A stretch of 64,000 nt of DNA from NCBI GenBank assembly GCA_001899635.1, contig MKVQ01000015.1:83223-147222 (forward strand), given 5' to 3'. Below are positions 1 through 64,000 of this stretch, piece by piece. The position numbers were made by a program, and so were the translations under genes. Numbering within the stretch: position 1 is the stretch's first letter; each line of letters begins with the position of its first letter. The notes under the pieces were generated by a model. It was given only the letters and a program-made list of their open reading frames with translations. It ran no database searches and was not told where the DNA came from. This DNA comes from Myxococcales bacterium 68-20. GTDB lineage: Bacteria > Myxococcota_A > Polyangia > Polyangiales > Polyangiaceae.

Positions 1-1868
1 CCGTCATGGCAGTGCCGGCGCACGACGAGCGCGATCACGCGTTTGCGGTGAAGTACGCGCTGCCGATCGTCCGGGTCGTAGCCAAGGCCGACGGCACCGA
101 GGTCGACGTCGCGAAGGCAGCGTACTGCGACGACGGCGTCGCCAACGCGGACGCGGTCAGCCGGAGCAAGGCGCCGATCGAGCAGGGCATGCCGAGCGAG
201 AAGGTCCGCCGTACGGTGACCGACTGGCTCGCGTCGCAGGGCCGAGGGAGCTCGAAGATCACGTTCAAGCTGCGCGATTGGGTCTTCTCCCGGCAGCGCT
301 ACTGGGGCGAGCCGATCCCGATCTACTTCCCGGTGACGACCGACGGTGACCCGCGGAAGCCCGGCACGAAGTACGAGATCCACTACGACCAGCCGATCCC
401 GCTCGAGGAGAGCGAGCTACCGCTGCTCCTCCCCGACCTCGAGGACTTCAAGCCCGGCACCGACCCCGCGGGCCCGCTCGCTCGCGCGCTCGACTGGCGC
501 TTCTTCGAGAGAGAGGGAAAGTGGTTCGCGCGCGAGACCAACACGATGCCGCAGTGGGCGGGCTCGTGCTGGTACTACCTGCGCTTCGTCGATCCGACGA
601 ACGACGAGGCCGGCTGGAGCCCGGAGGCCTACGACGCTTGGATGCCCGTCGACCTCTACGTCGGCGGCAGCGAGCACGCCGTGCTCCACCTGCTCTACGC
701 GCGCTTCTGGCACAAGGTCCTCTTCGACCTCGGCGTCGTGAAGCACGAGGAGCCGTTCCAGAAGCTCGTCCACCAGGGCCTCATCCTCGGAGAGGTCGAG
801 CACATCGTCTTCCACGAGGCGACCGCGGTGCCCGGCTCGCGCGCGAAGCGCGAGGGCGATCGATGGGTCGACGCAGAGACGGGCGCTGACCTCACCGATC
901 GTCGCATGCGATCGACCGACCTCGACAACCGTGGTGGCGCCTTCTATCTGCGCGAGGCGGACGTCCCTGTCCTGACCACGCCCGACGGCGAGCACTTCGC
1001 GTTCTACGCCGCGTCGGAGACCCTCGTGAGCGCGGAGCGCGCGAAGGAGCGCGACGACGGCTCGTTCGAGGACGCGAAGACGAAGAAGACGCTCGTGATC
1101 CGCAAGGTCACCGAGCAGGACATCACGAAGCGCGGGGCCCACTTCACGCTGAACGACTCGCCGGAGACCCAGGTGCTCTCGCAGGCGTTCAAGATGAGCA
1201 AGTCCCGCGGCAACGTCGTAAACCCCGACGTGCTCATCAAGAGTCACGGCGCCGACTCGCTCCGGCTCTACGAGATGTTCATGGGCCCGCTCGAGGCGGT
1301 GAAGCCCTGGCAGACGAGCGGCATCGAGGGAGTGCGTCGCTTCCTCGAGCGCGTGTGGAACGTCTCGACGACGAACGTCACAGGCGATCCGGCGGACTAC
1401 GACGTCGAGACGCAGAAGCTCGTCCACAAGACGATCAAGAAGGTGACCGAGGACGTCCAGGCGCTCCGCTTCAACACGGCGATCAGCGCGATGATGATCC
1501 TCGTGAAGCACCTCGGTGGCCTGCCGAAGGTGCCGGCGGGCGCCGCGCGCGCGCTCTCGCTGCTCGTCTCGCCCTTCGCGCCCCATATCGGCGAGGAGCT
1601 GTGGCAGCAGCTCGGAGGGAAGACGTCGCTGGCCTACGAGCCGTGGCCGGCGTTCGATCCCGCGCTCGTGAAGGACGACGTCATCGAGATCGGCGTCCAG
1701 GTGAATGGCAAGGCGCGCGCGTCGATCCAAATCCCTGCCGATGCCGATGAGGCGGCGGCGAAGGCGATCGCGCTCGAGGACCCGAAGATCAAGGACTTCA
1801 CCGCGGGGAAGACGATCAAGAAGGTCATCTTCGTGAAGGGACGGATCCTGAACCTCATCGTCGGATGA
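1..1868 (+). CDS. leuS: Leucyl-tRNA synthetase, 5'-truncated by the window edge
   Basis: Charges tRNA-Leu with leucine in the cytoplasm. The visible 621 residues begin inside the editing (CP1) domain: the first residues, VMAVPAHDERDHAFA, match the conserved editing-site segment with its Asp. The return to the catalytic core follows (LRDWVFSRQRYWGEPIPIY), then GGSEHAVLHLLYARFWHK and the second class I signature KMSKSRGNVVNPD. The anticodon-binding helical domain and the small C-terminal domain complete the protein. The HIGH motif must lie upstream of the window. The stretch between LVHQGLILGE and KMSKS is about 120 residues, longer than the leucine-specific insert I recall from E. coli. The stop overlaps the start of the LptE-like gene in an ATGA, an order (leuS-lptE) also known in enterobacteria. 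Identity is secure. Confidence 0.97.
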   Translation, partial: VMAVPAHDERDHAFAVKYALPIVRVVAKADGTEVDVAKAAYCDDGVANADAVSRSKAPIEQGMPSEKVRRTVTDWLASQGRGSSKITFKLRDWVFSRQRYWGEPIPIYFPVTTDGDPRKPGTKYEIHYDQPIPLEESELPLLLPDLEDFKPGTDPAGPLARALDWRFFEREGKWFARETNTMPQWAGSCWYYLRFVDPTNDEAGWSPEAYDAWMPVDLYVGGSEHAVLHLLYARFWHKVLFDLGVVKHEEPFQKLVHQGLILGEVEHIVFHEATAVPGSRAKREGDRWVDAETGADLTDRRMRSTDLDNRGGAFYLREADVPVLTTPDGEHFAFYAASETLVSAERAKERDDGSFEDAKTKKTLVIRKVTEQDITKRGAHFTLNDSPETQVLSQAFKMSKSRGNVVNPDVLIKSHGADSLRLYEMFMGPLEAVKPWQTSGIEGVRRFLERVWNVSTTNVTGDPADYDVETQKLVHKTIKKVTEDVQALRFNTAISAMMILVKHLGGLPKVPAGAARALSLLVSPFAPHIGEELWQQLGGKTSLAYEPWPAFDPALVKDDVIEIGVQVNGKARASIQIPADADEAAAKAIALEDPKIKDFTAGKTIKKVIFVKGRILNLIVG

Positions 1869-2392
1869 GAGGCGCGCTCGCGCTCGTGCTCGCGGTGACG
1901 CCGCTGCTCTCGGGCTGCGGCTACCGCGCCGTCCACGGAGGCGCGAGCGCCGAGCGCTTCTCCGTCGTCCTGGCCTCGTCGAACGTCCCGGATGCGGTGG
2001 CGTCCGACGAGGTCGTCGCGGGCGTGCGCGACGAGCTCGCCCGCGCCGGCGCGCTGGCGAGCGGGGGGGCGTATCCGCGATGCGAGGTCGAGGTGCTCCG
2101 CGCCGACGAGGCGAGCGAGGGGATCGCCGTGACGTCGAATGCCGACGGCGTCCTCTTGCCGGATTCGCGCGCGACGCGGGCCGGCGTCGTGGCGCGCGCG
2201 TGGATCGTTCGCTCGAAGGACGGTCCGCGCGAGCGGGACACGGGAGACGTCCGCGTGATCGAGGTCGTGAGCGTCGCGCCCGACGCGCGGGCCGCGACGT
2301 TCCGGCACGCCGATGCGCTCCGCGCCGCGAGTCGTCGCGTCGGCCGGAAGATGGGGACGAGGATCCTCGGCCTGCCGTCGTCGAGCGACTGA
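1865..2392 (+). CDS. lptE: LptE-like outer-membrane LPS-assembly lipoprotein
   Basis: A 175-residue predicted lipoprotein with a short signal peptide and lipobox LLSGC (lipidated Cys about residue 18), followed by GYR, the start typical of LptE/RlpB proteins. LptE plugs the LptD barrel and helps deliver lipopolysaccharide to the outer leaflet of the outer membrane. The size fits the family, and the gene overlaps leuS by four bases (ATGA), the classical leuS-lptE order. Sequence similarity within LptE is low, so the call rests on lipobox, length, GYR and synteny. Alternative: an unrelated small lipoprotein. The following 120 bases, before a convergent gene, contain a 13-bp direct repeat (2397-2409 and 2457-2469) and a short GC stem near 2490. 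Confidence 0.75.
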   Translation: MRGALALVLAVTPLLSGCGYRAVHGGASAERFSVVLASSNVPDAVASDEVVAGVRDELARAGALASGGAYPRCEVEVLRADEASEGIAVTSNADGVLLPDSRATRAGVVARAWIVRSKDGPRERDTGDVRVIEVVSVAPDARAATFRHADALRAASRRVGRKMGTRILGLPSSSD

Positions 2393-2511
2393 CGGGCGCG
2401 CTCGATTCGGTCTGCCGGACACCGCTCGGTCGTCGCTCGTGTGTCCGCGCGTATGACGCGCTCGATTCGAGCGTCACGCCGCCGGGCTCGTCCCGGGGCC
2501 GGCCCTCTCCG

Positions 2512-2727
2512 TCAGTAGAGGACGGCGGTCCGGTCCACGGTCGCCGGGGCCGGCGGTGCCGTGTCGTGCGTGGAGTCCATCTCGGCCTCACTCGCGCTCG
2601 CGCTCGCGCTCTCGACGACGGTCAGCTGGCGTTCGGGCAGCGAGCGCGCTCGTGACTCCGTCAGGGCGCGCTGGGAGAGGAAGAGCGTGAGGCACGCGAG
2701 GAGGGCAACGATGAGCTTCTTCAGCAC
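2512..2727 (-). CDS. Small membrane-anchored or secreted protein, unknown function
   Basis: A 71-residue protein with a GTG start. It begins MLKKLIVALLACLTLFL, a positive N-terminus followed by one hydrophobic segment that could be a signal anchor or an uncleaved signal peptide. The rest is hydrophilic, with a Ser/Ala/Glu run and a Pro-rich tail. There is a Cys at residue 12 but no convincing lipobox. No family is recognised. It lies convergent to the LptE-like gene and upstream of nothing it clearly belongs with. The alternative is a chance open frame, but the clean hydrophobic start argues for a gene. Confidence 0.45.
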   Translation of the reverse strand: MLKKLIVALLACLTLFLSQRALTESRARSLPERQLTVVESASASASEAEMDSTHDTAPPAPATVDRTAVLY

Positions 2728-2806
2728 TTCTCGGCACCCTATCCATGGCGCGCCGGTGGGGCCAACTCTCCAGCGGATGGTCGCGGCGGGGGAGGCGGAC
2801 GTCCTC

Positions 2807-2848
2807 GTAGAGCGCGCTTCGAGCGGGGTAGAGCGCGCTTCGAGCGGG
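2807..2848. repeat. Perfect tandem duplication of a 21-bp unit
   Basis: Two head-to-tail identical 21-bp copies (2807-2827 and 2828-2848, unit beginning gtagagcgcgctt) end three bases before the stop codon of the downstream reverse-strand lipoprotein gene. It reads as a recent slippage duplication at a gene end. No coding role is apparent. Confidence 0.85.
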
Positions 2849-2851
2849 CGT

Positions 2852-3217
2852 TCAGCTGCCGGAGAGCTTCGTCAGCGCGTGTGCGCAGGGGCAGCTCGCC
2901 GAGGATTCGCACTGCTTCTGCTTCTCCTCGATGCAGGCGTCGACGCACGACCTCTGCGATGAGTCCGCCGACGTGACGGACGTGGTGCCGGACCGCGGCT
3001 GGCTGCGGCTGCCCTGGGGCGTGGGCGATGTCTGCGCGACGCCGCAGGTGCTGCTGCACTGCTCGTGGAGCTTCTGGTCCTGGGCCGCGCAGCCCGCGTC
3101 GGTGAGCTCCTCGTCGAGCGACGTGCTCGACCGTGCGCCACACGCGACGAGGCCGAGGAGGACGGTGGCCAGCGCGACGAGGAGGGGCAGGAGCTGCACG
3201 TACGCGCGAGGCATCAT
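2852..3217 (-). CDS. Cys-rich lipoprotein, unknown function
   Basis: A predicted lipoprotein of about 121 residues. The start chosen, MMPRAYVQLLPLL, gives a normal signal peptide ending in the lipobox LVAC; an in-frame ATG 24 bases upstream would add MVVREASS and is less typical. The mature part has paired cysteines in short spacings (DAGC, HEQCSSTC, RSCVDACIEEKQKQCESSASCPC), which suggests disulfide bonding outside the cytoplasm. Small lipoproteins of this style are common in Myxococcota. No enzymatic domain is recognised. Function is not inferred. Confidence 0.7.
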   Translation of the reverse strand: MMPRAYVQLLPLLVALATVLLGLVACGARSSTSLDEELTDAGCAAQDQKLHEQCSSTCGVAQTSPTPQGSRSQPRSGTTSVTSADSSQRSCVDACIEEKQKQCESSASCPCAHALTKLSGS

Positions 3218-3360
3218 CGAGCTCGCTTCGCGGACGACCATGGACGGGTGTTAAGGCCCGCGCGGGGGGCTGCCAACGTGGCCGGCCGGCGCTGCGAAGG
3301 CCGGCGCCAACGCGATGACGGACGGCGCGACAAGATGGGGCGGGTCGTTTAGAAACGATC

Positions 3361-4248
3361 GTGATGGTGCGGCGGAGCTCGGTCCTCGGCGTTGCGGCGG
3401 CGATCGCGATCGCCATGATGGTGCCGCCTGGTACGGCGAGCGCGCAGGAGCCCGTCGCGAGCCCGGCGCCTCCGTCCGGTTCCGCGCCGCTCGACACGGT
3501 CTTCCTTCGCAACGGCGGCATGTATCGAGGGGTCGTGACGGAGATCGTTCCCGGCGATCACGTCACGCTCGCCGTCTCGGGCGGCGAGACGAAGGTGGTG
3601 CCCTGGGCGGACGTGGATCGGATCGTCGCGACGACGGAAGCGCCGGCGTCCATCCCGCCGAGCCCGAGCTCGCCGGTGCCACCGGTTGCCCCCGTCGCCC
3701 CGGCGACGCCACCGGGCCTCGACGTGCCGCCGCCTTCCCCGGCAGAAGCGCCGCCGCGAACGCAGTGGCGCGCGAACCGGCCGCTCCTCGTCACGGGCTC
3801 GATCCTGTTCGCGGCGGGATACGGGCCGAATGTGGTCGCCGCCGCGCCGAGCACGGTTGGCCTGGTGGGGAGGGTGGCGCTGCTCTTGGTGACGCTCGGC
3901 CTGCCGTGCTGGTTCGGCGGCAGCGGCTACATCTGCAAGGGACAGCACGGCGCCGTGCAGCTCCTCATCCCGTTCGCTGGGCCCTTTCTGTTCGCCAGCG
4001 ATCACCCGCGCGACACGGTCATTCACGCATCGGGAACGCCGCTCTCGGGCACCGCCAAGGGCCTTCTCTATGCGAGCGCCGGCCTCCAGATCGCCGGGGT
4101 CGCGACGATCCTCACCGGCGTCATCCTCGGCCGTCACGAGCGTGTGGAGCCCGAGTCGAAGGAGTCGTCGTCAAAGCCGTCGTTCTACATGGCGCCGCTC
4201 GACGCGCCGGGCGCGGTCGGCATTTCGGTCGGCGCCTCACGCTGGTGA
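3361..4248 (+). CDS. Secreted/membrane protein with N-terminal beta domain and C-terminal hydrophobic segments
   Basis: A 295-residue protein with a signal peptide ending near TASAQE. Residues 40-85 form a short beta-rich module (DTVFLRNGGMYRGVVTEI ... VPWADVDRIV) of a kind often seen in Myxococcota, resembling small beta-barrel folds. A Pro-rich linker (about 90-135) follows, then three or four hydrophobic segments (near RPLLVTGSILF, VALLLVTLGLP, VQLLIPFAGPF and LQIAGVATILTGVIL). GTG ATG GTG run together at the start, so the exact first codon is uncertain by one or two residues. Probably an inner-membrane protein with a periplasmic N-terminus. Function unknown. Confidence 0.7.
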   Translation: MMVRRSSVLGVAAAIAIAMMVPPGTASAQEPVASPAPPSGSAPLDTVFLRNGGMYRGVVTEIVPGDHVTLAVSGGETKVVPWADVDRIVATTEAPASIPPSPSSPVPPVAPVAPATPPGLDVPPPSPAEAPPRTQWRANRPLLVTGSILFAAGYGPNVVAAAPSTVGLVGRVALLLVTLGLPCWFGGSGYICKGQHGAVQLLIPFAGPFLFASDHPRDTVIHASGTPLSGTAKGLLYASAGLQIAGVATILTGVILGRHERVEPESKESSSKPSFYMAPLDAPGAVGISVGASRW

Positions 4249-4305
4249 GGCGAGCCCCAAATTGGCGTCCCGGAATCGTGAACGCCGACTACCATCGCGC
4301 CACCG

Positions 4306-4914
4306 ATGCAGTTCGCGGACCCGCGCTCCACGGCCACGGCCTACCTGATCCTGCGTCATCTCTACGACGGCGACATCATCGAGTGGCCGATCCCCGACGA
4401 TCATCCGCAGCGCGAGATCTTCGCGCAGCTCGAGGCGCAAGGCTACGTCGCCCGCTGGGATCGCGTGTGGCCGCTCCACGATCGCTATCGCCTCACCGAG
4501 CGGGGGATCGCCGCGATCGAGTCGGTCTACCGACCCGCCGGGGCCGAGGCGTTCTTCGAGGACCTGCGCCGGCGGAACCTCTCGCCGCAGGATCGACGGA
4601 TGTTCCTCCAGCAGCACGGCCTCAACCCGGCGCTCTGGCCGCTGCTCCACGATCCCTCGACCCACTGGAGCACGTTCCACGAAGTCGGCGCGCGCTACCA
4701 CTCGTACGTCTGGGAGGACATGCAGCCGCCGAAGCGGGTGCGGCCGACGAAGCTGAAGCGCGGAGGTGGTGGAGGCGCGAGACCGGTGCATCACCACCAC
4801 CACCACGACCACGACTACGATCAACGTCGAGCCGCGCACCTGCTCGATCTCGACCGCGAGGCCAACGATCCGGGGCACACCGCGCCGGGGACGTTCGACT
4901 ACGACGTGTCGTGA
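4306..4914 (+). CDS. Winged-helix-like protein with a natural poly-His tail
   Basis: A 202-residue cytoplasmic protein of unknown family. Residues 1-70 look like a winged-helix fold, with a helix-rich start and a wing-like RYRLTERGIAAIE. The middle is helical (FFEDLRRRNLSPQDRRMFLQQHG). The C-terminal third is unusual: a Lys/Arg/Gly-rich stretch leads into HHHHHHDHDYD at about residues 162-172, encoded by a run of cac/cat codons. Such tracts can bind Ni, Zn or Cu. The stop overlaps by one base the start of the first glycosyltransferase gene, so it is probably the first cistron of the downstream run. It could be a regulator or metal-responsive accessory of that pathway. Function inferred only from context. 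Confidence 0.7.
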   Translation: MQFADPRSTATAYLILRHLYDGDIIEWPIPDDHPQREIFAQLEAQGYVARWDRVWPLHDRYRLTERGIAAIESVYRPAGAEAFFEDLRRRNLSPQDRRMFLQQHGLNPALWPLLHDPSTHWSTFHEVGARYHSYVWEDMQPPKRVRPTKLKRGGGGGARPVHHHHHHDHDYDQRRAAHLLDLDREANDPGHTAPGTFDYDVS

Positions 4915-6017
4915 TGGCCGCGTCGCGTGCGCTGCGGGCGCTCCTCGTCGCGAACGACGGCTTCTCTGCCGGTCACGTCGCACGGACAGTTGCGGTGGCG
5001 CGAGCCCTCACGCGGCGATCGCGTGCGCGAGGGATCTCGGTCCAGCTTCTCCTCGCGACGACGTCGGAGGCTCATCCGCTCCTCGACGACGAGAGCTTCG
5101 CCGTCGTGCGCCTGCCGGCGCCCGTCGCCGCGCGGCGAGCGGGTTTCGCCGACGCCGAGCGTCGCCGTCTCGTGCGCGGAGCCCTCGCAGGCGCCTGCGA
5201 GGCGTTTGGTCCGGATCTCGTCGTGGCGGACACGTTCCCGTCGGGCCCACATGGCGAGCTCGCCGGTGTCGGATTGGGCCACGCGAAGCGAGCGCTCGTA
5301 CGCCGCTCGGTGCCGGTAGCCCGCGCCGAGGACGATGTGCTCGCGGCAGGGCTCCGCGATCACGACGTCGCGATCGTGACGGATGATCCAGGCCCGATCG
5401 ACGTGTCTCTCCCGATCCGGACGGTCCGCGTGCCGCCGATCACGCTCGGAGAGGCGGCGGACGCGCTCTCCCGCGACGAGGCTCGCACCGCGCTCGGGCT
5501 GCCGGCGGAGGGCAGGGCCGTGCTCGTCGCGGCCGGCGGCGGTGGTGACGCGGAGGCGGCGGCGCGTGCGACCGCGCTCGCGGAGGCCGCCCTTCGGCTC
5601 GCGCCCGATCTCGTCGTCGTGCGCGCGGTCGGCCCGCTCGAGCGCGCCGGGAAGGTGGACGCAGGACAGCGGCCATTGCACGTACGCGTTGCGCCGCTCC
5701 AGCCGCTGCTCGCGGCATTCGACGGCGCATTCTCGCCAGCGGGCTACAACACCGCGCACGAGCTCGCCAAGGCCGGCGTGCCGGCGGCGCTCTTCGCGCA
5801 GCCGAGGTCGTTCGACGATCAGGCCGCGCGCGCCTCGCGCTTCGCGGAGCGAGGGCTCGCGTTCGCGCTCGACCGTTTCGAAGACGCGGCGCTGTCCGCC
5901 GCGCTCGAGTGGATGGCGACCGCTCCTCGGCCCTCGCTCGAGGCCGGGGGCGCCGATCGCGCCGCCGACGTGCTGCTCGATCTCGTGATGCGCAAGGCGG
6001 AGGGCGGCGCTCGATGA
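4914..6017 (+). CDS. GT28/MurG-type glycosyltransferase
   Basis: A 367-residue GT-B fold glycosyltransferase, expected to move a sugar from a nucleotide-sugar to an acceptor. The ATG at 4914 was chosen because it overlaps the previous stop and starts directly at the first Rossmann strand (LRALLVANDGFSAGHVART), which carries the GxxxGHxxR-type loop of MurG/MJ1255-like enzymes. The C-terminal half has the donor-site pattern SPAGYNTAHELAKAGVPAAL followed by DDQAARASRFAERG. It is clearly paralogous to the N-terminal third of the next protein. Translationally coupled on both sides (TGATG upstream, ATGA downstream). Acceptor and sugar cannot be read from the sequence. Confidence 0.8.
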   Translation: MAASRALRALLVANDGFSAGHVARTVAVARALTRRSRARGISVQLLLATTSEAHPLLDDESFAVVRLPAPVAARRAGFADAERRRLVRGALAGACEAFGPDLVVADTFPSGPHGELAGVGLGHAKRALVRRSVPVARAEDDVLAAGLRDHDVAIVTDDPGPIDVSLPIRTVRVPPITLGEAADALSRDEARTALGLPAEGRAVLVAAGGGGDAEAAARATALAEAALRLAPDLVVVRAVGPLERAGKVDAGQRPLHVRVAPLQPLLAAFDGAFSPAGYNTAHELAKAGVPAALFAQPRSFDDQAARASRFAERGLAFALDRFEDAALSAALEWMATAPRPSLEAGGADRAADVLLDLVMRKAEGGAR

Positions 6018-9000
6018 AGGTCGCCTTCCACACCATCAACGGCGTCGGCCTCGGGCATGTCGTCCGCGCGGTGAGCCTCGCGACCGAGATGCGCGCGCTC
6101 GTCCCCGGTGTGAAGCTGCTCGTGCTCACGAACGCGCGCGACACCTCGCGGATCGCGGAGGCCGGGCTCGACTTCGTCAAGCTCCCGCCTCGGCTCTCGG
6201 AGCCGCACGCCGATCCCGGGCGCGCGCTGACCGCGTTGCCGGAGCCGTTCGAGGAGGCTGCGCTGGTGGCGGCTCTCGAGACGTTCCGGCCCGATCTCGT
6301 CGTGTTCGACACGCATGCGCCGATGCGCGTCGCGCGGCAGGTCGCGGCGATCGGCGCACGCGCCGTGCTCGTCCTTCGCGAGCTCCGTCCCGAGGCGCTC
6401 CGGTCCTTCGTGGCCAGCGCGGCGCCGCTCGCGTTCGATCGGATCGTCGTGCCGCACGCGCCGGGTGACATGGACCTCGCGCCGCTCGACGGTCTGCCGG
6501 TCGTGCTCGCGGGCCCGATCGTGCGACCGATCCGTGGGGACGCGCCGGCGCCGTCCAGCGGGGCGCCGCGGGTCGTCGCGACGGCGGGCGGGGGAGGTCA
6601 GCCGGTCGACGCCCGCCGCTACCTCCGCGCCGTCGCGGACGCGCATCTGCTCGCGCGTGCGCGCGTCCCCGAGCTCGAGACGGTTCTCGTCACCGGACCG
6701 TATGGAGAGCCGCCGTCGAACCTGGAGCGGTACCCCGGGCTGACCGTCGTGCGATCGACGGCGGATCTCGACGCGCTCCTCGCGCGCGCCACGCTCGTCG
6801 TATCGCAGGCCGGTTACAACGCGATCGCCGAGATCCGCGCGCTCGAGAAGCCGGCCGTGCTCGTCCCCGGCCATCGCAAAGCGGAGGACCAGCGCGCCCG
6901 CGCCCTCCGCCTCGCGCGCGCAGGGGCGGCGGTCATCGCGAAGCCCGAAGCGCGTTCGATCGCCGATGCCGTCGAGGCGATCCTAGGCTCGGGCGACAGG
7001 CTCGCGGCGATGACGCGCGCTCATCGCACGATCCCCCTCGTCGCGAGGAACCGGGAGGCCGCCGCGGCGGTGCTCCGCCCGGTGTGGCGACCGCCGATGA
7101 AGAATGCGATGGCGAAGGTCGCGATCGTCGCGCACGACTTTGCGCCGAAGCTCGGCGGAATGGAGACCGTTGCCCGCTCGCTTGCGGCATGCCTGCTCGC
7201 GCGCGGAGTCGGCGTCCGCGTCTACACGACGAACCGTCTCGGCGCGCGATCGGCGAGCGGTCTCGGCGAGGACGTGGTCGTGCCGCTGTACCAGCCGCGG
7301 CCTCCCCCTGCGCGGATCGATCTGGAGGACGACCTCCTCGCGACGATCGACGCCGCGCTCCGTGACTCGGCCGACGTGATCCATCTCTGCCACGCGGGGC
7401 TCGGTCCGTGGGTCCCCGCGCTTCGCGCTGCGCTTCCGTGCATCGTGACGGTGAACGTCCACGGCAACGATCTGCTCGCCCCGTGGGTGTTCCACGACGG
7501 GACGCCCGACGCGTATCGGACCGCGCAGATCGAGGGCCTGTCGTCGGCGGACGCGGTCCTGGCGGTGTCGCGCTTCTCGCAGGACCTTGCGCGTGGGAGG
7601 GGCGTCGCGCCCGGCGTGCTGCACACGATCGAGAACGGCGTCGACCCTACGCGCTTCTGCCCCGGCGCGCGCGACGCGACGCTCGCGCGCCGGTTCGGCA
7701 TCGAGGACGAAGACGAGGTCGTCCTGACCGTCTCCCGGCTGGCGCCGCGGAAGGGGCACCGGACGGCGCTCGAGGCGATCGCGCTTCTCGCGAAGAAGCG
7801 GCCTCGCCTCAAATTCGTCTTCACGGGTGCAAGCGACGCGATGCGCACGGAGCTCGCGCAGATCGCCGACGGTCTCGGGATCGGAGCGCGTATCGTCGCG
7901 ACCGGGTTCGTTCCGGACGCGGAGCTCCCCGCGCTCTATCGGCTGGCGAACGTGTTCGCGCTCCTCGCGAGCGAAGCCGACGACGACGTCGAGGGCTTCG
8001 GCGTCGCGCTCGTCGAGGCAGCGGCGAGCGGGGTGCCGGCCGTCGCCTCGCGGACGGGCGGCGTACCGGAGGCGCTCGTCGACGGCGAGACCGGCCTCCT
8101 CGTCACGGCGGGCGATGCCGTCTCGGCCGCTCGTGCGATCGAGCGACTGCTCGAGGACCGCGCGCTCGCCCGCACGCTCGGCGCTCGCGGCCGCGAGCGT
8201 GTCCTCACCGAGCTCTCCCACGAGCGTGCTGCCGATCGCGTCCTCGGGATCTGGAGCGCGCTCCTCGAGCGCGGAGCACGGACGCCGGTCGATCGCTCGC
8301 CGGCATGGCCCGGCTCGTCGGCGTTCGTACCGGCGGAGAACGGGGTACTGCTCACGCGGCGCGCGCAGGAGCGCGGCGCAGCGCGACGCGCGGCTCGAGC
8401 GGCGCGGAGGCAGTCGCTCCACGCGGTCGTCGAGCGCGGTCAGCTCGTACGCCTGCGCGCCACCGGCGCCGGCGCGAGGCTCCTGCCGGACGCGCTCGAG
8501 GACTGCGCAGCGGAAGGACACGCCCCGCGTGTCGAGGTGAAGCTGCGCCGCTTCGTGGAGGCTGACTTCGCTGCCTACGCGCTGCCGCTGCTCGAGGGCG
8601 TCGAGCTCGTCCACGGCGTCCCGCATCCCGGCGCCCGCGCACTCCTCGACGCCGTGCGCGCGATGCCCGAGGAGGCGCTCCGTCGCGTCCGGCTCGTGCG
8701 GCTCTTCCTCACGCCGGAAGCGCGTGAGGCGCCGTCGCTCGCGCTCGAGGCGGTCCCCGAGACGCATGCGCTCCGCCGCTTCTTCGCCGAGCGCGGCGCC
8801 GTCGTGGTGCCGCCTCCGGAGCTCATGCGCTACCTCTCGGAGCTGCCTGCCGGCGGCCCCGAGACGGCGATGGTGGAGCCGACGAACCTCTGTAACCTCG
8901 CGTGCCCGACGTGCCCCACCGGTACGGGCAAGATCAAGCCGCTGCCGCAAATGACGCTCGACCGCTTCGACCACGTCCTCGGCGAGCTCGCCCCGCGCAT

Positions 9001-9760
9001 GCGGAACCTCGCGCTCTGGAACTACGGCGAGCCGCTCCTCAACAAGGAGCTCCCCGCGATGATCGCGCACGCGAAGGAAGCGGGCGTGCGCGTGGTGAAG
9101 GTGTCGTCGAACGTCCACTTCCTCGACGGCGAGCGCGGCCTCGCCCTGCTGCGCTCCGGGCTCGACGTCCTCATCCTCAGCGTCGACGGTGCGAGCGCGG
9201 AGACCTACGCGACGTTCCGCAAGGATGGCGACTTCGAGCGCGTCGCGGGGTCGGTCGCCTGGCTCTGCGCCGAGAAGAAGAGGCTCGGTCTCGACAAGCC
9301 GCGGATCGAGCTCCAGTTCATCGTGATGCGTCACAACGAGCACGAGCTGCCGGAGATGCGTCGCCTCGCGCGCGAGTGGGGGGTCGATCGGCTGCGCGTG
9401 AAGACGGTGGGCGCCGACGACGCCACGACGAAGGATCTCGTCCCCGCCGAGCGGCTCCTCTCTCGATACAAGGCGGACGGCGAGACGCCCAACGTCCGTC
9501 ATGCGTTCTGCACGATGGCCTGGGACCACACGGTCGTGAACGTCGACGGCTCGGTCACGCCGTGCTGCTATCTCCGTCCCGACATGGGCGATGCGTTCGT
9601 GATGGGCAATGTCTTCCAGGCCTCGTTCCCCGAGATCTGGCGCGGCGAACGCTACCGCGCGTTCCGTGCGGCGATGCTCGCCGGACGGGAGTCGATGCCG
9701 GTGTGCGATCGCTGCCGTGGCGGCACCCACGATCTCATCGCGTCCGTGGAGGCTCCGTGA
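6014..9760 (+). CDS. Trimodular protein: GT28-like glycosyltransferase - GT4 glycosyltransferase - radical SAM/SPASM enzyme
   Basis: One uninterrupted frame of 1,248 residues. Residues 1-361 are a GT28/MurG-like glycosyltransferase (GLGHVVRAVS loop; SQAGYNAIAEI donor motif). Residues 362 to about 757 are a GT4 glycosyltransferase with HDFAPKLGGMETV at its start, VSRLAPRKGH and the EX7E motif (E660 to E668, in EGFGVALVE). Residues about 760-945 are an uncharacterised alpha/beta linker. The rest is a radical SAM domain with Cys960, Cys964 and Cys967 (CNLACPTC) for the 4Fe-4S cluster, and a C-terminal SPASM-like Cys set (SVTPCCY, CDRC). An internal ATG at 7097 sits exactly at the first domain boundary, so independent translation of the GT4 part is possible. 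Coupled by ATGA to the gene before and GTGA to the gene after. A missed stop or frameshift cannot be excluded. Confidence 0.8.
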   Translation: MKVAFHTINGVGLGHVVRAVSLATEMRALVPGVKLLVLTNARDTSRIAEAGLDFVKLPPRLSEPHADPGRALTALPEPFEEAALVAALETFRPDLVVFDTHAPMRVARQVAAIGARAVLVLRELRPEALRSFVASAAPLAFDRIVVPHAPGDMDLAPLDGLPVVLAGPIVRPIRGDAPAPSSGAPRVVATAGGGGQPVDARRYLRAVADAHLLARARVPELETVLVTGPYGEPPSNLERYPGLTVVRSTADLDALLARATLVVSQAGYNAIAEIRALEKPAVLVPGHRKAEDQRARALRLARAGAAVIAKPEARSIADAVEAILGSGDRLAAMTRAHRTIPLVARNREAAAAVLRPVWRPPMKNAMAKVAIVAHDFAPKLGGMETVARSLAACLLARGVGVRVYTTNRLGARSASGLGEDVVVPLYQPRPPPARIDLEDDLLATIDAALRDSADVIHLCHAGLGPWVPALRAALPCIVTVNVHGNDLLAPWVFHDGTPDAYRTAQIEGLSSADAVLAVSRFSQDLARGRGVAPGVLHTIENGVDPTRFCPGARDATLARRFGIEDEDEVVLTVSRLAPRKGHRTALEAIALLAKKRPRLKFVFTGASDAMRTELAQIADGLGIGARIVATGFVPDAELPALYRLANVFALLASEADDDVEGFGVALVEAAASGVPAVASRTGGVPEALVDGETGLLVTAGDAVSAARAIERLLEDRALARTLGARGRERVLTELSHERAADRVLGIWSALLERGARTPVDRSPAWPGSSAFVPAENGVLLTRRAQERGAARRAARAARRQSLHAVVERGQLVRLRATGAGARLLPDALEDCAAEGHAPRVEVKLRRFVEADFAAYALPLLEGVELVHGVPHPGARALLDAVRAMPEEALRRVRLVRLFLTPEAREAPSLALEAVPETHALRRFFAERGAVVVPPPELMRYLSELPAGGPETAMVEPTNLCNLACPTCPTGTGKIKPLPQMTLDRFDHVLGELAPRMRNLALWNYGEPLLNKELPAMIAHAKEAGVRVVKVSSNVHFLDGERGLALLRSGLDVLILSVDGASAETYATFRKDGDFERVAGSVAWLCAEKKRLGLDKPRIELQFIVMRHNEHELPEMRRLAREWGVDRLRVKTVGADDATTKDLVPAERLLSRYKADGETPNVRHAFCTMAWDHTVVNVDGSVTPCCYLRPDMGDAFVMGNVFQASFPEIWRGERYRAFRAAMLAGRESMPVCDRCRGGTHDLIASVEAP

Positions 9761-11148
9761 ACCGCAGCGTCTCGCATGGCGAGGACGCCCTCCGTCACGA
9801 GCGCGTCGCGCTCTTCGAGGATGGGACACCCGACGCGCCCGGTGAGGCGCTCGCTGCGTATCGCCGAGCGGCCAGCGCGCTCGGGGAGGGGACGACGCTC
9901 GCGTGGCATGTCGACCCCGGCAACCTCGGTCTCCTGTCACGGGCGATGCGCGAGCTAGCCGCGCAACGCCTCGACGTGGTGCTCCGCGCCGACGACGTCG
10001 CGGAGGACCGCACCGAGGTCGCGAGCGAGTCCGCGCTCGTGCCCACGCTCCGCCGCCTGCGCGAGCAGCCGCCGGCGAGCTCGATCCCGCGGCGGGACGT
10101 CCGGCTCGTGATGACCAACGGCCGGCCGTACGTCCTGCCGCCACCTGCGCTCGACATCTCGACGAACGATCTGTGCGGGCTCGAGTGCAACATGTGCGGT
10201 AACCGCGCGACGCGTCGCGATCCGCACACGATCTCGTCCGCGGACGTCCAGCGGCTCATCGCCGAGGCGGCCGCCTGGGGCATCCGCCGCGTCGCGCTCA
10301 CCGGCGCGGGCGAGCCGTTCCGCGATCCGAACATGCTCGATCACATCCGCCATGCGAACGAGCTCGAGCACCTCGTCACGATCACGACCAACGGCTTCCC
10401 GATCTCCGACAAGATCGCGACCGAGCTCGCGGAGCGCGTCGCATCGGTCTCCGTGTCGATCCACGGCGCCGCCGACGAAACCCACGACGCCATCGTCGGC
10501 GTGCCGAAGGCCGGGGAGAACGCATGGCGCGCGATCCGTCGCATGGTGCGCGCACGCGATGCGCGCCCGGGCTCGAAGCTGAGCGTCAACGTCTCCACCG
10601 TCATCCAGCGCAAGAACGTCGGCGAGATCCCCGCGCTCGTCCGCCGCGCGCGCGACGAGGGCGTCTCGGGGATCAACATCCAGCCGGTGAACCTCCAGCA
10701 CGGCTCCTTCCGCGGAGACGGCATCGTTCGGCGCGACGATCTCGTGGCGATGTCGCGCCTCTGGCCTACCCGCGAGCAGGAGGCGGCGCTCGACGCGACG
10801 TTCGACGAGCTCGCGAAGCTGAAGGGAGAGCTCGGTAAGGTGATGCACGCGTCGCTGGAGCGTCTCGCGCTCGTCCGGCGCTACTTCCGCGACTCGTCGC
10901 GGGAAGCGCTCGGAGTCGCGTGCCGCGTCGGCGAGGCGTTCCTGGCCGTGGATCACCGTGGACAGATCAAGCCGTGCTACCGCTTGCCGTGGTCGCACGG
11001 AGACGCGCGTCTCGTCGACGTCCGAGCGCTCTGGAACAGCAAGGCGTATGCGCGCACGCGCGCCCAGGTCGACGCGTGCCCGCTCACCTGCCTGAACAAC
11101 TGTTTCTTCCGCGAGCGGCGCGCCCGCGCCGAGGAGGCCGTCTCGTGA
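9757..11148 (+). CDS. Radical SAM/SPASM enzyme
   Basis: A 463-residue radical SAM protein. The GTG at 9757 overlaps the previous stop (GTGA), giving an N-terminal domain of about 130 residues before the cluster motif. Cys140, Cys144 and Cys147 (CGLECNMC) bind the 4Fe-4S cluster that cleaves S-adenosylmethionine; TGAGEPF and VSVSIHGA fit the core barrel. The C-terminus carries a SPASM-like set (ACRVGEAFLAV, IKPCYRLPW, DACPLTCLNNC) that would hold auxiliary clusters. Such enzymes modify peptides or sugars and other small molecules. Lying between glycosyltransferases and unknown proteins, it most likely works on the same product as the radical SAM module just upstream. Substrate unknown. Confidence 0.88.
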   Translation: MNRSVSHGEDALRHERVALFEDGTPDAPGEALAAYRRAASALGEGTTLAWHVDPGNLGLLSRAMRELAAQRLDVVLRADDVAEDRTEVASESALVPTLRRLREQPPASSIPRRDVRLVMTNGRPYVLPPPALDISTNDLCGLECNMCGNRATRRDPHTISSADVQRLIAEAAAWGIRRVALTGAGEPFRDPNMLDHIRHANELEHLVTITTNGFPISDKIATELAERVASVSVSIHGAADETHDAIVGVPKAGENAWRAIRRMVRARDARPGSKLSVNVSTVIQRKNVGEIPALVRRARDEGVSGINIQPVNLQHGSFRGDGIVRRDDLVAMSRLWPTREQEAALDATFDELAKLKGELGKVMHASLERLALVRRYFRDSSREALGVACRVGEAFLAVDHRGQIKPCYRLPWSHGDARLVDVRALWNSKAYARTRAQVDACPLTCLNNCFFRERRARAEEAVS

Positions 11149-11648
11149 GCGCGCGCATTGTCGCGACGCCGCTGGAGGCCGAGATCACGGTCGCGGTCGC
11201 CGATCGCGATCTGTCCGCGGCGATGACGGAGGCGATCGCGAGGGCGCTCCGCGAGGCGACGGCGGCGTGCTCGGCGCCCGCCCCCCGCGTGGTGCGCCTC
11301 CGGACGCGAAAGCGCTTCGCGCGCCTCGGGGCCGAGCGGATCGCCGGCGCCATTGTCGTTGTCGCCGTGACGGCGTCGAATGCCCGGCGGCTCCTCGAGC
11401 TGGTCGAGGCCGTGCGCGGGGCGGGGGCGAGCGGCGTCCAGCTCGTCTGGGACGGGACGACGCCGGCCCGAGACGACGTCGAGCGGCACGTCTTCGCCGT
11501 CCTCGAGCGCGCACGCGCGACGCCTGCCGGCCCGCCGGTGGTCCTCGCGAAGGATAGCGAGCCGGCGTTCTCTCTTCGTGCCCTCGTGACGCATCGAGCA
11601 CGACCGATCACCCCGAACGACGAGCCAAACGACGAGGAAGCGTCATGA
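11145..11648 (+). CDS. Unknown alpha/beta protein in the glycosyltransferase-radical SAM run
   Basis: A 167-residue protein, GTG start inside the preceding stop (GTGA) and its own stop inside the next ATGA. A central hydrophobic strand (GAIVVVAVTASNARRLLELVEAV), a second strand (SGVQLVWDG) and a third (PPVVLAKD) alternate with helices, as in a small Rossmann or half-barrel fold. The layout echoes the alpha/beta segment that precedes the cluster motif in both neighbouring radical SAM proteins, so it may be a detached partner domain. No signal peptide. No family recognised. Confidence 0.7.
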   Translation: MSARIVATPLEAEITVAVADRDLSAAMTEAIARALREATAACSAPAPRVVRLRTRKRFARLGAERIAGAIVVVAVTASNARRLLELVEAVRGAGASGVQLVWDGTTPARDDVERHVFAVLERARATPAGPPVVLAKDSEPAFSLRALVTHRARPITPNDEPNDEEAS

Positions 11649-13000
11649 ACTGCAGGCGTGCGGGCCTGGTACTTCGCGGTCTCGCGAGAAACGAGCTCGA
11701 TGTCGAGTCGGAGGAGATCGACGAGCTCCTCGCGCTCGGCCTCGCGCTCGAGGCGGATCCGGACGACCTCGCGATGGCGACCTGGCTCCAGGGTGTCGTG
11801 CAAGCCCACGCGCAAACGAGCATCGGCGATCCGAACGCGACGGCTGCGCTAGCGAGCACGCTCCGCGAGACGGAGGAGCGCCTGAAGAGCGACTGGTTCC
11901 GCATCAAGTCGAGCAAGGTGGAGATCGCCCAGAAGGAGGCGGATCGCGTCGCGATGCGGCGGGCGATTGCGCTCCTCAACGACGCGACCACGATGGTGCC
12001 GATCGCGAAGATCGTGAGCGAGGCGCAGAGCCTTGCTCCGGGAGCACGGTACTGCGCATGCGAGCGGCTCGGATCGGAGCGCTACGCGTTGACGCACAAG
12101 GGATGGCGTGTGCGTGCCCAGCTCGAGGCGCGCCTCGAGCGCTTCGCCGAGGTTCCGCTCCGATCGTTCCTTCGCACGTTCGACAAGGCGGAAGCGAAGA
12201 TGCTCGCCTTCAGCAAGGACATCGCGGCGCTGTCCGCAAACGTCTGGGTGCGGAAGAACCGGGAGCACATCGTCATCGGCCTCGCGAAGGTCGACGGGCC
12301 GCGCGAGCAGACGATCGACGCGTACAAGTCGGCGCTTCAAGCCACGAAAGAGGCGGACCTCGCCGTGGTCTGCGTGCGCAACGCGGCGATGTCCGGGGGC
12401 ATCCGAGAGGCCCAGAAGCGGCTCGAGCAGGCGCAGGCCGCCCTCGCTCGGGTTGGCTATCCGCGGACGCCCATCGTGATGGGCGCGGCAAAGTCGATTC
12501 TCGGCTTCGCGCTCGAGCCCGGCGTGCTTCGCTTCGTCGAGATCCATCGGCGGCTCGAGCAGGCGTTCGGCCGCGGTCAGGAGATCCTCTTCAAGTTCAC
12601 GTCGCGGCTGATGCCGGCGACGGGGACCCCGGCGGACATCGTCGGTCGCGTCGTCACTGCTGCGTCGAGCCTCGTCTACCAGTCGCCGGCCGGCGAGCGC
12701 GCCCACGCTCGCGACGTTCGTAGCGCTGCCGTGGCGCTCGCGTCGATGGTGAAGACCCAGGATGCGATCCCGCCGATCGTCGCGCGCTTCCGGCAGATCG
12801 AAGCGGAGCTCGTGCGCGCCGGCATCAGCGTGATGCACAACGTCGAGGCGGATGCGCTCGAGTGCGTTCGCTGTCCCGGCACACCTCAGGAGGTGGTCGC
12901 CACCGTCAGCGCGATCCTGACGCAGCTCGCCGCCGGCCGTCAGTCCGAGCGAGCGGACGTGGCGATCGCCGTCGCCTTCGCCAAGCGCTTCGCGTACTGA
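11645..13000 (+). CDS. Large helical protein of unknown function, last gene of the coupled run
   Basis: A 451-residue, almost wholly alpha-helical, soluble protein starting in the ATGA overlap. The first 120 residues are acidic helices. Residues about 135-165 hold a paired Cys (CACERLG) followed by SERYALTHKGWRVRAQLE, a wing-like motif resembling RYRLTERGIAAIE in the first gene of the run. The rest is helical with no membrane segment, plus a late CVRC pair. The last two-thirds could be a repeat or scaffold structure. No enzyme motif is seen. Coupling to the radical SAM genes suggests a role in the same process, but that is inference only. Confidence 0.72.
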   Translation: MNCRRAGLVLRGLARNELDVESEEIDELLALGLALEADPDDLAMATWLQGVVQAHAQTSIGDPNATAALASTLRETEERLKSDWFRIKSSKVEIAQKEADRVAMRRAIALLNDATTMVPIAKIVSEAQSLAPGARYCACERLGSERYALTHKGWRVRAQLEARLERFAEVPLRSFLRTFDKAEAKMLAFSKDIAALSANVWVRKNREHIVIGLAKVDGPREQTIDAYKSALQATKEADLAVVCVRNAAMSGGIREAQKRLEQAQAALARVGYPRTPIVMGAAKSILGFALEPGVLRFVEIHRRLEQAFGRGQEILFKFTSRLMPATGTPADIVGRVVTAASSLVYQSPAGERAHARDVRSAAVALASMVKTQDAIPPIVARFRQIEAELVRAGISVMHNVEADALECVRCPGTPQEVVATVSAILTQLAAGRQSERADVAIAVAFAKRFAY

Positions 13001-13020
13001 CTCTCCTCCGGCGTCTGGCG

Positions 13021-13440
13021 TCAGTGCCGGGTGATGTTGCCCTTGGAGTCGATCACCCACAGGCCTTCCTTGTCGATCGGGTCGTCCTCGAAGGTGTCGT
13101 TCTTGTTCGCGTTGGTCTTGTGGAGATCGTACTGACCGACGAGGAGCGAGCTGCGCTTTCGCTTGTACTGCTCCTCCCACGTGCGCGGCTTCACCCCGTC
13201 GGTGTCGACGAGAATGGTCGCGCCGTTGTCCATCACGTTGATCATGGGCACCGTCACTCCGTCGACGATCACGCGCTCGTACTTCCCGTCGGGGGGAGGC
13301 GAGCCAGCCGGCGCGGCCGGAGCCGTCGCACCGGTCGCTCCAGCGGACGTCGACGATCCGGCCGGAGCCTCCTCTTTGTCCTTCTTGCTGCACGAAAAAC
13401 AGAGGACTGCGGCGAGTGCGAGCATGGCGGAGCGCGTCAT
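13021..13440 (-). CDS. Small lipoprotein, unknown function
   Basis: A 139-residue predicted lipoprotein, MTRSAMLALAAVLCFSC, lipidated Cys17. A Ser/Gly/Ala/Pro linker (about 25-50) leads to a compact hydrophilic domain (YERVIVDGVTVPMINVMDNG ... WVIDSKGNIT). The start was chosen because an upstream in-frame ATG would put charged residues before the signal peptide. It is convergent with the end of the radical SAM run (20 bases apart) and divergent from the symporter gene. Function unknown. Confidence 0.75.
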   Translation of the reverse strand: MTRSAMLALAAVLCFSCSKKDKEEAPAGSSTSAGATGATAPAAPAGSPPPDGKYERVIVDGVTVPMINVMDNGATILVDTDGVKPRTWEEQYKRKRSSLLVGQYDLHKTNANKNDTFEDDPIDKEGLWVIDSKGNITRH

Positions 13441-13518
13441 GCCGGCGATGCTAGCGCGCTTCGCTGCGCGATCCATCGTCGCCCGATCCGCGGTTCGGCG
13501 ATTGCGTAGTATCGGCCG

Positions 13519-14868
13519 ATGGAGCTGACGCCCGAGAGCGCCGAGCGCATCACCGAGGGGGAGGAGCCCCCGAAGAAGCGGCGTGGTCCGAGCCTCTATG
13601 TCCAGGTCCTGATCGCGCTCGCGCTCAGCGTGCTCCTCGGCTGGCTCCGTCCCGAGTGGGGGATCGCGATGAAGCCGCTCGGCGACGGCTTCGTGAAGCT
13701 GATCAAGATGCTCATCGGTCCGATCGTCTTCATGACGGTCGCCGTCGGCATCGCCGGGATGAAGGATCTGAAGAGCGTCGGTCGCGTCGGCGGCAAGGCG
13801 ATCCTCTACTTCGAAGTGATGACGACGCTCGCGCTGCTCATCGGGCTCGCGATCGCGCACCTCGTGAAGCCCGGTGCCGGGATCCACGCCTCCGCGGAGG
13901 GCATGGACCCATCCATCGTCGACAAGGCCCTGTCGGGGCCGAGGCCGCACGGCGTCGCGGAGCACCTCCTCGCGCTCATCCCGAACACCTTCCTCGGCGC
14001 GTTCGTCGACGGCGACGTTCTCCAGATCCTCGTGCTCGCGGTGCTGCTCGGCGTTGCGCTCGCAGGGCTCGGCGAGCGGGCGGCGGGCGTCAGCACGCTC
14101 CTCGAGCAGTTCGCGACGGCCGTCTTCGCGATCGTCGGCATCGTGATGCGTGCAGCGCCGATCGGGGCCTTCGGCGCGATGGCGTTCACGATCGGGAAGT
14201 ACGGCATCGGTACGCTGGGGAGCCTCGCCAAGCTGATGGCGGCCTTCTATGCGACCGCGCTCCTCTTCGTGCTCGTGGTGCTCGGCGCCGTGATGCGGGC
14301 GATGGGGCTGTCGATCATCAAGCTCCTTCGGTATCTCCGTGAGGAGCTCGTGATCGTGCTCGGCACGTCGTCGTCGGAGTCGGCGTTGCCGCGGCTCATG
14401 GGGAAGCTCGAGCTGCTCGGATGTGCGCCGCCCGTGGTCCGTCTCGTGGTCCCGACGGGATACTCGTTCAACCTGGACGGGACCTCGATCTACCTCACGA
14501 TGGCCGCGCTCTTCGTCGCGCAGGCGCTCGACGTTCCACTGAGCCCGGGCGACGAGATCCGTCTCCTCCTCGTGCTCCTCCTCACGTCGAAGGGCGCCGC
14601 GGCGGTCACCGGGAGCGGCTTCGTCACGCTCGCGGCCACGCTCGCCTCGACGGGGAGCGTCCCGGTCGTCGGGATCACGCTCCTCCTCGGCGTCGATCGG
14701 TTCATGTCCGAGGCTCGAGCGCTCACCAACATCGTCGGCAACGCCGTTGCCACGATCGTCGTCGCGAAGTGGGAGAAGCAGCTCGACGTCGCGCGAGCAA
14801 AGCGGGTACTGGAGGGCGGTCGGCCCGATGCCATCGACGACTCGCCCCCCGAGGTCACGTCCGACTGA
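13519..14868 (+). CDS. Dicarboxylate/amino acid:cation symporter (DAACS family)
   Basis: A 449-residue inner-membrane transporter of the DctA/GltP/GltPh family, which takes up C4-dicarboxylates or acidic amino acids with Na+ or H+. Visible signatures include the hairpin GTSSSESALPRLMGKLE (family pattern GTSSSE.xLP), then PTGYSFNLDGTSIYLTMAALF, and the late MSEARALTNIVGNAVATIVVAKWE. The length and eight-helix pattern are normal. The N-terminal 25 residues are hydrophilic. No regulator is adjacent. Whether the substrate is malate/succinate or glutamate/aspartate cannot be decided, so no symbol is given. Confidence 0.93.
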   Translation: MELTPESAERITEGEEPPKKRRGPSLYVQVLIALALSVLLGWLRPEWGIAMKPLGDGFVKLIKMLIGPIVFMTVAVGIAGMKDLKSVGRVGGKAILYFEVMTTLALLIGLAIAHLVKPGAGIHASAEGMDPSIVDKALSGPRPHGVAEHLLALIPNTFLGAFVDGDVLQILVLAVLLGVALAGLGERAAGVSTLLEQFATAVFAIVGIVMRAAPIGAFGAMAFTIGKYGIGTLGSLAKLMAAFYATALLFVLVVLGAVMRAMGLSIIKLLRYLREELVIVLGTSSSESALPRLMGKLELLGCAPPVVRLVVPTGYSFNLDGTSIYLTMAALFVAQALDVPLSPGDEIRLLLVLLLTSKGAAAVTGSGFVTLAATLASTGSVPVVGITLLLGVDRFMSEARALTNIVGNAVATIVVAKWEKQLDVARAKRVLEGGRPDAIDDSPPEVTSD

Positions 14869-14927
14869 CCCGTCGAGGCGCACGATCCCAGCGCAAGGCG
14901 GGGTGGGATGTTGGAGCCATCGGGTTA

Positions 14928-14939
14928 GAGTAATTACTC
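14928..14939. promoter_or_regulatory. Perfect 12-bp AT-containing palindrome, candidate operator
   Basis: GAGTAATTACTC lies 50 bases upstream of the next lipoprotein start, in the only A/T-rich patch of this intergenic region, and is followed by TCCAG-t-CTGGA, a second short inverted repeat. A dyad like this in a GC-rich genome is a plausible transcription factor site. No bound factor is known. Confidence 0.35.
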
Positions 14940-14989
14940 CAGTCTGGACGCAATTGAGATGCCCAGCCGTTCGGCCCTTGGCTATCGGT

Positions 14990-16258
14990 ATGCCGATGAA
15001 GAGAGCGGCAGCTTGCGGTCTCCTCCTGGCGGCGTGGATCCTCGCGTGTGGATCGAGCGGTCGTGACGGCTTCGGTGGCGGTCCCGACGGCAACGGCAAC
15101 TCCGCTGACGGAGGCGGCGGCCCCAACGACTTCGCGACGACCGACGCGAGCGACGACGGCGCGCTTCCTCCGTCGATCGGGACGCTCACCGGCAAGGTGG
15201 TGATGCCCGAGGGGACGATCCCGCTCTCGGACGCGCTCGTCTACCTGACCTCGACGCCGCCGGCTCCAATCCCGACGAACGCCTATTGCGACAAGTGCGT
15301 CGCGCTCGACTCGTATGCGTTCACGTACTCGAAGCCGGATGGGACGTTCGAGCTCCCCGCGTACGAAGCCGGCGAGCAGTACATCGTCGTTCAGAAGGGG
15401 CAGTTCCGTCGCGTCCGGAGGATCGCGGTGAACCCCGGCACCCAGGCGGTCCCCGGCGACCTGACCCGGCTTCCCGGCAAGACCGACGCTGCCCTCGGCG
15501 ATACGACGCCCCGCATGTTGATCTGGCCGGGGCAGTGGGATCACGTCGAGAAGTCGCTCAAGAAGATCGGGCTTCAGGACTACGAGCTCTTCCAGCCGGG
15601 GCTCAACATCGGCGCCTACAGCCAGAAGATGAAGGAGTTTCCGAACTATCACATCATCTTCCTCCCGTGCGCCGGGAGGGTGAACGACCCGGGCTCCGGG
15701 CCGATGTGTGAGGTCTCGGTCGACCCGAAGCTCAAGACCGCGGCGAAGGAGTTCGTCGCGCTCGGCGGCAAGCTGTACGTCTCCGACTGGAGCTACGAGT
15801 ACGTTCGCCAGGGGTGGCCGGGCGCGATCAAGTGGGTCGGCGAGACGAGCCAGCTCGGCTCTGCGTGCTCGGGCGGAGGCGACTACCCGGCCGAGTTCGA
15901 CGACGTCCCGCTCCGCGAGTGGATGACGGCGATCGGCGAAGGCAACGCGCAGCTGAAGGCCGCCTGGACCGCGATCGACAAGGTGTCGCCGATCGAGTCG
16001 ATCGACGAGAACGGCAACCCCTTCACGCAGACGCCGAAGGTGTGGGCTTCGGTGAAGCTGGGCGCGGCGGGCACGAAGCCGGCCACGGTGTCCTTCCAGG
16101 ATCGCTGCGGGCGCGTGCTCTACAGCACCTACCACGCCGAGGGCAGTGACACCGCGGGCGGGCAGGGCGACTTCCTCGCCCAGGAGAAGGCGCTCATGCA
16201 CATCCTCCTCGAGGTCGGCGTGTGCGTCGGTCCGAAGCCCATCCCGCCGGTGAAGTAG
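14990..16258 (+). CDS. Large lipoprotein with carboxypeptidase-regulatory-like domain
   Basis: About 422 residues (ATG at 14990, or 420 from the ATG at 14996). Signal peptide with lipobox ILAC, then a low-complexity Gly/Asp/Ser linker with GGGPDGNGNSADGGGG. Residues about 60-165 form a carboxypeptidase-regulatory-like beta sandwich (LTGKVVMPEGTIPLSDALVYL ... GTFELPAYEAGEQYIV). The remaining 250 residues resemble a class-I-amidotransferase-like alpha/beta fold by pattern (RMLIWPGQWDHVEKSL, YHIIFLPCAGR, FVALGGKLYVSDWSYEYV) and include four scattered cysteines. Probably displayed on the outer membrane. Substrate or partner unknown. Confidence 0.75.
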   Translation: MPMKRAAACGLLLAAWILACGSSGRDGFGGGPDGNGNSADGGGGPNDFATTDASDDGALPPSIGTLTGKVVMPEGTIPLSDALVYLTSTPPAPIPTNAYCDKCVALDSYAFTYSKPDGTFELPAYEAGEQYIVVQKGQFRRVRRIAVNPGTQAVPGDLTRLPGKTDAALGDTTPRMLIWPGQWDHVEKSLKKIGLQDYELFQPGLNIGAYSQKMKEFPNYHIIFLPCAGRVNDPGSGPMCEVSVDPKLKTAAKEFVALGGKLYVSDWSYEYVRQGWPGAIKWVGETSQLGSACSGGGDYPAEFDDVPLREWMTAIGEGNAQLKAAWTAIDKVSPIESIDENGNPFTQTPKVWASVKLGAAGTKPATVSFQDRCGRVLYSTYHAEGSDTAGGQGDFLAQEKALMHILLEVGVCVGPKPIPPVK

Positions 16259-16390
16259 TCGCGAGCGACGTGACGGACGCGTCGCCCGCGGTCACTGCAG
16301 CGTGGCCGTGAGGCCGCGCGCGCCGGCGACCGCCTAGAACCTCGACCCATCGATTTCGATGGGTTGTGGTTCGACCATGAGAACGAAACT

Positions 16391-16484
16391 CCCGGACACA
16401 AGGCTGTGCGATGACGGGAGGTTCGTTCCGACCCCTCGCTTGTCGTGGGGTCGGAACGAACCGGTCGAGCTCATGGTGTCCGGG
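16391..16484. terminator. Nested stem-loop between convergent genes
   Basis: The inner arms GGTTCGTTCCGACCCC (16420-16435) and its exact complement (16447-16462) form a perfect 16-bp stem with an 11-base loop. Outer arms CCCGGACAC (16391-16399) and GTGTCCGGG (16476-16484) enclose it. A further short palindrome, cccatcgatttcgatggg, lies at about 16347-16364. Sitting three bases from the stop of the reverse gene and about 130 bases after the forward gene, it is well placed as a bidirectional terminator. Its length and nesting exceed ordinary terminators, so a small repeat element is also possible. Confidence 0.6.
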
Positions 16485-16486
16485 TA

Positions 16487-17002
16487 TTAGGCGCCATCGC
16501 GCTTGCCGAGGAGCGTCGCGATCGGAAGGGCGGGCGGCGCCTCCTCGGGGACGTCGATGCGCGTGAACGAGAAATCGAGCTCGAGGCGGAACGTGCCCTC
16601 GAACGAGTGCGCTTGCGGGGTCACCCACTCGTCCGGCGCGAGTCGCGAGAACCAGAGCTCGCCGTCGGTCCTCCGATAGAGGTGATACTCGCCGCCGGGC
16701 TTCTTCTCGAAGCGGCACTGCGCTCGGTGAAGCTCGGCGTCGCGTCGCGCCTTCTCGAGGAGCAAGCGAGCCTGTTCCTGCAAGCGTGCGATCTGCTCTG
16801 CGATCACGCCGAGCTTTCCGCCGGTCATCGTGGCCAGCGTCTGATCCGCCTTCTGGATCTGCGCCGCCACGTCGACGAGGTCGTAGGACGGCGACGTCCG
16901 GCTGAGCGGGTAGGGCGCGGCGCGCGAGGGCCCGTCGTATCGACCGGGATCGACCTCGGGCGGAGGTGCCTCCATCGGCTTCGGAGCGTCGGGATCGACC
17001 AC
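16487..17002 (-). CDS. DUF2452 (C1orf50-like) protein
   Basis: A 171-residue soluble protein. Residues about 35-165 match the DUF2452 family, known from human C1orf50 and scattered bacteria. The family core is visible as LVDVAAQIQKADQTL, KLGVIAEQIARLQEQAR, DAELHRAQCRFEKKPGGEYH, LYRR and LWFSRLAPDEW. The first 35 residues are a Pro-rich extension. The family function is not established; it is cytoplasmic with a coiled-coil-like helix. No operon partner. The nested stem-loop lies directly after its stop. Identity of the family is confident from memory of the motif order, role unknown. Confidence 0.88.
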   Translation of the reverse strand: MVDPDAPKPMEAPPPEVDPGRYDGPSRAAPYPLSRTSPSYDLVDVAAQIQKADQTLATMTGGKLGVIAEQIARLQEQARLLLEKARRDAELHRAQCRFEKKPGGEYHLYRRTDGELWFSRLAPDEWVTPQAHSFEGTFRLELDFSFTRIDVPEEAPPALPIATLLGKRDGA

Positions 17003-17247
17003 GGCGCGAGCATGCCATGCGCACCACGCGGGCGCGAGTCGATCGGCTCACGCATGCCGAACGGTCTACGCACCGTGACGTGATCAGACGAATGCGCGAG
17101 CCGCGTGCGCCGGACGTCGCCGTCCCCCGTGTCCAGACGACGAGCCGCTCGTCATCGCGTCGGAGGTCGCGTCAGCGGCGGCGCTCTCCGCGCGCTCGAG
17201 CGCTGCTTCAGGGACGCGAGCGCACCAAGACCATCCTGAAGGTGAAG

Positions 17248-17279
17248 TTTTATTTTGTTCATGTCGGCATTGATAAAAT
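17248..17279 (+). promoter_or_regulatory. AT-rich promoter-like region upstream of the DUF2089 gene
   Basis: The intergenic stretch after the divergent DUF2452 gene is GC-rich until about 17245, then becomes strikingly A/T-rich (ttttattttgttc, then gataaaatt). TAAAAT at 17274-17279 is a good -10-like box about 20 bases before the start codon; a -35 is unclear. The compositional drop is what supports a promoter. Confidence 0.4.
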
Positions 17280-17298
17280 TGAGTCGAGGCCTTACTAA

Positions 17299-17676
17299 AT
17301 GACTGTCCCGATGGCGAAGCTGGTCGTGTCCTGTCCCAGCTGTGAAGGCGACCTCCGCGTGACGCGGCTGGCCTGTCAGTCGTGCGGAACGAACCTCGAC
17401 GGGAGCTTCGAGGTCCCCGTTCTGCTGCAGCTCCCCGCGGAGGATCTCGCGTTCATCGTCGAGTTCGTCCGCGCATCCGGGAGCCTCAAGGCGATGGCGA
17501 CGCTCGAGGGGCGGAGCTACCCGACCGTTCGCAATCGGCTCGATCAGATCATCGATCGGGTCGAAGAGCTCGAGCGCGGCGTCCAGAAGCGCCGCCACGA
17601 GATCCTCGATGCGCTCGAGAAAGGGAAGCTCTCTTCCAAGGAAGCGGAGCGAGAGCTTCGGAAGGTGGGCCTATGA
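17299..17676 (+). CDS. DUF2089 family zinc-ribbon/helix-turn-helix protein
   Basis: A 125-residue protein. CPSC (about 12-15) and CQSC (about 27-30) form a zinc ribbon at the N-terminus. Next comes LLQLPAEDLAFIVEFVRASGSLKAMATL, then GRSYPTVRNRLDQIIDRVEEL, the helix-turn-helix-like core of DUF2089 proteins. The C-terminal helix (ILDALEKGKLSSKEAERELRKV) resembles SHOCT-like tails. Such proteins are usually encoded next to small membrane proteins and are presumed transcription regulators. Here the stop overlaps a membrane protein gene by four bases, which fits. An internal ATG 12 bases in is an alternative start. Confidence 0.85.
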   Translation: MTVPMAKLVVSCPSCEGDLRVTRLACQSCGTNLDGSFEVPVLLQLPAEDLAFIVEFVRASGSLKAMATLEGRSYPTVRNRLDQIIDRVEELERGVQKRRHEILDALEKGKLSSKEAERELRKVGL

Positions 17677-18320
17677 CTCCGTCAGAGCGTGTTCGTCGGC
17701 TGGTCGAGTCCGGGAGTGTGGCGCCCGACGAAGGCGCGCGGCTCCTCGCCGCGATGAGCGAGGCGCCGGCTCGTTCGCGGCTCTGGCTGCTCGTCGATCC
17801 GTTCGAGCGGTTCGGTGGGGGAACAGCGGCGATCACGGGCGCGCTCATCAGCGTCCTCGGTCTCGCCGTGTCGCGTCTCGGCGTTCGCTTCGACGGCTTC
17901 CTCGATCTGCACGTCGATCGCTCCGCCGTGCCGTCCCTTCACGTCGCGCTGTGCGATCAGCTCGTCGCGTGGCTCCTGCCGGCGGTCTGCTTCTGGGCCT
18001 ACGCGCGTCTCTTCACGAGGCACGTGAGGCTCGTCGACTTCGTCGGCATGACCGGCCTCGCGCGACTCCCGACCCTTGTCAGTGCGCTCGTCCTCGTCCC
18101 GCTCATGCCCGCACCACTGCCCATGCCGCCGGAGGTCACGCCGGCGTTGCTCGCCGTCGCGCTCGTTGCCGTCGTGTTCGGCGTCGCGAACGTCACGCTT
18201 CTCTACTTCGGCTTCAAGAACGCGTCGGGCCTCACGGGCGTGAAGCTCGTCGGCGGGTTCATCGGTTTGCTCATCGGCGTCGAGGCTCTCTCGAAGGTCG
18301 TCCTCATGTTCCTCACCTGA
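17673..18320 (+). CDS. Multi-pass membrane protein paired with DUF2089
   Basis: A 215-residue protein starting in an ATGA overlap. The first 35 residues (TPSERVRRLVESGSVAPDEGARLLAAM) are a SHOCT/YvlB-like helical cap of the sort found with DUF2089. Then come about five membrane segments (AAITGALISVLGLAV, LVAWLLPAVCFWAY, TLVSALVLVPLM, LLAVALVAVVFGVANV and VGGFIGLLIGVEAL), in the style of YIP1-domain proteins. Probably an inner-membrane partner that controls, or is controlled by, the zinc-ribbon protein. No enzymatic residues seen. Confidence 0.8.
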   Translation: MTPSERVRRLVESGSVAPDEGARLLAAMSEAPARSRLWLLVDPFERFGGGTAAITGALISVLGLAVSRLGVRFDGFLDLHVDRSAVPSLHVALCDQLVAWLLPAVCFWAYARLFTRHVRLVDFVGMTGLARLPTLVSALVLVPLMPAPLPMPPEVTPALLAVALVAVVFGVANVTLLYFGFKNASGLTGVKLVGGFIGLLIGVEALSKVVLMFLT

Positions 18321-18361
18321 CCCGAGGCTCCGAGCCTTCAACCTCCACACCGAGAGGCATC

Positions 18362-19618
18362 GTGAACGCAACGCCGTCGCTCGAGACCCGGACAAGGACC
18401 TTCGTCGCCGAGCTGGCGAGCGGGCAGTGGACACACCCAGCGACGACCTTCGATGCGGCGCTGTCGAGCGCCGTCCCGGCTGACCGGCTGCGCGCGGTAT
18501 GGCAAGCGCTCGAGACGAGCGACGGCGCGTTCGCGGCCGCCGAGGACGCGCGGGTGCACGAGGAGGGCGGCTTCCGCGTCGTCGAGCTGGTCTGCGCGTT
18601 CGCCCGCGGGAAGAAGACGTTTCGCCTGGTCTTCGATCGAGAGGACTCGCTCGCGGGCCTGTTCGTGCGGCCAGCGGAGACGGCGGCGTCGAGCGCCCCT
18701 GCCCACGCACGGCCAGGCGCCTTCGAGGAGCGCGAGGTCACGGTCGGCGCGGCACCCGCGCTTCCCGGCACGCTCACGCTGCCGAAGGGAGCGGGGCCGT
18801 TTCCCGCGGTCGTCCTCGTTCATGGCTCGGGACCGAGCGATCGCGACGAGAGCGTCGGTGCCGTGAAGCCGTTCAAGGACCTCGCATGGGGCCTTGCGAG
18901 CCGCGGGGTCGCCGTTCTTCGCTACGAGAAGCGGAGCCGCCACGCCCCCGCGGGGATCGTCACGCAGCGGGACGAGGTCGAGTCCGCCGCGCACGACGCG
19001 ATCGAGCTGCTCGTGCGCACGCCCGGCATCGATCCGAAGCGCGTCTTCCTCCTCGGGCACAGCCAGGGCGGCTACCTCGCGCCGCGTATCGCCGAGGCGA
19101 ACCCGAGGCTCGCGGGCGTCGTCATCCTCGCCGGATCGACGCGCCCGCTCGTCGACTCGTTGATCGAGCAGCTCACATACTTCACGACGCTGAGCCCGAA
19201 GGACGAAGCGCTTCGCGCAAAGCTCGACGCGGCTCGCGCCTTCAAGCAGCGGGTCGAGGCGCCGGACCTCCGCGCGGACGAGGACGTCGTGTTCCCGATC
19301 GGCGGCTCCGTGAAGGGCGCCTACTTCCTCGACGTGCGCGGCTACGATCCGCCGGCGGTCGCGAAGAAGCTCGGCTGCCCCATCCTCGTGCTCCAGGGCG
19401 AGCGTGACTATCAGGTGACGATGAAGGATTTCGACGGGTGGAGGGCGGCGCTCGGAGCGGGGCGGCTGGCGACGCTGAAGACGTATGCGTCGCTGAACCA
19501 CCTGTTCGTGAGCGGGTCCGGTGCGCCGGGGCCGGCCGAGTACGAGACGCCGGGGCACGTCGACGCGCAGGTCGTCGACGACATCGCCGCGTGGATCGCC
19601 GCTGGCTCGAAGCGCTAG
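18362..19618 (+). CDS. Alpha/beta hydrolase with N-terminal DUF3887-like domain
   Basis: 418 residues from a GTG preceded by gagagg. Residues 1-110 are a DUF3887-like helical/beta module (TFVAELASGQW ... FRVVELVCAFARGKKTFRLVFD ... LAGLFVRPA). Residues 120-418 are a serine alpha/beta hydrolase with the oxyanion region VVLVHGSGPSDRDE, nucleophile elbow GHSQGG, an acid-bearing strand ILVLQGERDYQV and the catalytic His region SLNHLFV. No signal peptide is evident, so it is probably cytoplasmic. Likely an esterase or peptidase-like hydrolase; the substrate is unknown. It stands 41 bases after the membrane protein gene and may be cotranscribed. Confidence 0.88.
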   Translation: MNATPSLETRTRTFVAELASGQWTHPATTFDAALSSAVPADRLRAVWQALETSDGAFAAAEDARVHEEGGFRVVELVCAFARGKKTFRLVFDREDSLAGLFVRPAETAASSAPAHARPGAFEEREVTVGAAPALPGTLTLPKGAGPFPAVVLVHGSGPSDRDESVGAVKPFKDLAWGLASRGVAVLRYEKRSRHAPAGIVTQRDEVESAAHDAIELLVRTPGIDPKRVFLLGHSQGGYLAPRIAEANPRLAGVVILAGSTRPLVDSLIEQLTYFTTLSPKDEALRAKLDAARAFKQRVEAPDLRADEDVVFPIGGSVKGAYFLDVRGYDPPAVAKKLGCPILVLQGERDYQVTMKDFDGWRAALGAGRLATLKTYASLNHLFVSGSGAPGPAEYETPGHVDAQVVDDIAAWIAAGSKR

Positions 19619-19834
19619 CGTTTGGGCGCACTGCTCGGTCGAGCTTCCGGGGACGCACGGAGCGCGGCCCGAATGCGGCTCGAGATGCGTTAGGACCAGG
19701 CTGAAGCGGAGCAGCTTCGCCGTCCCGAGCGGACGAGCTGAAGACGGGCGTCCGCGGCGCATCTACGCGGCCGAGCGAAGACGTATGCGTGAAGTGGTGA
19801 AGCGCCCCGGGGAGCGTGCTATTGTGCGCGCCCA

Positions 19835-20506
19835 ATGGCCGCTTCCCAAGCCACGATCACGGTGGGGTGTGCCGGGTTCCCGGTACCCGCGACGCGGTAC
19901 TTCAAAGAGTTCATGTTCGTGGAGGTCCAGGAGACGCATCACGCGCTCCCTGGAATGGGCACGATCCGGCGTTGGCGGCGCGAAGCCCCGGCAGGGTTCA
20001 ACTTCGCGATGCTCGCCCCGCGCGAGATCGGGCAGGAGGGCTTCCGCGAGGGCAAGGTCGTCGAGACCGCGCTGAAGACGCTGCTCGAGGTCGGCAAAGA
20101 GCTCGACGCGGGGATCGCCGTCTTCGTCTCGCCGCCGGAGCTCGTCCAGAACCGAGCGAACAAGGCCGCGGTGAAGGAGTTCCTCCAGAGCGTGCGGACG
20201 AAGTTCGATCGCGTGGTCTGGGAGGCGCCGACCACGTGGGACGCCGACGACGCCGCGTCGCTCGCGATCGACGTGAAGGTGATCCCGGCGCGCGATCCGC
20301 TCGCGCACGGCGCGCTCGACGCGCCGATCGCGTACTACCGGCTCCCGGGACCCGCAGGGCACAAGAGCCGCTACGAGGACCCCGCGATCGAAAAGCTCGC
20401 CGCGATCGCGAAGGATGCCAAGCACGAGGACGCCACGTACGTGTTCACGAACGTGGACATGTTCGCCGACGCCAAGCGCTTCAAGAAGGCGATGAAGCTC
20501 CCCTGA
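19835..20506 (+). CDS. DUF72 family TIM-barrel protein
   Basis: A 223-residue DUF72 protein: the N-terminal ITVGCAGFPVPATRYF and the barrel strands FNFAMLAPREIG, IAVFVSPPEL, RVVWEAPTTW and TYVFTNVDM fit the family. DUF72 barrels resemble sugar isomerases/endonuclease IV in fold, but no biochemical activity is established. Slightly shorter than the usual 240-280 residues. Stands alone. The upstream 216 bases contain a weak GAAGC/GCTTC stem (19703-19718) that may end the hydrolase transcript. Confidence 0.85.
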   Translation: MAASQATITVGCAGFPVPATRYFKEFMFVEVQETHHALPGMGTIRRWRREAPAGFNFAMLAPREIGQEGFREGKVVETALKTLLEVGKELDAGIAVFVSPPELVQNRANKAAVKEFLQSVRTKFDRVVWEAPTTWDADDAASLAIDVKVIPARDPLAHGALDAPIAYYRLPGPAGHKSRYEDPAIEKLAAIAKDAKHEDATYVFTNVDMFADAKRFKKAMKLP

Positions 20507-20728
20507 GGGGTGAGCTTTCGCGGCGTTCGCTCCATCTTCGGCGGTCGAAGGCGTCCCTCCGCGGCTGGTCGGGGGCGACTCCCAACGACGCGCGTCGCCT
20601 TCGCGGGTTGATGGGCCGCGAACCCCGCGCTCGCGCGTGGAGAGCGCGGAGGATGCGCCGTCTTCGCGTCGGCCGGAGTCCTCGTCCTGCGCGACAGCGG
20701 CACGAGCGCGCGCACCACAAAGCGACAG

Positions 20729-20755
20729 CGGCGGCCTGGAAACCCAGGACCGCCG
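20729..20755. terminator. GC-rich stem-loop after DUF72 gene
   Basis: CGGCGG-CCTGG (20729-20739) pairs with CCAGG-a-CCGCCG (20744-20755), an 11-bp stem with one bulge and a 4-base loop. It lies in the otherwise empty 305-base stretch between the convergent DUF72 and Cys-rich lipoprotein genes. No U-tract, as is usual for stems at gene ends in this window. Confidence 0.5.
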
Positions 20756-20766
20756 CCGGCATCACT

Positions 20767-20802
20767 TCGACGAGACGGTGGGATCAGCCACTGTCTCGTC
20801 GA
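20767..20802. terminator. 15-bp stem-loop at the end of the Cys-rich lipoprotein gene
   Basis: TCGACGAGACGGTGG (20767-20781) pairs with CCACTGTCTCGTCGA (20788-20802), a 15-bp stem with one G-T wobble and a 6-base loop, ten bases from the stop of the reverse-strand lipoprotein. It is the best terminator candidate for that gene. Confidence 0.6.
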
Positions 20803-20811
20803 GCTGGCTCA

Positions 20812-21312
20812 CTAATCGACGCACTCGGCCTTGCAGTCTTTCACCGCGCAGCTCTCGATCGCCTCGTACGCCGTCTGGACGCCGTCCGCGCCGATCAAGT
20901 CGCAGTCGGCGTAGCATTCGTCGAGCTGCTCCTGCGTCTCCGACTTCGTGGCGCAATCATCGATGCACTGCGCGTAGTCGTTGCAGTCGACCTTGCTCTC
21001 GTCCGGCGCCACGATGTCGAAGCAGGTCTTCTGCTCGGCGCAGCAGTTGGCATCGAGGCAGGCCTGGCAGGCCGCGCTGACGATGTACTCGCTGGTCCGC
21101 TTCGTCTCGCACGTGGCGGTGCCGCCCCCGTCCGGCGTCGTGTTGCCCGCGTCGTTGTCGGTCGCGCCGGCGTCCTTCTCCTTGTTCGGCTGCGTGCCGC
21201 CGTCGATGTCGTCGACGGTTCCGCTCGTGACGGTACAGCCCGTGAACACAGCCGCTCCGAGCGCCGCAGCGGCGAGGAGGGAAATAGCGGTCGTCTTGGC
21301 GCTCGAGTTCAT
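20812..21312 (-). CDS. Cys-rich lipoprotein
   Basis: A 166-residue lipoprotein. The start was set at MNSSAKTTAISLL, giving a signal peptide with lipobox VFTGC (Cys26). A Thr/Asp/Gly-rich linker (NKEKDAGATDNDAGNTTPDGGG) leads to a mature domain with 14 cysteines in CxxC- and CC-type spacings (ACQACLDANCCAEQKTC, QCIDDC, ECYADC, DCKAEC). This type of disulfide-rich surface lipoprotein is frequent in Polyangia. It is followed by a strong stem-loop and lies 32 bases downstream of a longer Cys-rich paralogue, so the pair is probably one transcript. Function unknown. Confidence 0.82.
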   Translation of the reverse strand: MNSSAKTTAISLLAAAALGAAVFTGCTVTSGTVDDIDGGTQPNKEKDAGATDNDAGNTTPDGGGTATCETKRTSEYIVSAACQACLDANCCAEQKTCFDIVAPDESKVDCNDYAQCIDDCATKSETQEQLDECYADCDLIGADGVQTAYEAIESCAVKDCKAECVD

Positions 21313-21344
21313 CACGTGTCCTCCATCGGGCTTCCGCCCGTCAT

Positions 21345-22115
21345 TCATTCCAACGTTCCAAGTCCACAGTCGATCTCGCAGCCTGCTCGAGTGCAGGTGG
21401 CGAGCTCGACGGCTGCGACCTTGCCGGTCGCATGAAGCCGTCCACAGTAGTCGGTGCACGCGCTGTCGGTGCATCCGAAGGTGCACGCGAGGAACGACGC
21501 GCATTCGCTTCCGATCGCGCATGCCTTCTTCGCGTCACCACATTTGCCATCCGCGCAGCTCGCGCAGGAGTCGGCCGTCGCAGGCCGCGGTGCGGTGAAG
21601 TCACCGGCATCGAGGGCAAGGCCCGAGTCGTCGCCCGCATCGGCGGTGGTCGACGCATCGGCCGCGTGGCACGCCGCGGGCGTCGTCGTGGGAGGGCCCG
21701 CAGCGCAGCTCGACGCGCAGTCGGTCGCGCATCCCTCGGCGCACGTGCGTGCGTCGGTGCAGGCCGTGAAGGCGCGATACAGAGCGCCGCCGCTTCCGCC
21801 GTCGGTTTCGGCCGCGCACACACACGAGGTCGCGCAGGCTCCGTCGCAGCCCGTCGATGCCCCGCACCGGCGAACCGCGAGGCAGCTCTCGTCCGTCAGG
21901 CACAGCGCCCAGGCGGCCGTGCACTGGCTCACCACGCAGGGAGCGCACGACGCGACGCTGGCATCCGAACCTTCGAAGGCGCCCGCGTCGTCCGCCAGCG
22001 CGTCGCTCGCGTCCGCGGTGCATCCGGACCCGACGAGGAGCGCGGCCCCCGTCGAGACCATGAACGCGCCGGGGAGCGCGAGGAGGCCGAGGTGGTGCGG
22101 GGACGAGAGCATCAT
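21345..22115 (-). CDS. Long Cys-rich lipoprotein
   Basis: A 256-residue protein with a signal peptide and lipobox VGSGC (Cys32). The mature chain has 28 further cysteines in two blocks, about residues 57-150 and 185-252, separated by an Asp/Ala/Gly/Ser-rich linker (TTADAGDDSGLALDAGD). Each block repeats patterns such as SCAPCVVSQC and SCASCADGKC, so it looks like a duplicated version of the module in the neighbouring shorter lipoprotein. Exported, probably surface-exposed and disulfide-bonded. It is the first gene of a two-gene unit. No enzymatic motif. Confidence 0.8.
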   Translation of the reverse strand: MMLSSPHHLGLLALPGAFMVSTGAALLVGSGCTADASDALADDAGAFEGSDASVASCAPCVVSQCTAAWALCLTDESCLAVRRCGASTGCDGACATSCVCAAETDGGSGGALYRAFTACTDARTCAEGCATDCASSCAAGPPTTTPAACHAADASTTADAGDDSGLALDAGDFTAPRPATADSCASCADGKCGDAKKACAIGSECASFLACTFGCTDSACTDYCGRLHATGKVAAVELATCTRAGCEIDCGLGTLE

Positions 22116-22590
22116 CGAAAGGAAGCCGAAGGACGAAGCGTTGGACGGGACCAGGCCGCTCCCTGTTCAACGTGCGGCCAAGGGTACGACCTGAGGCAAA
22201 ACAGGGACAAGCTACCAGAGCAAGGAACGCGCCCGGCAGAGCCCTTCTCTAGCGGGAATTTCGGCCGATCTCTCGCGTGATCCGACCGGTCGCGCTTGGT
22301 TCTCGCCGAGCGGGCCCATGACACGCTCGTCAGGACCGTATCCCGCATTCACAGTCGTCTGCTCGAGGTTGCTCGAGGCGGCAGCGGGGCCCGCGCCGAA
22401 CACCGTCGGGGCAGATTGGCTCCCGTTGTGCCGTCGGATCCCACCTCGGTGACCTCGACCGTGCCGAAGCACCCGACCGTTCGACGGAGCGCTCGCCTCG
22501 AGACCCGCCGATTTCCGACGAGGGCTCCGTGGCGGTGGTGCGCGGGATGCGAGCTCGCGCCGATCGCATCGGTCATGCAGGAGGGCAGGT
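22116..22590. other. Intergenic region between divergent lipoprotein and histidine kinase genes
   Basis: This 475-base stretch must hold the promoters of both divergent units. I see no convincing coding frame, tRNA or strong stem-loop. The only clear signal is ggaggg, eight bases before the kinase ATG, a good ribosome binding site that supports that start. Confidence 0.5.
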
Positions 22591-25413
22591 ATGCGGAGCC
22601 ACGCGGACGTCTCAGCCAGCGGACCTGGCGAGCTCGAGAGCGGTCCCGTCGTCGAGACGGTGCCGCCCGACGTCGTCACCGCATGGTCGAAGAAGCTCGA
22701 GTCGCTGGTCGGGTGGAGCGCGGCGGAGGTCGAGGGGCGACGGCTCAGCGAGGTGCTCATCGCCGTCGGGGATCGGACGCGATTTCGTCAGTGGCACGCG
22801 CAGGGCGTCAGCTCGGGGCACGCGCCGCCGTGCCTCCTCGAGGAGTTCAAGGTTCAGAGCCGCGCCGGTGCGGAGCTCGACACGATCTTCAAGCGCTTGC
22901 CGCCGTACGCGAGCGGCGAACGCCAGCGGATCCTGATCCGCCCGCTCGTGACCGAGGAGGGGCGCCGGACGCTCCTCCCATCGACGCGTAGCTCACGTAC
23001 GTCGGCGTCCGCTCAGTGCGCGGAAGAGCTTCGGCGGCAGGCGCTCCTGCTCGAGTACATCATCACGTTCGTCCCGCACGGCATCTTCTGGAAGGATCGC
23101 GACGGTCACTTCCTCGGGGGCAACCCGAGCTTCATCTCGTACGCGCAAGGCGGCACCTCCGTCGAGGACATCATCGGGAAGACCGATCGCGACTTCCTCA
23201 CCGAGGAGGAAGCGCAGCGCTTTGGCGAGCTCGACCGCGTCGTGCTGAGCACGGGCCAGCCGGTGCTCGACATCGAGGAGCGGATTCGTCGTCGCGACGG
23301 CGAGGTGCGCGTCCTCTTGACGAGCAAGGTGCCGCTCCGCGACGAGGCGGGGGAGACCATCGGCGTCCTCGGGATCTTCGCGGACATCACGGAGCAGAAG
23401 CGCATGGAGAAGGCGCTCGAAGAGGCCTCGAGCGCCGCGGAGGCCGCTGCTCGCGCGAAGGGCGAGTTCTTGACGGTGGTGAGTCACGAGCTACGGACGC
23501 CTCTCACGCTGATCCTCGGTCCGCTCGAGAGGCTCCTCTCCGATGGCCATCTCCTCCCGAACGGCGTACGGCACGAGCTGGAGCGGATCCGGAGGAACGC
23601 GAACCGGCTCCACGTGCTGGTCAGCGACATCCTCGACTTCACGAAGATCGAGGCGGGGCGAGCGCAGGTGAGCTGGGAGCTGGCCGACGTGGGCGAGATC
23701 GTCGCCGAGATCGTCGATGACGCGACCGCGGCCGCGCGGGTACGTGGGATCGATCTGTCCTTCGAGGAGAACGGCCCGGCGGGCGCGGTCCCGATCGACC
23801 GAGGCAAGTTCGAGAAGATCGTCCTCAACTTGATCGGCAATGCGCTGAAGTTCACGCCGCGCGGGGGCCGCGTCGTCGTGGCGATCGACGTCCTCGACGA
23901 TCGGTTCGTGCTCTCGGTGACCGACTCCGGCGTGGGCATTCCGAAGGAGCAACAGGGGCTCCTCTTCGAGAGGTTTCGTCAGCTCGACGCCTCGGCCACC
24001 CGCAAGTACGAGGGGACGGGACTGGGGCTCGCCCTCGTCAAGGAGTTCGCCGAGCTCATGGGCGGGACGGTGAGCGTGGAGAGCGAGGCAGGCGAGGGCT
24101 CGCGGTTCAGCGTGCTCCTCTCGAGGACCGCGGACCGGACGGCGAAGGTCTTCGCGGAGCGGCATGCAAGACCAAACGCCAGCGCGCGGCTGGCGCTCTC
24201 GCACGATCTCGCGCCGAACAGCGAGCCGGCTCCGGGCTCGGTCCGCGATCGGAGCTCGGAGCCGGAGCAACGATCACGCCCGCGCGTTCTGGTCGTCGAG
24301 GACAATCCGGACATGCGCGCGTTCGTGACCGAGGTCCTCGCGGAGGACTACCTGGTCGAGGGCGTCGAGGACGGTCGTGCGGGCCTGGCCGCTGCGAAGG
24401 CCGTTCCCGTCGACGTGATCGTGTCGGACATCATGATGCCGGGAATGGACGGGCTCGAGCTCGTGTCGCTCCTCAAGGCCGACAGCCAGCTCAGGAACGT
24501 GCCGGTGATCCTGCTCACCGCAAAGGCGAGCCGTGACGAGGTGGTCCGCGGAATGATGCGAGGTGCAGACGACTACCTCGGCAAGCCATTCGGCCCGGCG
24601 GAGCTCAAGGCACGGGTCGGGGCGGCGATTCGCCTGCGCAAGGTGATCCGCGAGCTCGAGGCGACCGTCGACGCCTTGCGCAAGACGCAGGAGGAGCTCG
24701 TCCAATCCGAGAAGATGGCGGCGGTCGGCACGCTGATCGCGGGCCTGTCCCACGAGCTGAACAACCCGCTCGCGGCGATCTCGATGAACACCGAGATGCT
24801 CATCAAGAACCCGAGCAACGTGGCAATGGCGCGCCGTGCGCTGCCGAACATCCGCGCTCAGACCAACCGCTGCGCCCACCTCGTGAAGGCGCTGCTCGAC
24901 TTCTCGCGGAAGAAGGAGCTCGTGCGCGAGCCGCTCGCGCTCTCGGGCTTCCTCGGACAGCTCTGCGAGCTCGCGACACCGATGGCGCGTCAGCACCGCG
25001 TTCACCTGGAGCTCGAAGGGCTGGCGTTCGTCGACGAGGGGGCTCGGGTCTACGTCTGTCGCCAGGAGATGGAGACGGCGATCCTCAACGTGGTGACGAA
25101 TGCGATCGGCGCGACCTCGCCCGGCGGGAGGGTCGCGATCCGTGCGGCGAAAGCCGGCGACGATCGTGGTGGGCGGGACGGCATCGTGATCTCCGTCGCC
25201 GACACCGGGGAGGGGATTCCGGAAGAGCTGATGCCGCGCGTGTTCGATCCGTTCTTCACGACGAAGGCCCCTGGCGAGGGCACCGGCATCGGTCTTCCGC
25301 TGGCGCGGAAGGTGATTGAAGCGCACGGCGGGAGCATCCGGATCGAGAGCAAAGTCGGCCGCGGAACCGTCGTGACCGTATGGTTGCCGCTGCCGCCGAA
25401 GGAGGGGGAGTGA
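22591..25413 (+). CDS. Hybrid histidine kinase with two kinase cores and an internal receiver
   Basis: A 940-residue soluble sensor. Residues 15-140 look like a degenerate PAS domain, and 150-275 a clear PAS/PAC (GIFWKDRDGHFLGGNPSF ... GVLGIFADITEQKRMEKAL). Then come a HisKA domain with phospho-acceptor His299 (SHELRTPL), an ATPase domain (DSGVGIPKEQQG, GTGLGLAL), a receiver with phospho-acceptor Asp613 (SDIMMPGMDGLEL), a second HisKA with His721 (SHELNNPLAAIS) and a second ATPase (DTGEGIPEEL, GTGIGLPLA). The second core is NtrB/ZraS-like. Two complete kinase cores in one chain suggest an intramolecular phosphorelay. The stop overlaps a single-domain response regulator by four bases (GTGA), its likely target. 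No membrane segment. Signal unknown. Confidence 0.93.
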   Translation: MRSHADVSASGPGELESGPVVETVPPDVVTAWSKKLESLVGWSAAEVEGRRLSEVLIAVGDRTRFRQWHAQGVSSGHAPPCLLEEFKVQSRAGAELDTIFKRLPPYASGERQRILIRPLVTEEGRRTLLPSTRSSRTSASAQCAEELRRQALLLEYIITFVPHGIFWKDRDGHFLGGNPSFISYAQGGTSVEDIIGKTDRDFLTEEEAQRFGELDRVVLSTGQPVLDIEERIRRRDGEVRVLLTSKVPLRDEAGETIGVLGIFADITEQKRMEKALEEASSAAEAAARAKGEFLTVVSHELRTPLTLILGPLERLLSDGHLLPNGVRHELERIRRNANRLHVLVSDILDFTKIEAGRAQVSWELADVGEIVAEIVDDATAAARVRGIDLSFEENGPAGAVPIDRGKFEKIVLNLIGNALKFTPRGGRVVVAIDVLDDRFVLSVTDSGVGIPKEQQGLLFERFRQLDASATRKYEGTGLGLALVKEFAELMGGTVSVESEAGEGSRFSVLLSRTADRTAKVFAERHARPNASARLALSHDLAPNSEPAPGSVRDRSSEPEQRSRPRVLVVEDNPDMRAFVTEVLAEDYLVEGVEDGRAGLAAAKAVPVDVIVSDIMMPGMDGLELVSLLKADSQLRNVPVILLTAKASRDEVVRGMMRGADDYLGKPFGPAELKARVGAAIRLRKVIRELEATVDALRKTQEELVQSEKMAAVGTLIAGLSHELNNPLAAISMNTEMLIKNPSNVAMARRALPNIRAQTNRCAHLVKALLDFSRKKELVREPLALSGFLGQLCELATPMARQHRVHLELEGLAFVDEGARVYVCRQEMETAILNVVTNAIGATSPGGRVAIRAAKAGDDRGGRDGIVISVADTGEGIPEELMPRVFDPFFTTKAPGEGTGIGLPLARKVIEAHGGSIRIESKVGRGTVVTVWLPLPPKEGE

Positions 25414-25814
25414 CGCTCGTGGACGGCCCGACGGGGGAGGCCCGTGCGAAGCGCGCCACGCTCATGATCGTCGACGACGATCCTGCGGTCCTCGAGACGC
25501 TGGAGCTCGCCTTGACCTGGAAGGGCTACGACGTCGTGACGGCAGAGAGCGGCGAGGCCGCTGCCTCCGCCGTGCGGACGGTCGACGTCGACCTCGTGCT
25601 CACCGATCTCCGGATGGCGGAGATGAACGGACTCCAGACGATGCTCGCGATCAAGGCGCTCAGGCCGAACGTCCGCGTGATGATCGTCACCGGCTTTGCG
25701 TCGGCCGCGATGGAGGCCGAGCTCAGGGAAGCCGGCGCGTTCTCGATCGTGATGAAGCCGTTCGCGCTCGACGAGCTGTTCGCGGCGGTGCGCGAGGCGC
25801 TCGAGGCCGAGTAG
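25410..25814 (+). CDS. Single-domain response regulator
   Basis: 134 residues, only a receiver domain. The GTG at 25410 sits in the GTGA overlap after ggaggggg. The acidic pocket is at DDDP (about 22-24), the phospho-acceptor at Asp66 (LTDLRMAEMNG), the switch Thr/Ser in VTGFAS and the Lys in VMKPFAL, so all receiver residues are intact. There is no output domain, so it passes a signal on by phosphotransfer or by protein contact, in the way of CheY or Spo0F. Cotranscribed and translationally coupled with the hybrid kinase, its probable partner. Confidence 0.92.
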   Translation: MTLVDGPTGEARAKRATLMIVDDDPAVLETLELALTWKGYDVVTAESGEAAASAVRTVDVDLVLTDLRMAEMNGLQTMLAIKALRPNVRVMIVTGFASAAMEAELREAGAFSIVMKPFALDELFAAVREALEAE

Positions 25815-25871
25815 CACTCGGCTCACGCCGAGCACGCGGCGTCTCGCGATCTGCGCGAGCGCAGCGCCCGG

Positions 25872-27578
25872 TCAGGCGGCTTGCGGACGGCGACGGCGGA
25901 ACGCGGCGATGGCGATCCCGAGCGTGACCGCGTACCAGGGAATGTCGCCGAGCACCTCGTAGACGGTGCCGCCCTTCATCCAGCGGATGACGGCGTCGCG
26001 GGCCTCGGCCTGGAAGGGCGTCGAGAGCGTCCCCTCGACGATCGCGCCGTTGGGATCGATGATCGCCGACACGCCGCTGTTGGTGCTGCGGACGAGGAAG
26101 CGCCGGTGCTCGATCGCGCGGAACTTCGCGAGCGCGAGGTGCTGCCAGGGCTCGGTGGTGTCCCCGAACCACGCATCGTTCGTCATGTTGACGATGAGCT
26201 CCGGGTCGGCGTGCCCGACCGCGCGGTTCGTGAAGCCGGGGAGGATGTCCTCGTAGCAGATGAGGGCGCTGACCTTGTGCTCGGTGCCCTTGATGTCGAC
26301 GATGAGGGGCTCGAGCGACGTGCCCGCCGAGAAGCGTCCGCTGTGCGGCGACCACTTGTAGAGGATCGGGAACGTGTCTCCGAAGGGGAGGTACTCGCCG
26401 AACGCGAGGAGGTACTGCTTGTCGTAGCGTCCTCGAAACTCGCCCTTCACGTCGGTCGAGATCGCCGTGTTGAACCAGCGCTCGCGGTCGGGGTCGACGC
26501 GGTAGAGGACCGCTCCGAAGATCGTCGGCACGCCGAGGCTCGCCGCGAAGCGATCGCGATAGTAGTTCCCCTTCATCGCGAGATCCTCGCGTGCAGGGGC
26601 CGTCGCGCTCGTCTCGCTCCAGACGACGAGATCGACGCCCTTGTCGCGAAGCTCGGCGGTCATCCTCCGATGGCGACGGAGCCCCTCGCCGGGATCCTGG
26701 CGCTTCGCCATCAGCCCCATGTTCCCCTGGACGTAGCCGACGCGCACCTGCTCGGCCTTCTCGACGCGTGCGTTCACCATCGAGATGCGGACCGCGCCGT
26801 AGAGCACGGCGAAGACGAGCGCGATCACGCCGGCGCCGACGACGCGGCGGTCGATGGCGAGCGAGTGGCGCTCCTCGCTCGATGCTCCCGACACGGTACG
26901 GGCGCCGAGCTCGCGCGAGGCGGCGAGCTTGGCGCGGAGAGGCTCCGCGATCGCGAGGTTCACCGCGACGAGGACGAGCCCGACGAGGATCGGTCCGCCG
27001 ATCTCCGCGAGCTGCATCAGGACCGGCACCTTGTGGACCGTCGCCGCGTAGTACCAGGGGAAGAGCACGGGGAAGGCGAGCTCGCTCGCCACGAAGGCCG
27101 CGCCGAACACGATCGGCGCCGGCCAGCCGCGCACCGTCGCCCGCCCGTAGAGCCAGCCCATCAGCGCGAGGCGTCCGCCCTGGTAGGCGCTCACGATCAG
27201 CGTGAACAAGAGACACAGCGCCGTCGGGAAGCCGCTGAACGTCTTCAGCATCTCGACGAGCCAGTAGAACCCGCCGAGATTCATCGCGAGCCCGGTCAGG
27301 AACCCGAGCCACGTGGCGCGCTTCGGTGTCTGTCCCGCGAGCGAGACATAGAGCGGCACGAGGCACACGAACGTGAGCGGCCAGATGTCGATGCCGGCGA
27401 ACGCGACGAAGTAGAGGACGCCGGAGACGATCGCGCCGAGCTCGGCGAGCCGACCTCGAACGAGGGGCCCACCCGCGCGCGGCGTCTCGTCCGACCCCCG
27501 CGTCGAAGCCTTCTTCTCGGCGCCCGCGTCAGCGCTCTCGTCGTGAGGCGCTGCGTCCTTCTGGGCCTCGGCTGTCAT
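25872..27578 (-). CDS. lnt: Apolipoprotein N-acyltransferase
   Basis: A 568-residue inner-membrane enzyme that adds the third acyl chain to the N-terminal Cys of lipoproteins. After a hydrophilic start of about 45 residues, six to seven membrane segments span about 45-265, followed by a nitrilase-type domain (275-530). The catalytic triad is intact: Glu322 (VVWSETS), Lys387 (YDKQYLLAFGEYLP) and Cys441 (LICYEDILP); the family's NMTNDAWFG segment is also present. A final membrane helix closes the chain. The start has gagggg at ideal spacing. It is the last gene of an operon after two chaperone-type lipoproteins, themselves substrates of this enzyme. Confidence 0.95.
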   Translation of the reverse strand: MTAEAQKDAAPHDESADAGAEKKASTRGSDETPRAGGPLVRGRLAELGAIVSGVLYFVAFAGIDIWPLTFVCLVPLYVSLAGQTPKRATWLGFLTGLAMNLGGFYWLVEMLKTFSGFPTALCLLFTLIVSAYQGGRLALMGWLYGRATVRGWPAPIVFGAAFVASELAFPVLFPWYYAATVHKVPVLMQLAEIGGPILVGLVLVAVNLAIAEPLRAKLAASRELGARTVSGASSEERHSLAIDRRVVGAGVIALVFAVLYGAVRISMVNARVEKAEQVRVGYVQGNMGLMAKRQDPGEGLRRHRRMTAELRDKGVDLVVWSETSATAPAREDLAMKGNYYRDRFAASLGVPTIFGAVLYRVDPDRERWFNTAISTDVKGEFRGRYDKQYLLAFGEYLPFGDTFPILYKWSPHSGRFSAGTSLEPLIVDIKGTEHKVSALICYEDILPGFTNRAVGHADPELIVNMTNDAWFGDTTEPWQHLALAKFRAIEHRRFLVRSTNSGVSAIIDPNGAIVEGTLSTPFQAEARDAVIRWMKGGTVYEVLGDIPWYAVTLGIAIAAFRRRRPQAA

Positions 27579-27601
27579 GGTCGTCCCCTCGTACCCGAGC
27601 C

Positions 27602-28255
27602 CTACTCGGTGCGCTGGATGATGTGAAAGCCGAACGGCGTCTCGACGATGTCGGAGATCTCACCGACCTGGAGCTTGAAGGCCGCGGCCTCGAACGCAGC
27701 GACCATCTGCCCGTGACCGAAGCGGCCGAGCGAACCGCCGCGCCCGCCGGCGCCCGGCTCGTCGGAGAACTCGATCGCGAGGCGTGCGAAGTCTTCCTTG
27801 TTCTGCGCGCGCCGGAGGACCTCCTTCGCGACCGCGAGCGCCTGCTCGCGCGACCGCACCACGGAGGAGGGGGCCCGGTCGGAGCCCATCCACTGGATGA
27901 GGACGTGGCGAGCGCCGATCCTCGCGGGCGGTGCCTCGCTCTTCGCGGCAGACGTGAGCGGGGCGCCATTCGGGCCGAGCGCGGGCGTCGTTGCGGGCGC
28001 TCCGCCTCCGGAGGCGCCGACCGGCGCGGTCCTGCCCGCCGTCGGGCTCATCGGCGGCGGTCCTGCCGCGGTCGCGTCGTTGCTGCGCGGGTCGTTTGCC
28101 TGCTGGGCGATGTTCGCCGCATCGGCGCTGCGCGTGTTCGCAGTCGGATGCGTGCCCGAGCCAGGAGGCGTGGCACCGCAGGCCGCGAGCGTCGCGGCGA
28201 GCGAGGCGACGAGTGCGCGAACGGCGAAGGGGCGTGAGCTCAAGCGGAGGCCCAC
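27602..28255 (-). CDS. Parvulin-type peptidyl-prolyl isomerase lipoprotein
   Basis: 217 residues from a GTG that shares its G with the preceding TAG stop. The signal peptide ends in lipobox LAAC (Cys26). A long Ala/Pro/Thr/Asn linker (about 28-110) is followed by a PpiC rotamase domain (RIGARHVLIQWMG ... EQALAVAKEVLRRA ... GRGGSLGRFGHGQMVAAFEAAAFKL ... PFGFHIIQ). It would isomerise Xaa-Pro bonds in exported proteins, acting in the periplasm from a membrane anchor. It lies between an FKBP lipoprotein and Lnt, 23 bases before lnt. Confidence 0.9.
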   Translation of the reverse strand: MGLRLSSRPFAVRALVASLAATLAACGATPPGSGTHPTANTRSADAANIAQQANDPRSNDATAAGPPPMSPTAGRTAPVGASGGGAPATTPALGPNGAPLTSAAKSEAPPARIGARHVLIQWMGSDRAPSSVVRSREQALAVAKEVLRRAQNKEDFARLAIEFSDEPGAGGRGGSLGRFGHGQMVAAFEAAAFKLQVGEISDIVETPFGFHIIQRTE

Positions 28256-28794
28256 TACTTCTTCACGACCTCGACGAGCTCGACCTCGAAGACGAGCGTC
28301 GAGTTCGGCGGGATCTTGGGGCCGGCGCCGCGCGCGCCGTAGCCGAGGTGCGGCGGGATCGTGAGCTTGCGCTTTCCGCCGACCTTCATCCCGGCGACGC
28401 CGTCGTCCCAGCCCTTGATGACGCGCCCCTTGCCGAGGTCGAACGTGAACGGCTCGGTGCCGTGGTCCTTCGACGCGTCGAACTTCTCGCCGTTGGCGAG
28501 GGTGCCGAGGTAGTGGACCTTGATCGTGTCGCCCGCCTTCGCTTCGGCGCCTTTTCCGACGACCAGGTCCTTGATCTCGAGCTTCGCGTTCGGATCCGGA
28601 GCCGGCTGAGCCGGGGTCGGCGCGGGCGTCGGGGCCGGCTGTGCGGCGGGCTTGGCCTCCGCGGCGGTCGGGGTGGTGGGCTCGCTTTGCATGGGCTCCG
28701 GCTTCGGGGGCTCGGTGAGCTTCGAGCACGCGAGCGTCGAGCCCGAGACGAAGGTGGAGCAGAGGAGGAGCGCGATGAGCTTCTGGCGGGCCAT
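28255..28794 (-). CDS. FKBP-type peptidyl-prolyl isomerase lipoprotein
   Basis: 179 residues with the start set at MARQKLIALLLC; a more upstream ATG would add 13 charged residues. Signal peptide, lipobox TLAC (Cys23), a Pro/Ala/Thr linker to about residue 75, then a complete FKBP domain (AGDTIKVHYLGTLANG, FDLGKGRVIKGWDDGVAGMKVG, IPPHLGYGARGAGPKIPPNST). The active-site aromatic and Asp residues look conserved. Periplasmic foldase. It overlaps the parvulin gene by one base (TAGTG). Two different prolyl isomerases in one transcript with Lnt suggest a lipoprotein folding and maturation unit. Confidence 0.92.
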   Translation of the reverse strand: MARQKLIALLLCSTFVSGSTLACSKLTEPPKPEPMQSEPTTPTAAEAKPAAQPAPTPAPTPAQPAPDPNAKLEIKDLVVGKGAEAKAGDTIKVHYLGTLANGEKFDASKDHGTEPFTFDLGKGRVIKGWDDGVAGMKVGGKRKLTIPPHLGYGARGAGPKIPPNSTLVFEVELVEVVKK

Positions 28795-28861
28795 TCGAAG
28801 GTGGGAACCTAGCTTTTCACGCCCAAAAAACAAAGCCCCTGCCTTTCAAGTGCTTTCGCGT

Positions 28862-28894
28862 ATCGTTCCCGAATCGTTCACGTATCATTGGGGC
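28862..28894. promoter_or_regulatory. Three 11-bp-phased repeats between divergent genes
   Basis: ATCGTT at 28862 and 28873, and ATCATT at 28884, are spaced exactly 11 bp, each in an 11-bp unit of type (t/a)ATC(g/a)TT-N4. The array sits in a relatively A/T-rich patch between the FKBP start and the receiver-kinase start. Regular 11-bp phasing on one DNA face is typical of binding sites for response regulators or of promoter iterons. The site lies just upstream of the kinase translation start. Confidence 0.4.
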
Positions 28895-28901
28895 TCCTGC
28901 C

Positions 28902-30125
28902 TTGGCGCGCGTGCTGCACATCGAGGACGACCCGCGTAATCGCCTGCTCGTCCGCAAGCTTCTCTCCGGTGACGGTCACGACGTCATCGATGCGGCCGAT
29001 GGCCTCGAGGGGGTACGGCTCGCGATCGCCCAGCGCCCGGACATCGTCCTCGTCGACCTGAACATCCCAGGCCTCGACGGCTTCGAGGTGACGCTCCGCC
29101 TGCGGACGGAGGCATCGCTCAATGGCGTCCCGATCGTCGCGATCACGGCGGAAGGCGATCGCGACACGAGCTTCGCCGTCGGCTGCGACGGCTTTCTCCA
29201 GAAGCCCATCGACGCACGCAACTTCGCGAAGCAGGTCGCGAGCTACATCGGCGGGCGGCGCGAGCGGATGATGTCCACGCCCGACGTGCAAGGCGAGCGG
29301 CTCCGCATCCAGTCGGGCCGCATCGTCGCGCACCTCGAGGAGAAGGTGGCCGAGCTCTCCTCCGCGAACGAGCGTCTCCGCGAGATGGAGAAGCTCCGCA
29401 CCGAGTTCTACCGCAACATCTCGCACGAGCTCGCGACCCCGCTCACGCCGATCGTCGGCTACCTCCGAATGCTGATGGACGAGGAGCTCGGCGAGACGAG
29501 CAAAGCGCAGCGCAAGGCGCTCCGCGCGATGGACGACTGCATTCGTCGCCTGCGGTCGACGATGGACAACCTCATCGACGTCACCGGTCTCGAGACCGGC
29601 AAGATGCGGTTCTTCCACAAGGACTACGACTTCCTCGACACCGTCCGCCGCGCGATCGCCTGGCACGCGGACGCGTTCGCGGAGCGCAAGCTCACGATGC
29701 TCGAGGAGTTCCCGCGCGGCCCGCTCCCCGGCTACGGCGACAGCGATCGCCTCGGCCGGGCGATGAGCCAGCTGCTCGACAACGCCGCCAAGTTCACGCC
29801 GGAGGGCGGCATCGTCGGATTGATGGTTCGCCCGCGCGAGGCCGCGTACGAGCTCATCGTCGCGGACACCGGGTCGGGGATCCCGAAGGAGCGCCACGAG
29901 CGGATCTTCGATCCGTTCTATCAGGTCGACGGATCGGCCACCCGCTCGTTCGGCGGCACCGGCGTCGGCCTCGCGATCGCCCGGCGCGTCGCGCGCGGTC
30001 TCGGCGGCGACGTTCGCATCCTCACCGAGGGGGCGTCGGTCGAAGGCATGTTCCTCGGAGGCGCTGCCTTCAGTCTCACCGTCGCGAAGCGCGCGCCGAC
30101 GGTCGTCGTCGACACGGCAGGTTGA
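28902..30125 (+). CDS. Receiver domain-histidine kinase fusion
   Basis: 407 residues. A TTG start is used here; a GTG three codons on is an alternative. Residues 1-120 are a receiver with Asp52 (LVDLNIPGLDG), EDD at 8-10 and Lys in FLQKPID. A short coiled coil (HLEEKVAELSSANERLREME) leads to a HisKA with His175 (SHELATPLTPIV) and an ATPase domain (DNAAKFTPEGG, DTGSGIPKERHERIFDPF, GTGVGLAIA). The receiver-first order suggests that a partner kinase phosphorylates it and so controls its own kinase activity. Soluble. Preceded by the phased repeats. Confidence 0.92.
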   Translation: MARVLHIEDDPRNRLLVRKLLSGDGHDVIDAADGLEGVRLAIAQRPDIVLVDLNIPGLDGFEVTLRLRTEASLNGVPIVAITAEGDRDTSFAVGCDGFLQKPIDARNFAKQVASYIGGRRERMMSTPDVQGERLRIQSGRIVAHLEEKVAELSSANERLREMEKLRTEFYRNISHELATPLTPIVGYLRMLMDEELGETSKAQRKALRAMDDCIRRLRSTMDNLIDVTGLETGKMRFFHKDYDFLDTVRRAIAWHADAFAERKLTMLEEFPRGPLPGYGDSDRLGRAMSQLLDNAAKFTPEGGIVGLMVRPREAAYELIVADTGSGIPKERHERIFDPFYQVDGSATRSFGGTGVGLAIARRVARGLGGDVRILTEGASVEGMFLGGAAFSLTVAKRAPTVVVDTAG

Positions 30126-30138
30126 GAAGGCTTCGATC

Positions 30139-31275
30139 ATGATGCGCGCGTACCTCGACTGGAACGCGACGACGCCTCCGCTTCCGGAGGTGCTCGACGC
30201 GATGCGCGAGGCCTCTCGGACCGCGTGGGCGAACCCGTCGAGCATCCACGGGGACGGGCGCGCCGCTCGTGCCGTCATCGAGGACGCGCGTGCTTCGATC
30301 GGAGCGCTGGTCGGTGTCGATCCTCGTGACGTGGTCTTCACGTCGGGAGGCACGGAGGCGAACAACCTCGCGCTCCGGAGCGCGTTCCCGATCGGGACGC
30401 CGCCGGCGGTCCTCGTCACGAGCCGCCTCGAGCATCCCTCCGTCACGCGTGTGGCCGAGTCGCTCGAGCGAGAGGGGCGCGCTAGCGTCCGCTGGCTCGA
30501 GGTGACGCGCGGGGGGACGGTCGATCTCGAGGACCTCGACCGGGCGCTCGCGACGCAGGAAGAAGGCACGCCTCGGCTCGTGACGATCCAGGCCGTCAAT
30601 CACGAGACCGGCATCATCCAGCCCGTCAGCGAGGTGATCGCGCGGGCGCACGCGGTCGGCGCTCGCGTCCACGTCGACGCCGTGCAGGCATGGGGCAAGG
30701 TCCACGTCCCGTCCGGCTGGGACACCGCCTCGATCGCTCCTCACAAGATGCGTGGACCGAAGGGTATCGGCGCGCTCGCGTCCCGCCAGGGCGTGCGGAT
30801 CGATCCGGTGCTCCTCGGCGGCTCGCAGGAGAAGGGCATCCGGCCGGGGACCGCCGACGCATCGCTCGCGGCGGGCTTCGGCGTCGCGGCGCGCATCGCG
30901 TCGGACGGCGTGACGCGATGGGCAGCGCTCGCCCCGCTGCGCGATCGGATCGAGCGCGAGCTCTGTGCGATCGATGCGCCGCATGGACGCGCGCGCGTCG
31001 CCGGTGATCCGACACGGCGCGCCCCTCACGTCTCGAATCTGATTTGGCCCGGCTGGATCGGCGCCGAGCTCGTCGCGGCGCTCGATCTGGAGGGCGTGAG
31101 CGTCTCGAGCGGCGCGGCCTGCAGCGCCGGCACGGTCGAGCCGTCACCCGTTCTCCTCGCGATGTTCGGCGAAGGCGACGCGACGCGCGGCGTCCGGATC
31201 TCGATCGGCGACACGACGACGGAAGACGATGCGACGCTCGCCGTCCGGGCTTTCCGCGCCGTCCTCACGCGCTGA
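30139..31275 (+). CDS. Cysteine desulfurase (class V aminotransferase, NifS/IscS type)
   Basis: A 378-residue PLP enzyme that strips sulfur from cysteine to give a persulfide for Fe-S clusters or thiolation. Family signs: YLDWNATTP at the N-terminus, FTSGGTEANNLAL, NHETGIIQP, the PLP Lys203 in HKMRGPKGIGAL and the catalytic Cys328 in SSGAACSAGTVEPSPVL. The usual SxHK is APHK here. There is no scaffold (iscU) or other isc/suf gene nearby, so it is a lone NifS-like copy. Start could equally be the second ATG. It follows the receiver-kinase by 13 bases. Confidence 0.93.
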   Translation: MMRAYLDWNATTPPLPEVLDAMREASRTAWANPSSIHGDGRAARAVIEDARASIGALVGVDPRDVVFTSGGTEANNLALRSAFPIGTPPAVLVTSRLEHPSVTRVAESLEREGRASVRWLEVTRGGTVDLEDLDRALATQEEGTPRLVTIQAVNHETGIIQPVSEVIARAHAVGARVHVDAVQAWGKVHVPSGWDTASIAPHKMRGPKGIGALASRQGVRIDPVLLGGSQEKGIRPGTADASLAAGFGVAARIASDGVTRWAALAPLRDRIERELCAIDAPHGRARVAGDPTRRAPHVSNLIWPGWIGAELVAALDLEGVSVSSGAACSAGTVEPSPVLLAMFGEGDATRGVRISIGDTTTEDDATLAVRAFRAVLTR

Positions 31276-31293
31276 TCCCGAGAGGCTGAACGA

Positions 31294-33090
31294 TCAGCGC
31301 GTGGCGGTGTTGCGATCCGCCGGCGGGCTCGAGACCGTGATCGGCATCCAGAGCGCCTTGATCTTCGACGTCTCGCCGTCGCGATCGTAGCCGGCGAGGC
31401 CGAAGAGCACGTTCCACCAGTAGCCGGTGGGGTTCTGTCCGTAGGAGAAGAGCGGCAGGAGGTGGAACTGCCAGTCGGTGCCGCCCGGGACGCGACGCTC
31501 GCGGTAGAGCGTGTTCGCGGCGACCTGGGTCACGGTGCCGTCGGTCGTGTCGGCGAAGCGCCAGTAGAGCGGGAAGCCGACCGTCGTGCGGCCCTTCTTG
31601 TTCGCGAAATCCCAGAACACCGGCGCGAGCACCGTGTGCGACGAGTCCTTGTCGCGGCCGATGTAGACGAGCGGGTGGATGTTCGTCTCCCAGCCGCCGA
31701 TGTCGCGCGTGTACGTGATGTTGGGGAACGCCCAATACGTTCGCGAGATGTTGTAGCTCTCGAAGCGGCCGAAGAGCGGCGTGAGCAGCGTGCGTCCCTT
31801 CGGGCTCGAAGAGCCGTAATAGAAGGGGAAGATGCCGAGCGCGCTGTAGCCGACGTCGGTGTCGGTGTTCCGGTAGTAGACCGGGAGGAGCGGCCCCGCC
31901 ATCGTGAGCGACGTCGCGTTGTTGCGCGTCGTCGCGTGCGAGAAGAACGGGGTGATCATCGTGTCCGCCGTGGGCGTGACGCGACGAATGTAGCCGGGGA
32001 GGACGAGGAGGTTCTTCTCCGGGCTCGTTCCGTAGTGGAAGAACGGGAAGAGCGTCATGTGCGACTCGCGCACGCCGCCCGACTCCGGCTTGCCCTTGAT
32101 CCAGAAGAAGAGCGGCGCGACGTCGAAGATCGATCGCTTCGGGTTCGACTCCGCGATGACGGGGCCGACGACCGTGAGCGAGCTCTCGTCGATCTCACGC
32201 TCGCGATGGAACGTGAGCAGCGGCGGGATCAGCCAATACTTCTTCCGCGCGCCGTCGACGTCGCCGTTGTCGCCGCCGAAGACGATCGGGGCCAAGCCCC
32301 AATCGACGTCTCGGAGGGTGCGGTCGCGGAAGAACGGCCCGACGAGCGTGAACGCGCCCTTCTCGTTCCAGCGCGACGTCGTGAGGAGCAGAGGCGCGTG
32401 GAAGTAGCCGCCGTCCTTGCGGCTGCCTTCGAAGAGGAGCGGAGCGAGCCAGTTGTCGTGCTCGTGCGGCGCCTCGCGATGCGCCAGCGGCCCGAGCACG
32501 AAGACGTGGTTCTCGCGATCGCGCACCCGCCAGAGCGCCGGGAAGAGGACGTCGGCGTCGAGCTTCGGTGAGCGGCGCTGGTAGAAGAGGAGCCCCGTCA
32601 GCGACTCCCTGTCCGTCTTCTCGGTGTTCGCCCCGGTGTCCGGATCGAGCCCGCGGGTGTGCTCGAGATAGAGCGGCGGGACGAGGCGCATCCGGTAGTC
32701 GCCGCGGCGCTCCTCGTAATACGGGAAGAAGCTGCGATGGAGCTTGCCCTCGGCCCCCGGCGGATCACCGTCGTAGTCGGTGCCGATCTTCTCCTTCACC
32801 CCGTCCGGGATCGCGAGCGGGTCTTGCGGCGCATGCACCGTGGGCTCGCCGCCGGGACGCGCGGAAGGTGAGGGGCCCTGCGGTTCCTCGTCTTCGCCGC
32901 CGGCGCCACGCTGCGGACCGACGGACTTGTTGCGCGTGGGACGCGACTGCGTCGGACCACCCTGACCGGGACCACCTCCGCGCCCGCCGCCACCGCCGCC
33001 GAACTGCGCGGCCGCGGTGGTCGGCAGGGCGAGGCCGAATCCGAGGAGCGCGAAGGCGAGCGCGAGCCTCGTCGCACGCGAACGCCTCAC
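31294..33090 (-). CDS. Secreted repeat-rich outer-membrane-type protein
   Basis: 598 residues, GTG start overlapping the hisS stop (GTGA). Signal peptide to about residue 28 (TAAAQF), then a Gly-rich and low-complexity stretch to about 95. The rest, from about 110, is built from irregular repeats of 18-25 residues in which short beta strands carry patterns such as LxPLF, FPFF or LLTPLFG. Examples are WLAPLLFEG, LFPFFHYG, MITPFFSH, LGIFPFYYG and LLPLFSYGQ. This alternating aromatic pattern suggests a large outer-membrane beta-barrel or beta-propeller. I do not recognise a named family. Coupling to hisS may be incidental. Confidence 0.75.
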   Translation of the reverse strand: MRRSRATRLALAFALLGFGLALPTTAAAQFGGGGGGRGGGPGQGGPTQSRPTRNKSVGPQRGAGGEDEEPQGPSPSARPGGEPTVHAPQDPLAIPDGVKEKIGTDYDGDPPGAEGKLHRSFFPYYEERRGDYRMRLVPPLYLEHTRGLDPDTGANTEKTDRESLTGLLFYQRRSPKLDADVLFPALWRVRDRENHVFVLGPLAHREAPHEHDNWLAPLLFEGSRKDGGYFHAPLLLTTSRWNEKGAFTLVGPFFRDRTLRDVDWGLAPIVFGGDNGDVDGARKKYWLIPPLLTFHREREIDESSLTVVGPVIAESNPKRSIFDVAPLFFWIKGKPESGGVRESHMTLFPFFHYGTSPEKNLLVLPGYIRRVTPTADTMITPFFSHATTRNNATSLTMAGPLLPVYYRNTDTDVGYSALGIFPFYYGSSSPKGRTLLTPLFGRFESYNISRTYWAFPNITYTRDIGGWETNIHPLVYIGRDKDSSHTVLAPVFWDFANKKGRTTVGFPLYWRFADTTDGTVTQVAANTLYRERRVPGGTDWQFHLLPLFSYGQNPTGYWWNVLFGLAGYDRDGETSKIKALWMPITVSSPPADRNTATR

Positions 33091-34448
33091 TTGCCGTCCC
33101 CCTCGCGAGCAGGCGGGACCGGCGAGGCCACGACGGCCGCCGCGCGCGCGACGACGTCGGCTCGCGCGACCTTCTCCTGCACGTGGGCGGCGAGGTCCTT
33201 CATCTCCACCACGCCTTCGTTGACCTCACGGTCGCCGAGGATCAAACAAACCCGGGCGCCGAGCGCGTTCGCGCGCCGGAGCTGGGCTTTCATCGATGCC
33301 TTGCGGGTGTCGACCTCGCAGCGGAGGCCCGCGCGACGGATGTCGCGGGCGAGGACCAACGCGGGCGCCTGGGTGCCTTCGCCGAGCGGCGCCACGAAGA
33401 CGTCGACGACGCTGGCGGAGACCTCGAGGGTGCTCGCGATGAGGAGGCGCTCGAGGCCCGCGGCGAAGCCGATCGCCGGGACCTCCGGACCGCCGAGGTC
33501 CTTGACCATCCCGTCGTAACGACCTCCGCCGAGGAGCGTGCTGCCGGCGCCGAGCTTGTCGTAAGCGCCTTTGATCTCGAAGAGCGTCCGCGTGTAGTAG
33601 TCGAGGCCGCGGACGAGCTTGGGATCGACCTGATATGGCGTGCCGAGCGCGTCGAGCTGACGGCGGAGCTCGTCCCAGTGGGCGCGATCGGCGTCGCTCA
33701 GGAAGTCGAGGATCGTCGGCGCGGTCGCGATCGCCTCGGCGTCCGCGGGGTGCTTCGAGTCGAGGATGCGGAGCGGGTTCGTCGTGAGGCGGCGCTGCGA
33801 GTCGGCGGAGAGCTTGTCCTTCATCGGCGAGAGCGCCGCGGTGAGGGCCTCCTTGTAGCGAGCGCGCGTGTCGCCGCTGCCGATCGAGTTGAGGAACACA
33901 TCGGGCTTCTCGATCCCGATGTCCTGGAGGAAGCCGACGAGCGCGTCGATCATCTCGGCGTCGCAGCCGGGGCCCGCGTCGCCGATGCACTCCGCCCCGA
34001 GCTGGTAGAACTGACGGTAGCGCCCGCGCTGCGGCCGCTCCGCCCGGAACATCGGGCCGTGGTAGTACCAGCGCGTGACCGGCTCGGTGTTGTGGACACC
34101 GTGCTCGACGTAGGCGCGCACCGCGCCGGCCGTCCCCTCGGGGCGCAACGTGAGCGGCTCGTCGTGATGTCTGAAGGAGTACATCTCCTTCTCCACGACG
34201 TCGGTGGTCTCGCCGATCGCGCGGACGAAGAGCGGCGTCGGCTCGACGTACGGTGTGCGGATCTCGCGGTAGCCGAGGCGCTGCATCGAGCGCGCGAAAG
34301 CGCCCTCGACAGCGTGCCAACGGCCGATATCGACCGGGAGGATGTCGTTCATCCCCTTCACGGCTTTTACGAGAGGCGTGCTCGAGCCCACGGCGGGACC
34401 GCTTATCGCCGCTGCGCTCCTAGGGGTCAAGAACTGCTTCCGTTTCAC
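33087..34448 (-). CDS. hisS: Histidyl-tRNA synthetase
   Basis: A 453-residue class II synthetase that charges tRNA-His. Present are KGMNDILPVD at the N-terminus, motif 2 around FRAERPQRGRYRQFYQLG, the histidine-specific GLDYYTRTLFEI and motif 3 (GFAAGLERLL). A C-terminal anticodon-binding domain ends the enzyme (DVFVAPLGEG ... GARVCLILGDREV). The first 28 residues before VKAVKGMND are an extra stretch, so translation may begin further in. The stop overlaps the next gene's GTG. Identity is secure. Confidence 0.96.
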   Translation of the reverse strand: MKRKQFLTPRSAAAISGPAVGSSTPLVKAVKGMNDILPVDIGRWHAVEGAFARSMQRLGYREIRTPYVEPTPLFVRAIGETTDVVEKEMYSFRHHDEPLTLRPEGTAGAVRAYVEHGVHNTEPVTRWYYHGPMFRAERPQRGRYRQFYQLGAECIGDAGPGCDAEMIDALVGFLQDIGIEKPDVFLNSIGSGDTRARYKEALTAALSPMKDKLSADSQRRLTTNPLRILDSKHPADAEAIATAPTILDFLSDADRAHWDELRRQLDALGTPYQVDPKLVRGLDYYTRTLFEIKGAYDKLGAGSTLLGGGRYDGMVKDLGGPEVPAIGFAAGLERLLIASTLEVSASVVDVFVAPLGEGTQAPALVLARDIRRAGLRCEVDTRKASMKAQLRRANALGARVCLILGDREVNEGVVEMKDLAAHVQEKVARADVVARAAAVVASPVPPAREGDGK

Positions 34449-34568
34449 CGATCTTCGGCCGCCGCGCGGGGCCGGTTCCGGCCTTTTACCGCCTCGGTCC
34501 GCGATCGGAAGGCCGCGCCCGCCGGTTCTCGTTGGCAGCCGCTGCCCGCAAAGCTAGAAGCTCCGCCC

Positions 34569-35042
34569 GTGGGGCAGGACTCCTCAGGCAACCCCAAACG
34601 ACGAGCGCGGAAGGCCGTCTGCGCGCTCGATCTGGGCGCGGTACGCGTCGGCGTCGCCGTCACGGACGAGCTCGGCATGATGGCCCACCCTCGCGGCGCC
34701 CTCGCGGCCAAGCCGCGCCCGGCGCTCCTCGCCGCCTTGAAGGCGCTCGTCGACGAGGAGAACATCGGCCGGATCATCGTGGGCTTCCCGCTCGACATGC
34801 GGGGGACCGAGGGCGAGGCGGCGAGGCGTGCGCGCGACACCGCGCAGGCGATCGCCGACGCGACGTCCTGCGAGGTCGAGCTCTTCGACGAGCGACTCAC
34901 CACGGTGCAGGCGCAGCGCGCGCTCACCGACAGCGGCCTCAAGGGCAAGAAGGCGCGGGCGCGCATCGACGAGGCCGCAGCGGTGGCGATCCTCCAGGCG
35001 TGGCTCGACGCGCGCGCGATGCGCGGTGGTTCGGTCCGATGA
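34569..35042 (+). CDS. ruvX: RuvX/YqgF family RNase H-fold nuclease
   Basis: 157 residues from a GTG at 34569 that gives a 17-residue leader before the RNase H-like core: ALDLGAVRVGVAVTDELG (first Asp), RIIVGFPLDMRGTEG, and LFDERLTTVQAQ. Family members resolve Holliday junctions or process 16S pre-rRNA 5' ends, both cytoplasmic. The order ruvX-mltG with a four-base overlap (ATGA) is conserved in many bacteria and supports the call. Confidence 0.93.
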   Translation: MGQDSSGNPKRRARKAVCALDLGAVRVGVAVTDELGMMAHPRGALAAKPRPALLAALKALVDEENIGRIIVGFPLDMRGTEGEAARRARDTAQAIADATSCEVELFDERLTTVQAQRALTDSGLKGKKARARIDEAAAVAILQAWLDARAMRGGSVR

Positions 35043-36286
35043 GCCGCACGCCGCGCTCCGAGACGGCTGCGAGGAAGGCGCCGTCTCAGCGCGTGCCGCG
35101 CGCGAGCGACGCCGGCGACGTGCCGAGCTCGCGCGACTCGAGCTCCGGCGGCAAGGGCGAGCGGCGCGTCCGCCGCAAGCGCGTCCAAAGGCCGGCGAGC
35201 CCGGAAGGGAAGGGCAGCACTCTTCTCTGGCTCGCCATCTTTGCGGTCGGCGCAGCGATCGCCGCGTTCACGACGTACCTGCTCGTCATCTATCCGTCCG
35301 GCGCCGGGCCGGGCTCGGGTAAGGACGTCGAGGTCGTGATCGACCGTGACGAGAGCACCTCGTCGGTCGTCGACAAGCTCGAGCGCGCCGGCCTGGTGCG
35401 CTCGCCCTGGGTGTTCTCGCTCTATACGCGCTTCGTCGGCCTGGCGGCGTCCCCGGGCGTCCACCTGCTCACCGACGACGCGAGCCCGAACGAGCTCGTC
35501 CGCCGTCTCGAGCGCGAGGGGAATGCCACGCGCGCCAAGGTGACGATCCCGGAAGGATGGAACCGCTTCGACATCGCCAAGCGCCTCCAGACGCTGCATG
35601 TCTCGTGGAGCCAGGGTTTCCTCGACGCGACCGCCAACACGGACCTGCTCCGCGAGATTGGCATCGACGGCGACAGCGCGGAGGGCTTCCTCTTTCCCGC
35701 GACCTACGACTTCCCGCTCGACAGCGATCCGAAGGACGTCGTCCGGCGGCTCGTCTCCGAGTTCGACCGCCGCTTCATCCAGCTCGAGCAGAACCACCGC
35801 CTCGGACGCGCGCAGCTCGAGGGCACGCTCGGCTGGGGACGCCGCGAGATCGTCATCCTCGCGTCGCTGGTCGAGAAGGAGGCCGCCGTCGACGAGGAGC
35901 GCGCGATCATCGCGAGCGTCTTCTTGAACCGCCTCCGCGATCCCAGCTTCAAGCGGAAGGTCCTCCAGTGCGATCCGACGTCGGCCTACGGCTGCCTCGT
36001 GCTTCGGGATCGTGCGCCGGGCTGCGCGGGCTTCACGGGCAAGCCGACCCACGCGACCAACGTCGACCCGCTCAACACGTATTCGACGTACGTACACGAA
36101 GGGCTGCCGCCCGGGCCGATCGGCAACCCGGGGATGAAGTCGCTCCAGGCCGTCCTCGCGCCGGCGAGCACGAAGTACCTCTACTTCGTCGTTCGCGGAG
36201 ATCGTCGCCATGCCTTCAGCGAGACGCTCGAGGAGCACAACACCGCGGTGAAGGACTTCCGGGAGCGGACCTCCCGCGAGCGCTGA
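35039..36286 (+). CDS. mltG: Endolytic peptidoglycan transglycosylase MltG
   Basis: 415 residues. An Arg/Ser-rich cytoplasmic tail of about 60 residues precedes one membrane segment (LLWLAIFAVGAAIAAFTTYLL), then a LysM-like and YceG domain in the periplasm. The YceG core is seen in TIPEGWNRFDIAKRLQ, AEGFLFPATYDF, the catalytic Glu segment ILASLVEKEAAVDEER and LPPGPIGNPGMKSLQAVL. MltG cuts nascent glycan strands near the divisome and sets strand length. The insert YGCLVLRDRAPGCAG adds two Cys, possibly a disulfide. Coupled to ruvX by ATGA. Confidence 0.95.
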   Translation: MSRTPRSETAARKAPSQRVPRASDAGDVPSSRDSSSGGKGERRVRRKRVQRPASPEGKGSTLLWLAIFAVGAAIAAFTTYLLVIYPSGAGPGSGKDVEVVIDRDESTSSVVDKLERAGLVRSPWVFSLYTRFVGLAASPGVHLLTDDASPNELVRRLEREGNATRAKVTIPEGWNRFDIAKRLQTLHVSWSQGFLDATANTDLLREIGIDGDSAEGFLFPATYDFPLDSDPKDVVRRLVSEFDRRFIQLEQNHRLGRAQLEGTLGWGRREIVILASLVEKEAAVDEERAIIASVFLNRLRDPSFKRKVLQCDPTSAYGCLVLRDRAPGCAGFTGKPTHATNVDPLNTYSTYVHEGLPPGPIGNPGMKSLQAVLAPASTKYLYFVVRGDRRHAFSETLEEHNTAVKDFRERTSRER

Positions 36287-36364
36287 CCGAGGGCGCGCGT
36301 CGCGCGGGCGGCGTGGACACCGTGCCTGCGGCGCTTCGATCCTTCGGCGTCGTGGCGACCAGGC

Positions 36365-37282
36365 TCAGCGAACGAAGATGGCGAAGGATGATCCTTCGCC
36401 GTGCGGGCCGCTCCACGTCGTCGCGGTCGCTCCGGCGGCATAGAAGATCCGCACCCTGTCGGCCGGGAGCTCGTAACCGCACGCCGGCTGGGGATCGAGG
36501 AGGCCCCTCGAGCCACGCAGCAAGAGCCACCCCGTGTCGGTCTCGCACGTCTGGTAGCCGCGACCGATGAAGAAGCGTCGCTTGTTGCCGGGGTCGCCGG
36601 ACGCCGAGAAGAACGTCGGCGTTCCCACGTCCGTCCACGGGCTCGAGATGAGACGACTCGCTGCGAAGAAGGTCGTGGGCGTACTCTCGCTCCCGCTGAA
36701 CTCGAGCGCGACCTTCTGCACCTTTCCGGCGTCGTAGACGTGCGCCCGGACCTTCTCCGGCGCGAGTCCGTTGCCCCAGCGCGCGACGAGCCGACTGACG
36801 TAGTGGTCGCTCGTGACGAACGGCGTGATCTGGGCGGCGACGCCGTCGTTCCGTGGCGCACCGGTGAGGATCGTGAACGGATCGCCGCTGACGCCGGCGC
36901 TGATGCGCATGAGCAGCGTGAAGCCGCCGCCGTCGGTCTCCATGTCGCAATAGACCTGTTGCTCGCCGGTCGTCGCGTCGGCGATCGTGCGCAGGCCGCT
37001 CGGCGAGGCATCGACCGCTCGCCACTCGGCGCATGACGCCGGCCGCACGCACGCCCCTGCCTTGCAGACGAAGCCGGCTTCGCAGGCGGGTTCGCACGGA
37101 TCGGTTGCAGCGTCCGCCCCGGCGTCCGGCGTGGCCTCCGGGATCCCGGCGTCGGTCGCGGAGGAGCCTGCGTCGACTTCGCGTCGCGGCGGGGCGTCAT
37201 CGGCCCGCCCGTCGTCCGCACCGTACGGGGACGAGCAGCCGGAGAGCAGCAGGACGACCAGGATGGAGCGTTGTCGAATCAC
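36365..37282 (-). CDS. Lipoprotein with fibrinogen-like domain
   Basis: 305 residues. Signal peptide and lipobox LLSGC (Cys16), a linker rich in Asp, Ala and Gly (to about 62), a small Cys motif (CEPACEAGFVCKAGACV), and from about 80 a domain with VYCDMETDGGGFTLLMRI, the opening of fibrinogen C-terminal/collagen C-propeptide-like modules. It ends with aromatic/Gly strands (RVRIFYAAGATATTWSG, FAIFVR). Such lectin-like lipoproteins are common in Polyangia and may bind glycans or Ca2+ at the cell surface. Convergent with mltG and divergent from the next gene. Ligand unknown. Confidence 0.82.
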   Translation of the reverse strand: MIRQRSILVVLLLSGCSSPYGADDGRADDAPPRREVDAGSSATDAGIPEATPDAGADAATDPCEPACEAGFVCKAGACVRPASCAEWRAVDASPSGLRTIADATTGEQQVYCDMETDGGGFTLLMRISAGVSGDPFTILTGAPRNDGVAAQITPFVTSDHYVSRLVARWGNGLAPEKVRAHVYDAGKVQKVALEFSGSESTPTTFFAASRLISSPWTDVGTPTFFSASGDPGNKRRFFIGRGYQTCETDTGWLLLRGSRGLLDPQPACGYELPADRVRIFYAAGATATTWSGPHGEGSSFAIFVR

Positions 37283-37547
37283 GTGTGCCCCCGCCAGTCG
37301 AGCTTACCAGGGAAAGGGACACGCGTTGAACGCGCGTCCAGGCGGCTGCATCGAGAGGCTCCGGCGCCCGTCCAACGCGTCGTTGGAGGCCCGGCTGCGC
37401 AAGACCAAACCGCATTGAACCGCCCCCGGTCGAGCGATACGCTCGATGGGACCCGCTGGGTCCGTGTAGCGCGCAGCATGCCTTTCCGGCGGCGATCAGG
37501 CCGCGTCGCGAGAGTCGTTTCGTCTCCGTTTCACGAAGGAGCTCACC

Positions 37548-38084
37548 ATGAACCGCTTCCGCTTCCTGTTCGCGATCGTCCTCGGACTCTTCGTCACGTT
37601 CGCCACGGGCGCCTTCGCCCAGGCGGGCATGATCCACACCGGCGACTCCGTTCGCGTGAAGTCGGTCGGCCCCTTCACGGCGAAGGTCTACGCGATCCGC
37701 CACGACATGAAGGAGCGGCCGGCGCAGAAGTCGAAGCAGGCCGTCATCGACGCGGACGTCGACAAGAAGTTCACGTGGACGATGCTCCGCGACGTCGACA
37801 GCCCCAAGATCCAGAAGGCGCTCAGGGACGCGTTCGGGCAGAACGGCTTCGGCGACCAGGCGCGCATCGGTCAGTTCGTCGGCGCCTTCAACAAGGAGGA
37901 GGTGAAGGAGAAGTCGGCGGTCGTGATCACCTACAACGCCGGCGCCAAGGCCACGACGATCTGGGTGCAGAACGGCGGCAGCGTGACGATCGCCGGGCAG
38001 GACTTCATGAAGGCGGTCTGGAGCATCTGGTTCGGCAAAATCGATCAGCCCGCGATGGGCGATCAGCTGATCGCGAAGCTCTGA
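37548..38084 (+). CDS. Secreted chalcone isomerase-like protein
   Basis: 178 residues with a signal peptide cut near GAFAQA. The mature part matches the bacterial chalcone isomerase-like domain: VKSVGPFTAKVYAIRHDM, FTWTMLRDVDSPKIQKALRDAF, then FNKEEVKEKSAVVITY and MKAVWSIWFGK. The family usually acts in the periplasm; catalysis has not been shown for most members and fatty-acid binding is suspected. It has an excellent aaggag six bases before ATG. Preceded by 265 bases with no other feature. A tetranucleotide repeat follows the stop. Confidence 0.85.
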   Translation: MNRFRFLFAIVLGLFVTFATGAFAQAGMIHTGDSVRVKSVGPFTAKVYAIRHDMKERPAQKSKQAVIDADVDKKFTWTMLRDVDSPKIQKALRDAFGQNGFGDQARIGQFVGAFNKEEVKEKSAVVITYNAGAKATTIWVQNGGSVTIAGQDFMKAVWSIWFGKIDQPAMGDQLIAKL

Positions 38085-38150
38085 GGCACACGACTCCCGC
38101 GCACGCTCGACAGACCGACAGACAGACAGACAGACAGACAGCGTGCCTCA
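38082..38150. repeat. Tetranucleotide (GACA)n tract inside an inverted repeat
   Basis: A run of CAGA/GACA units, about 7-8 copies with one interruption, occupies roughly 38108-38140. It is flanked by inverted repeats: TGAGGCAC (38082-38089, overlapping the stop of the chalcone isomerase-like gene) with GTGCCTCA (38143-38150), and GCACGCT with AGCGTGC just inside. It could be a terminator whose loop is a microsatellite. Unusual composition for this window. Confidence 0.6.
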
Positions 38151-38281
38151 TCCGAACGGCTCTCCGCGCTTGCTCCCGCTCCCGCGCGCCGTTTCTCGTT
38201 GGTGACGCGTCCACGCTTGGTCCTCTATAAGACTCTGCCCTGGAAGCCCTCACCCGGCCTGAGGGAGAAAGCAGAGACTCG

Positions 38282-39355
38282 ATGCCCCACGTGCTTGCAG
38301 GCGACATCGGAGGTACGCACGCGCGCTTCGCGGTGTTCGACGTCTCGAATGGCCCGCGCCTCGTCCACTCCGACGTGCTCGACAGCCGTTCGTTCAAGAC
38401 GTTCGAACGAGCGCTCGGGGAGTTCCTGAACGTCTCGTTGAAGGGGGCCCTGCCGGGTAAGGTCCGGCTCGCCGCGGCGACGCTCGGGGTCGCCGGGCCC
38501 GTCGTCGGCCAGCGGGTGAAGACGACGAACCTCCCGTGGGTCATCGATGCACGAGCCGTGGCACGTGCGGTGTCGATCCCGACGGTGACGCTCTTCAACG
38601 ACCTCGTCGCGATGGGGCTCGGCGCGGTCGCTTCGCCTCCGAGCAAGCTCGCCGTCATCCACAAGGGACGGCCGAAGAACACGGGAGGCACCCTCGCCAT
38701 CATCGCGGCGGGGACCGGTCTCGGTGAAGCCTCGTTCGTGTGGGACGGCGAGCAGCACGTCGCGTGCGCGACGGAGGGCGGGCACGTCGACTTCGCTCCC
38801 AGGAACGCGGTCGAGGACCAGCTCCTCGCGTCGCTCCGCGCCGAGCACGGGCGCGTCAGCTACGAGCGCATCGCGTCGGCGTCGACGATCTCGATGGTCT
38901 ATCGGTTCTTCGTGCGCGAACAGCGCGTGAAGGAGACGAAGGCGAGCGCCGCCTACGTCGAGCAGGCGGAGGATCCGAACGCCGCCGTCGTCGACCTCGC
39001 CGAGAGCGGACGCAGCGAGGCTGCGATGCGCGCCATCGAGCTCTGGTCGAGCGTCTACGGCTCCGAGGCCGGCAACCTCGCGCTGAAGTGCCTCTCGACC
39101 GCCGGCGTCTACGTCTGCGGGGGCGTCTCGGCGCGCCTCGCCTCGATCCTGGCGAAGGGACTCCCGGCCAGGAAGAAGAAGGGCCCGAGCCCCTTCGTCG
39201 AGGCGTTCCTCGACAAGGGACGCATGCGTCCTCTGGTCGAGGCGATCCCCGTGGCCATCTGCCTCGAGCCGCGCGCCGGGCTCCTCGGCGCCGCCACCCA
39301 CGCGGCGACCGTCGCCACGGCGAGGGCGCCGAAGAAGGCGCGCGCGACGCGCTGA
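38282..39355 (+). CDS. glk: Glucokinase
   Basis: A 357-residue cytosolic kinase of the bacterial Glk (ROK-related, non-hexokinase) family that makes glucose 6-phosphate. Signs: GDIGGTHARFAVF (phosphate loop), VTLFNDLVAMGLGA, IAAGTGLGEASFVW, EGGHVDFAPRN, GVYVCGGVSARL. The C-terminal 15 residues are a basic tail (ATARAPKKARATR). Its product feeds the reverse-strand zwf-pgl-gnd operon about 10 kb on. Stands alone. Confidence 0.94.
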   Translation: MPHVLAGDIGGTHARFAVFDVSNGPRLVHSDVLDSRSFKTFERALGEFLNVSLKGALPGKVRLAAATLGVAGPVVGQRVKTTNLPWVIDARAVARAVSIPTVTLFNDLVAMGLGAVASPPSKLAVIHKGRPKNTGGTLAIIAAGTGLGEASFVWDGEQHVACATEGGHVDFAPRNAVEDQLLASLRAEHGRVSYERIASASTISMVYRFFVREQRVKETKASAAYVEQAEDPNAAVVDLAESGRSEAAMRAIELWSSVYGSEAGNLALKCLSTAGVYVCGGVSARLASILAKGLPARKKKGPSPFVEAFLDKGRMRPLVEAIPVAICLEPRAGLLGAATHAATVATARAPKKARATR

Positions 39356-39548
39356 CCCCACGTCACCGGGCACCGTCGTCCGGACGGGTGTGAAGCAAGC
39401 TTCACGGAGCCGTCCGGCGATTGTGCTCTCTCGATGCGCGGGCGGTCATGCGCGCCTCGCGAGGACGCGTGCCGTCGAGCTTCACCCGCTCGCGCCGCGC
39501 GCGCTCGGTGGCGTACGGCACGCGCGTTGCTCGGAGCACGATTCCTCG

Positions 39549-40421
39549 ATGCCTCTTCGTGTTGCTACGGCGCTGGTCCTCCTCTTCGCGTTCTTCTCTG
39601 CAGGGTGCTCGACGACCCTGTCGACACTTCAGCCAGCCGAGCCGATGCGGCCCGGTCACGTCCAGGCGCAGGCGGCGCTCAACGTCAACGTGCCGGCCTC
39701 GCGCATCGTCGACGCGGTCGACGTCGTCGCGACGCTCGGCGATCGCTACGTTTCGGATCCGTCCTACAAGCCGACCACCGAGGAGCAGCGCCAGGCCCTC
39801 GCCGCGGGCGTCGGCCTCGGCCTGAGCGCGCCCGGCGTGAACCCGGACTTCATGCTCCGGATGGGGGTGGTGAAGGATCTCGACGTGGGCCTTCGCTGGT
39901 CGGGCCTCGCCGCGCATGCGGACGCCAAGTACCGCTTCCTCTCGTCGAGAGAGCCCTCGGCGGAGGAAGAAGAGGCTGCCCGGGGGCTCGGCAACGGTCC
40001 CGATCGCGGCTTCCAGGGCGCCGTCTCGATCGGCATCTCGAAGGCGCTTTACAGCGGCTTCGTCTTCGATGCGGTCGACTACCTGGAGGTCGGCGACTAC
40101 TCGCGCTGGAACGTCGAGGTGCCGGTCATCTTCGGCTCGCGCCTCTCCGACTTCGGCCACGTCTGGTTCGGCCCGAAGTACGTCTTCTCGACGTATTCGG
40201 TCGACGCGTCGCTGCAGAACATCGGCATCGTCCCTCGATCGAGCGGGACGATCCACCACCTCGGCGCGTTCGGCGGAATCGGCGTCGGCTACAAGGTGGT
40301 GTTCGTCTTCACCGAGCTGACGATCGCGAAGATGCTCGCCGAGCCGGAGATCTTCGGTCAGAAGACGGACCTCGGCGGGATCGTCGTCGTTCCCGCCGGC
40401 GGGTTGATGTTGCGCCTCTGA
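39549..40421 (+). CDS. Outer-membrane lipoprotein, probable beta-rich
   Basis: 290 residues from the ATG that gives a signal peptide MPLRVATALVLLFAFFSAGC (lipidated Cys20). The mature part begins STTLSTLQPAEPMRPGHVQAQAALNV, then many amphipathic beta segments (VVKDLDVGLRWSG, AVSIGISKALYSGF, VEVPVIFGSRL, HVWFGPKYVFSTYS, YKVVFVFTEL). It looks like a small outer-membrane barrel or surface lipoprotein. The DVGLRWS-type repeats are common in Myxococcota. No named family. Ends convergent to mgtE at 21 bases. Confidence 0.72.
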   Translation: MPLRVATALVLLFAFFSAGCSTTLSTLQPAEPMRPGHVQAQAALNVNVPASRIVDAVDVVATLGDRYVSDPSYKPTTEEQRQALAAGVGLGLSAPGVNPDFMLRMGVVKDLDVGLRWSGLAAHADAKYRFLSSREPSAEEEEAARGLGNGPDRGFQGAVSIGISKALYSGFVFDAVDYLEVGDYSRWNVEVPVIFGSRLSDFGHVWFGPKYVFSTYSVDASLQNIGIVPRSSGTIHHLGAFGGIGVGYKVVFVFTELTIAKMLAEPEIFGQKTDLGGIVVVPAGGLMLRL

Positions 40422-40442
40422 CGAGCAGCGGCGCGCGGCGGC

Positions 40443-41756
40443 TCAGAGGAGGCTCCCTCCGAGCACGAGCTCCGCGGCGTTGAAGTAGATGATGAGGCCC
40501 GTGACGTCGACGAGCGTGGCCACGAACGGCGCCGAGGCGCTCGCTGGGTCGAAGCCGAAGCGTCGGATCACGAACGGGAGCATCGACCCGGCGAGCGTGC
40601 CCCACGTGACGACGCCGACGAGGCTCGTCGCGACGGTCGCCGCGACGAGGAGGTAGTGCTCGCCGTAGCTGTGGAAGAGGCCTTGCCACGCGACGACGCG
40701 CACGGCGCCGATGGTCGCGAGGATGATGCCGAGCGCGAGCCCTGCGGTGAGCTCGCGGCGGACGATGCGCCACCAGTCGCCCATCGTGATCTCGCCGAGC
40801 GCCATCGCGCGGATGATGAGGGTCGTCGCCTGGCCGCCGGAGTTGCCGCCGCTCGACATGATGAGCGGCAAGAAGAGCGCGAGGACGACGGCGCGAGCGA
40901 TCCGGTCCTCGTAGTGCGCCATGGCGCTCGCCGTGAGGAGCTCGCCGAGGAAGAGCGCCGAGAGCCAGCCAGCGCGCTTCTTGATCATGTCCACGAGGCG
41001 CGTCTGCATGTACGGCGTCTCGAGGGCCTCCATGCCGCCGAGCTTCTGAATGTCCTCCGTCGCCGCCTCCTGGACGACGTGGACGATGTCGTCGATCGTG
41101 ACGATGCCCTTCATCCGCCCGTCTTCGTCGACGACGGGCAGGGCGTCGAGGTTGTGGCGGGCGATGACGCGGGCGACCTCCTCGTCCTCCATCGTGTCGG
41201 GGACCGAGACGACCTCCGTGCGCATGACCTCGGCGATCGACTTGCCCGGCTGCGCGCTGAAGAGATCGCGGAAGGAGACGACGCCGCAGAGCCGCTGCTC
41301 CCGGTCGAGGACGTATGCGTAGTAGATCGTCTCGAGCTTCTCCTGCGCCTGACGCTGCAGGTAGCGGATGGCCTCACCGACCGACATCTCCGGCCGGAGG
41401 CGTGCGAAGCGCGGGCTCATCAGGCCGCCGGCCGCGTCCTCGGCGTATGCGAGGAGCGCCGTCACCTCGCGCCGCGTCGGCGGGTCGAGCAGCTCGAGCA
41501 GACCTTCGCGCTCGTCGTCGGGCGCGTGCTGCACGACGTCGGCGGTATCGTCGGGGGGCAGGAGCCGGAACCAGAGCCTTCGCTCGCCCCGCGGCAAGGA
41601 GAGGAGGATCTCGACCTGCTCGTGCGCCGAGAGGCCGAGGAAGAAGGTGCCGGACTCCGCGCGCTCGACTTGCTGGAACGCCTCGACGCGCTCGTTGGTC
41701 GACAGGATCGGCCAGATCCCGCGGACGTCGTCCACGGTGAGGGGGGCCTCAGTCAC
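40443..41756 (-). CDS. mgtE: Magnesium transporter MgtE
   Basis: A 437-residue Mg2+ channel/transporter. It has the cytoplasmic N-domain (about 20-125) with ESGTFFLGLSAHEQVEILL and AGGLMSPRF, two CBS domains (about 130-250; VAR motif DALPVVDEDG, GIVTIDDI) and five C-terminal membrane helices, including the selectivity segment MSSGGNSGGQATTLIIRAM. Length is typical. Start is a GTG with ggagg at six bases. Mg2+ binding by the CBS/N region closes the channel. No magnesium riboswitch was recognised upstream. Confidence 0.95.
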   Translation of the reverse strand: MTEAPLTVDDVRGIWPILSTNERVEAFQQVERAESGTFFLGLSAHEQVEILLSLPRGERRLWFRLLPPDDTADVVQHAPDDEREGLLELLDPPTRREVTALLAYAEDAAGGLMSPRFARLRPEMSVGEAIRYLQRQAQEKLETIYYAYVLDREQRLCGVVSFRDLFSAQPGKSIAEVMRTEVVSVPDTMEDEEVARVIARHNLDALPVVDEDGRMKGIVTIDDIVHVVQEAATEDIQKLGGMEALETPYMQTRLVDMIKKRAGWLSALFLGELLTASAMAHYEDRIARAVVLALFLPLIMSSGGNSGGQATTLIIRAMALGEITMGDWWRIVRRELTAGLALGIILATIGAVRVVAWQGLFHSYGEHYLLVAATVATSLVGVVTWGTLAGSMLPFVIRRFGFDPASASAPFVATLVDVTGLIIYFNAAELVLGGSLL

Positions 41757-42121
41757 GGCGCACCTCCGTCGAGCGAAGAAGCGATCCGACGAAGGGCTGA
41801 AGCGCGCAGCGGGGCGCGGTACGAAGAAGATGCATGGCCACTCCTCGGCGAGACGAGGCGCGGCATGCGACTCGGACGCCTACGGCAAAAGAAGGGGACT
41901 GCTACTAGGGCCGTCGCTCACGAAAGGTTCCTCTTCCCCGAGAAGCTCGGGTGGCTGTCTCATAGTCATTCACGCCCGAGCCTTCAAGCACGACGAGCCA
42001 TCACGACGCATCAAGCGGCATGTCCTGTCCGTGCTCGGTCCGCTCGGCGTCGGGCGTGTGACGTTCCGAAGGCGGAGCGATCGGTTTGGTCGAGCTCGTG
42101 ATCGAGCCCGCGCTCGTGCGC
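41757..42121. other. Intergenic region between mgtE and GST genes
   Basis: A 365-base stretch separating two reverse-strand genes. It contains the mgtE ribosome binding site and presumably its promoter, with relatively A-rich patches (aaaagaagggg near 41888). I find no convincing coding frame, tRNA or long stem. M-box leader elements could not be matched. Confidence 0.4.
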
Positions 42122-42817
42122 TCAGTGTGTGCGAGCGCGCTGGCCGAAGAGGTGCTTCCGCGCCTCGTCGTCGTCCTGCAGCGACGTCGTCGGGAGATCT
42201 TTGCCCGCGTCGATCCCGCGCGCGACGGCAGGGCGCGCCGCCATCCGGGCGAGCCAGGCGCTCGCGCGTGGGAACTCCGCGACGTCGATCCCGAAGCGCT
42301 CGTGATTCCGCAGCCACGGATAAATCGCCATGTCCGCGATCGAATACTCATCCGCGACGTAGTCACGCCCCTCGAGCCGCCCGTCGAGGACGCCGAAGAG
42401 CCGGTGAACCTCGTTCGAGTAGCGCTCGATCGCGTAGGGGATCTTATCCTTCGCGTAGATCTTGAAGTGCCCGAGCTGGCCACACGCGGGGCCGAGGTTC
42501 GCGATCTGCCACGCGAGCCACTCGAGGACGGTCTTCTTGCCGCGGACGTCGCTCGGCATGAAGCGCCCGGTCTTCTCGGCGAGGTACTGGAGGATGGCGG
42601 CCGACTCGAAGACGGCGATCGGCTCGCCGCCGTCCACCGGGGCGTGGTCGACGATCGCGGGCATGCGGTTGTTCGGGCTGAGCTTGAGGAACTCCGGCTT
42701 GAACTGATCACCGCGACCGATGTTCACCGGGACGACGCGGTACGGCAGCCCCGTTTCCTCGAGGAAAATGGTGATCTTTTGGCCGTTGGGCGTGGGCCAG
42801 AAGTGAACGTCGATCAT
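42122..42817 (-). CDS. Glutathione S-transferase (YfcG/YghU-like)
   Basis: About 231 residues from MIDVHFWPTPNGQK; a GTG 24 bases upstream would give 239. N-terminal thioredoxin fold (1-90) with PTPNGQKITIFLEE, VPVNIGRGDQFKPEFLKLSPNNRMPAIVD and ESAAILQYLA, the glutathione-binding pattern of Nu-class enzymes such as YfcG, and the SIADMAIYPWL signature in the helical domain. It likely reduces disulfides or conjugates electrophiles with glutathione. It is divergent from transketolase by about 150 bases. No operon partner. Confidence 0.9.
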   Translation of the reverse strand: MIDVHFWPTPNGQKITIFLEETGLPYRVVPVNIGRGDQFKPEFLKLSPNNRMPAIVDHAPVDGGEPIAVFESAAILQYLAEKTGRFMPSDVRGKKTVLEWLAWQIANLGPACGQLGHFKIYAKDKIPYAIERYSNEVHRLFGVLDGRLEGRDYVADEYSIADMAIYPWLRNHERFGIDVAEFPRASAWLARMAARPAVARGIDAGKDLPTTSLQDDDEARKHLFGQRARTH

Positions 42818-42965
42818 GTCGCCTTGGATGCCGCGCAGCACTGCGCGTTGTGCGCCAGCGCTGTAGACGTCCGTTTCTGCCGTGGTATGGGTGCGCCGCC
42901 CGGCTCGCCTCGGTCACGAGAAGTGAAGGACCGAAAGGCCCAAGCCGGACGGAGGAGACGACGAG

Positions 42966-44963
42966 ATGGCGCGCGAATATTCCCCGAAGCAGGTCGAGCT
43001 CGCGGTGAACACGATCAAGACCCTCTCGATCGATGGGGTCGAGAAGGCGAACAGTGGTCACCCGGGGGCGCCGATGGGGCTTGCGAACATCGCCTTCGAG
43101 CTGATGACGCGCTACCTCCGCTACGACCCGAAGGATCCGAGCTGGATTGGTCGCGATCGCTTCGTGCTCTCCGCGGGCCACGCGTCGATGCTCATCTATT
43201 CGATGCTCCATCTCGCGGGCTACGACCTCTCGATGTCCGACCTCCAGGACTTCCGCCAGTGGGGCAGCAAGACGCCGGGACACCCCGAGCACATGCATAC
43301 GCCCGGCGTCGAGACGACCACCGGGCCCCTCGGCCAGGGCGTCGGCAACGCCATCGGCTTCGCGCTCGCGGCGAAGCTCAAGGCGGCCCGCTTCGGCAAG
43401 GCCTTCGACGCCATCCGCACGTTCGCGATCTGCTCCGACGGCGACGTGATGGAGGGCGTGAGCGCCGAGGCGTCGAGCCTCGCCGGCCACCTCGGTCTGG
43501 GCAACCTCGTCGTGATCTACGACGACAACAAGATCACGATCGAAGGCGAGACGGACCTGGCGTTCGGCGAGGACGTGGGCAAGCGCTACGAGTCCTACGG
43601 CTGGTTCGTCCAGCGCGTCGACGGTCACGACCACGCGCAGATCCGGAGCGCGATCGACAAGGCGGTCGCGCAGACCGAGAAGCCCTCCTTCATCGTCGCC
43701 CGCACGCACATCGCCAACGGCGCGCCCAACGCGCACGACACCGCCGAGTCGCACGGATCGCCGCTCGGCAAGGACGAGATCGCCCTCGTCAAGAAGGGGA
43801 TGGGCTGGGACCCCGACAAGCACTTCTTCGTGCCCGAGGAGGTCTACGCCCTCTTCCGCGATCGCGCGGCGGACAACGCGAAGGACCGGCAGGCGTGGGA
43901 GGGCGAGCTCACGGCCTGGCGCAAGGCGCACGCCGACCTCGCGGCGCACCTCGACGCCTTCGAGGCGCGTCACGTGCCCGACGACCTCTTCGAGCAGCTC
44001 CTGAAGGTGCTCCCCGAGAAGGAGGACGCGACCCGCAGCCTCTCCAACATCATCCAGCAGGTGGTCGCGGAGAAGGTGCCGTCGCTCATCGGCGGCTCGG
44101 CCGATCTCGCCCCGTCCACCAAGACGCTCATCAAGAAGAGCGGCAGCGTCGGAACGAAGAGCTTCGAGGGACGCAACCTCCACTTCGGCATCCGCGAGCA
44201 CGGCATGGGCGCGATCTGCAACGGGCTCGCGCTCTCCGGAGGCGTGATCCCGTACGGCGCGACGTTCCTCATCTTCAGCGACTACATGCGCCCGTCGATC
44301 CGCCTCTCCGCGCTCGGCGAGCTCCAGTGCCTCTGGATCTTCACGCACGACTCGGTCTTCCTCGGCGAGGACGGCCCGACGCACCAGCCGATCGAGCAGC
44401 TCTGGACGCTTCGCCAGATCCCGAACCACGCGGTCGTCCGCCCGGCCGACGCGCTCGAGACGGCGGCGGCATGGAGCATCGCGCTCTCTCGCAAGAAGGC
44501 GCCGACGACGTTCGCGCTCACGCGGCAGAAGGTGCCGACGGTGAAGCGTGACGAGGGCTGGGATCCGAAGACCGTCCTGCGCGGCGCGTACGTCGCTCAG
44601 GAGGCGACCGGTGGGAAGCCGGATGTCGTCATCATCGCGACGGGCAGCGAGGTCCAGCTCGCCATCGGCGCGCGCGAGCGCCTCGAGAAGGCGGGCAAGA
44701 AGGTGCGCGTCGTCAGCGCGCCCTGCCTCGAGGTCTTCGAGCAGCAGGACGTCGCCTACCGCAACGCCGTCATCCCGCCGGGATCGCGTCGCGTCTCGAT
44801 CGAGGCCGGCATCACGCTGCCGTGGCGCCGCTGGATCGGCGACGACGGCCTCGCGATCGGCATCGATCACTTCGGCGCGAGCGCGCCGGACAAGGTGCTC
44901 GCGCAGAAGTTCGGCATGACCGTCGACTCGGTGACCGAGCGCATCCAGAGCTGGCTCGGCTGA
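42966..44963 (+). CDS. tkt: Transketolase
   Basis: A 665-residue thiamine diphosphate enzyme of the non-oxidative pentose phosphate pathway. Sequence signs: [38 protein letters not shown] with the DDNKITIEG metal site, the Tkt core [31 protein letters not shown], and the C-terminal transketolase domain ([16 protein letters not shown]). Start has ggaggag at ideal spacing. Its products link with the gnd-zwf-opcA-pgl operon nearby, but on the opposite strand. A strong stem-loop follows it. Confidence 0.96.
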
Positions 44964-45026
44964 TCGCGCCCGCGCTTCCGGCCGGCGGTAGTCGTCGGCT
45001 CGGAGGCGCGTGCTCGTCATCCCCGT

Positions 45027-45058
45027 TCGGCGCGATCGCGGATTGTCGATCGCGCCGA
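45027..45058. terminator. 12-bp perfect stem-loop between convergent genes
   Basis: TCGGCGCGATCG (45027-45038) pairs exactly with its complement at 45047-45058, leaving an 8-base loop. It lies 64 bases after the transketolase stop and 7 bases from the stop of the convergent lipoprotein gene, a good bidirectional terminator. No U-tract. Confidence 0.6.
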
Positions 45059-45065
45059 CGTGTTT

Positions 45066-45818
45066 TCAGAGACGTGTCGTCGCCGCGCCGTTCGGCACGG
45101 TCGTCGGCGGGGACCTCGTATCGAGCGGCATGCTCCACTCCGTGGTCGCGCCCGGGCGTTCGCTCGGGCGGTCGAGCACGAGGAGCGGGATCGCGATCCC
45201 GATCCCCGCCGCGCCGATCCCGGTGAGGATCTGACCGGGACCGGTGATCGAGCTCGGCTGGCCGCTGCTCGACACGCTCTCGCCCACACCCCACAGGATG
45301 CCGCCGGTGAGTGCGGTGACGAGGCCGAGCGTGAGCAGCGTGGCGCCGATCGAGCGAGCCGTCCCGCCGTCCTTCCGCTCGCCGAGCGAGTGGCGGACGA
45401 TCTTCGGCTTCGCACCGACGTCGAGCTCGAGCTCGCTCACGCGCGTATGGTCCGTCGTCGAGCGCAGGACGAGCGGATGGGAGCCGTAGGGCAGATCGAC
45501 GACACACGGCGTGGTGCAGATCGGACGGAGCCCGATGAGTGTCGCCCGGTAGTTGCCGGCGGCAGCGGTCGCCGAGCCGGTGATCTCGACGACCTTCGCG
45601 CGCTCGCCGTTGGCGTCGATGACGACGCGACCGGTGCCTTGTGGCGGTGGCTCCACCGGCATGTCGACATCGGCCGGCACTTCGCGCGCCGGCGCGGTCG
45701 GCGGCGGAAGATGCTCGGTCCCGCAGCCGGAGGCGAGCGCGAGGAGCGCAAGGGAAAGCGAAGCGAACGACGCTCGCGAGGCACGCGAGGCAGGCGACAG
45801 GATGGTGGACGTGGGCAT
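45066..45818 (-). CDS. Lipoprotein with PEGA-like domain and two membrane segments
   Basis: 250 residues. Lipobox ALASGC (Cys32) follows a long Ser/Ala/Leu signal peptide. Residues about 60-145 form a PEGA-like beta module (GRVVIDANGERAKVV ... RATLIGLRPICTTPCVVDLPYGSHPLVLRS) with a Cys pair. Two hydrophobic segments follow (ATLLTLGLVTALTGGILWGVG; ILTGIGAAGIGIAIPLLVL). This order, lipid anchor, PEGA and paired hydrophobic helices, recurs in Myxococcota. Role unknown; possibly an envelope anchor. The next gene upstream is divergent. Confidence 0.78.
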   Translation of the reverse strand: MPTSTILSPASRASRASFASLSLALLALASGCGTEHLPPPTAPAREVPADVDMPVEPPPQGTGRVVIDANGERAKVVEITGSATAAAGNYRATLIGLRPICTTPCVVDLPYGSHPLVLRSTTDHTRVSELELDVGAKPKIVRHSLGERKDGGTARSIGATLLTLGLVTALTGGILWGVGESVSSSGQPSSITGPGQILTGIGAAGIGIAIPLLVLDRPSERPGATTEWSMPLDTRSPPTTVPNGAATTRL

Positions 45819-46004
45819 CGAAGGGTCTCCGGTCCTTCGAGCCGGCTCGGCGCCTGCGGTCGCAAAGAATCGGAGTCCGCGATCGCCGCCGTCGTCACTT
45901 CGACCCCGGGCCGCGAGCATCCGTGGTCGGCGGAAAAGATCGGCGAGACAGGATCGTCGATGCGACGGAGACTGGGGAGTCAGCGATCCACGCAGCGCCT
46001 CGTG

Positions 46005-46032
46005 ACCCCGCGAAAATCGCGAAAAGCGGGGT
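46005..46032. promoter_or_regulatory. Inverted repeat with A-rich loop upstream of a secreted protein gene
   Basis: ACCCCGC (46005-46011) and GCGGGGT (46026-46032) flank a 14-base loop that contains GCGAAAA-like units twice (gaaaatcgcgaaaa). It lies about 50 bases before the next start in the divergent intergenic region. It may be an operator or an RNA hairpin in the leader. Confidence 0.3.
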
Positions 46033-46080
46033 GTCGGACACGCGCCCACGTACGGCACATCGGTTGCAGCCCGGGCGGCC

Positions 46081-46563
46081 ATGCTTGGTCGCTCCGCTGC
46101 CTTCGCAGCCCTTCTCGCGCTGACGTGCTGGGTCTCTCCGGCGCACGCCGACGACATCGATCGCCCGACCCGCGTGGGAGACAAGCCGATCAACGGCAGC
46201 GGGCAGGTGACCGGCGCCACGAGCCTGAGCGTGGGCTTCCCGTACCACGAGTACACCGCGAGCAAAGACGGCTTCGTCCGGATCCAGATGGAGACGACGA
46301 ACGTTCGTGCGAGCGACAACGGCGGCAAGGCCTGGCGCCCCTATCTCCGTGTCGTGAGCGTCCCGAACGACGCGCGGCGCGGCGAGGCCTGGTCGACGAA
46401 CGGGCAGCAGAACGATCCCAAGACGGGCCGCGCCGTCCTCGTCTTCCGCGTGAAGGCGGGCGAGAAGTTCACCGTCATCGCGTCGCTCGCGCAGAACTTC
46501 GTGAAGAAGAAGCCCGACGCGACCGCCAACTACAAGCTGATCGTGACCGAGGTGGCCCAGTGA
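46081..46563 (+). CDS. Secreted PPC-like beta domain protein
   Basis: 160 residues. Signal peptide MLGRSAAFAALLALTCWVSPAHA, then a single beta-sandwich-like domain (GSGQVTGATSLSVGFPYHEYTASKDGFVRIQMETT ... VLVFRVKAGEKFTVIASLAQNF) resembling bacterial pre-peptidase C-terminal domains. The stop overlaps the next gene in a GTGA. The next protein carries a similar domain, so the two look like paralogues produced together. Possibly extracellular or surface-attached. Function unknown. Confidence 0.75.
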   Translation: MLGRSAAFAALLALTCWVSPAHADDIDRPTRVGDKPINGSGQVTGATSLSVGFPYHEYTASKDGFVRIQMETTNVRASDNGGKAWRPYLRVVSVPNDARRGEAWSTNGQQNDPKTGRAVLVFRVKAGEKFTVIASLAQNFVKKKPDATANYKLIVTEVAQ

Positions 46564-47087
46564 GCTCGATGCTTCGCTCCCTCATCCGCACCGCGACGCT
46601 CGGGCTCGTCGTGTCCGCATGCGCGTTCGGCTGCGGTGTCGACACCGAGGACGACGACAACGACAGCGCCGAGGACGCGGTCCGCACCGACCAGGACTCC
46701 CTCGACAGGCCGACCGACACGAAGATCAACCTCGAGCCGGGCCTCTGGCACGACAACAAGCTCGTCCCCGGCGAAGGCTGGCACGTCTACCACTTCACCG
46801 CGAAGACCGACGGCTACGTCGCCTTCCAGATGCAGGCACCGCCCGGGCACCCGAACCTCTGGTCCTATCTCCGCATCGTCGACAAGGCGAACAACAGCCA
46901 GATCTGGGCGGGCGTCGGGAACAAGAAGACGAACCTCTGCGACGTCATCGTCAACGCCGAGGCGGGCAAGAGCTACGACGTCATCGTCACCTCGCAGGAG
47001 AACTCGCTCCTCGTCGGCAACCAGCGTCAGCAGACCGACGGCCCGTACACGGTGGCCGTTTCGCCGGTCGACGTCGTCTTCCCCTGA
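46560..47087 (+). CDS. Lipoprotein with PPC-like beta domain
   Basis: 175 residues, GTG start in a GTGA overlap; an ATG three codons in is the alternative. The signal peptide has a Cys in both LVVSAC and AFGC, so the lipidated residue is either Cys21 or Cys25. An Asp/Glu-rich stretch (DTEDDDNDSAEDAVRTDQD) precedes a PPC-like domain (GEGWHVYHFTAKTDGYVAFQMQA ... CDVIVNAEAGKSYDVIVTSQEN). Homologous in layout to the upstream protein. Twenty bases before the next gene. Role unknown. Confidence 0.75.
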   Translation: MSSMLRSLIRTATLGLVVSACAFGCGVDTEDDDNDSAEDAVRTDQDSLDRPTDTKINLEPGLWHDNKLVPGEGWHVYHFTAKTDGYVAFQMQAPPGHPNLWSYLRIVDKANNSQIWAGVGNKKTNLCDVIVNAEAGKSYDVIVTSQENSLLVGNQRQQTDGPYTVAVSPVDVVFP

Positions 47088-47107
47088 TTCGAGCCATCGA
47101 GCCCGTC

Positions 47108-48409
47108 GTGATCCGAACCAACCCGCTCTTCCGTTCGAACCTCGCGCTCCTCGCATCGGTGCTCGTCGCGCTCGCGGCCGCTTGCGCGCCGGCAGGCGAG
47201 ACGGAGGACGTCGACGCGGACGAGGGCGCGCAGTCCGAGCAGCGTCCGCCGGACCTGCGCCCCGAGCTCGCGCAGGTCAACGACGTCTCGGTCCTCTATC
47301 CGCTCGCGAAGAACACGGACGAGCTCGAGGGCCTCCTCTCCTCCAGCGCCGAGGCGCTCGGCGGCTCGCTTCTCCCGAAGGCCGTCTACGAGAAGGCCTT
47401 CGGAGCTCCCGGGACGCTCCAGACCGGCGGCACGCCGGCGGCGCCGCCTCATGCCGGGCTGCGCGTCGTCGCGGCGCGCTTCGATCCGTGCTTCGGCGCA
47501 ATCGGACCGACGAACGACGCGACCTGCGTGAACCAGATCCGGCTCATCTTCCAGACGGTCAAGGTCGACACGGGCGCCGACGACACCGCCATCCACGCCT
47601 TCTATACGCTCTCGCGCGAGGCGCTGAAGGACGCCGTCCAGGAGGTCATCGCGGTCCGCCGCGCCCGCAGCGACGAGCGCCTCGGCGCGCTCGCTCCGCA
47701 TCCCCTGATCGAGAGCGAGGGGCTCCGCGGCGCCACCGCCAAGGCGATCAGCGCCGTCATCACCAAGCATGCCGGCGCCGCCAACCTCTCCCGCTTCACC
47801 GTCTTCACGACGAGCGGGCTCGGCACGGCGTGGAACTTCACCGGCTTCGACATCAGCCCGAGCGGCGACGTCGTCCGGGCGCCGATCGCGAACGTGCCGG
47901 GTGGGGCACCGATGGTCGCGTTCTTTGCCGGCTTCCGCCCCGGCGAGCTCTCGGGAGAGCCCCCGTTCACCCCCGCGGCGACCGGCGCGAAGCCCGAGGA
48001 CGACATGCAGGTGCTCGGCAACGGCGCCTGGGTTGCGCGCAGCTCGGTCTCCGCCGAGAAGCGTCAGGCTGCGTTCGACGCCACCTTCCGCATCGAGAAC
48101 CCGAACCTGCACTCGCCCGACACGATCGACTGCGCGAGCTGCCACGCCGCCGAGCCGGCGCGCCGTATCGTCGGTGAAGGGAAGCTCGGGCTCACGCTGA
48201 AGGACAGGCGCGCCGCGTTCGTCGCGAGCACAGAGTTCGTCCCCGCGGCCGACATGAAGCTGACGAGCATCGACACGAGCGGCATCGACGTCCACATGTT
48301 CAGCTACAAGGGCAAGGTCGCGTCGATCCACCCGCGCACGGTGAACGAGAGCGCCGCGGTCGTCGCGTACCTCAACGCAAACGTTCTCGACGCGCGCCGA
48401 CCGCGCTGA
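47108..48409 (+). CDS. Lipoprotein with a single c-type haem motif
   Basis: 433 residues from a GTG. Signal peptide and lipobox LAAAC (Cys26), an acidic linker, then a long domain of unknown fold. A single CxxCH (Cys342, Cys345, His346; CASCHAAEPARR) near the C-terminus is a c-type haem attachment site, as in the large group of Myxococcota proteins with one haem. No distal ligand is evident. Three genes here (two PPC-like and this) may form one operon; convergent with pgl at 9 bases. It is probably an electron carrier or a surface haem protein, uncertain. Confidence 0.75.
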   Translation: MIRTNPLFRSNLALLASVLVALAAACAPAGETEDVDADEGAQSEQRPPDLRPELAQVNDVSVLYPLAKNTDELEGLLSSSAEALGGSLLPKAVYEKAFGAPGTLQTGGTPAAPPHAGLRVVAARFDPCFGAIGPTNDATCVNQIRLIFQTVKVDTGADDTAIHAFYTLSREALKDAVQEVIAVRRARSDERLGALAPHPLIESEGLRGATAKAISAVITKHAGAANLSRFTVFTTSGLGTAWNFTGFDISPSGDVVRAPIANVPGGAPMVAFFAGFRPGELSGEPPFTPAATGAKPEDDMQVLGNGAWVARSSVSAEKRQAAFDATFRIENPNLHSPDTIDCASCHAAEPARRIVGEGKLGLTLKDRRAAFVASTEFVPAADMKLTSIDTSGIDVHMFSYKGKVASIHPRTVNESAAVVAYLNANVLDARRPR

Positions 48410-48418
48410 CGGGGACGC

Positions 48419-49159
48419 TCACCCCATGCCGCCGGCGGCGCGATCGATCACCCAGGTGATCGCGCCGCGGAAGCCACGGATGATCCGGCCCGGGGTCGCT
48501 TTCACGTCGCCGCTCGTCGCCCAGATGCGCTCGAGGGGCTCGTGCTTCGACTTGCCGAGGACGATGATCGTCGACGCCTTGGCGTTCTCGAGCATCGGCG
48601 AGGTGAGGGTGAGCCGCGCCTCGCGCCCGTCCTTCGCGGGGACCGCCGCGACGAGCCGGTCGGTGACGTTGACGGTGTCCTCGCCCGGAAAGAGCGACGC
48701 GGTGTGCCCGTCGTCTCCGACGCCGAGGACGACGAGATCGAGGGCAGGGAGCCCGCCCACCTTCGCCTTGACCGTATCGCGCAGCTCCGCCTCGTAGTCG
48801 GCCGCGGCCTTCTCCAGATCCGGATCCTCGCCGCGCATGCGGTGCACGTTGCCCGGAGGGATCGCGATCGCGTCGAGGAGCGCCTTCTTCGCCGCCGCGT
48901 AGTTGCTGCGATCGTGACCGGGCGGGACGGCGCGCTCGTCGACCCAGTAGACGTGGATCCGGTTCCAGTCGAGCGACTGCGCTGCGAGGGCGCGGTACGC
49001 GTCGAGCGGCGACGAGCCGCCCGACAGTGCGATCGTCGCGCCGCCTCGCTCCTTGAGCGCGTCGCGGATCGCGCGGGTCATTCGCGCGCACGCTTCACGT
49101 CCAGCCTGCGCCGCGTCGGGCGTGGCGATGAGCAGTCCGGGGACGACCTTGGTGATCAT
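48419..49159 (-). CDS. pgl: 6-phosphogluconolactonase
   Basis: A 246-residue cytosolic enzyme that hydrolyses 6-phosphogluconolactone. The family pattern is clear: IALSGGSSPLDAYRAL, IHVYWVDERAVPPGHDRSNY, LDLVVLGVGDDGHTASLFPG. Last gene of the operon, 30 bases after opcA. The last 30 coding bases form a stem (GGCGCG/CGCGCC with inner ATCAC/GTGAT, 48437-48466), which may act as a terminator within the gene end. Confidence 0.95.
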   Translation of the reverse strand: MITKVVPGLLIATPDAAQAGREACARMTRAIRDALKERGGATIALSGGSSPLDAYRALAAQSLDWNRIHVYWVDERAVPPGHDRSNYAAAKKALLDAIAIPPGNVHRMRGEDPDLEKAAADYEAELRDTVKAKVGGLPALDLVVLGVGDDGHTASLFPGEDTVNVTDRLVAAVPAKDGREARLTLTSPMLENAKASTIIVLGKSKHEPLERIWATSGDVKATPGRIIRGFRGAITWVIDRAAGGMG

Positions 49160-49189
49160 TCGACCTCCGTTGATCCGCTTCCGATGGCG

Positions 49190-50368
49190 TCAGGAGACGG
49201 TAAGGCCGTCTTCCACGATGTGCTCGGCGAATGCAACCGACTCGGCGAAGGCGACGTCGCGCAGCGGGCGATGAAGCGTCCGCTCGAGCCATTTTGCTGC
49301 CTTGTTCGGGCCGAGGCGGATGCGCTGCTCGATCTCGGCGCCGCCGGCCCTCGTGCACTTCCAGTCGATGACGTCGGCGTCGGGCGTGGTGTTCGCTTGA
49401 TCGGTCAGGCCGCTCGCGAGCTCGCGCTCGATCGATCCGCGGAGCGCGGGCGCGTGGGGATCGTCGCCCGCCTCGATCATGAGCGCCGCCAGCGTGTGCG
49501 GCGCCACGCCCTTGGGCCTCGGCACGGCGTCGAGCTCGATCGTCACGGCCGCGCCGTCCTCGCGCTTGAAGCGGAGCGCACCGGCGAGCCGCGACGTCTT
49601 CCAGCCGAGTCGCGTCCCGATCCACCCGAGCATGAGCGCGCTCTCGGGCCCGATGCGCGCGCCCGTCTCGCCTGCCTGCTTCAGGACGATGCGGGTGATC
49701 TTGGACGCAAGCGGGCGCGTCTCGGCATCGTCGAAGAACCGCGCGAGCAGCTCCTGCCACGCGGCGATCCGCGTCCAGGCGAGGTCGCTGATCTCGGGGG
49801 CATGGCGCTGGCTCCGCGCCCAGGCGGCGACGTGGATGACGCTGGAGATCGAGGTGTATTCGCTGTCGAGGATGATCCGGCTCGTGTTGCGCGCGAGGTC
49901 CTCGAACACGGGATCGTCGGTGTGGACACGGCCGAGCCAGACGAGCGCGGTCGGGATCTCCGGCACGAGGAAGGCCTCGATCGCGCTGGCGGCCCGCGCA
50001 GAGGCGTTCCCGTGGAATCCAAGCGAGATGCGCTCCGAGCAGATCTTCTTCCCGCCGGCGAGCGAGCACACGACCGTGGCGCTTCCGGTGACCTCCTCGG
50101 CTGCGCTGTCCGGCTCGATCGACGCCAGGATCGCGCGCGCCGGGATGCTGGCAGTGACCTCGTCGATGACCGGCGTGTAGCGCTCGAGCAGCTCCTTCGT
50201 CGGAGCCACGACCTCGATGTTCATCGTGCACACGCGCGAGAGCGGCGGCGCCGTCGGGTCCTCCGGCGGCTTCCAGAGCTCACGCAGCTCGTTTTCGATC
50301 CGCGTGATCAGGTTCGACGCCTTGCCGCCGCTCTCGGGAGCGCCTGGCATCGTGGTCACGGAGCTCAT
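49190..50368 (-). CDS. opcA: Glucose-6-phosphate dehydrogenase assembly protein OpcA
   Basis: 392 residues from the ATG that overlaps the zwf stop (ATGA). OpcA is a redox-responsive activator of glucose-6-phosphate dehydrogenase known from cyanobacteria and actinobacteria. Family traits seen are MNIEVVAPTKELLERY, FHGNASARAASAIEAFLVPEIPTALVWLGRV, and the C-terminal helical domain with AWTRIAAWQELLARFFDD. Its position between zwf and pgl is the classical one. Seeing it in a Myxococcota-like genome is less familiar to me. No enzymatic residues expected. Confidence 0.88.
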   Translation of the reverse strand: MSSVTTMPGAPESGGKASNLITRIENELRELWKPPEDPTAPPLSRVCTMNIEVVAPTKELLERYTPVIDEVTASIPARAILASIEPDSAAEEVTGSATVVCSLAGGKKICSERISLGFHGNASARAASAIEAFLVPEIPTALVWLGRVHTDDPVFEDLARNTSRIILDSEYTSISSVIHVAAWARSQRHAPEISDLAWTRIAAWQELLARFFDDAETRPLASKITRIVLKQAGETGARIGPESALMLGWIGTRLGWKTSRLAGALRFKREDGAAVTIELDAVPRPKGVAPHTLAALMIEAGDDPHAPALRGSIERELASGLTDQANTTPDADVIDWKCTRAGGAEIEQRIRLGPNKAAKWLERTLHRPLRDVAFAESVAFAEHIVEDGLTVS

Positions 50369-51915
50369 GGGCGCCTCCAGCGGCGGCCATCGCGTGCCAG
50401 CAGATCGTCCGCCTGCTCCGGGCCCCACGTCCCGGCGGGGTAGCCCGGCGGCGCTGAGGCCTGCCCGCGCCAGGCCTCGATGACGGGATCGATGAACGCC
50501 CACTGCTCCTCGACCTCGTCGCGACGGGTGAACAGCGTCGCATCCCCGCGGATCGCGTCGAGGAGGAGGCGCTCATAGGCCTCGGGCGTGTTCGAGCCGA
50601 AGGCGGACCCGTAGCGGAAGTCCATCGCGACGTCGCGCAGGATGGTCGCGTTGCCGGGCTCCTTCGTCGTGAAGCGGAGCGCGATGCCTTCGTCGGGCTG
50701 CACGCGCACGGTGAGCACGTTCGGCGAGATGCCGCCGTCGGGCGCCGCGAAGAGGCTGTGCGGCACCTGCTTGAACTGGATTGCGATCTCCGTGACCTTG
50801 CGAGGGAGCCGCTTACCCGCGCGGATGTAGAAGGGGACTCCGCCCCACCGCCAGTTGTCGACGAGGACCTTCATCGCGACGTAGGTCTCGACCTTCGAGT
50901 CCTTCGCGATGTCGGGCTCCTCGCGGTAAGCAAGGACCTCCTCGCCCTTGATGAAGCCCCGGCCGTACTGTCCGCGGACGACGTTCTCGCGAATCATCGT
51001 CGGCTCCATCCGCCGGAGCGAACGCAGGACCTTGACCTTCTCGTCTCGTACCGCGTCGGCCGAGAGCGAGATCGGCGGCTCCATCGCCGTGAGGGAGAGG
51101 AGCTGGAGGAGGTGGTTCTCGACGATGTCCTTCGTCACGCCGGTCTGCTCGAAGAACTTGCCGCGCCCCTCGACGCCGATCTCCTCGGCTACGGTGATTT
51201 GCACGTTGTCGACGTGCTCGCGGCTCCAGATCGGCTCGAACAAGCTGTTGGCGAAGCGGAAGACGAGGAGGTTCTGGACGGTCTCCTTGCCGAGGTAGTG
51301 GTCGATGCGGAAGACCTGCGTCTCCGCGAACGCGCTCGCGATGCAATCGTTCAGCTGGCGCGAGCTCTCGAGGTCGTGCCCGAAGGGCTTTTCGATGATG
51401 ATGCGCGTCCACGGGCCGCCGGAGCGCTCCGCAATCGGATCGGCGACGAGCTCGGCCTGTTTCAGGTTGGCGACGATGGTCGCGAACTCCGACGGCGGGA
51501 CGGCGAGGTAGTAAAGGCGGTTCTTCCGGGTCCCGCGCTCGTTGTCGAGCTCGTCGAGATGCGCGCTCAGCTTCTTGTACGTCGACGGATCGTCGAAGGA
51601 GCCCTGCACGTAGCCGAGCCCGCGTTCGAAGTCGGTCCAGAGGGCGGGATCGATGGGCTTGCGGCGCGAAAACTGCGCGACGCCTTCCTTCATCTCCGCG
51701 CTGAACTGCGCTGCCGTCTTCGCGCGCCGTGCCACACCGACCACCGCGAAGCCGCTCGGCAGGGAGCGACTGAGCGCAAGGTTGTAGATTGCAGGGAGCA
51801 GCTTTCGTCGGGTGAGGTCACCCGAGGCGCCGAAGATGACGACCGCGCACGGGTCGCCGGTGCGGTCCTCGATGAGCCCACGACGAAGAGGGTTGGCACA
51901 GGGCGTCGTCACCAT
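50365..51915 (-). CDS. zwf: Glucose-6-phosphate 1-dehydrogenase
   Basis: A 516-residue NADP-dependent enzyme catalysing the first step of the oxidative pentose phosphate pathway. Signs: FGASGDLTRRKLLPAIYNL (coenzyme loop), the active-site RIDHYLGKETVQN, EKPFGHDLESSR, and VRVQPDEGIAL. The start ATG has aggag close by. It is followed by OpcA with a four-base overlap and preceded by gnd, six bases away. Confidence 0.96.
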   Translation of the reverse strand: MVTTPCANPLRRGLIEDRTGDPCAVVIFGASGDLTRRKLLPAIYNLALSRSLPSGFAVVGVARRAKTAAQFSAEMKEGVAQFSRRKPIDPALWTDFERGLGYVQGSFDDPSTYKKLSAHLDELDNERGTRKNRLYYLAVPPSEFATIVANLKQAELVADPIAERSGGPWTRIIIEKPFGHDLESSRQLNDCIASAFAETQVFRIDHYLGKETVQNLLVFRFANSLFEPIWSREHVDNVQITVAEEIGVEGRGKFFEQTGVTKDIVENHLLQLLSLTAMEPPISLSADAVRDEKVKVLRSLRRMEPTMIRENVVRGQYGRGFIKGEEVLAYREEPDIAKDSKVETYVAMKVLVDNWRWGGVPFYIRAGKRLPRKVTEIAIQFKQVPHSLFAAPDGGISPNVLTVRVQPDEGIALRFTTKEPGNATILRDVAMDFRYGSAFGSNTPEAYERLLLDAIRGDATLFTRRDEVEEQWAFIDPVIEAWRGQASAPPGYPAGTWGPEQADDLLARDGRRWRRP

Positions 51916-51921
51916 TTCTCC

Positions 51922-52821
51922 TCAGGTCTTCTCTACTGCGTGGCCGCCGAACTCGTTACGAAGTGCCGCGAGGACGCGAAGCCCGAACGCGTTCTCCTTG
52001 CGAGACGCGAAGCGCGCGAAGAGGCTGAGCGCGATCGTCGGGACCGAGACGCCGAGGCGGACGCCCTCGTCCACGGTCCAGCGACCTTCGCCCGAGTCCG
52101 CGACGTAGGCCTTCAGGTCGCCGAGGTCGGGATCCCTCGTGAAGGCGCGCTCCGCGAGCTCGCAGAGCCACGACCGGACGACGCTGCCGTGGTTCCACAC
52201 GTGCGTGACCTTGCGGAGGTCGAAGCCGTACTCGCTCTCCTTGAGGAGCTCGAAGCCTTCGGCGTACGCCTGCATCATCGCGTACTCCACGCCGTTGTGG
52301 ACCATCTTGACGTAGTGGCCTGCGCCCGCTGGCCCGAAGTAGTCGAGCCCTTCCTTCAGCGAGAGCGTCTTCAGCACGGGAAGGACGTGGTCGTAGGCGC
52401 TCCTGTCACCCCCGACCATCAGGCAATAGCCGACCTCGAGACCCCACACACCGCCGGAGGTCCCGACGTCGAGGAACCGGATGTTCTTCGCGGCGAGCTC
52501 CTTCGAACGACGGACCGAGTCCTTGAAGTTCGAGTTCCCGCCGTCGATGACGATGTCGTCGGGCTCGAGGAGCATCGCGAGCTGTCCGATCGTGCTCTCC
52601 GTCGCATCGCCGGCGGGCACCATGACCCAGACCACGCGCGGCGCGCTGAGCTTCGAGACGAGATCGGCGAGCGACTCAGCAGCAACTGCGCCTTGCGCTG
52701 CGAGCTCGTCCACGAGGCTCGCAGCGCGATCCCATCCGACGACCTGATGACCTCCGCCTCGGAGGAGGCGCCTCACCATGTTGCCGCCCATCTTGCCGAG
52801 TCCAACGATCGCGATCTGCAT
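51922..52821 (-). CDS. gnd: 6-phosphogluconate dehydrogenase, short (decarboxylating) type
   Basis: 299 residues from MQIAIVGLGKMGGNMV; the ATG has ggaggag at good spacing, better than an upstream in-frame ATG. It oxidises 6-phosphogluconate to ribulose 5-phosphate and CO2. Rossmann loop GLGKMGGNM, then MVPAGDATES, IVIDGGNSNFKDS, the catalytic GTSGGVWGLEVGYCLMVGG and Lys/His segment KMVHNGVEYAMMQAYAEGF. The length is that of the GndA/YqeC short class, lacking the long C-terminal domain. First gene of gnd-zwf-opcA-pgl. Confidence 0.95.
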   Translation of the reverse strand: MQIAIVGLGKMGGNMVRRLLRGGGHQVVGWDRAASLVDELAAQGAVAAESLADLVSKLSAPRVVWVMVPAGDATESTIGQLAMLLEPDDIVIDGGNSNFKDSVRRSKELAAKNIRFLDVGTSGGVWGLEVGYCLMVGGDRSAYDHVLPVLKTLSLKEGLDYFGPAGAGHYVKMVHNGVEYAMMQAYAEGFELLKESEYGFDLRKVTHVWNHGSVVRSWLCELAERAFTRDPDLGDLKAYVADSGEGRWTVDEGVRLGVSVPTIALSLFARFASRKENAFGLRVLAALRNEFGGHAVEKT

Positions 52822-53154
52822 CGGCTCCTCCGGTGTCACGGCCCCAAGAGGGATGGTGCGCACTCAGGGCGACACGGGCGCCGGAGAATAGGGCGTTTGA
52901 GCGGACGCCGCCGCGATTTCAGCTGAGCTCGAGGATGTGAAGCGCGGCAGAAGCGCGGGCAGAGCTTCCGGCATCGGAAGACGTACGAGGCACCAAAACC
53001 GCCGGTCTTAACCCATCAACGCTGGCGCTTGTAAAGCGTTCTTTCTTTTGACTGCGACACGCCAGTCTGCTCTGGTGCCGGGCCTCCTGCGCACTAATTT
53101 TCGAGGAGTTTTCGAACCCTTGCGCGACTCAGGCCCGTGCTTACTTTCTGGCGT
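52822..53154. other. Intergenic region with gnd promoter and A/T-rich patch
   Basis: A 333-base gap. It holds the upstream region of gnd on the reverse strand and of the next forward gene. A/T-rich sequence (ttgtaaagcgttctttcttttgactgc, about 53030-53056) is promoter-like for the forward gene. A near repeat ttttcga-ggag-ttttcga lies near 53098-53115. No RNA gene is recognised. Confidence 0.35.
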
Positions 53155-53424
53155 ATGCAAAACGGCGCCCAGAACATGTCACCGGTTTCGGGCCGTCTGC
53201 TCGGCTTCGTTCGCGTGGTGGTCGGCGGACACGTCTGTGACCTGGCCGTCCAAGCCGTCTCGTTCGACTCCGACGGGGAGCGAATGGCAGGTGGCTTCTT
53301 CGTCCACGACGACCAGCTGGGCATCATCGTAGACGACGCCGCGCCTGCAGCGCAGGTCCAGGCTCAGATCGAAAAAGGCACCGCGGAAGCAGTGCGTCAT
53401 TTGTCGAAGAAGTACCTGAACTAA
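53155..53424 (+). CDS. Small protein, unknown function
   Basis: 89 residues from MQNGAQNMSPVSG; a GTG 18 bases upstream could add six. Soluble; pattern GFVRVVVGGHVCDLAVQAVSFDSDG then a helical end (AAQVQAQIEKGTAEAVRHLSKKYL). One Cys. Not recognised. It lies in its own unit with an A/T-rich upstream patch and could be a regulatory or stress protein. Confidence 0.5.
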   Translation: MQNGAQNMSPVSGRLLGFVRVVVGGHVCDLAVQAVSFDSDGERMAGGFFVHDDQLGIIVDDAAPAAQVQAQIEKGTAEAVRHLSKKYLN

Positions 53425-53587
53425 AAACCCATCCGCCCGTTTCTAGATCGCGACCGTATTCCGACTGGTCGCATCGGAACAATTCGGACGCCTCGTGCGT
53501 CTCGTCATTGGAGAGTGGACGACCTGGCTGTCGTCGGCTCTTCGGGGGGGGACGTCCGTCCGTCCCTATCGAGGAGAAGTAGTCGTC

Positions 53588-53929
53588 ATGAACCCCGTGC
53601 TCGATCCCAACAACAACCCGACGTCCGGCGATCCTTCGGATGAGCCGAAGCCGTCTGCCGAGACGCCGGCGGAACCCCCCAAGCCCCGTCGGCCGCGCGG
53701 CTTCGCGGCCATGGATCGTGCGAAGGTGAGCGAGATCGCGAGCAAGGGTGGCAAGGCTGCCCATGCCGCCGGAACAGCTCATCAGTTCACGAGCGAAGAG
53801 GCACGTGCTGCCGGCAAGAAGGGCGGTGTTGCACCGCACGTACGCCGCGGACGTGGCCCGCGCCAGTCGGCGACAATGCCGACCGCGGAGGCTGTCACCC
53901 CTGATTCGAAGGAGGCCAAGACGGCGTAG
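53588..53929 (+). CDS. KGG-repeat stress-type protein (GsiB/YciG-like)
   Basis: 113 residues, mostly disordered. The start ATG has gaggagaa upstream. A Pro/Asp/Ser N-terminal half precedes two copies of the KGG motif: GFAAMDRAKVSEIASKGGKAAH and FTSEEARAAGKKGGVA, as in stress-induced acidophilic repeat proteins. Such proteins protect cells under stress or desiccation; cytoplasmic. The start chosen drops an unrelated N-terminal extension. No partner gene. Confidence 0.75.
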   Translation: MNPVLDPNNNPTSGDPSDEPKPSAETPAEPPKPRRPRGFAAMDRAKVSEIASKGGKAAHAAGTAHQFTSEEARAAGKKGGVAPHVRRGRGPRQSATMPTAEAVTPDSKEAKTA

Positions 53930-54029
53930 TTGCCGCCTACGGCCTTCACTACCCCAGCTCACCTCGTGACCGGCGGTGGTCGACCAGAACGTTGACCGCC
54001 GTCGAAATCGGAGCGAAAGACGAGGTGAA

Positions 54030-54365
54030 GTGAGCGGACGCCTCCCTCCCGTGCTCGTTCATCATCCGCATGTCGAGGTGCGCGATGACCTCCTCGGCGG
54101 TAGCCCCGTCGTGCGAGGGACTCGTGTACCTGTGCGGCGCCTCTGGGCGTGGCATCGGAAGGGTGTATCCGTCGAGACCTTGGTGAAACGGTACCCGACA
54201 CTCGGGTGGGCCAAGGTGCTCGGCGGGCTGGCGTTCGCCTACGACAACGAAGAGCTCGTCGAGGCCGATCTCGACCGCGAGCGCGCGCTGCTCGAAGCGG
54301 AGCCGGAGCGCGTTCCGGGACGGATGGATCAAACGAGCCTGCCGTTCGCGAAGAAGCCGCTGTAG
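54030..54365 (+). CDS. DUF433 family protein (antitoxin-like)
   Basis: About 111 residues from a GTG with gagg upstream; a GTG at 53976 would add 18. The DUF433 fold is visible as VRDDLLGGSPVVRGTRVPVRRLWAWHRKGVSVETLVKRYPTLGWAKVLGGLAFAYDN. DUF433 proteins are often antitoxins next to DUF5615/PIN-like toxins. No toxin partner is seen downstream or upstream, so this is an orphan, or the toxin has been lost. The helix-turn-helix-like part suggests DNA binding. Confidence 0.78.
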   Translation: MSGRLPPVLVHHPHVEVRDDLLGGSPVVRGTRVPVRRLWAWHRKGVSVETLVKRYPTLGWAKVLGGLAFAYDNEELVEADLDRERALLEAEPERVPGRMDQTSLPFAKKPL

Positions 54366-54494
54366 CTGGTGGCCTCGTCGCGCGTGGAGTCTCGCGCTCG
54401 CGTCGGCGAGTCGCGCATCCGCGGACGGTAGCTCTTCGACCAGCTCGAGGTCGGGCTTGCGTCCCGGCGACCCGCAGTCGTGCGCTGCGCAAGC

Positions 54495-54526
54495 ACCCAG
54501 CGACCCAGCGACCCAGCCACCCACCA
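54495..54526. repeat. Octanucleotide tandem repeat
   Basis: ACCCAGCG is repeated head to tail (54495-54502, 54503-54510), then a variant copy ACCCAGCC (54511-54518) and a partial fourth. It lies in the gap between DUF433 and the sigma factor gene, about 100 bases before the sigma start. Repeats of this length can change copy number by slippage. Confidence 0.7.
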
Positions 54527-54628
54527 CCCGCAGCGGTGGGCGTGTGGCGTTCGGCGTTCGTGCTCGCGCCTCCGAAATCCGGGTTAAGGAGAAAACTTTT
54601 CGCTCCTCCGGGCGTCCGATGACCGATC

Positions 54629-55192
54629 ATGAGAGCGGTCGGGCGCGAGATGAGCGAAGGGGAGGGGAAAGAGCCTTCGGCGGGAGGGAGCGAGCCGTTG
54701 TCGGGCTCGGCCGACGTCGCGTCGTTGCTGAACGCGCATGCCGCCGTGATGGCGCGCGTCGCGATGGCGCTCCTCGGCGAGGCCGCTCACGTGGAGCGCG
54801 TGCTCGAGCAGGTCGCCCGCGAAGCTGCGGGTGTCGCCGCGGCGCCAGACGGTGTCGCGCCGCTCGCATGGCTACTCGGGCTCGTCCGCGCCGCGAGCGC
54901 CACGCAGCTCTCGAAGCTTCCCCTCCGGACGCGCACCGGCGCCCCCGATACAGCGCCCACGACCGCGCGTATCGGGGCAAGCGACGCCGTCCCGGTCCGG
55001 GCGGCGGTCGCGACGCTGAAGCCGACCGAGCGCGACGCCGTCGTCCTGAGCCTCGTCGGAGGGCTCGAGGCAGCCGACGTCGCCGCTGCGTGCAACGTCG
55101 ACGTCGGTACGGCGAGGACACGTTTCGCGCGCGGTGTCGAGGAGCTGCTCCGTCAGGACGCGCCGAGCGACGACGAGGGCGGTGCGCGATGA
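54629..55192 (+). CDS. ECF-like RNA polymerase sigma factor
   Basis: 187 residues; an internal ATG (seven codons in, MSEGEGKE) is an alternative start. A region 2-like helical segment is weak (SADVASLLNAHAAVMARVAMALLGEAAHVERVLEQV), but region 4 is clear (LKPTERDAVVLSLVGGLEAADVAAACNVDVGTARTRFARGVEELL), with its helix-turn-helix. The region 2 divergence and short length suggest an unusual ECF subgroup. It ends in an ATGA that starts a 24-codon frame leading to a zinc-finger anti-sigma-like membrane protein, its probable antagonist. Confidence 0.8.
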   Translation: MRAVGREMSEGEGKEPSAGGSEPLSGSADVASLLNAHAAVMARVAMALLGEAAHVERVLEQVAREAAGVAAAPDGVAPLAWLLGLVRAASATQLSKLPLRTRTGAPDTAPTTARIGASDAVPVRAAVATLKPTERDAVVLSLVGGLEAADVAAACNVDVGTARTRFARGVEELLRQDAPSDDEGGAR

Positions 55193-55263
55193 ACCGAGCG
55201 ATCTACGTGAGCGGCTGGCTCGCGGCGGTGTCGGCCTCGAGCCGAGACGGGAGGGGGGCATGA
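55189..55263 (+). CDS. 24-codon coupling reading frame between sigma and anti-sigma genes
   Basis: MNRAIYVSGWLAAVSASSRDGRGA. The ATG (55189) overlaps the sigma stop (55190-55192) and its own stop (55261-55263) overlaps the next gene's ATG (55260), an ATGA on both sides. It has a weakly hydrophobic middle. Because its ends are set by the two adjacent genes, it may be a translational bridge rather than a functional peptide. It is too short to place in a family. Confidence 0.4.
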   Translation: MNRAIYVSGWLAAVSASSRDGRGA

Positions 55264-58200
55264 GCACTGCGCGCTGCAACCGGTTCAGCGTCGACGTCGT
55301 CGGTCTGCTCGAAGGCACCGCGGACGAAGCGCTTCGTGACCACGTCGCGAGCTGCGATTCGTGCCGTGACGGCGCGCATTCGCTCGAGCGCCTCGCCGCG
55401 CGGATCGCCAGGGCCGGCGACGACTTCACGGTCTCGCCCTCGCTCGCCGAGAGGCTCGCCCGGATCGCGGAGGAGGAGAGCTCGAAGGCGAGCTCGTCGA
55501 GCGACGGCGACCGCATCAGCGGCGAGCGGCTTCGCACGGAGGTTCCGGTGGCCAGCCTCCCGGCGAAAGCGCCGAGGAGCAAGAAGTCACTCTGGTTGCT
55601 CCTCGCTGCGTGCGTGAGCGTCGGCGCGAGCGCGGCCGTCGGGGTCGTGCTCGCCGATCACCAGCGCTCCCCTAGCGTGGTGGCGACACGCGCTTGGCAC
55701 GGGAAAGTTGCGAAAGTGGCACGTGGCGGCGCGGACACCGCGTCCGAGCCCGGTCTCTCGGTGGTGACGGCGTCGGGCGGCCGCGAGCCGCTCGTGGAGG
55801 GCGCGGAGATCAAAGCCGGGATGCACATTGCGACGGACGGCCGGACCCGTGCGCGCCTCTCGCTCGACGACGGGAGCATCGTCGTCCTCGACCGCGCGAC
55901 CGACATCACCCTCGAGAGCGCACCGCGGACGATCCGTGTCGACGACGGCGCCGTGCTTGCGGACGTCGCGCATGTCGAGGGCGCGCCATCGGCGATGGTG
56001 AAGACCCCCCACGGTGACGTGAAGGTCCTCGGCACGAAGCTCGCCGTCACCACCGCCGCCGAACGCACGAACGTCGAGGTCCTCCGCGGCGAGGTCGAAG
56101 TCACGACTCGGGAGGGGAGCCGCAGTCACAAGGTGTCTGCCGGACAGGAAGGTGTCGTCGGCAAGGACGGAAAGGTCGACGTCGCACCGGCGAACGATCT
56201 CGCGCAACGCGCGGCGTTCGGTGAGCAGCTCCTCTCCACGCACAACGAGGACGCCGAGGCGCCCGCGAGCGGGCTCGGTGAGCTCCGCGCGAAGCGGCCA
56301 GGCCGTACCGACGAGAAGGACCGCGCGGTGCGCCTCGAGCAGCACGCGGTGAAGATCCGGATCTCCGGCAACGTCGCGCGTACGGAGATCGACGAGACGT
56401 TCGCCAACGACACCGATGACGAGCTCGAGGGCATCTATCGGTTCCCGCTCCCGCCCGGGGCGCAGATCGAGCGCCTCGCGCTCGAGGTCGACGGCAAGCT
56501 CCTCGACGGCGAGTTCATCGACAAGGCAAAGGCCTCGGCGATCTGGCGAGGGGCAATCCAGAACGCTGCGCCCAAGGCACCGAAGCCGCGCGAGGAGATC
56601 GTCTGGGTACCTGGACCCTGGCATGACCCGGCGCTCCTCGAATGGCAGCGCGGAGGCCGCTTCGAGCTCCGCATCTTCCCGATCCCGAAGCGCGGGTCAC
56701 GTCGCGTCGTCATCGCCTACACGGAGACCGTCGCGCCCATCTCCGGCCTCCGGCGCTACGTCTATCCGCTTCCGCAGGGCTCCTCGAGCGCCATCACGGT
56801 CGATCGGTTCTCGGTCGATGCTCGAGTGCTCGGTCACGATCCGAAGGTGCCCGTCCGTGTGCGTGGCTACGAGCTCGAGAAGAAGACCGAAGCGGGAGCC
56901 GAGCAGCTCACGTCGACGATGACGTCGTTCGCGCCTTCGGGCGATCTCGCGATCGAATACGGCCTCGACGACAAGTCGACCGACGTGACGGTCTGGGCCT
57001 ACCGCGACGAGCGCAGCGCGCCGTCCGCCGCGGCGGACCTCGCGGCGCGTCCTGCCGTCGGCGGTTCCGCGCCTGGTCGCGACACGAGTCTCGTCGGGGG
57101 CGACCCGTTCGTCGCGATCGCGCTCCGGCCGAAGCTCCCGAAGTGGTCCGAGAGCAAGCCGCGCGATCAGGTCATCGTCGTCGACGCCGGCCGCACGATG
57201 TACGGCGAGCGCTTCGCCCGCGCCCGGCGCCTCGCGGTCCAGATGACCCAGGAGATGGACCGGCGCGATCGCGTCGCGGTCATCGCCTGTGACGTGAGCT
57301 GCAAGGTGCTTCCCGGCGGCTTCGTCGCTCCGGGCGCGCCGAGCGCGCACGATGTCGACGCGTTCCTGAAGGGAGTGAGCCCGGACGGCGCGAGCGATCT
57401 CGTCGGCGCGGTGCGGGCGGCGGCGAAGCTGGTCGGGCACGACGCGAGCCGAGACTTGAGAGTCGCGGTGCTTTCCGACGGCGTCGCCACGGCCGGTTAC
57501 CGGTCGCCGGCGCGCGTCTCGTCGGAGATCGCCGACGCGGTCGCCGACGCGCGTGCGCTCGTCGTCACCGTTCCGATCGGCGCCGACGCCGACGTGAACC
57601 TCCTCTCGGACGTCGCGCGCGGAGGCGGCGGCGTCGTCGTCCCGTACCAGCCGGGCCAGCGCCTCGAGGCGACCGCCATCGAGGTCTTGAATGCGACCTA
57701 CGGCACGACGCTCCGTGACGTCGAGGTCGTCCTGCCCGAGGGCCTCCGCGATCGGGCGCCCGCCACGATCGCGCCGCTCCGCGCTGGAGGTGAGACGATC
57801 GTGACCGCGCGGATGAGCGGCGACTCCGTGAAGGGCGACATCATCCTTCGCGGCAAGGTCGGCGGCGATCCCTTCGAGGCGAAGTATCCGATCGACGTCC
57901 GCGCGACCACGGACGCGGGTAACGCGTTCGTCCCGCGCCTGTTCGCTGCCGCCCGAATCGCCGATCGCGAGCGGGAGCCGGGCGATCTCGCCCGCCCCGA
58001 GCTCGTGGCGCTGTCGCGCCGGTTCGCCGTCCCTTCGCGAGCGACGTCGCTCCTGGTCCTCGAGAGTGAGGCGATGTTCAAGGCGTTCGGCATCGAGCGC
58101 GCCGCGCACGGACCGCAGTGGACCGGCGAGGCGCAGGCGCAGGGCTCCGCGGTGGCGACCGCCACCGTCCCGAACGAGTCGTCGGGTCAGCTCTCCGGCT

Positions 58201-59732
58201 CGTTGGTGGGGGACGACGAGGCGACGAGCGGGCTCGGCGCGCTCGCGGAGGCGAAGAAGGAGGCCAGCGCCGCCAGCGGCTTCGACCACGGTGGTGGCGG
58301 CCCCGCGAGCTTGAGCGACGCCCTCACGCGAGCGTCGGGGGCGTCGGCGGCGCCGCCCGCCCCGACGATGGCGCCGCCACCACCGGCGGCGAAGGTTGCC
58401 AGCCCGGGCAAGGGCCGCTTCGACGCTGCGCCCGCCGACCCGTTCGACGGCGACCGATTTGCTCGACGCCGGCCCGGACGCTTCATGAAGAAGATATTCG
58501 TGCGCCGCGCGACCGTCACGGCGGACGCGTCGCCCGCCGTTGCTGCGGACAAGGTCACGCAGGCCCGCGCCGCCGTTGCGGCTGCACCGGACGAGCGCTC
58601 CAAGCACAAGGAGCTCGCGCGCATGCTCGCTCTGTCGGGGCAGCTCGACGAGCTCTCGGAGACGCTCGAGAAGTGGTCCTCGCGGGATCCGCTCGACGTC
58701 GACGTCATCGTCGGGCGCGCGGACGTGGCGGCGCGGCGCGGCGATCGGGACGCGGCGCTTCGGATCCTCGGCGGGACGCTCGCCGCGAGCGCGCTCACGC
58801 CCGCGGACGCCTTTGCCGTCGCGCAGGCGGTGGGCCGCTCCTACGATCGCCTCGGCAAGGCGGAGGGCTGCGCGTTCCACGTCGCGGCCGCCGAGCTCCG
58901 CGGCTCCGACCCCGACGCGCTCGCCCGTGCGATCACGTGCGAACGCGCGCAGGGGAGGGCAGGCGCGGCCGAGCGCTGGCTCGCCGGTCTGAAAGACGCG
59001 CAGCGCACCGCGGTCTCCGCGGCGATCACGAAGCTCGAGGCGCAGCGCTCCGAGGGCACCTTCGGTGACGTTGTCGTGTCCGCGACCTGGAGCGGCGGCG
59101 TCGATCTCGACGTCGTGCTCGTCGATCCTTCCGGACGTCGCGCCGGCGCCGTGAGCCGCCTGAAGAATGCGCGCGTCGACGGCGCCACCTCGCGCGACCG
59201 TGAGACGGTCGCGCTCTCGAGCGGCGAGGCGGGCTCCTTCCTCGTCGAGATGGTCCGTACGAGCGTCACCGATCCGTCCGCCGGGACGATCCCCGTCGCC
59301 GGCACGGTCACCGTGAAGGCGTTCGGTCAGACACGATCGATCCCGTTCACCCTCACGGGCGCGCGCACCCAGGTGGGACGGGTCGACGTCCGGTGGGAGT
59401 CCGAGCTCGTGCCGGTCGACGACGTGCCGATCGTCACGCCGCCTCCGGTGAGCGCAGCCTCCTTCGACCGCAGCGCCGCCGCGGGCGCGCTCGCCAGCGT
59501 GAACGTCCAGCACTGCACCGTGAGCGGCCAGGTCGGGACCGGCCACGTCATCGTGACGTTCTCGCCGACCGGTCGCGTCTCCGATGTCGTCGTCGACGAC
59601 GCGAACTTCAGCGGGACCCCGGCGGGACGCTGCGTCCAGACGGCGTTCTTCAACGCTGTCGTGCCGCCGTTCGCGGGGGCGTCCGTGCGGATAGGGAAGA
59701 GCTTCACCCTCGGCACGCCGCTTGCGCGCTGA
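55260..59732 (+). CDS. Giant membrane protein: zinc-finger anti-sigma, FecR, VIT, VWA, repeats, AgmX/PglI-like tail
   Basis: 1,490 residues. Residues 1-100: anti-sigma zinc-finger (His28-x3-Cys32-x2-Cys35 in HVASCDSC). One membrane helix about 110-132. Residues about 186-296: FecR-like beta domain (VEGAEIKAGMHIATDG ... LGTKLAVTTAAERTNVEVLRGEVEV). About 356-480: VIT domain (VKIRISGNVARTEIDETFAN, ... RLALEVDGKLLDG). About 635-800: VWA domain, with the metal site degenerate (VVDAGRTM instead of DxSxS). Gly/Ala/Pro linker, TPR-like helices about 1099-1240, a YfaP-like beta module about 1267-1380 and a C-terminal AgmX/PglI-like domain (TVSGQVGTGHVIVTFSPTGR). It likely holds the sigma factor at the membrane and releases it on a signal. 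Preceded by gggagggggg. Confidence 0.85.
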   Translation: MSTARCNRFSVDVVGLLEGTADEALRDHVASCDSCRDGAHSLERLAARIARAGDDFTVSPSLAERLARIAEEESSKASSSSDGDRISGERLRTEVPVASLPAKAPRSKKSLWLLLAACVSVGASAAVGVVLADHQRSPSVVATRAWHGKVAKVARGGADTASEPGLSVVTASGGREPLVEGAEIKAGMHIATDGRTRARLSLDDGSIVVLDRATDITLESAPRTIRVDDGAVLADVAHVEGAPSAMVKTPHGDVKVLGTKLAVTTAAERTNVEVLRGEVEVTTREGSRSHKVSAGQEGVVGKDGKVDVAPANDLAQRAAFGEQLLSTHNEDAEAPASGLGELRAKRPGRTDEKDRAVRLEQHAVKIRISGNVARTEIDETFANDTDDELEGIYRFPLPPGAQIERLALEVDGKLLDGEFIDKAKASAIWRGAIQNAAPKAPKPREEIVWVPGPWHDPALLEWQRGGRFELRIFPIPKRGSRRVVIAYTETVAPISGLRRYVYPLPQGSSSAITVDRFSVDARVLGHDPKVPVRVRGYELEKKTEAGAEQLTSTMTSFAPSGDLAIEYGLDDKSTDVTVWAYRDERSAPSAAADLAARPAVGGSAPGRDTSLVGGDPFVAIALRPKLPKWSESKPRDQVIVVDAGRTMYGERFARARRLAVQMTQEMDRRDRVAVIACDVSCKVLPGGFVAPGAPSAHDVDAFLKGVSPDGASDLVGAVRAAAKLVGHDASRDLRVAVLSDGVATAGYRSPARVSSEIADAVADARALVVTVPIGADADVNLLSDVARGGGGVVVPYQPGQRLEATAIEVLNATYGTTLRDVEVVLPEGLRDRAPATIAPLRAGGETIVTARMSGDSVKGDIILRGKVGGDPFEAKYPIDVRATTDAGNAFVPRLFAAARIADREREPGDLARPELVALSRRFAVPSRATSLLVLESEAMFKAFGIERAAHGPQWTGEAQAQGSAVATATVPNESSGQLSGSLVGDDEATSGLGALAEAKKEASAASGFDHGGGGPASLSDALTRASGASAAPPAPTMAPPPPAAKVASPGKGRFDAAPADPFDGDRFARRRPGRFMKKIFVRRATVTADASPAVAADKVTQARAAVAAAPDERSKHKELARMLALSGQLDELSETLEKWSSRDPLDVDVIVGRADVAARRGDRDAALRILGGTLAASALTPADAFAVAQAVGRSYDRLGKAEGCAFHVAAAELRGSDPDALARAITCERAQGRAGAAERWLAGLKDAQRTAVSAAITKLEAQRSEGTFGDVVVSATWSGGVDLDVVLVDPSGRRAGAVSRLKNARVDGATSRDRETVALSSGEAGSFLVEMVRTSVTDPSAGTIPVAGTVTVKAFGQTRSIPFTLTGARTQVGRVDVRWESELVPVDDVPIVTPPPVSAASFDRSAAAGALASVNVQHCTVSGQVGTGHVIVTFSPTGRVSDVVVDDANFSGTPAGRCVQTAFFNAVVPPFAGASVRIGKSFTLGTPLAR

Positions 59733-59749
59733 AGGCGAGCGCGCGCGGA

Positions 59750-60178
59750 CTAGCCCGTCTGATCGAGGACCTTCACCAGCAGCTCGAGCGCGTCGATGAC
59801 GCGGGCGCGCTCACCACGCGGGACTCGATCGAGGAGGGACGCGAAGGCGGACGTCGCCCCGTTCCCGACGCTCTGTGCCGCGCGGCGCCCGCGCGGCGTG
59901 AGGCGCACGTCGGTCTGGCGGCCGTCGTCGGAACCCTTCTGGCGCGCGATGAGCCCGGCGCGCTCGAGGCCGGAGAGGTTCCGGCTCGCGGTGGACGGAT
60001 CGATGCCGAGGAGCGTCGCGAGGGTCGAGGTCGAGAGGGCTCCGCGCTCGGCGATGAGCTGCAGTGTTTCTGCCTGCTGCGGAGTGACGTCACCGGCGCG
60101 CGCGCGCTCACGAGCAATGCGGCCGAGACCACGTGCAACGGCAAGAAGGGCGCGCGCGAACCTGTCTTGGTCGGCCAT
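59750..60178 (-). CDS. MarR family transcriptional regulator
   Basis: 142 residues. Winged helix-turn-helix with PQQAETLQLIAERGALSTSTLATLLGIDPSTASRNLSGLERAGLI, then the wing DGRQTDVRLTPRGRRAA and the dimerisation helices. The MarR family binds small phenolic-type ligands and represses its own or neighbouring genes. A GTTGTC/GACAAC dyad 48 bases upstream of its start is a plausible autoregulatory site. It is convergent with the giant protein and divergent from the fatty acid hydroxylase gene, its likely target. Confidence 0.9.
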   Translation of the reverse strand: MADQDRFARALLAVARGLGRIARERARAGDVTPQQAETLQLIAERGALSTSTLATLLGIDPSTASRNLSGLERAGLIARQKGSDDGRQTDVRLTPRGRRAAQSVGNGATSAFASLLDRVPRGERARVIDALELLVKVLDQTG

Positions 60179-60576
60179 GGGAGGCCCCTGTACTCTACAA
60201 GTCTTGCTCTCGCGTCAAGCCTCGAGTTGTCCCGATCGACAACAAGCCAATTCTTCCGATGAACTGGAACGCTCGCGAGGCCACTCCGCGAGCCCGCGCG
60301 GAGGTGTCGCCGCGCAGCGGCGTTCGCAGGAACGCCCGACCGCGTGCAACGCGTACCCGATCGGGGCCCTTCACGAAATCCCGAGGCCGATCGCTACCAT
60401 CACGCGTAGCGTTGCATCGAAGACGAACGGGAAGCCGACCCGTGTCGATTCCATCTGACACCTGCTGGCTGCTGCAGTTGCGCCACGCCGTTTTGGTCTC
60501 TAGTGTGCGGGTCGCACCTTGAGTCCTCGCCGGTCGGCCTGGCGCGTGCTAACACCCGACCCGGAAGCGAAGAGCC
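60179..60576. other. Divergent intergenic region between MarR and hydroxylase genes
   Basis: 398 bases with no convincing gene. It contains the MarR-type dyad and presumably both promoters. Short open frames on both strands here lack ribosome binding sites and normal composition. Confidence 0.4.
60226..60243. promoter_or_regulatory. Candidate MarR operator
   Basis: GTTGTC-ccgatc-GACAAC (60226-60231 and 60238-60243) is a perfect inverted repeat with a 6-base spacer, 48 bases upstream of the MarR start. Half-sites of this size fit MarR dimers. Confidence 0.45.
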
Positions 60577-61245
60577 GTGAACGAGATCGTCCAAGCGCCC
60601 CGAGCGAAGCGTCCGGAAACCTGCCGGATGTTCGAGAACGAACTGCTCGAGAAGTTCTCTCGCATTCATCCGATCACGCCGTTCGTCGTGTACGTGCCCA
60701 TGATCGCCGTGTTGCTCTACCGGACGTGGGGGCGGCAGCTGCCCATTCCGTCCGGCATCGGGCTCGTTTTTGGCGGCTTCGTCTTGTGGACGCTCACCGA
60801 GTACGTCCTGCATCGCTACATCTTTCACTGGCAGCATGATTCGCCGTGGGGACGCCGGGTGCACTTCCTCTTCCACGGCGTGCACCACGACTTCCCGAAC
60901 GATGGCGACCGCCTCGTGATGCCGCTCCTCATGAGCGCGCCGCTCGCGGTCATCTTCTACGCGCTCTTCTACTTCGCGTTCGGCGGGGCGCGCTACGGGG
61001 AGCCGTTCTTCGCGGGGTTCGCGGTCGGCTACCTTGCCTATGACGGCATGCACTACGCGCTGCACCACTTCAAGCAGACGACGCGGCTCGGCAAGTTCAT
61101 CCGTAGGCATCACATGCTGCATCACCACGCCGACCACGACGGGGGCTTCGGCGTGTCCTCCCCGATCTGGGACTACGTGTTCGGAACGATGCCGCAGGTG
61201 AAGAAGCTCGGCGCGACCCGCGCCGCGGCGAGCAACAACAGCTGA
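60577..61245 (+). CDS. Fatty acid hydroxylase/sterol desaturase family protein
   Basis: 222 residues, GTG start. Di-iron membrane enzyme of the FAH family with the histidine boxes HRYIFH, HGVHHD, HYALHH and HHMLHHH. Four hydrophobic segments (ITPFVVYVPMIAVLL, LVFGGFVLWTLTEYVL, LAVIFYALFYFAFGG, FAGFAVGYLAYDGMH) place it in the membrane. It probably hydroxylates an acyl chain or ceramide at C-2, as known for scs7-like proteins. It may be regulated by the MarR protein on the other side of the dyad. A terminator hairpin follows. Confidence 0.92.
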   Translation: MNEIVQAPRAKRPETCRMFENELLEKFSRIHPITPFVVYVPMIAVLLYRTWGRQLPIPSGIGLVFGGFVLWTLTEYVLHRYIFHWQHDSPWGRRVHFLFHGVHHDFPNDGDRLVMPLLMSAPLAVIFYALFYFAFGGARYGEPFFAGFAVGYLAYDGMHYALHHFKQTTRLGKFIRRHHMLHHHADHDGGFGVSSPIWDYVFGTMPQVKKLGATRAAASNNS

Positions 61246-61247
61246 GC

Positions 61248-61267
61248 GTCCCCGCAGGTGCGGGGAC
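61248..61267 (+). terminator. Stem-loop after hydroxylase gene
   Basis: GTCCCCGC-aggt-GCGGGGAC, an 8-bp perfect stem with a 4-base loop, two bases after the stop codon. No U-tract, so an unusual but position-appropriate terminator. Confidence 0.6.
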
Positions 61268-61330
61268 CCCAGCGCTTTGCGGTCGGACGCAGGTTCGGAC
61301 GGCCGCCGTCGGCGCGACGCCAGCCCGGAG

Positions 61331-61522
61331 TCAGCGGGCTTGCCCGTTGACCGGCGCGGCTTGTGGGGGCGCGACGAGGGGCATCGGAACACGCGCGACA
61401 GAGACGGCCATGACCCGCCCGTTCAGCAGAGCTCCGGCCTGCGCGCCGACGATGAACGCGACAGCAGTGCCCGCGAGTGCGAGGGCGACGACGGTGGACT
61501 TGGTTGCAACTTGGCTTCGCAT
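61331..61522 (-). CDS. Small one-helix membrane protein
   Basis: 63 residues. A strong ggaggt lies five bases before its ATG, which makes the small frame believable. A hydrophobic segment VVALALAGTAVAFIVGAQAGALL suggests one membrane helix or a signal anchor. The tail is Pro-rich (VPMPLVAPPQAAP). Not recognised. It is divergent from the Ser/Thr kinase gene. Confidence 0.6.
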   Translation of the reverse strand: MRSQVATKSTVVALALAGTAVAFIVGAQAGALLNGRVMAVSVARVPMPLVAPPQAAPVNGQAR

Positions 61523-61961
61523 TTCGACCTCCGTGGAAAAGCGACCGAAGCGAAGCGGGGGCGCGAGGCCGGGTATCTCATACCGGAACCGTGGCGCAGG
61601 AGTCAGTCTACCCCTCTCGAACCTCCGCGGTATCGGAGAATTGCCGCACGGCGATCTTCGGCGTGCGGCGGAAGTTTCCAGGCCTGCGGGCGGTTGAGGC
61701 GCGGGCTGAACCGAACGAGGGATCCGGGTTGTCCTACCAGAACAAAACCGCCGTCGTTCCTCGTGAAGTCGAGGGGCGCCGACACGATGACGAGCGGGCG
61801 TCGAGGCGCCTGCGGGAAGTCTACGACAGTGCCGCACAAGGTCGTGCACGACCGAACGGTAATGCTAGGATGGGCGCGGTTCGGTTCGCTTCGCCCTCGG
61901 TAATTTCGTCTGATCGCTTCCGATCGACGAACCCTGTTAGTCTCCTCATTCGGAACACGCG
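61523..61961. other. Divergent intergenic region with stem-loop
   Basis: 439 bases containing an 8-bp stem GCCGCACG/CGTGCGGC (61643-61650 and 61662-61669) and a small CTCCG/CGGAG stem just before. No coding frame is convincing. Probably promoters for both neighbours. Confidence 0.4.
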
Positions 61962-64000
61962 ATGACGCAGGGCAAGACGCCCAAGAGCGGCGACGATGCG
62001 AAGAAGTCCGAGATTGGGACCATCCTCGCGAACCGTTACGAGGTCCTCCGGGAGCTCGGACGAGGGGGCATGGGGGTCGTCTACCTGTGCAAGGACATCG
62101 TCTCGCACGAGCGTGTCGCACTGAAGCGACTCCGTCCGCCGGAGGAAGCGAAGGCGACGCGCGCAGAGGAGAGCTGGTGGTTCCAGCAGGAGGCGCGCGC
62201 GGTCGCGTCGCTGGAGCATCCCGCGATCGTGCGCGCGCGCGACTTCGGCTCGCTGCACGACGGCTCGCCGTACCTCGTGATGGACGCGTTGCCCGGGCGC
62301 AGCGTCCACGAGTGGATGCACACGACCACGATGCCGTGGTCGGTGATCTGGGCGCTCGTCGATCAGGTGCTCGCGGGGATGGCGCATGCGCACGCGCGGC
62401 ACATCATCCACGGCGATCTCAAGCCCTCGAACGTGATGCTCGATCTCGCGGGCGCGGGGCGCGGTCCGCGTGCGTACGTCCTCGACCTCGGTCTCGCGTG
62501 GCTGCGCGAGTCGCGTCACGACTCGCGTCTCGACGGCGCGCCGGAGCCCGAGCTCGCGGTGCACGCAGGTGCAGGCACGGTCGGCTGGGTCGCGCCCGAG
62601 CAGATCCGCAAGCAGGCGACGCTCGTCGGTCCTGCAACGGATCTCTACGCGCTCGGCTGCATCATGTACCGCGTGCTGACTGGCAAGGAGGTCTTCGAAG
62701 GCACCGCCCAGGAGGTCCTCCGCGCGCACAAGCGAACGCCGGTGCCCGCGCCGGTCCTGCCCGAAGGCGTCCCGCATCAGGTCGGCCTCTTCGTCCAGCG
62801 GCTCCTCGCGAAGAAGCCGTGGCATCGATTCGAGCTCGCCGCCGACGCGCGTCGCGTCTGGGCGCAGTACCGCCCGCGCCACGCGCCCACGCTCGAGGAG
62901 ACCGTCGCGAGCGCGCCGGCGCCGCCGCCCGAGCCGTCGAGCTCGCCGGACATGGGCCGTGCGGTCGCGGCCGCGCGCTCGCTGGCGCCGGGACTTCTCT
63001 CGCTCCGTCCGTCGCCGATGGTCGCGCGCGAGCCCGAGCGCCAGGAGCTGATGGACCTCGTGCTCTCCGTCTGCGCGGGGCAGCCGCCGCAGCATCGGAT
63101 GGTCGCGTTGATCGGCGAGGCGGGCGTCGGCAAGAGCCGCCTCGCGGAGTGGGTCTGCGAGCAGGTGCACGAGCGCGGTCTCATGTGGCCGCTCCGTGCG
63201 CGGTACGGGCGCACGCCGTCACCGCTCGACGGCCTCACCGGCGCGGTCAACTCGTTCTACGGCCTCCAGGGCACCGATCGCGAGACGGTGGAGCAGACGC
63301 TGCTCGATCGCTGGGAGGTCGACAAGGCCGACAGCGAGGAGCTCGCGTGGGTGGCCGCCGCCGCCGAATGGCTCCGCCCCACGCCTCCGGGGACGGTGCC
63401 TCCCGTCGGCCCCACGGGCAAGCGCTTCGTCCTCGACACGCCCGAGCTCCGCTTCGCGGTCGCGCGGCGCATCCTCGAGCGTATCGGCAGCGATCGGCCA
63501 GTCATGATCTGGTTCGACGATCTGCACCTGACGAGCGCGAACACGTTCGAGACGCTCTCGCGCCTCAAGCGCGACGCGACGAAGCTCCGGCTCCTCATCC
63601 TCGCCACCGCGCGCAGCGAGTCGCTCGAGACCGATCTCGACGCCGCGGTTCGCATGGAAGCGCTTCGCGCCGAGTGGGGTGGCCGCGTCCTCGATCTCCC
63701 GGCGCTCGGGGTCGAAGAGACCGAGGTGCTCCTCCGCGCGACGCTCCCGCTCACGTCGAACGCGATCACCGCCGCCGTCGCGCAGAGCCGTGGCAATCCG
63801 CTCTTCGCCCTCCAACTCCTCCATGCGTGGGCCGGCGGTGGCTACCTCACGCTCGAGGGCGGCAAGTACCGCGTGCCCGACGAGGCGCTGCACGGGCGCG
63901 CGATCACGACGGCCGACCTCTGGGACGAGCGCCTCCGCGCCGTGCCGACCGATCTGCGTCTCGCCGCATATGCGGCCGCGGCGCTCGGCGACGACGTCCG
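61962..64000 (+). CDS. Ser/Thr protein kinase fused to an ATPase domain, truncated at the window edge
   Basis: At least 679 residues, running off the end. Residues about 20-290 are a bacterial Hanks-type kinase: Gly loop GRGGMGVVY, catalytic Lys in VALKRL, HGDLKPSNV with Asp152, DLG in place of DFG, and GTVGWVAPEQ. From about 345 comes an AAA/STAND-type ATPase with Walker A (GEAGVGKSRLAE) and Walker B (VMIWFDDLH). This kinase-then-ATPase plan is frequent in Myxococcota, often with long TPR tails, which would lie beyond the window. Signalling role; target unknown. Start ATG at 61962 has no strong ribosome binding site. Confidence 0.93.
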   Translation, partial: MTQGKTPKSGDDAKKSEIGTILANRYEVLRELGRGGMGVVYLCKDIVSHERVALKRLRPPEEAKATRAEESWWFQQEARAVASLEHPAIVRARDFGSLHDGSPYLVMDALPGRSVHEWMHTTTMPWSVIWALVDQVLAGMAHAHARHIIHGDLKPSNVMLDLAGAGRGPRAYVLDLGLAWLRESRHDSRLDGAPEPELAVHAGAGTVGWVAPEQIRKQATLVGPATDLYALGCIMYRVLTGKEVFEGTAQEVLRAHKRTPVPAPVLPEGVPHQVGLFVQRLLAKKPWHRFELAADARRVWAQYRPRHAPTLEETVASAPAPPPEPSSSPDMGRAVAAARSLAPGLLSLRPSPMVAREPERQELMDLVLSVCAGQPPQHRMVALIGEAGVGKSRLAEWVCEQVHERGLMWPLRARYGRTPSPLDGLTGAVNSFYGLQGTDRETVEQTLLDRWEVDKADSEELAWVAAAAEWLRPTPPGTVPPVGPTGKRFVLDTPELRFAVARRILERIGSDRPVMIWFDDLHLTSANTFETLSRLKRDATKLRLLILATARSESLETDLDAAVRMEALRAEWGGRVLDLPALGVEETEVLLRATLPLTSNAITAAVAQSRGNPLFALQLLHAWAGGGYLTLEGGKYRVPDEALHGRAITTADLWDERLRAVPTDLRLAAYAAAALGDDV

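Follow-up and report, generated by a model that had tools for sequence, protein, structure and literature searches.

A seven-gene cassette of glycosyltransferases and radical SAM enzymes in Myxococcales bacterium 68-20, probably building an unusual oxidised sugar product

Introduction

Mycofactocin and other peptide gene clusters combine radical SAM enzymes with glycosyltransferases and feature conserved protein C-termini. Beside such clusters, single enzymes with an auxiliary domain of the twitch type, which holds one auxiliary cluster, have been described, and one of these is BtrN, which oxidises a cyclitol (PMC9012708). A twitch domain has been described for the peptide enzyme SkfB, too (PMC6231123).

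Here, we present a computational analysis of a locus from Myxococcales bacterium 68-20 in which three glycosyltransferase modules and two radical SAM enzymes are encoded side by side. The whole stretch of DNA analysed, 64,000 nucleotides of contig MKVQ01000015.1, is referred to as the window. A sample of 317 genomes of one class served for comparison, with five carriers of the locus, namely the window, G010, G098 and the sister genomes G289 and G290, which are the closest pair. Judged from titles and the beginnings of abstracts, no paper on this cassette was found in the open library.

Results

The six genes designated A to F occupy positions 4306 to 13000 on the forward strand. Their coordinates and reading frames agree with the preliminary description, as do the successive overlaps of 1, 4, 4, 4 and 4 bases. 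Across the five genomes, 23 of the 25 junctions show an in-frame start codon overlapping the preceding stop codon (5/5 each in the window, G010, G289 and G290, and 3/5 in G098). Genes A to F are found in identical order in the four other genomes, with gene C split between two frames in G098, and an arrangement kept in five genomes is more than chance. Gene F is faced, 20 bases away, by a lipoprotein gene L (13021 to 13440, reverse strand; 139 aa), which by its orientation lies outside the putative operon A to F. It belongs to the same unit, and the cassette, consisting of A to F and the facing L, is with seven genes larger than first noted. The single transcript with coupled translation proposed in the preliminary description stays a hypothesis. 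A scan for sigma-70-like promoters from 3200 to 13600 returned none, with 0.3 expected in shuffled sequences, a result that says little in this organism.

L is strictly co-inherited with gene A in the 317 genomes: each occurs in five of them, and L is present in exactly the carriers of A, in one copy each. Together with the shared gene order, this supports the earlier proposal that the genes form one co-occurring unit; homologues were not scattered and apart, the six genes standing together in five genomes. Gene F matches the same carriers and, at 20 bits, G316, which was rejected as a further carrier in view of this score and of a 6.8-kb contig without any of the six genes (blastp). In G500, gene A has a weak match of 22 bits. 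A relative of gene D in G475 (112 bits) was set aside as well, since the genes beside it encode a further radical SAM protein and a long polypeptide without a glycosyltransferase family match; nothing in its neighbourhood resembles B, E, F or L, and gene A matches there at chance level only.

Between the sister genomes, dN/dS ranges from 0.05 to 0.34 across the seven genes. The block is absent from two relatives, G030 and G003, which retain the flanks, at two unrelated sites, and L falls within the stretch missing from G030. Since the similarity of the blocks is discordant with the kinship of their carriers, horizontal transfer of the cassette is likely, and it seems to be acquired or lost as one block in a small number of related bacteria. 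An origin from phages or plasmids was dropped after searches with F and D: gene F found no counterpart among 72,556 plasmid records or 50,697 phage records, and gene D gave a single plasmid match (26%, Halobellus) and no relative among viral contigs. The G290 block, the one inspected for this feature, has no convincing terminal repeats of a mobile element at its borders.

Gene B (4914 to 6017; 367 aa) stays under the curated Pfam cut-offs with both Glyco_trans_4_4 (E 3e-5) and Glyco_tran_28_C (E 0.16; 12.4 bits, against 22 for membership in GT28), and is by this sub-threshold resemblance a putative GT28/MurG-like glycosyltransferase. It shares 58-61% identity with B of the four other genomes; in G010, the first module of C is 29% identical to the window's B, and B is 27% identical to the window's C. 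Gene C (6014 to 9760; 1248 aa) encodes one uninterrupted polypeptide, whose counterparts in three other genomes show 67-69% identity along the full length, with a GT28-like module (about residues 1-360), a GT4 module (about 368-750), a linker (about 780-940) and a radical SAM and twitch-type region (about 945-1246). At its N-terminus, Glyco_tran_28_C reaches 45.5 bits (cut-off 22) and identifies a GT28 domain, the model for the N-terminal domain of this module remaining below its cut-off (13.6 vs 26.2). The middle belongs to GT4, with 130.9 bits for Glycos_transf_1 (cut-off 26.4) and 67.7 bits for Glyco_transf_4 (28.5). Its list of PDB matches is filled by sugar transferases, with BshA (5d00) named in fifth place after four generically named entries, which we take to be BshA and MshA. 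The two GT28-like, one GT4 and two radical SAM modules described before are present, spread over three polypeptides only as C is a fusion; of the GT28-like pair, that of C lies over the Pfam cut-off and that of B is a resemblance.

The end of C and gene D (9757 to 11148; 463 aa) both exceed the Pfam cut-offs for Radical_SAM and SPASM (C: 47.0 bits, cut-off 29.5, and 62.8 bits; D: 55.1 and 25.1 bits). In C, Cys 960, 964 and 967, which form the CX3CX2C motif of the SAM cluster, and Cys 1166, 1184, 1231 and 1234 are invariant in four genomes, and in D the same holds in five genomes for Cys 140, 144 and 147 and for Cys 389, 407, 441, 445 and 449. Two-cluster SPASM domains have about seven cysteines for their two auxiliary clusters; the auxiliary regions here hold five conserved cysteines each (in C 1166, 1184, 1185, 1231 and 1234), and by this count both enzymes look like one-cluster twitch domains. 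The former designation as radical SAM/SPASM modules is correct with regard to the Pfam matches, but the cysteine sets suit a twitch and not a two-cluster SPASM domain.

Two stretches of the radical SAM part of C, together covering all seven cluster cysteines, can be aligned with BtrN, a sugar dehydrogenase of the butirosin pathway; the match is weak (about 40 bits), and C1166, C1184, C1231 and C1234 correspond, by alignment only, to cysteines 169, 187, 232 and 235 of 4m7s_A. This part of C also aligns with BlsE, a sugar-nucleoside decarboxylase; this cytosylglucuronate decarboxylase is the best PDB relative of D (E 2e-10, only the core being matched). The peptide-acting enzymes PqqE and SkfB match the radical SAM proteins of the cassette as well. 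Among NCBIfam radical SAM models, the best are TIGR04311 and TIGR04317 for C and TIGR04317 for D, models for maturases of metallo- or tungsten enzymes, and none of the scores reaches three tenths of its curated cut-off (110.8 of 400, 105.2 of 380 and 84.5 of 380). A defence system was considered and discarded, only viperin models matching C and D, via the radical SAM region.

Gene A (4306 to 4914; 202 aa) has no Pfam or NCBIfam match, and its PDB profile matches are weak or meaningless. A predicted winged-helix-like domain (about residues 1-90) precedes a disordered tail, the model showing block means of pLDDT of 60-91 up to residue 120 and below 50 from residue 127 on. In a three-sequence model, MarR/PadR-type folds rank first (Z 7.0, 81 residues, rmsd 3.6), and Foldseek gave no match at E<=0.001 for the gene A model. 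The His tail noticed at first is a six-His run confined to the window, the last 60 residues elsewhere containing 5, 0, 5 and 5 scattered His; what is conserved in five genomes is the very C-terminus DYD[VI]S, which follows an unalignable linker. A relationship between A and F was rejected (profile comparison probability 0.3%).

For gene E (11145 to 11648; 167 aa), 42-52% identical in the four other genomes, neither Pfam nor NCBIfam gave a match and no PDB match was convincing; a relationship to radical SAM barrels was rejected (probability 12% and 0.3%). Gene F (11645 to 13000; 451 aa) likewise matches no Pfam or NCBIfam family. Its model is all-alpha with a mean pLDDT of 58 (block means 59-92 over residues ~221-430) and retrieves unspecific helical folds only, without a PDB match at E<=0.001; profile matches of E and F in the PDB are weak or meaningless. 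In the other carriers the protein is 37-51% identical to that of the window, and its C-terminus AFAKRFAY is identical in five genomes. L carries a signal peptide with a Cys, as judged by eye, a variable linker and a strongly conserved C-terminal domain of ~90 residues, and its PDB profile matches are again weak or meaningless. In PHROGs, there was nothing for A and F and only weak matches for E and L.

A short precursor peptide was sought among frames of at least 20 residues in ~460-510 bases on each side of the five blocks, and none was common to unrelated carriers; flank frames match between the sister genomes only, apart from two larger flanking genes that match each other. This search covered the flanks, to which frames inside A to F and the gap between F and L in G010 do not belong. 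The reported lack of a precursor peptide is upheld for the flanks of five blocks, the sister pair aside, which fits a sugar or small molecule as the likelier substrate. Because the block contains no sugar-nucleotide synthesis, and no flippase, polymerase or ABC exporter was matched among A to F (Pfam, NCBIfam) or by L (Pfam), acceptor and export are left unexplained.

Discussion

An unusual oxidised sugar is the probable product of the cassette, possibly assembled on a protein that the cassette itself encodes, by a chemistry that we infer. Slightly short of an even chance, in our estimate, is the more specific reading that A to F and L are a cassette inherited as a unit which builds and oxidises a glycoside, with L acting at the envelope. 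In the cytoplasm, B and the GT28 and GT4 modules of C would assemble a short glycoside on an acceptor. Subsequently, the fused twitch-type domain of C and the enzyme D would oxidise or remodel sugar carbons via hydrogen-atom abstraction, for which the oxidation of a cyclitol by BtrN serves as a model. The fusion suggests that the transferases and the radical domain of C share a substrate. A may regulate the operon or dock onto the enzymes via its tail, F might be a helical scaffold and E an accessory protein, and L could bind, carry or shield against the product at the envelope. The data establish the unit, its joint inheritance, the enzyme domains with intact cluster motifs and the link to the lipoprotein, whereas we infer horizontal transfer, the substrate, the sequence of the reactions and what A, E, F and L do.

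The unusually conserved C-termini of A and F are not predicted by a plain sugar pathway and count against the glycoside reading, as do the unexplained acceptor and export, the weakness of the BtrN match, the maturase models leading the NCBIfam results, the matches to PqqE and SkfB, and the strand of L. The conserved C-termini favour the alternative, doubtful in our view, that the cassette modifies a protein of its own, i.e. the tail of A, the C-terminus of F or L, which the radical SAM enzymes would cross-link or oxidise and the transferases glycosylate, somewhat like mycofactocin but with a large carrier protein. The end residues of A are the same in five genomes although the linker before them is unalignable and modelled as disordered, those of F are constant in a protein otherwise so divergent, and L combines its strict co-inheritance with the strong conservation of its last 90 residues. 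However, these termini may also be docking motifs, and the radical SAM domains look one-cluster by their cysteines, a type described for the peptide enzyme SkfB as well, with C closest to an enzyme acting on sugars. Neither a peptidase nor a peptide exporter was matched among the genes of the block, and no RiPP recognition domain was identified, although the MarR/PadR types ranking first for A leave room for other winged helices. It is rather unlikely that C and D place an oxidised, glycosylated structure on a ribosomally made carrier (the tail of A or L), recognised by way of a folded partner of winged-helix or helical-repeat type that would replace a short leader peptide.

An ordinary side cluster for surface polysaccharides, decorating LPS or exopolysaccharide encoded elsewhere, would account for three glycosyltransferase modules without acceptor synthesis in the block, and such accessory clusters are often horizontally transferred. 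We regard it as improbable, as initiating transferase, flippase, polymerase and ligase are all unmatched in the block, and to our knowledge polysaccharide clusters do not usually include a lipoprotein of their own or four families lacking known domains. The winged-helix fold predicted for A and the top-ranking TIGR04311 and TIGR04317 models for C and D would be in line with a MarR/PadR-like repressor next to a cofactor- or metalloenzyme-maturation system, but with scores so far under the cut-offs and no metalloenzyme gene in the block, this is very unlikely.

Under the preferred glycoside reading, the fusion would represent a new route to oxidised glycosides if it indeed lets glycosyl transfer and radical oxidation act on a single substrate; were a protein the target, the cassette would amount to a novel type of modification system, producing a new kind of protein modification. 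In either case it is compact and found at unrelated chromosomal sites, and A, E, F and L are four protein families for which the searched libraries gave no curated match. With seven genes and clear borders, it could be moved as one piece to a laboratory strain, so that the product can be sought directly.

Compared with known systems, the GT4 module of C resembles BshA and MshA (79 and 106 bits) far under the curated cut-offs of 273.7 and 462.5, and the thiol-pathway partners of those systems are missing from the block. Unlike mycofactocin clusters, the cassette lacks a short precursor in its flanks, and the mycofactocin radical SAM model scores 45.3 and 56.1 of 265, far below its cut-off. D differs from BlsE by an additional, unassigned N-terminal region of ~130 aa and a C-terminal set of five cysteines. 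With BtrN, the end of C shares by alignment the CX3CX2C motif and the four auxiliary cysteines, but in contrast to BtrN this domain follows two glycosyltransferase modules on the same polypeptide, in the order glycosyltransferase-glycosyltransferase-radical SAM.

Gene organisation of the block

Six genes on the forward strand of the genome of Myxococcales bacterium 68-20 (G000), namely A (4306-4914), B (4914-6017), C (6014-9760), D (9757-11148), E (11145-11648) and F (11645-13000), lie at the positions assigned to them in the preliminary description, and the overlaps of 1, 4, 4, 4 and 4 bases claimed there were confirmed. They face the lipoprotein gene L (13021-13440, reverse strand), and A to F plus L are referred to here as the block. 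A to F occur in this order in all five carrier genomes (G000, G010, G098, and G289 and G290 of one genus). With start codons inferred, the preceding stop is overlapped by an in-frame start at 23 of the 25 junctions in these genomes, the exceptions being B/C and D/E of G098. In G098 (stretch L025) the start of E appears at a different place from that in the other carriers, through either an error or a real change.

Gene C, uninterrupted over 1248 codons, encodes one polypeptide in which GT28-like and GT4 modules are fused to a radical SAM domain. Since fusions of the same make-up (67-69% identity) are present in G010, G289 and G290, this architecture is not an assembly accident. The counterpart in G098, a metagenome-derived genome, is spread over two frames, by either a real change or a sequence error; the split (L025, 7540-11464) falls around residues 171-192.

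An opposite-strand lipoprotein gene is located just past F in all five carriers and is its immediate neighbour in four. In G010, a single gene with a Tim44-like domain (13699-14994 of stretch L017) lies between F and L and overlaps L by 4 bases, placed as if co-transcribed with it; this arrangement was seen in G010 only.

Distribution and inheritance

Protein F gave a match in two of 58 near relatives and in six of 317 genomes of the class, one of the six (G316) reaching 20 bits only and the others being the five carriers. In the same 317 genomes A and L were each detected in exactly these five, L as a single copy; the class-wide searches covered A, F and L. Among eight chosen genomes, D scored 858-888 bits in the five carriers and 57 bits at the best other place. 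Across 377 genomes of the phylum, A matched G000, G010 and, at 22 bits, one more genome, and D (E 1e-30 or better) matched G000, G010 and G475; the remaining carriers, not being among the matches, are probably absent from this draw. For A, a pattern-based scan across the species of GTDB (84,980 according to the tool) returned only the G010 and G098 records; it relied on two short peptide patterns and may exclude the window's own genome, so copies can be missed. For E, the 58 relatives contained strong matches in G000 and G010, a second, weak place within G000, and matches at E 2.5e-4 to 1e-3 in three further genomes. As G289 and G290 are close, the five carriers amount to about four independent observations at most.

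Identity of LeuS (two pieces) to that of the window is 77 and 74% in the congener G010, 69 and 66% in G290, and 56 and 52% in G098. The corresponding values for G010, G290 and G098 are 70, 71 and 75% for D, 60, 58 and 61% for B, 46, 48 and 53% for E, 47, 39 and 51% for F, and 63, 56 and 66% for L; C shows 68% in G010 and pieces of 70 and 74% in G098. Protein A (67, 64 and 58%) is the exception. Judged by these identities, most of the block does not appear to track kinship, which speaks for horizontal transfer.

Both genes flanking the block of G290 are present in G030, a member of the same genus, where the alignable flanks end about 60 bases apart versus about 9.2 kb in G290; the missing piece includes A to F and the lipoprotein gene. 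In G003, from the window's genus, LeuS and the next gene are kept on one side and the gene at 13519 on the other, with a different gene in place of the block. The border is less sharp in this comparison because the window also differs from G003 by the gene at 3361-4248. The window's site may be a spot of repeated gene exchange; it is not the site used in G290, whose block maps to 2.15 Mb and whose LeuS maps to 4.74 Mb. Two further congeners, G005 and G011, are uninformative, as the right-hand flank gene was not found in the stretches fetched. The G003 gene at the site (5909-7060 of stretch L047) looks FHA-domain-like at its start, by eye only. The window gene at 3361-4248 encodes 295 amino acids on the strand of A and ends 57 bases upstream of it; it has no Pfam match over the cut-off, and tblastn detected no homologue near any of the four remaining blocks, nor in the G003 and G005 stretches.

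In G289 and G290, the closest pair, dN/dS is 0.05 for A, 0.16 for B, 0.12 for C, 0.15 for D, 0.34 for E, 0.24 for F and 0.17 for L. These ratios indicate purifying selection on all seven genes in this pair, to which the estimate was confined; more distant pairs are strongly diverged at synonymous sites, with ratios reaching 0.78.

Predicted proteins

The GT4 part of C matched Glycos_transf_1 with 131 bits; entries named in general terms as group-1 transferases rank first among its PDB matches, which also include a named BshA. The radical SAM end is weakly similar to BtrN (40 bits), followed by BlsE, then an archaeal lipid enzyme, then PqqE and SkfB. Two stretches align with BtrN, with both cluster motifs in register: cysteines 1166, 1184, 1231 and 1234 correspond to 169, 187, 232 and 235. 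According to PMC9012708, BtrN belongs to the twitch enzymes, has a single auxiliary cluster bound by four cysteines and acts by oxidising 2-deoxy-scyllo-inosamine. In the PDB comparison, the core of D is closest to BlsE and then to SkfB. The phylum also contains a different type of locus, seen in G475 (8933-15750 of stretch L037), where two radical SAM/SPASM genes flank a gene for 1112 amino acids whose start looks GT4-like by eye, yet which has no glycosyltransferase family match; among proteins seen beyond the five blocks, the first radical SAM protein of this locus comes closest to D, at 112 bits.

In the model of A, a winged helix and further helices precede a tail that is disordered from about position 127 onwards; MarR and PadR regulators are the best structural neighbours (Z up to 7.0, a level rated middling by the tool itself). 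The middle of the tail is unalignable, and the terminus reads DYDVS or DYDIS in all five carriers, preceded by a DLD motif. F is modelled as all-helical with modest confidence (mean pLDDT 58) and without a significant fold match; it ends in AFAKRFAY in all five, with just 37-51% identity to the window's protein overall. E had no match in Pfam or NCBIfam and nothing convincing in the PDB. In L, a short signal containing a cysteine (by eye) is joined through a linker, whose length varies, to a strongly conserved C-terminal domain of about 90 residues. Neither a Pfam match over the cut-off nor, by profile search, a PDB relative was found for L.

Possible function of the block

The enzyme content of the block comprises three transferase modules and two radical SAM domains, and one radical SAM domain is fused to two of the transferases. 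The reading that suits this content best is a sugar pathway that builds a glycoside and tailors it by radical chemistry. From fold, place and co-inheritance, A would act as a regulator or docking protein, F as a scaffold and L as an envelope partner. Such a pathway explains least well why the C-termini of A and F are conserved and why the lipoprotein is inherited together with the other genes. On account of these same features, modification by the block of one of its own proteins (A, F or L) is retained as an unlikely alternative that still carries some weight.

Neither the triple fusion, nor the gene set, nor the four unassigned families were found in the titles and abstract starts that searches of an open-access library brought up. 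The enzymes of the glycoside-building pathway proposed here fall in known superfamilies, and the block resembles biosynthetic clusters that combine radical SAM enzymes with glycosyltransferases, of which it represents a variant.
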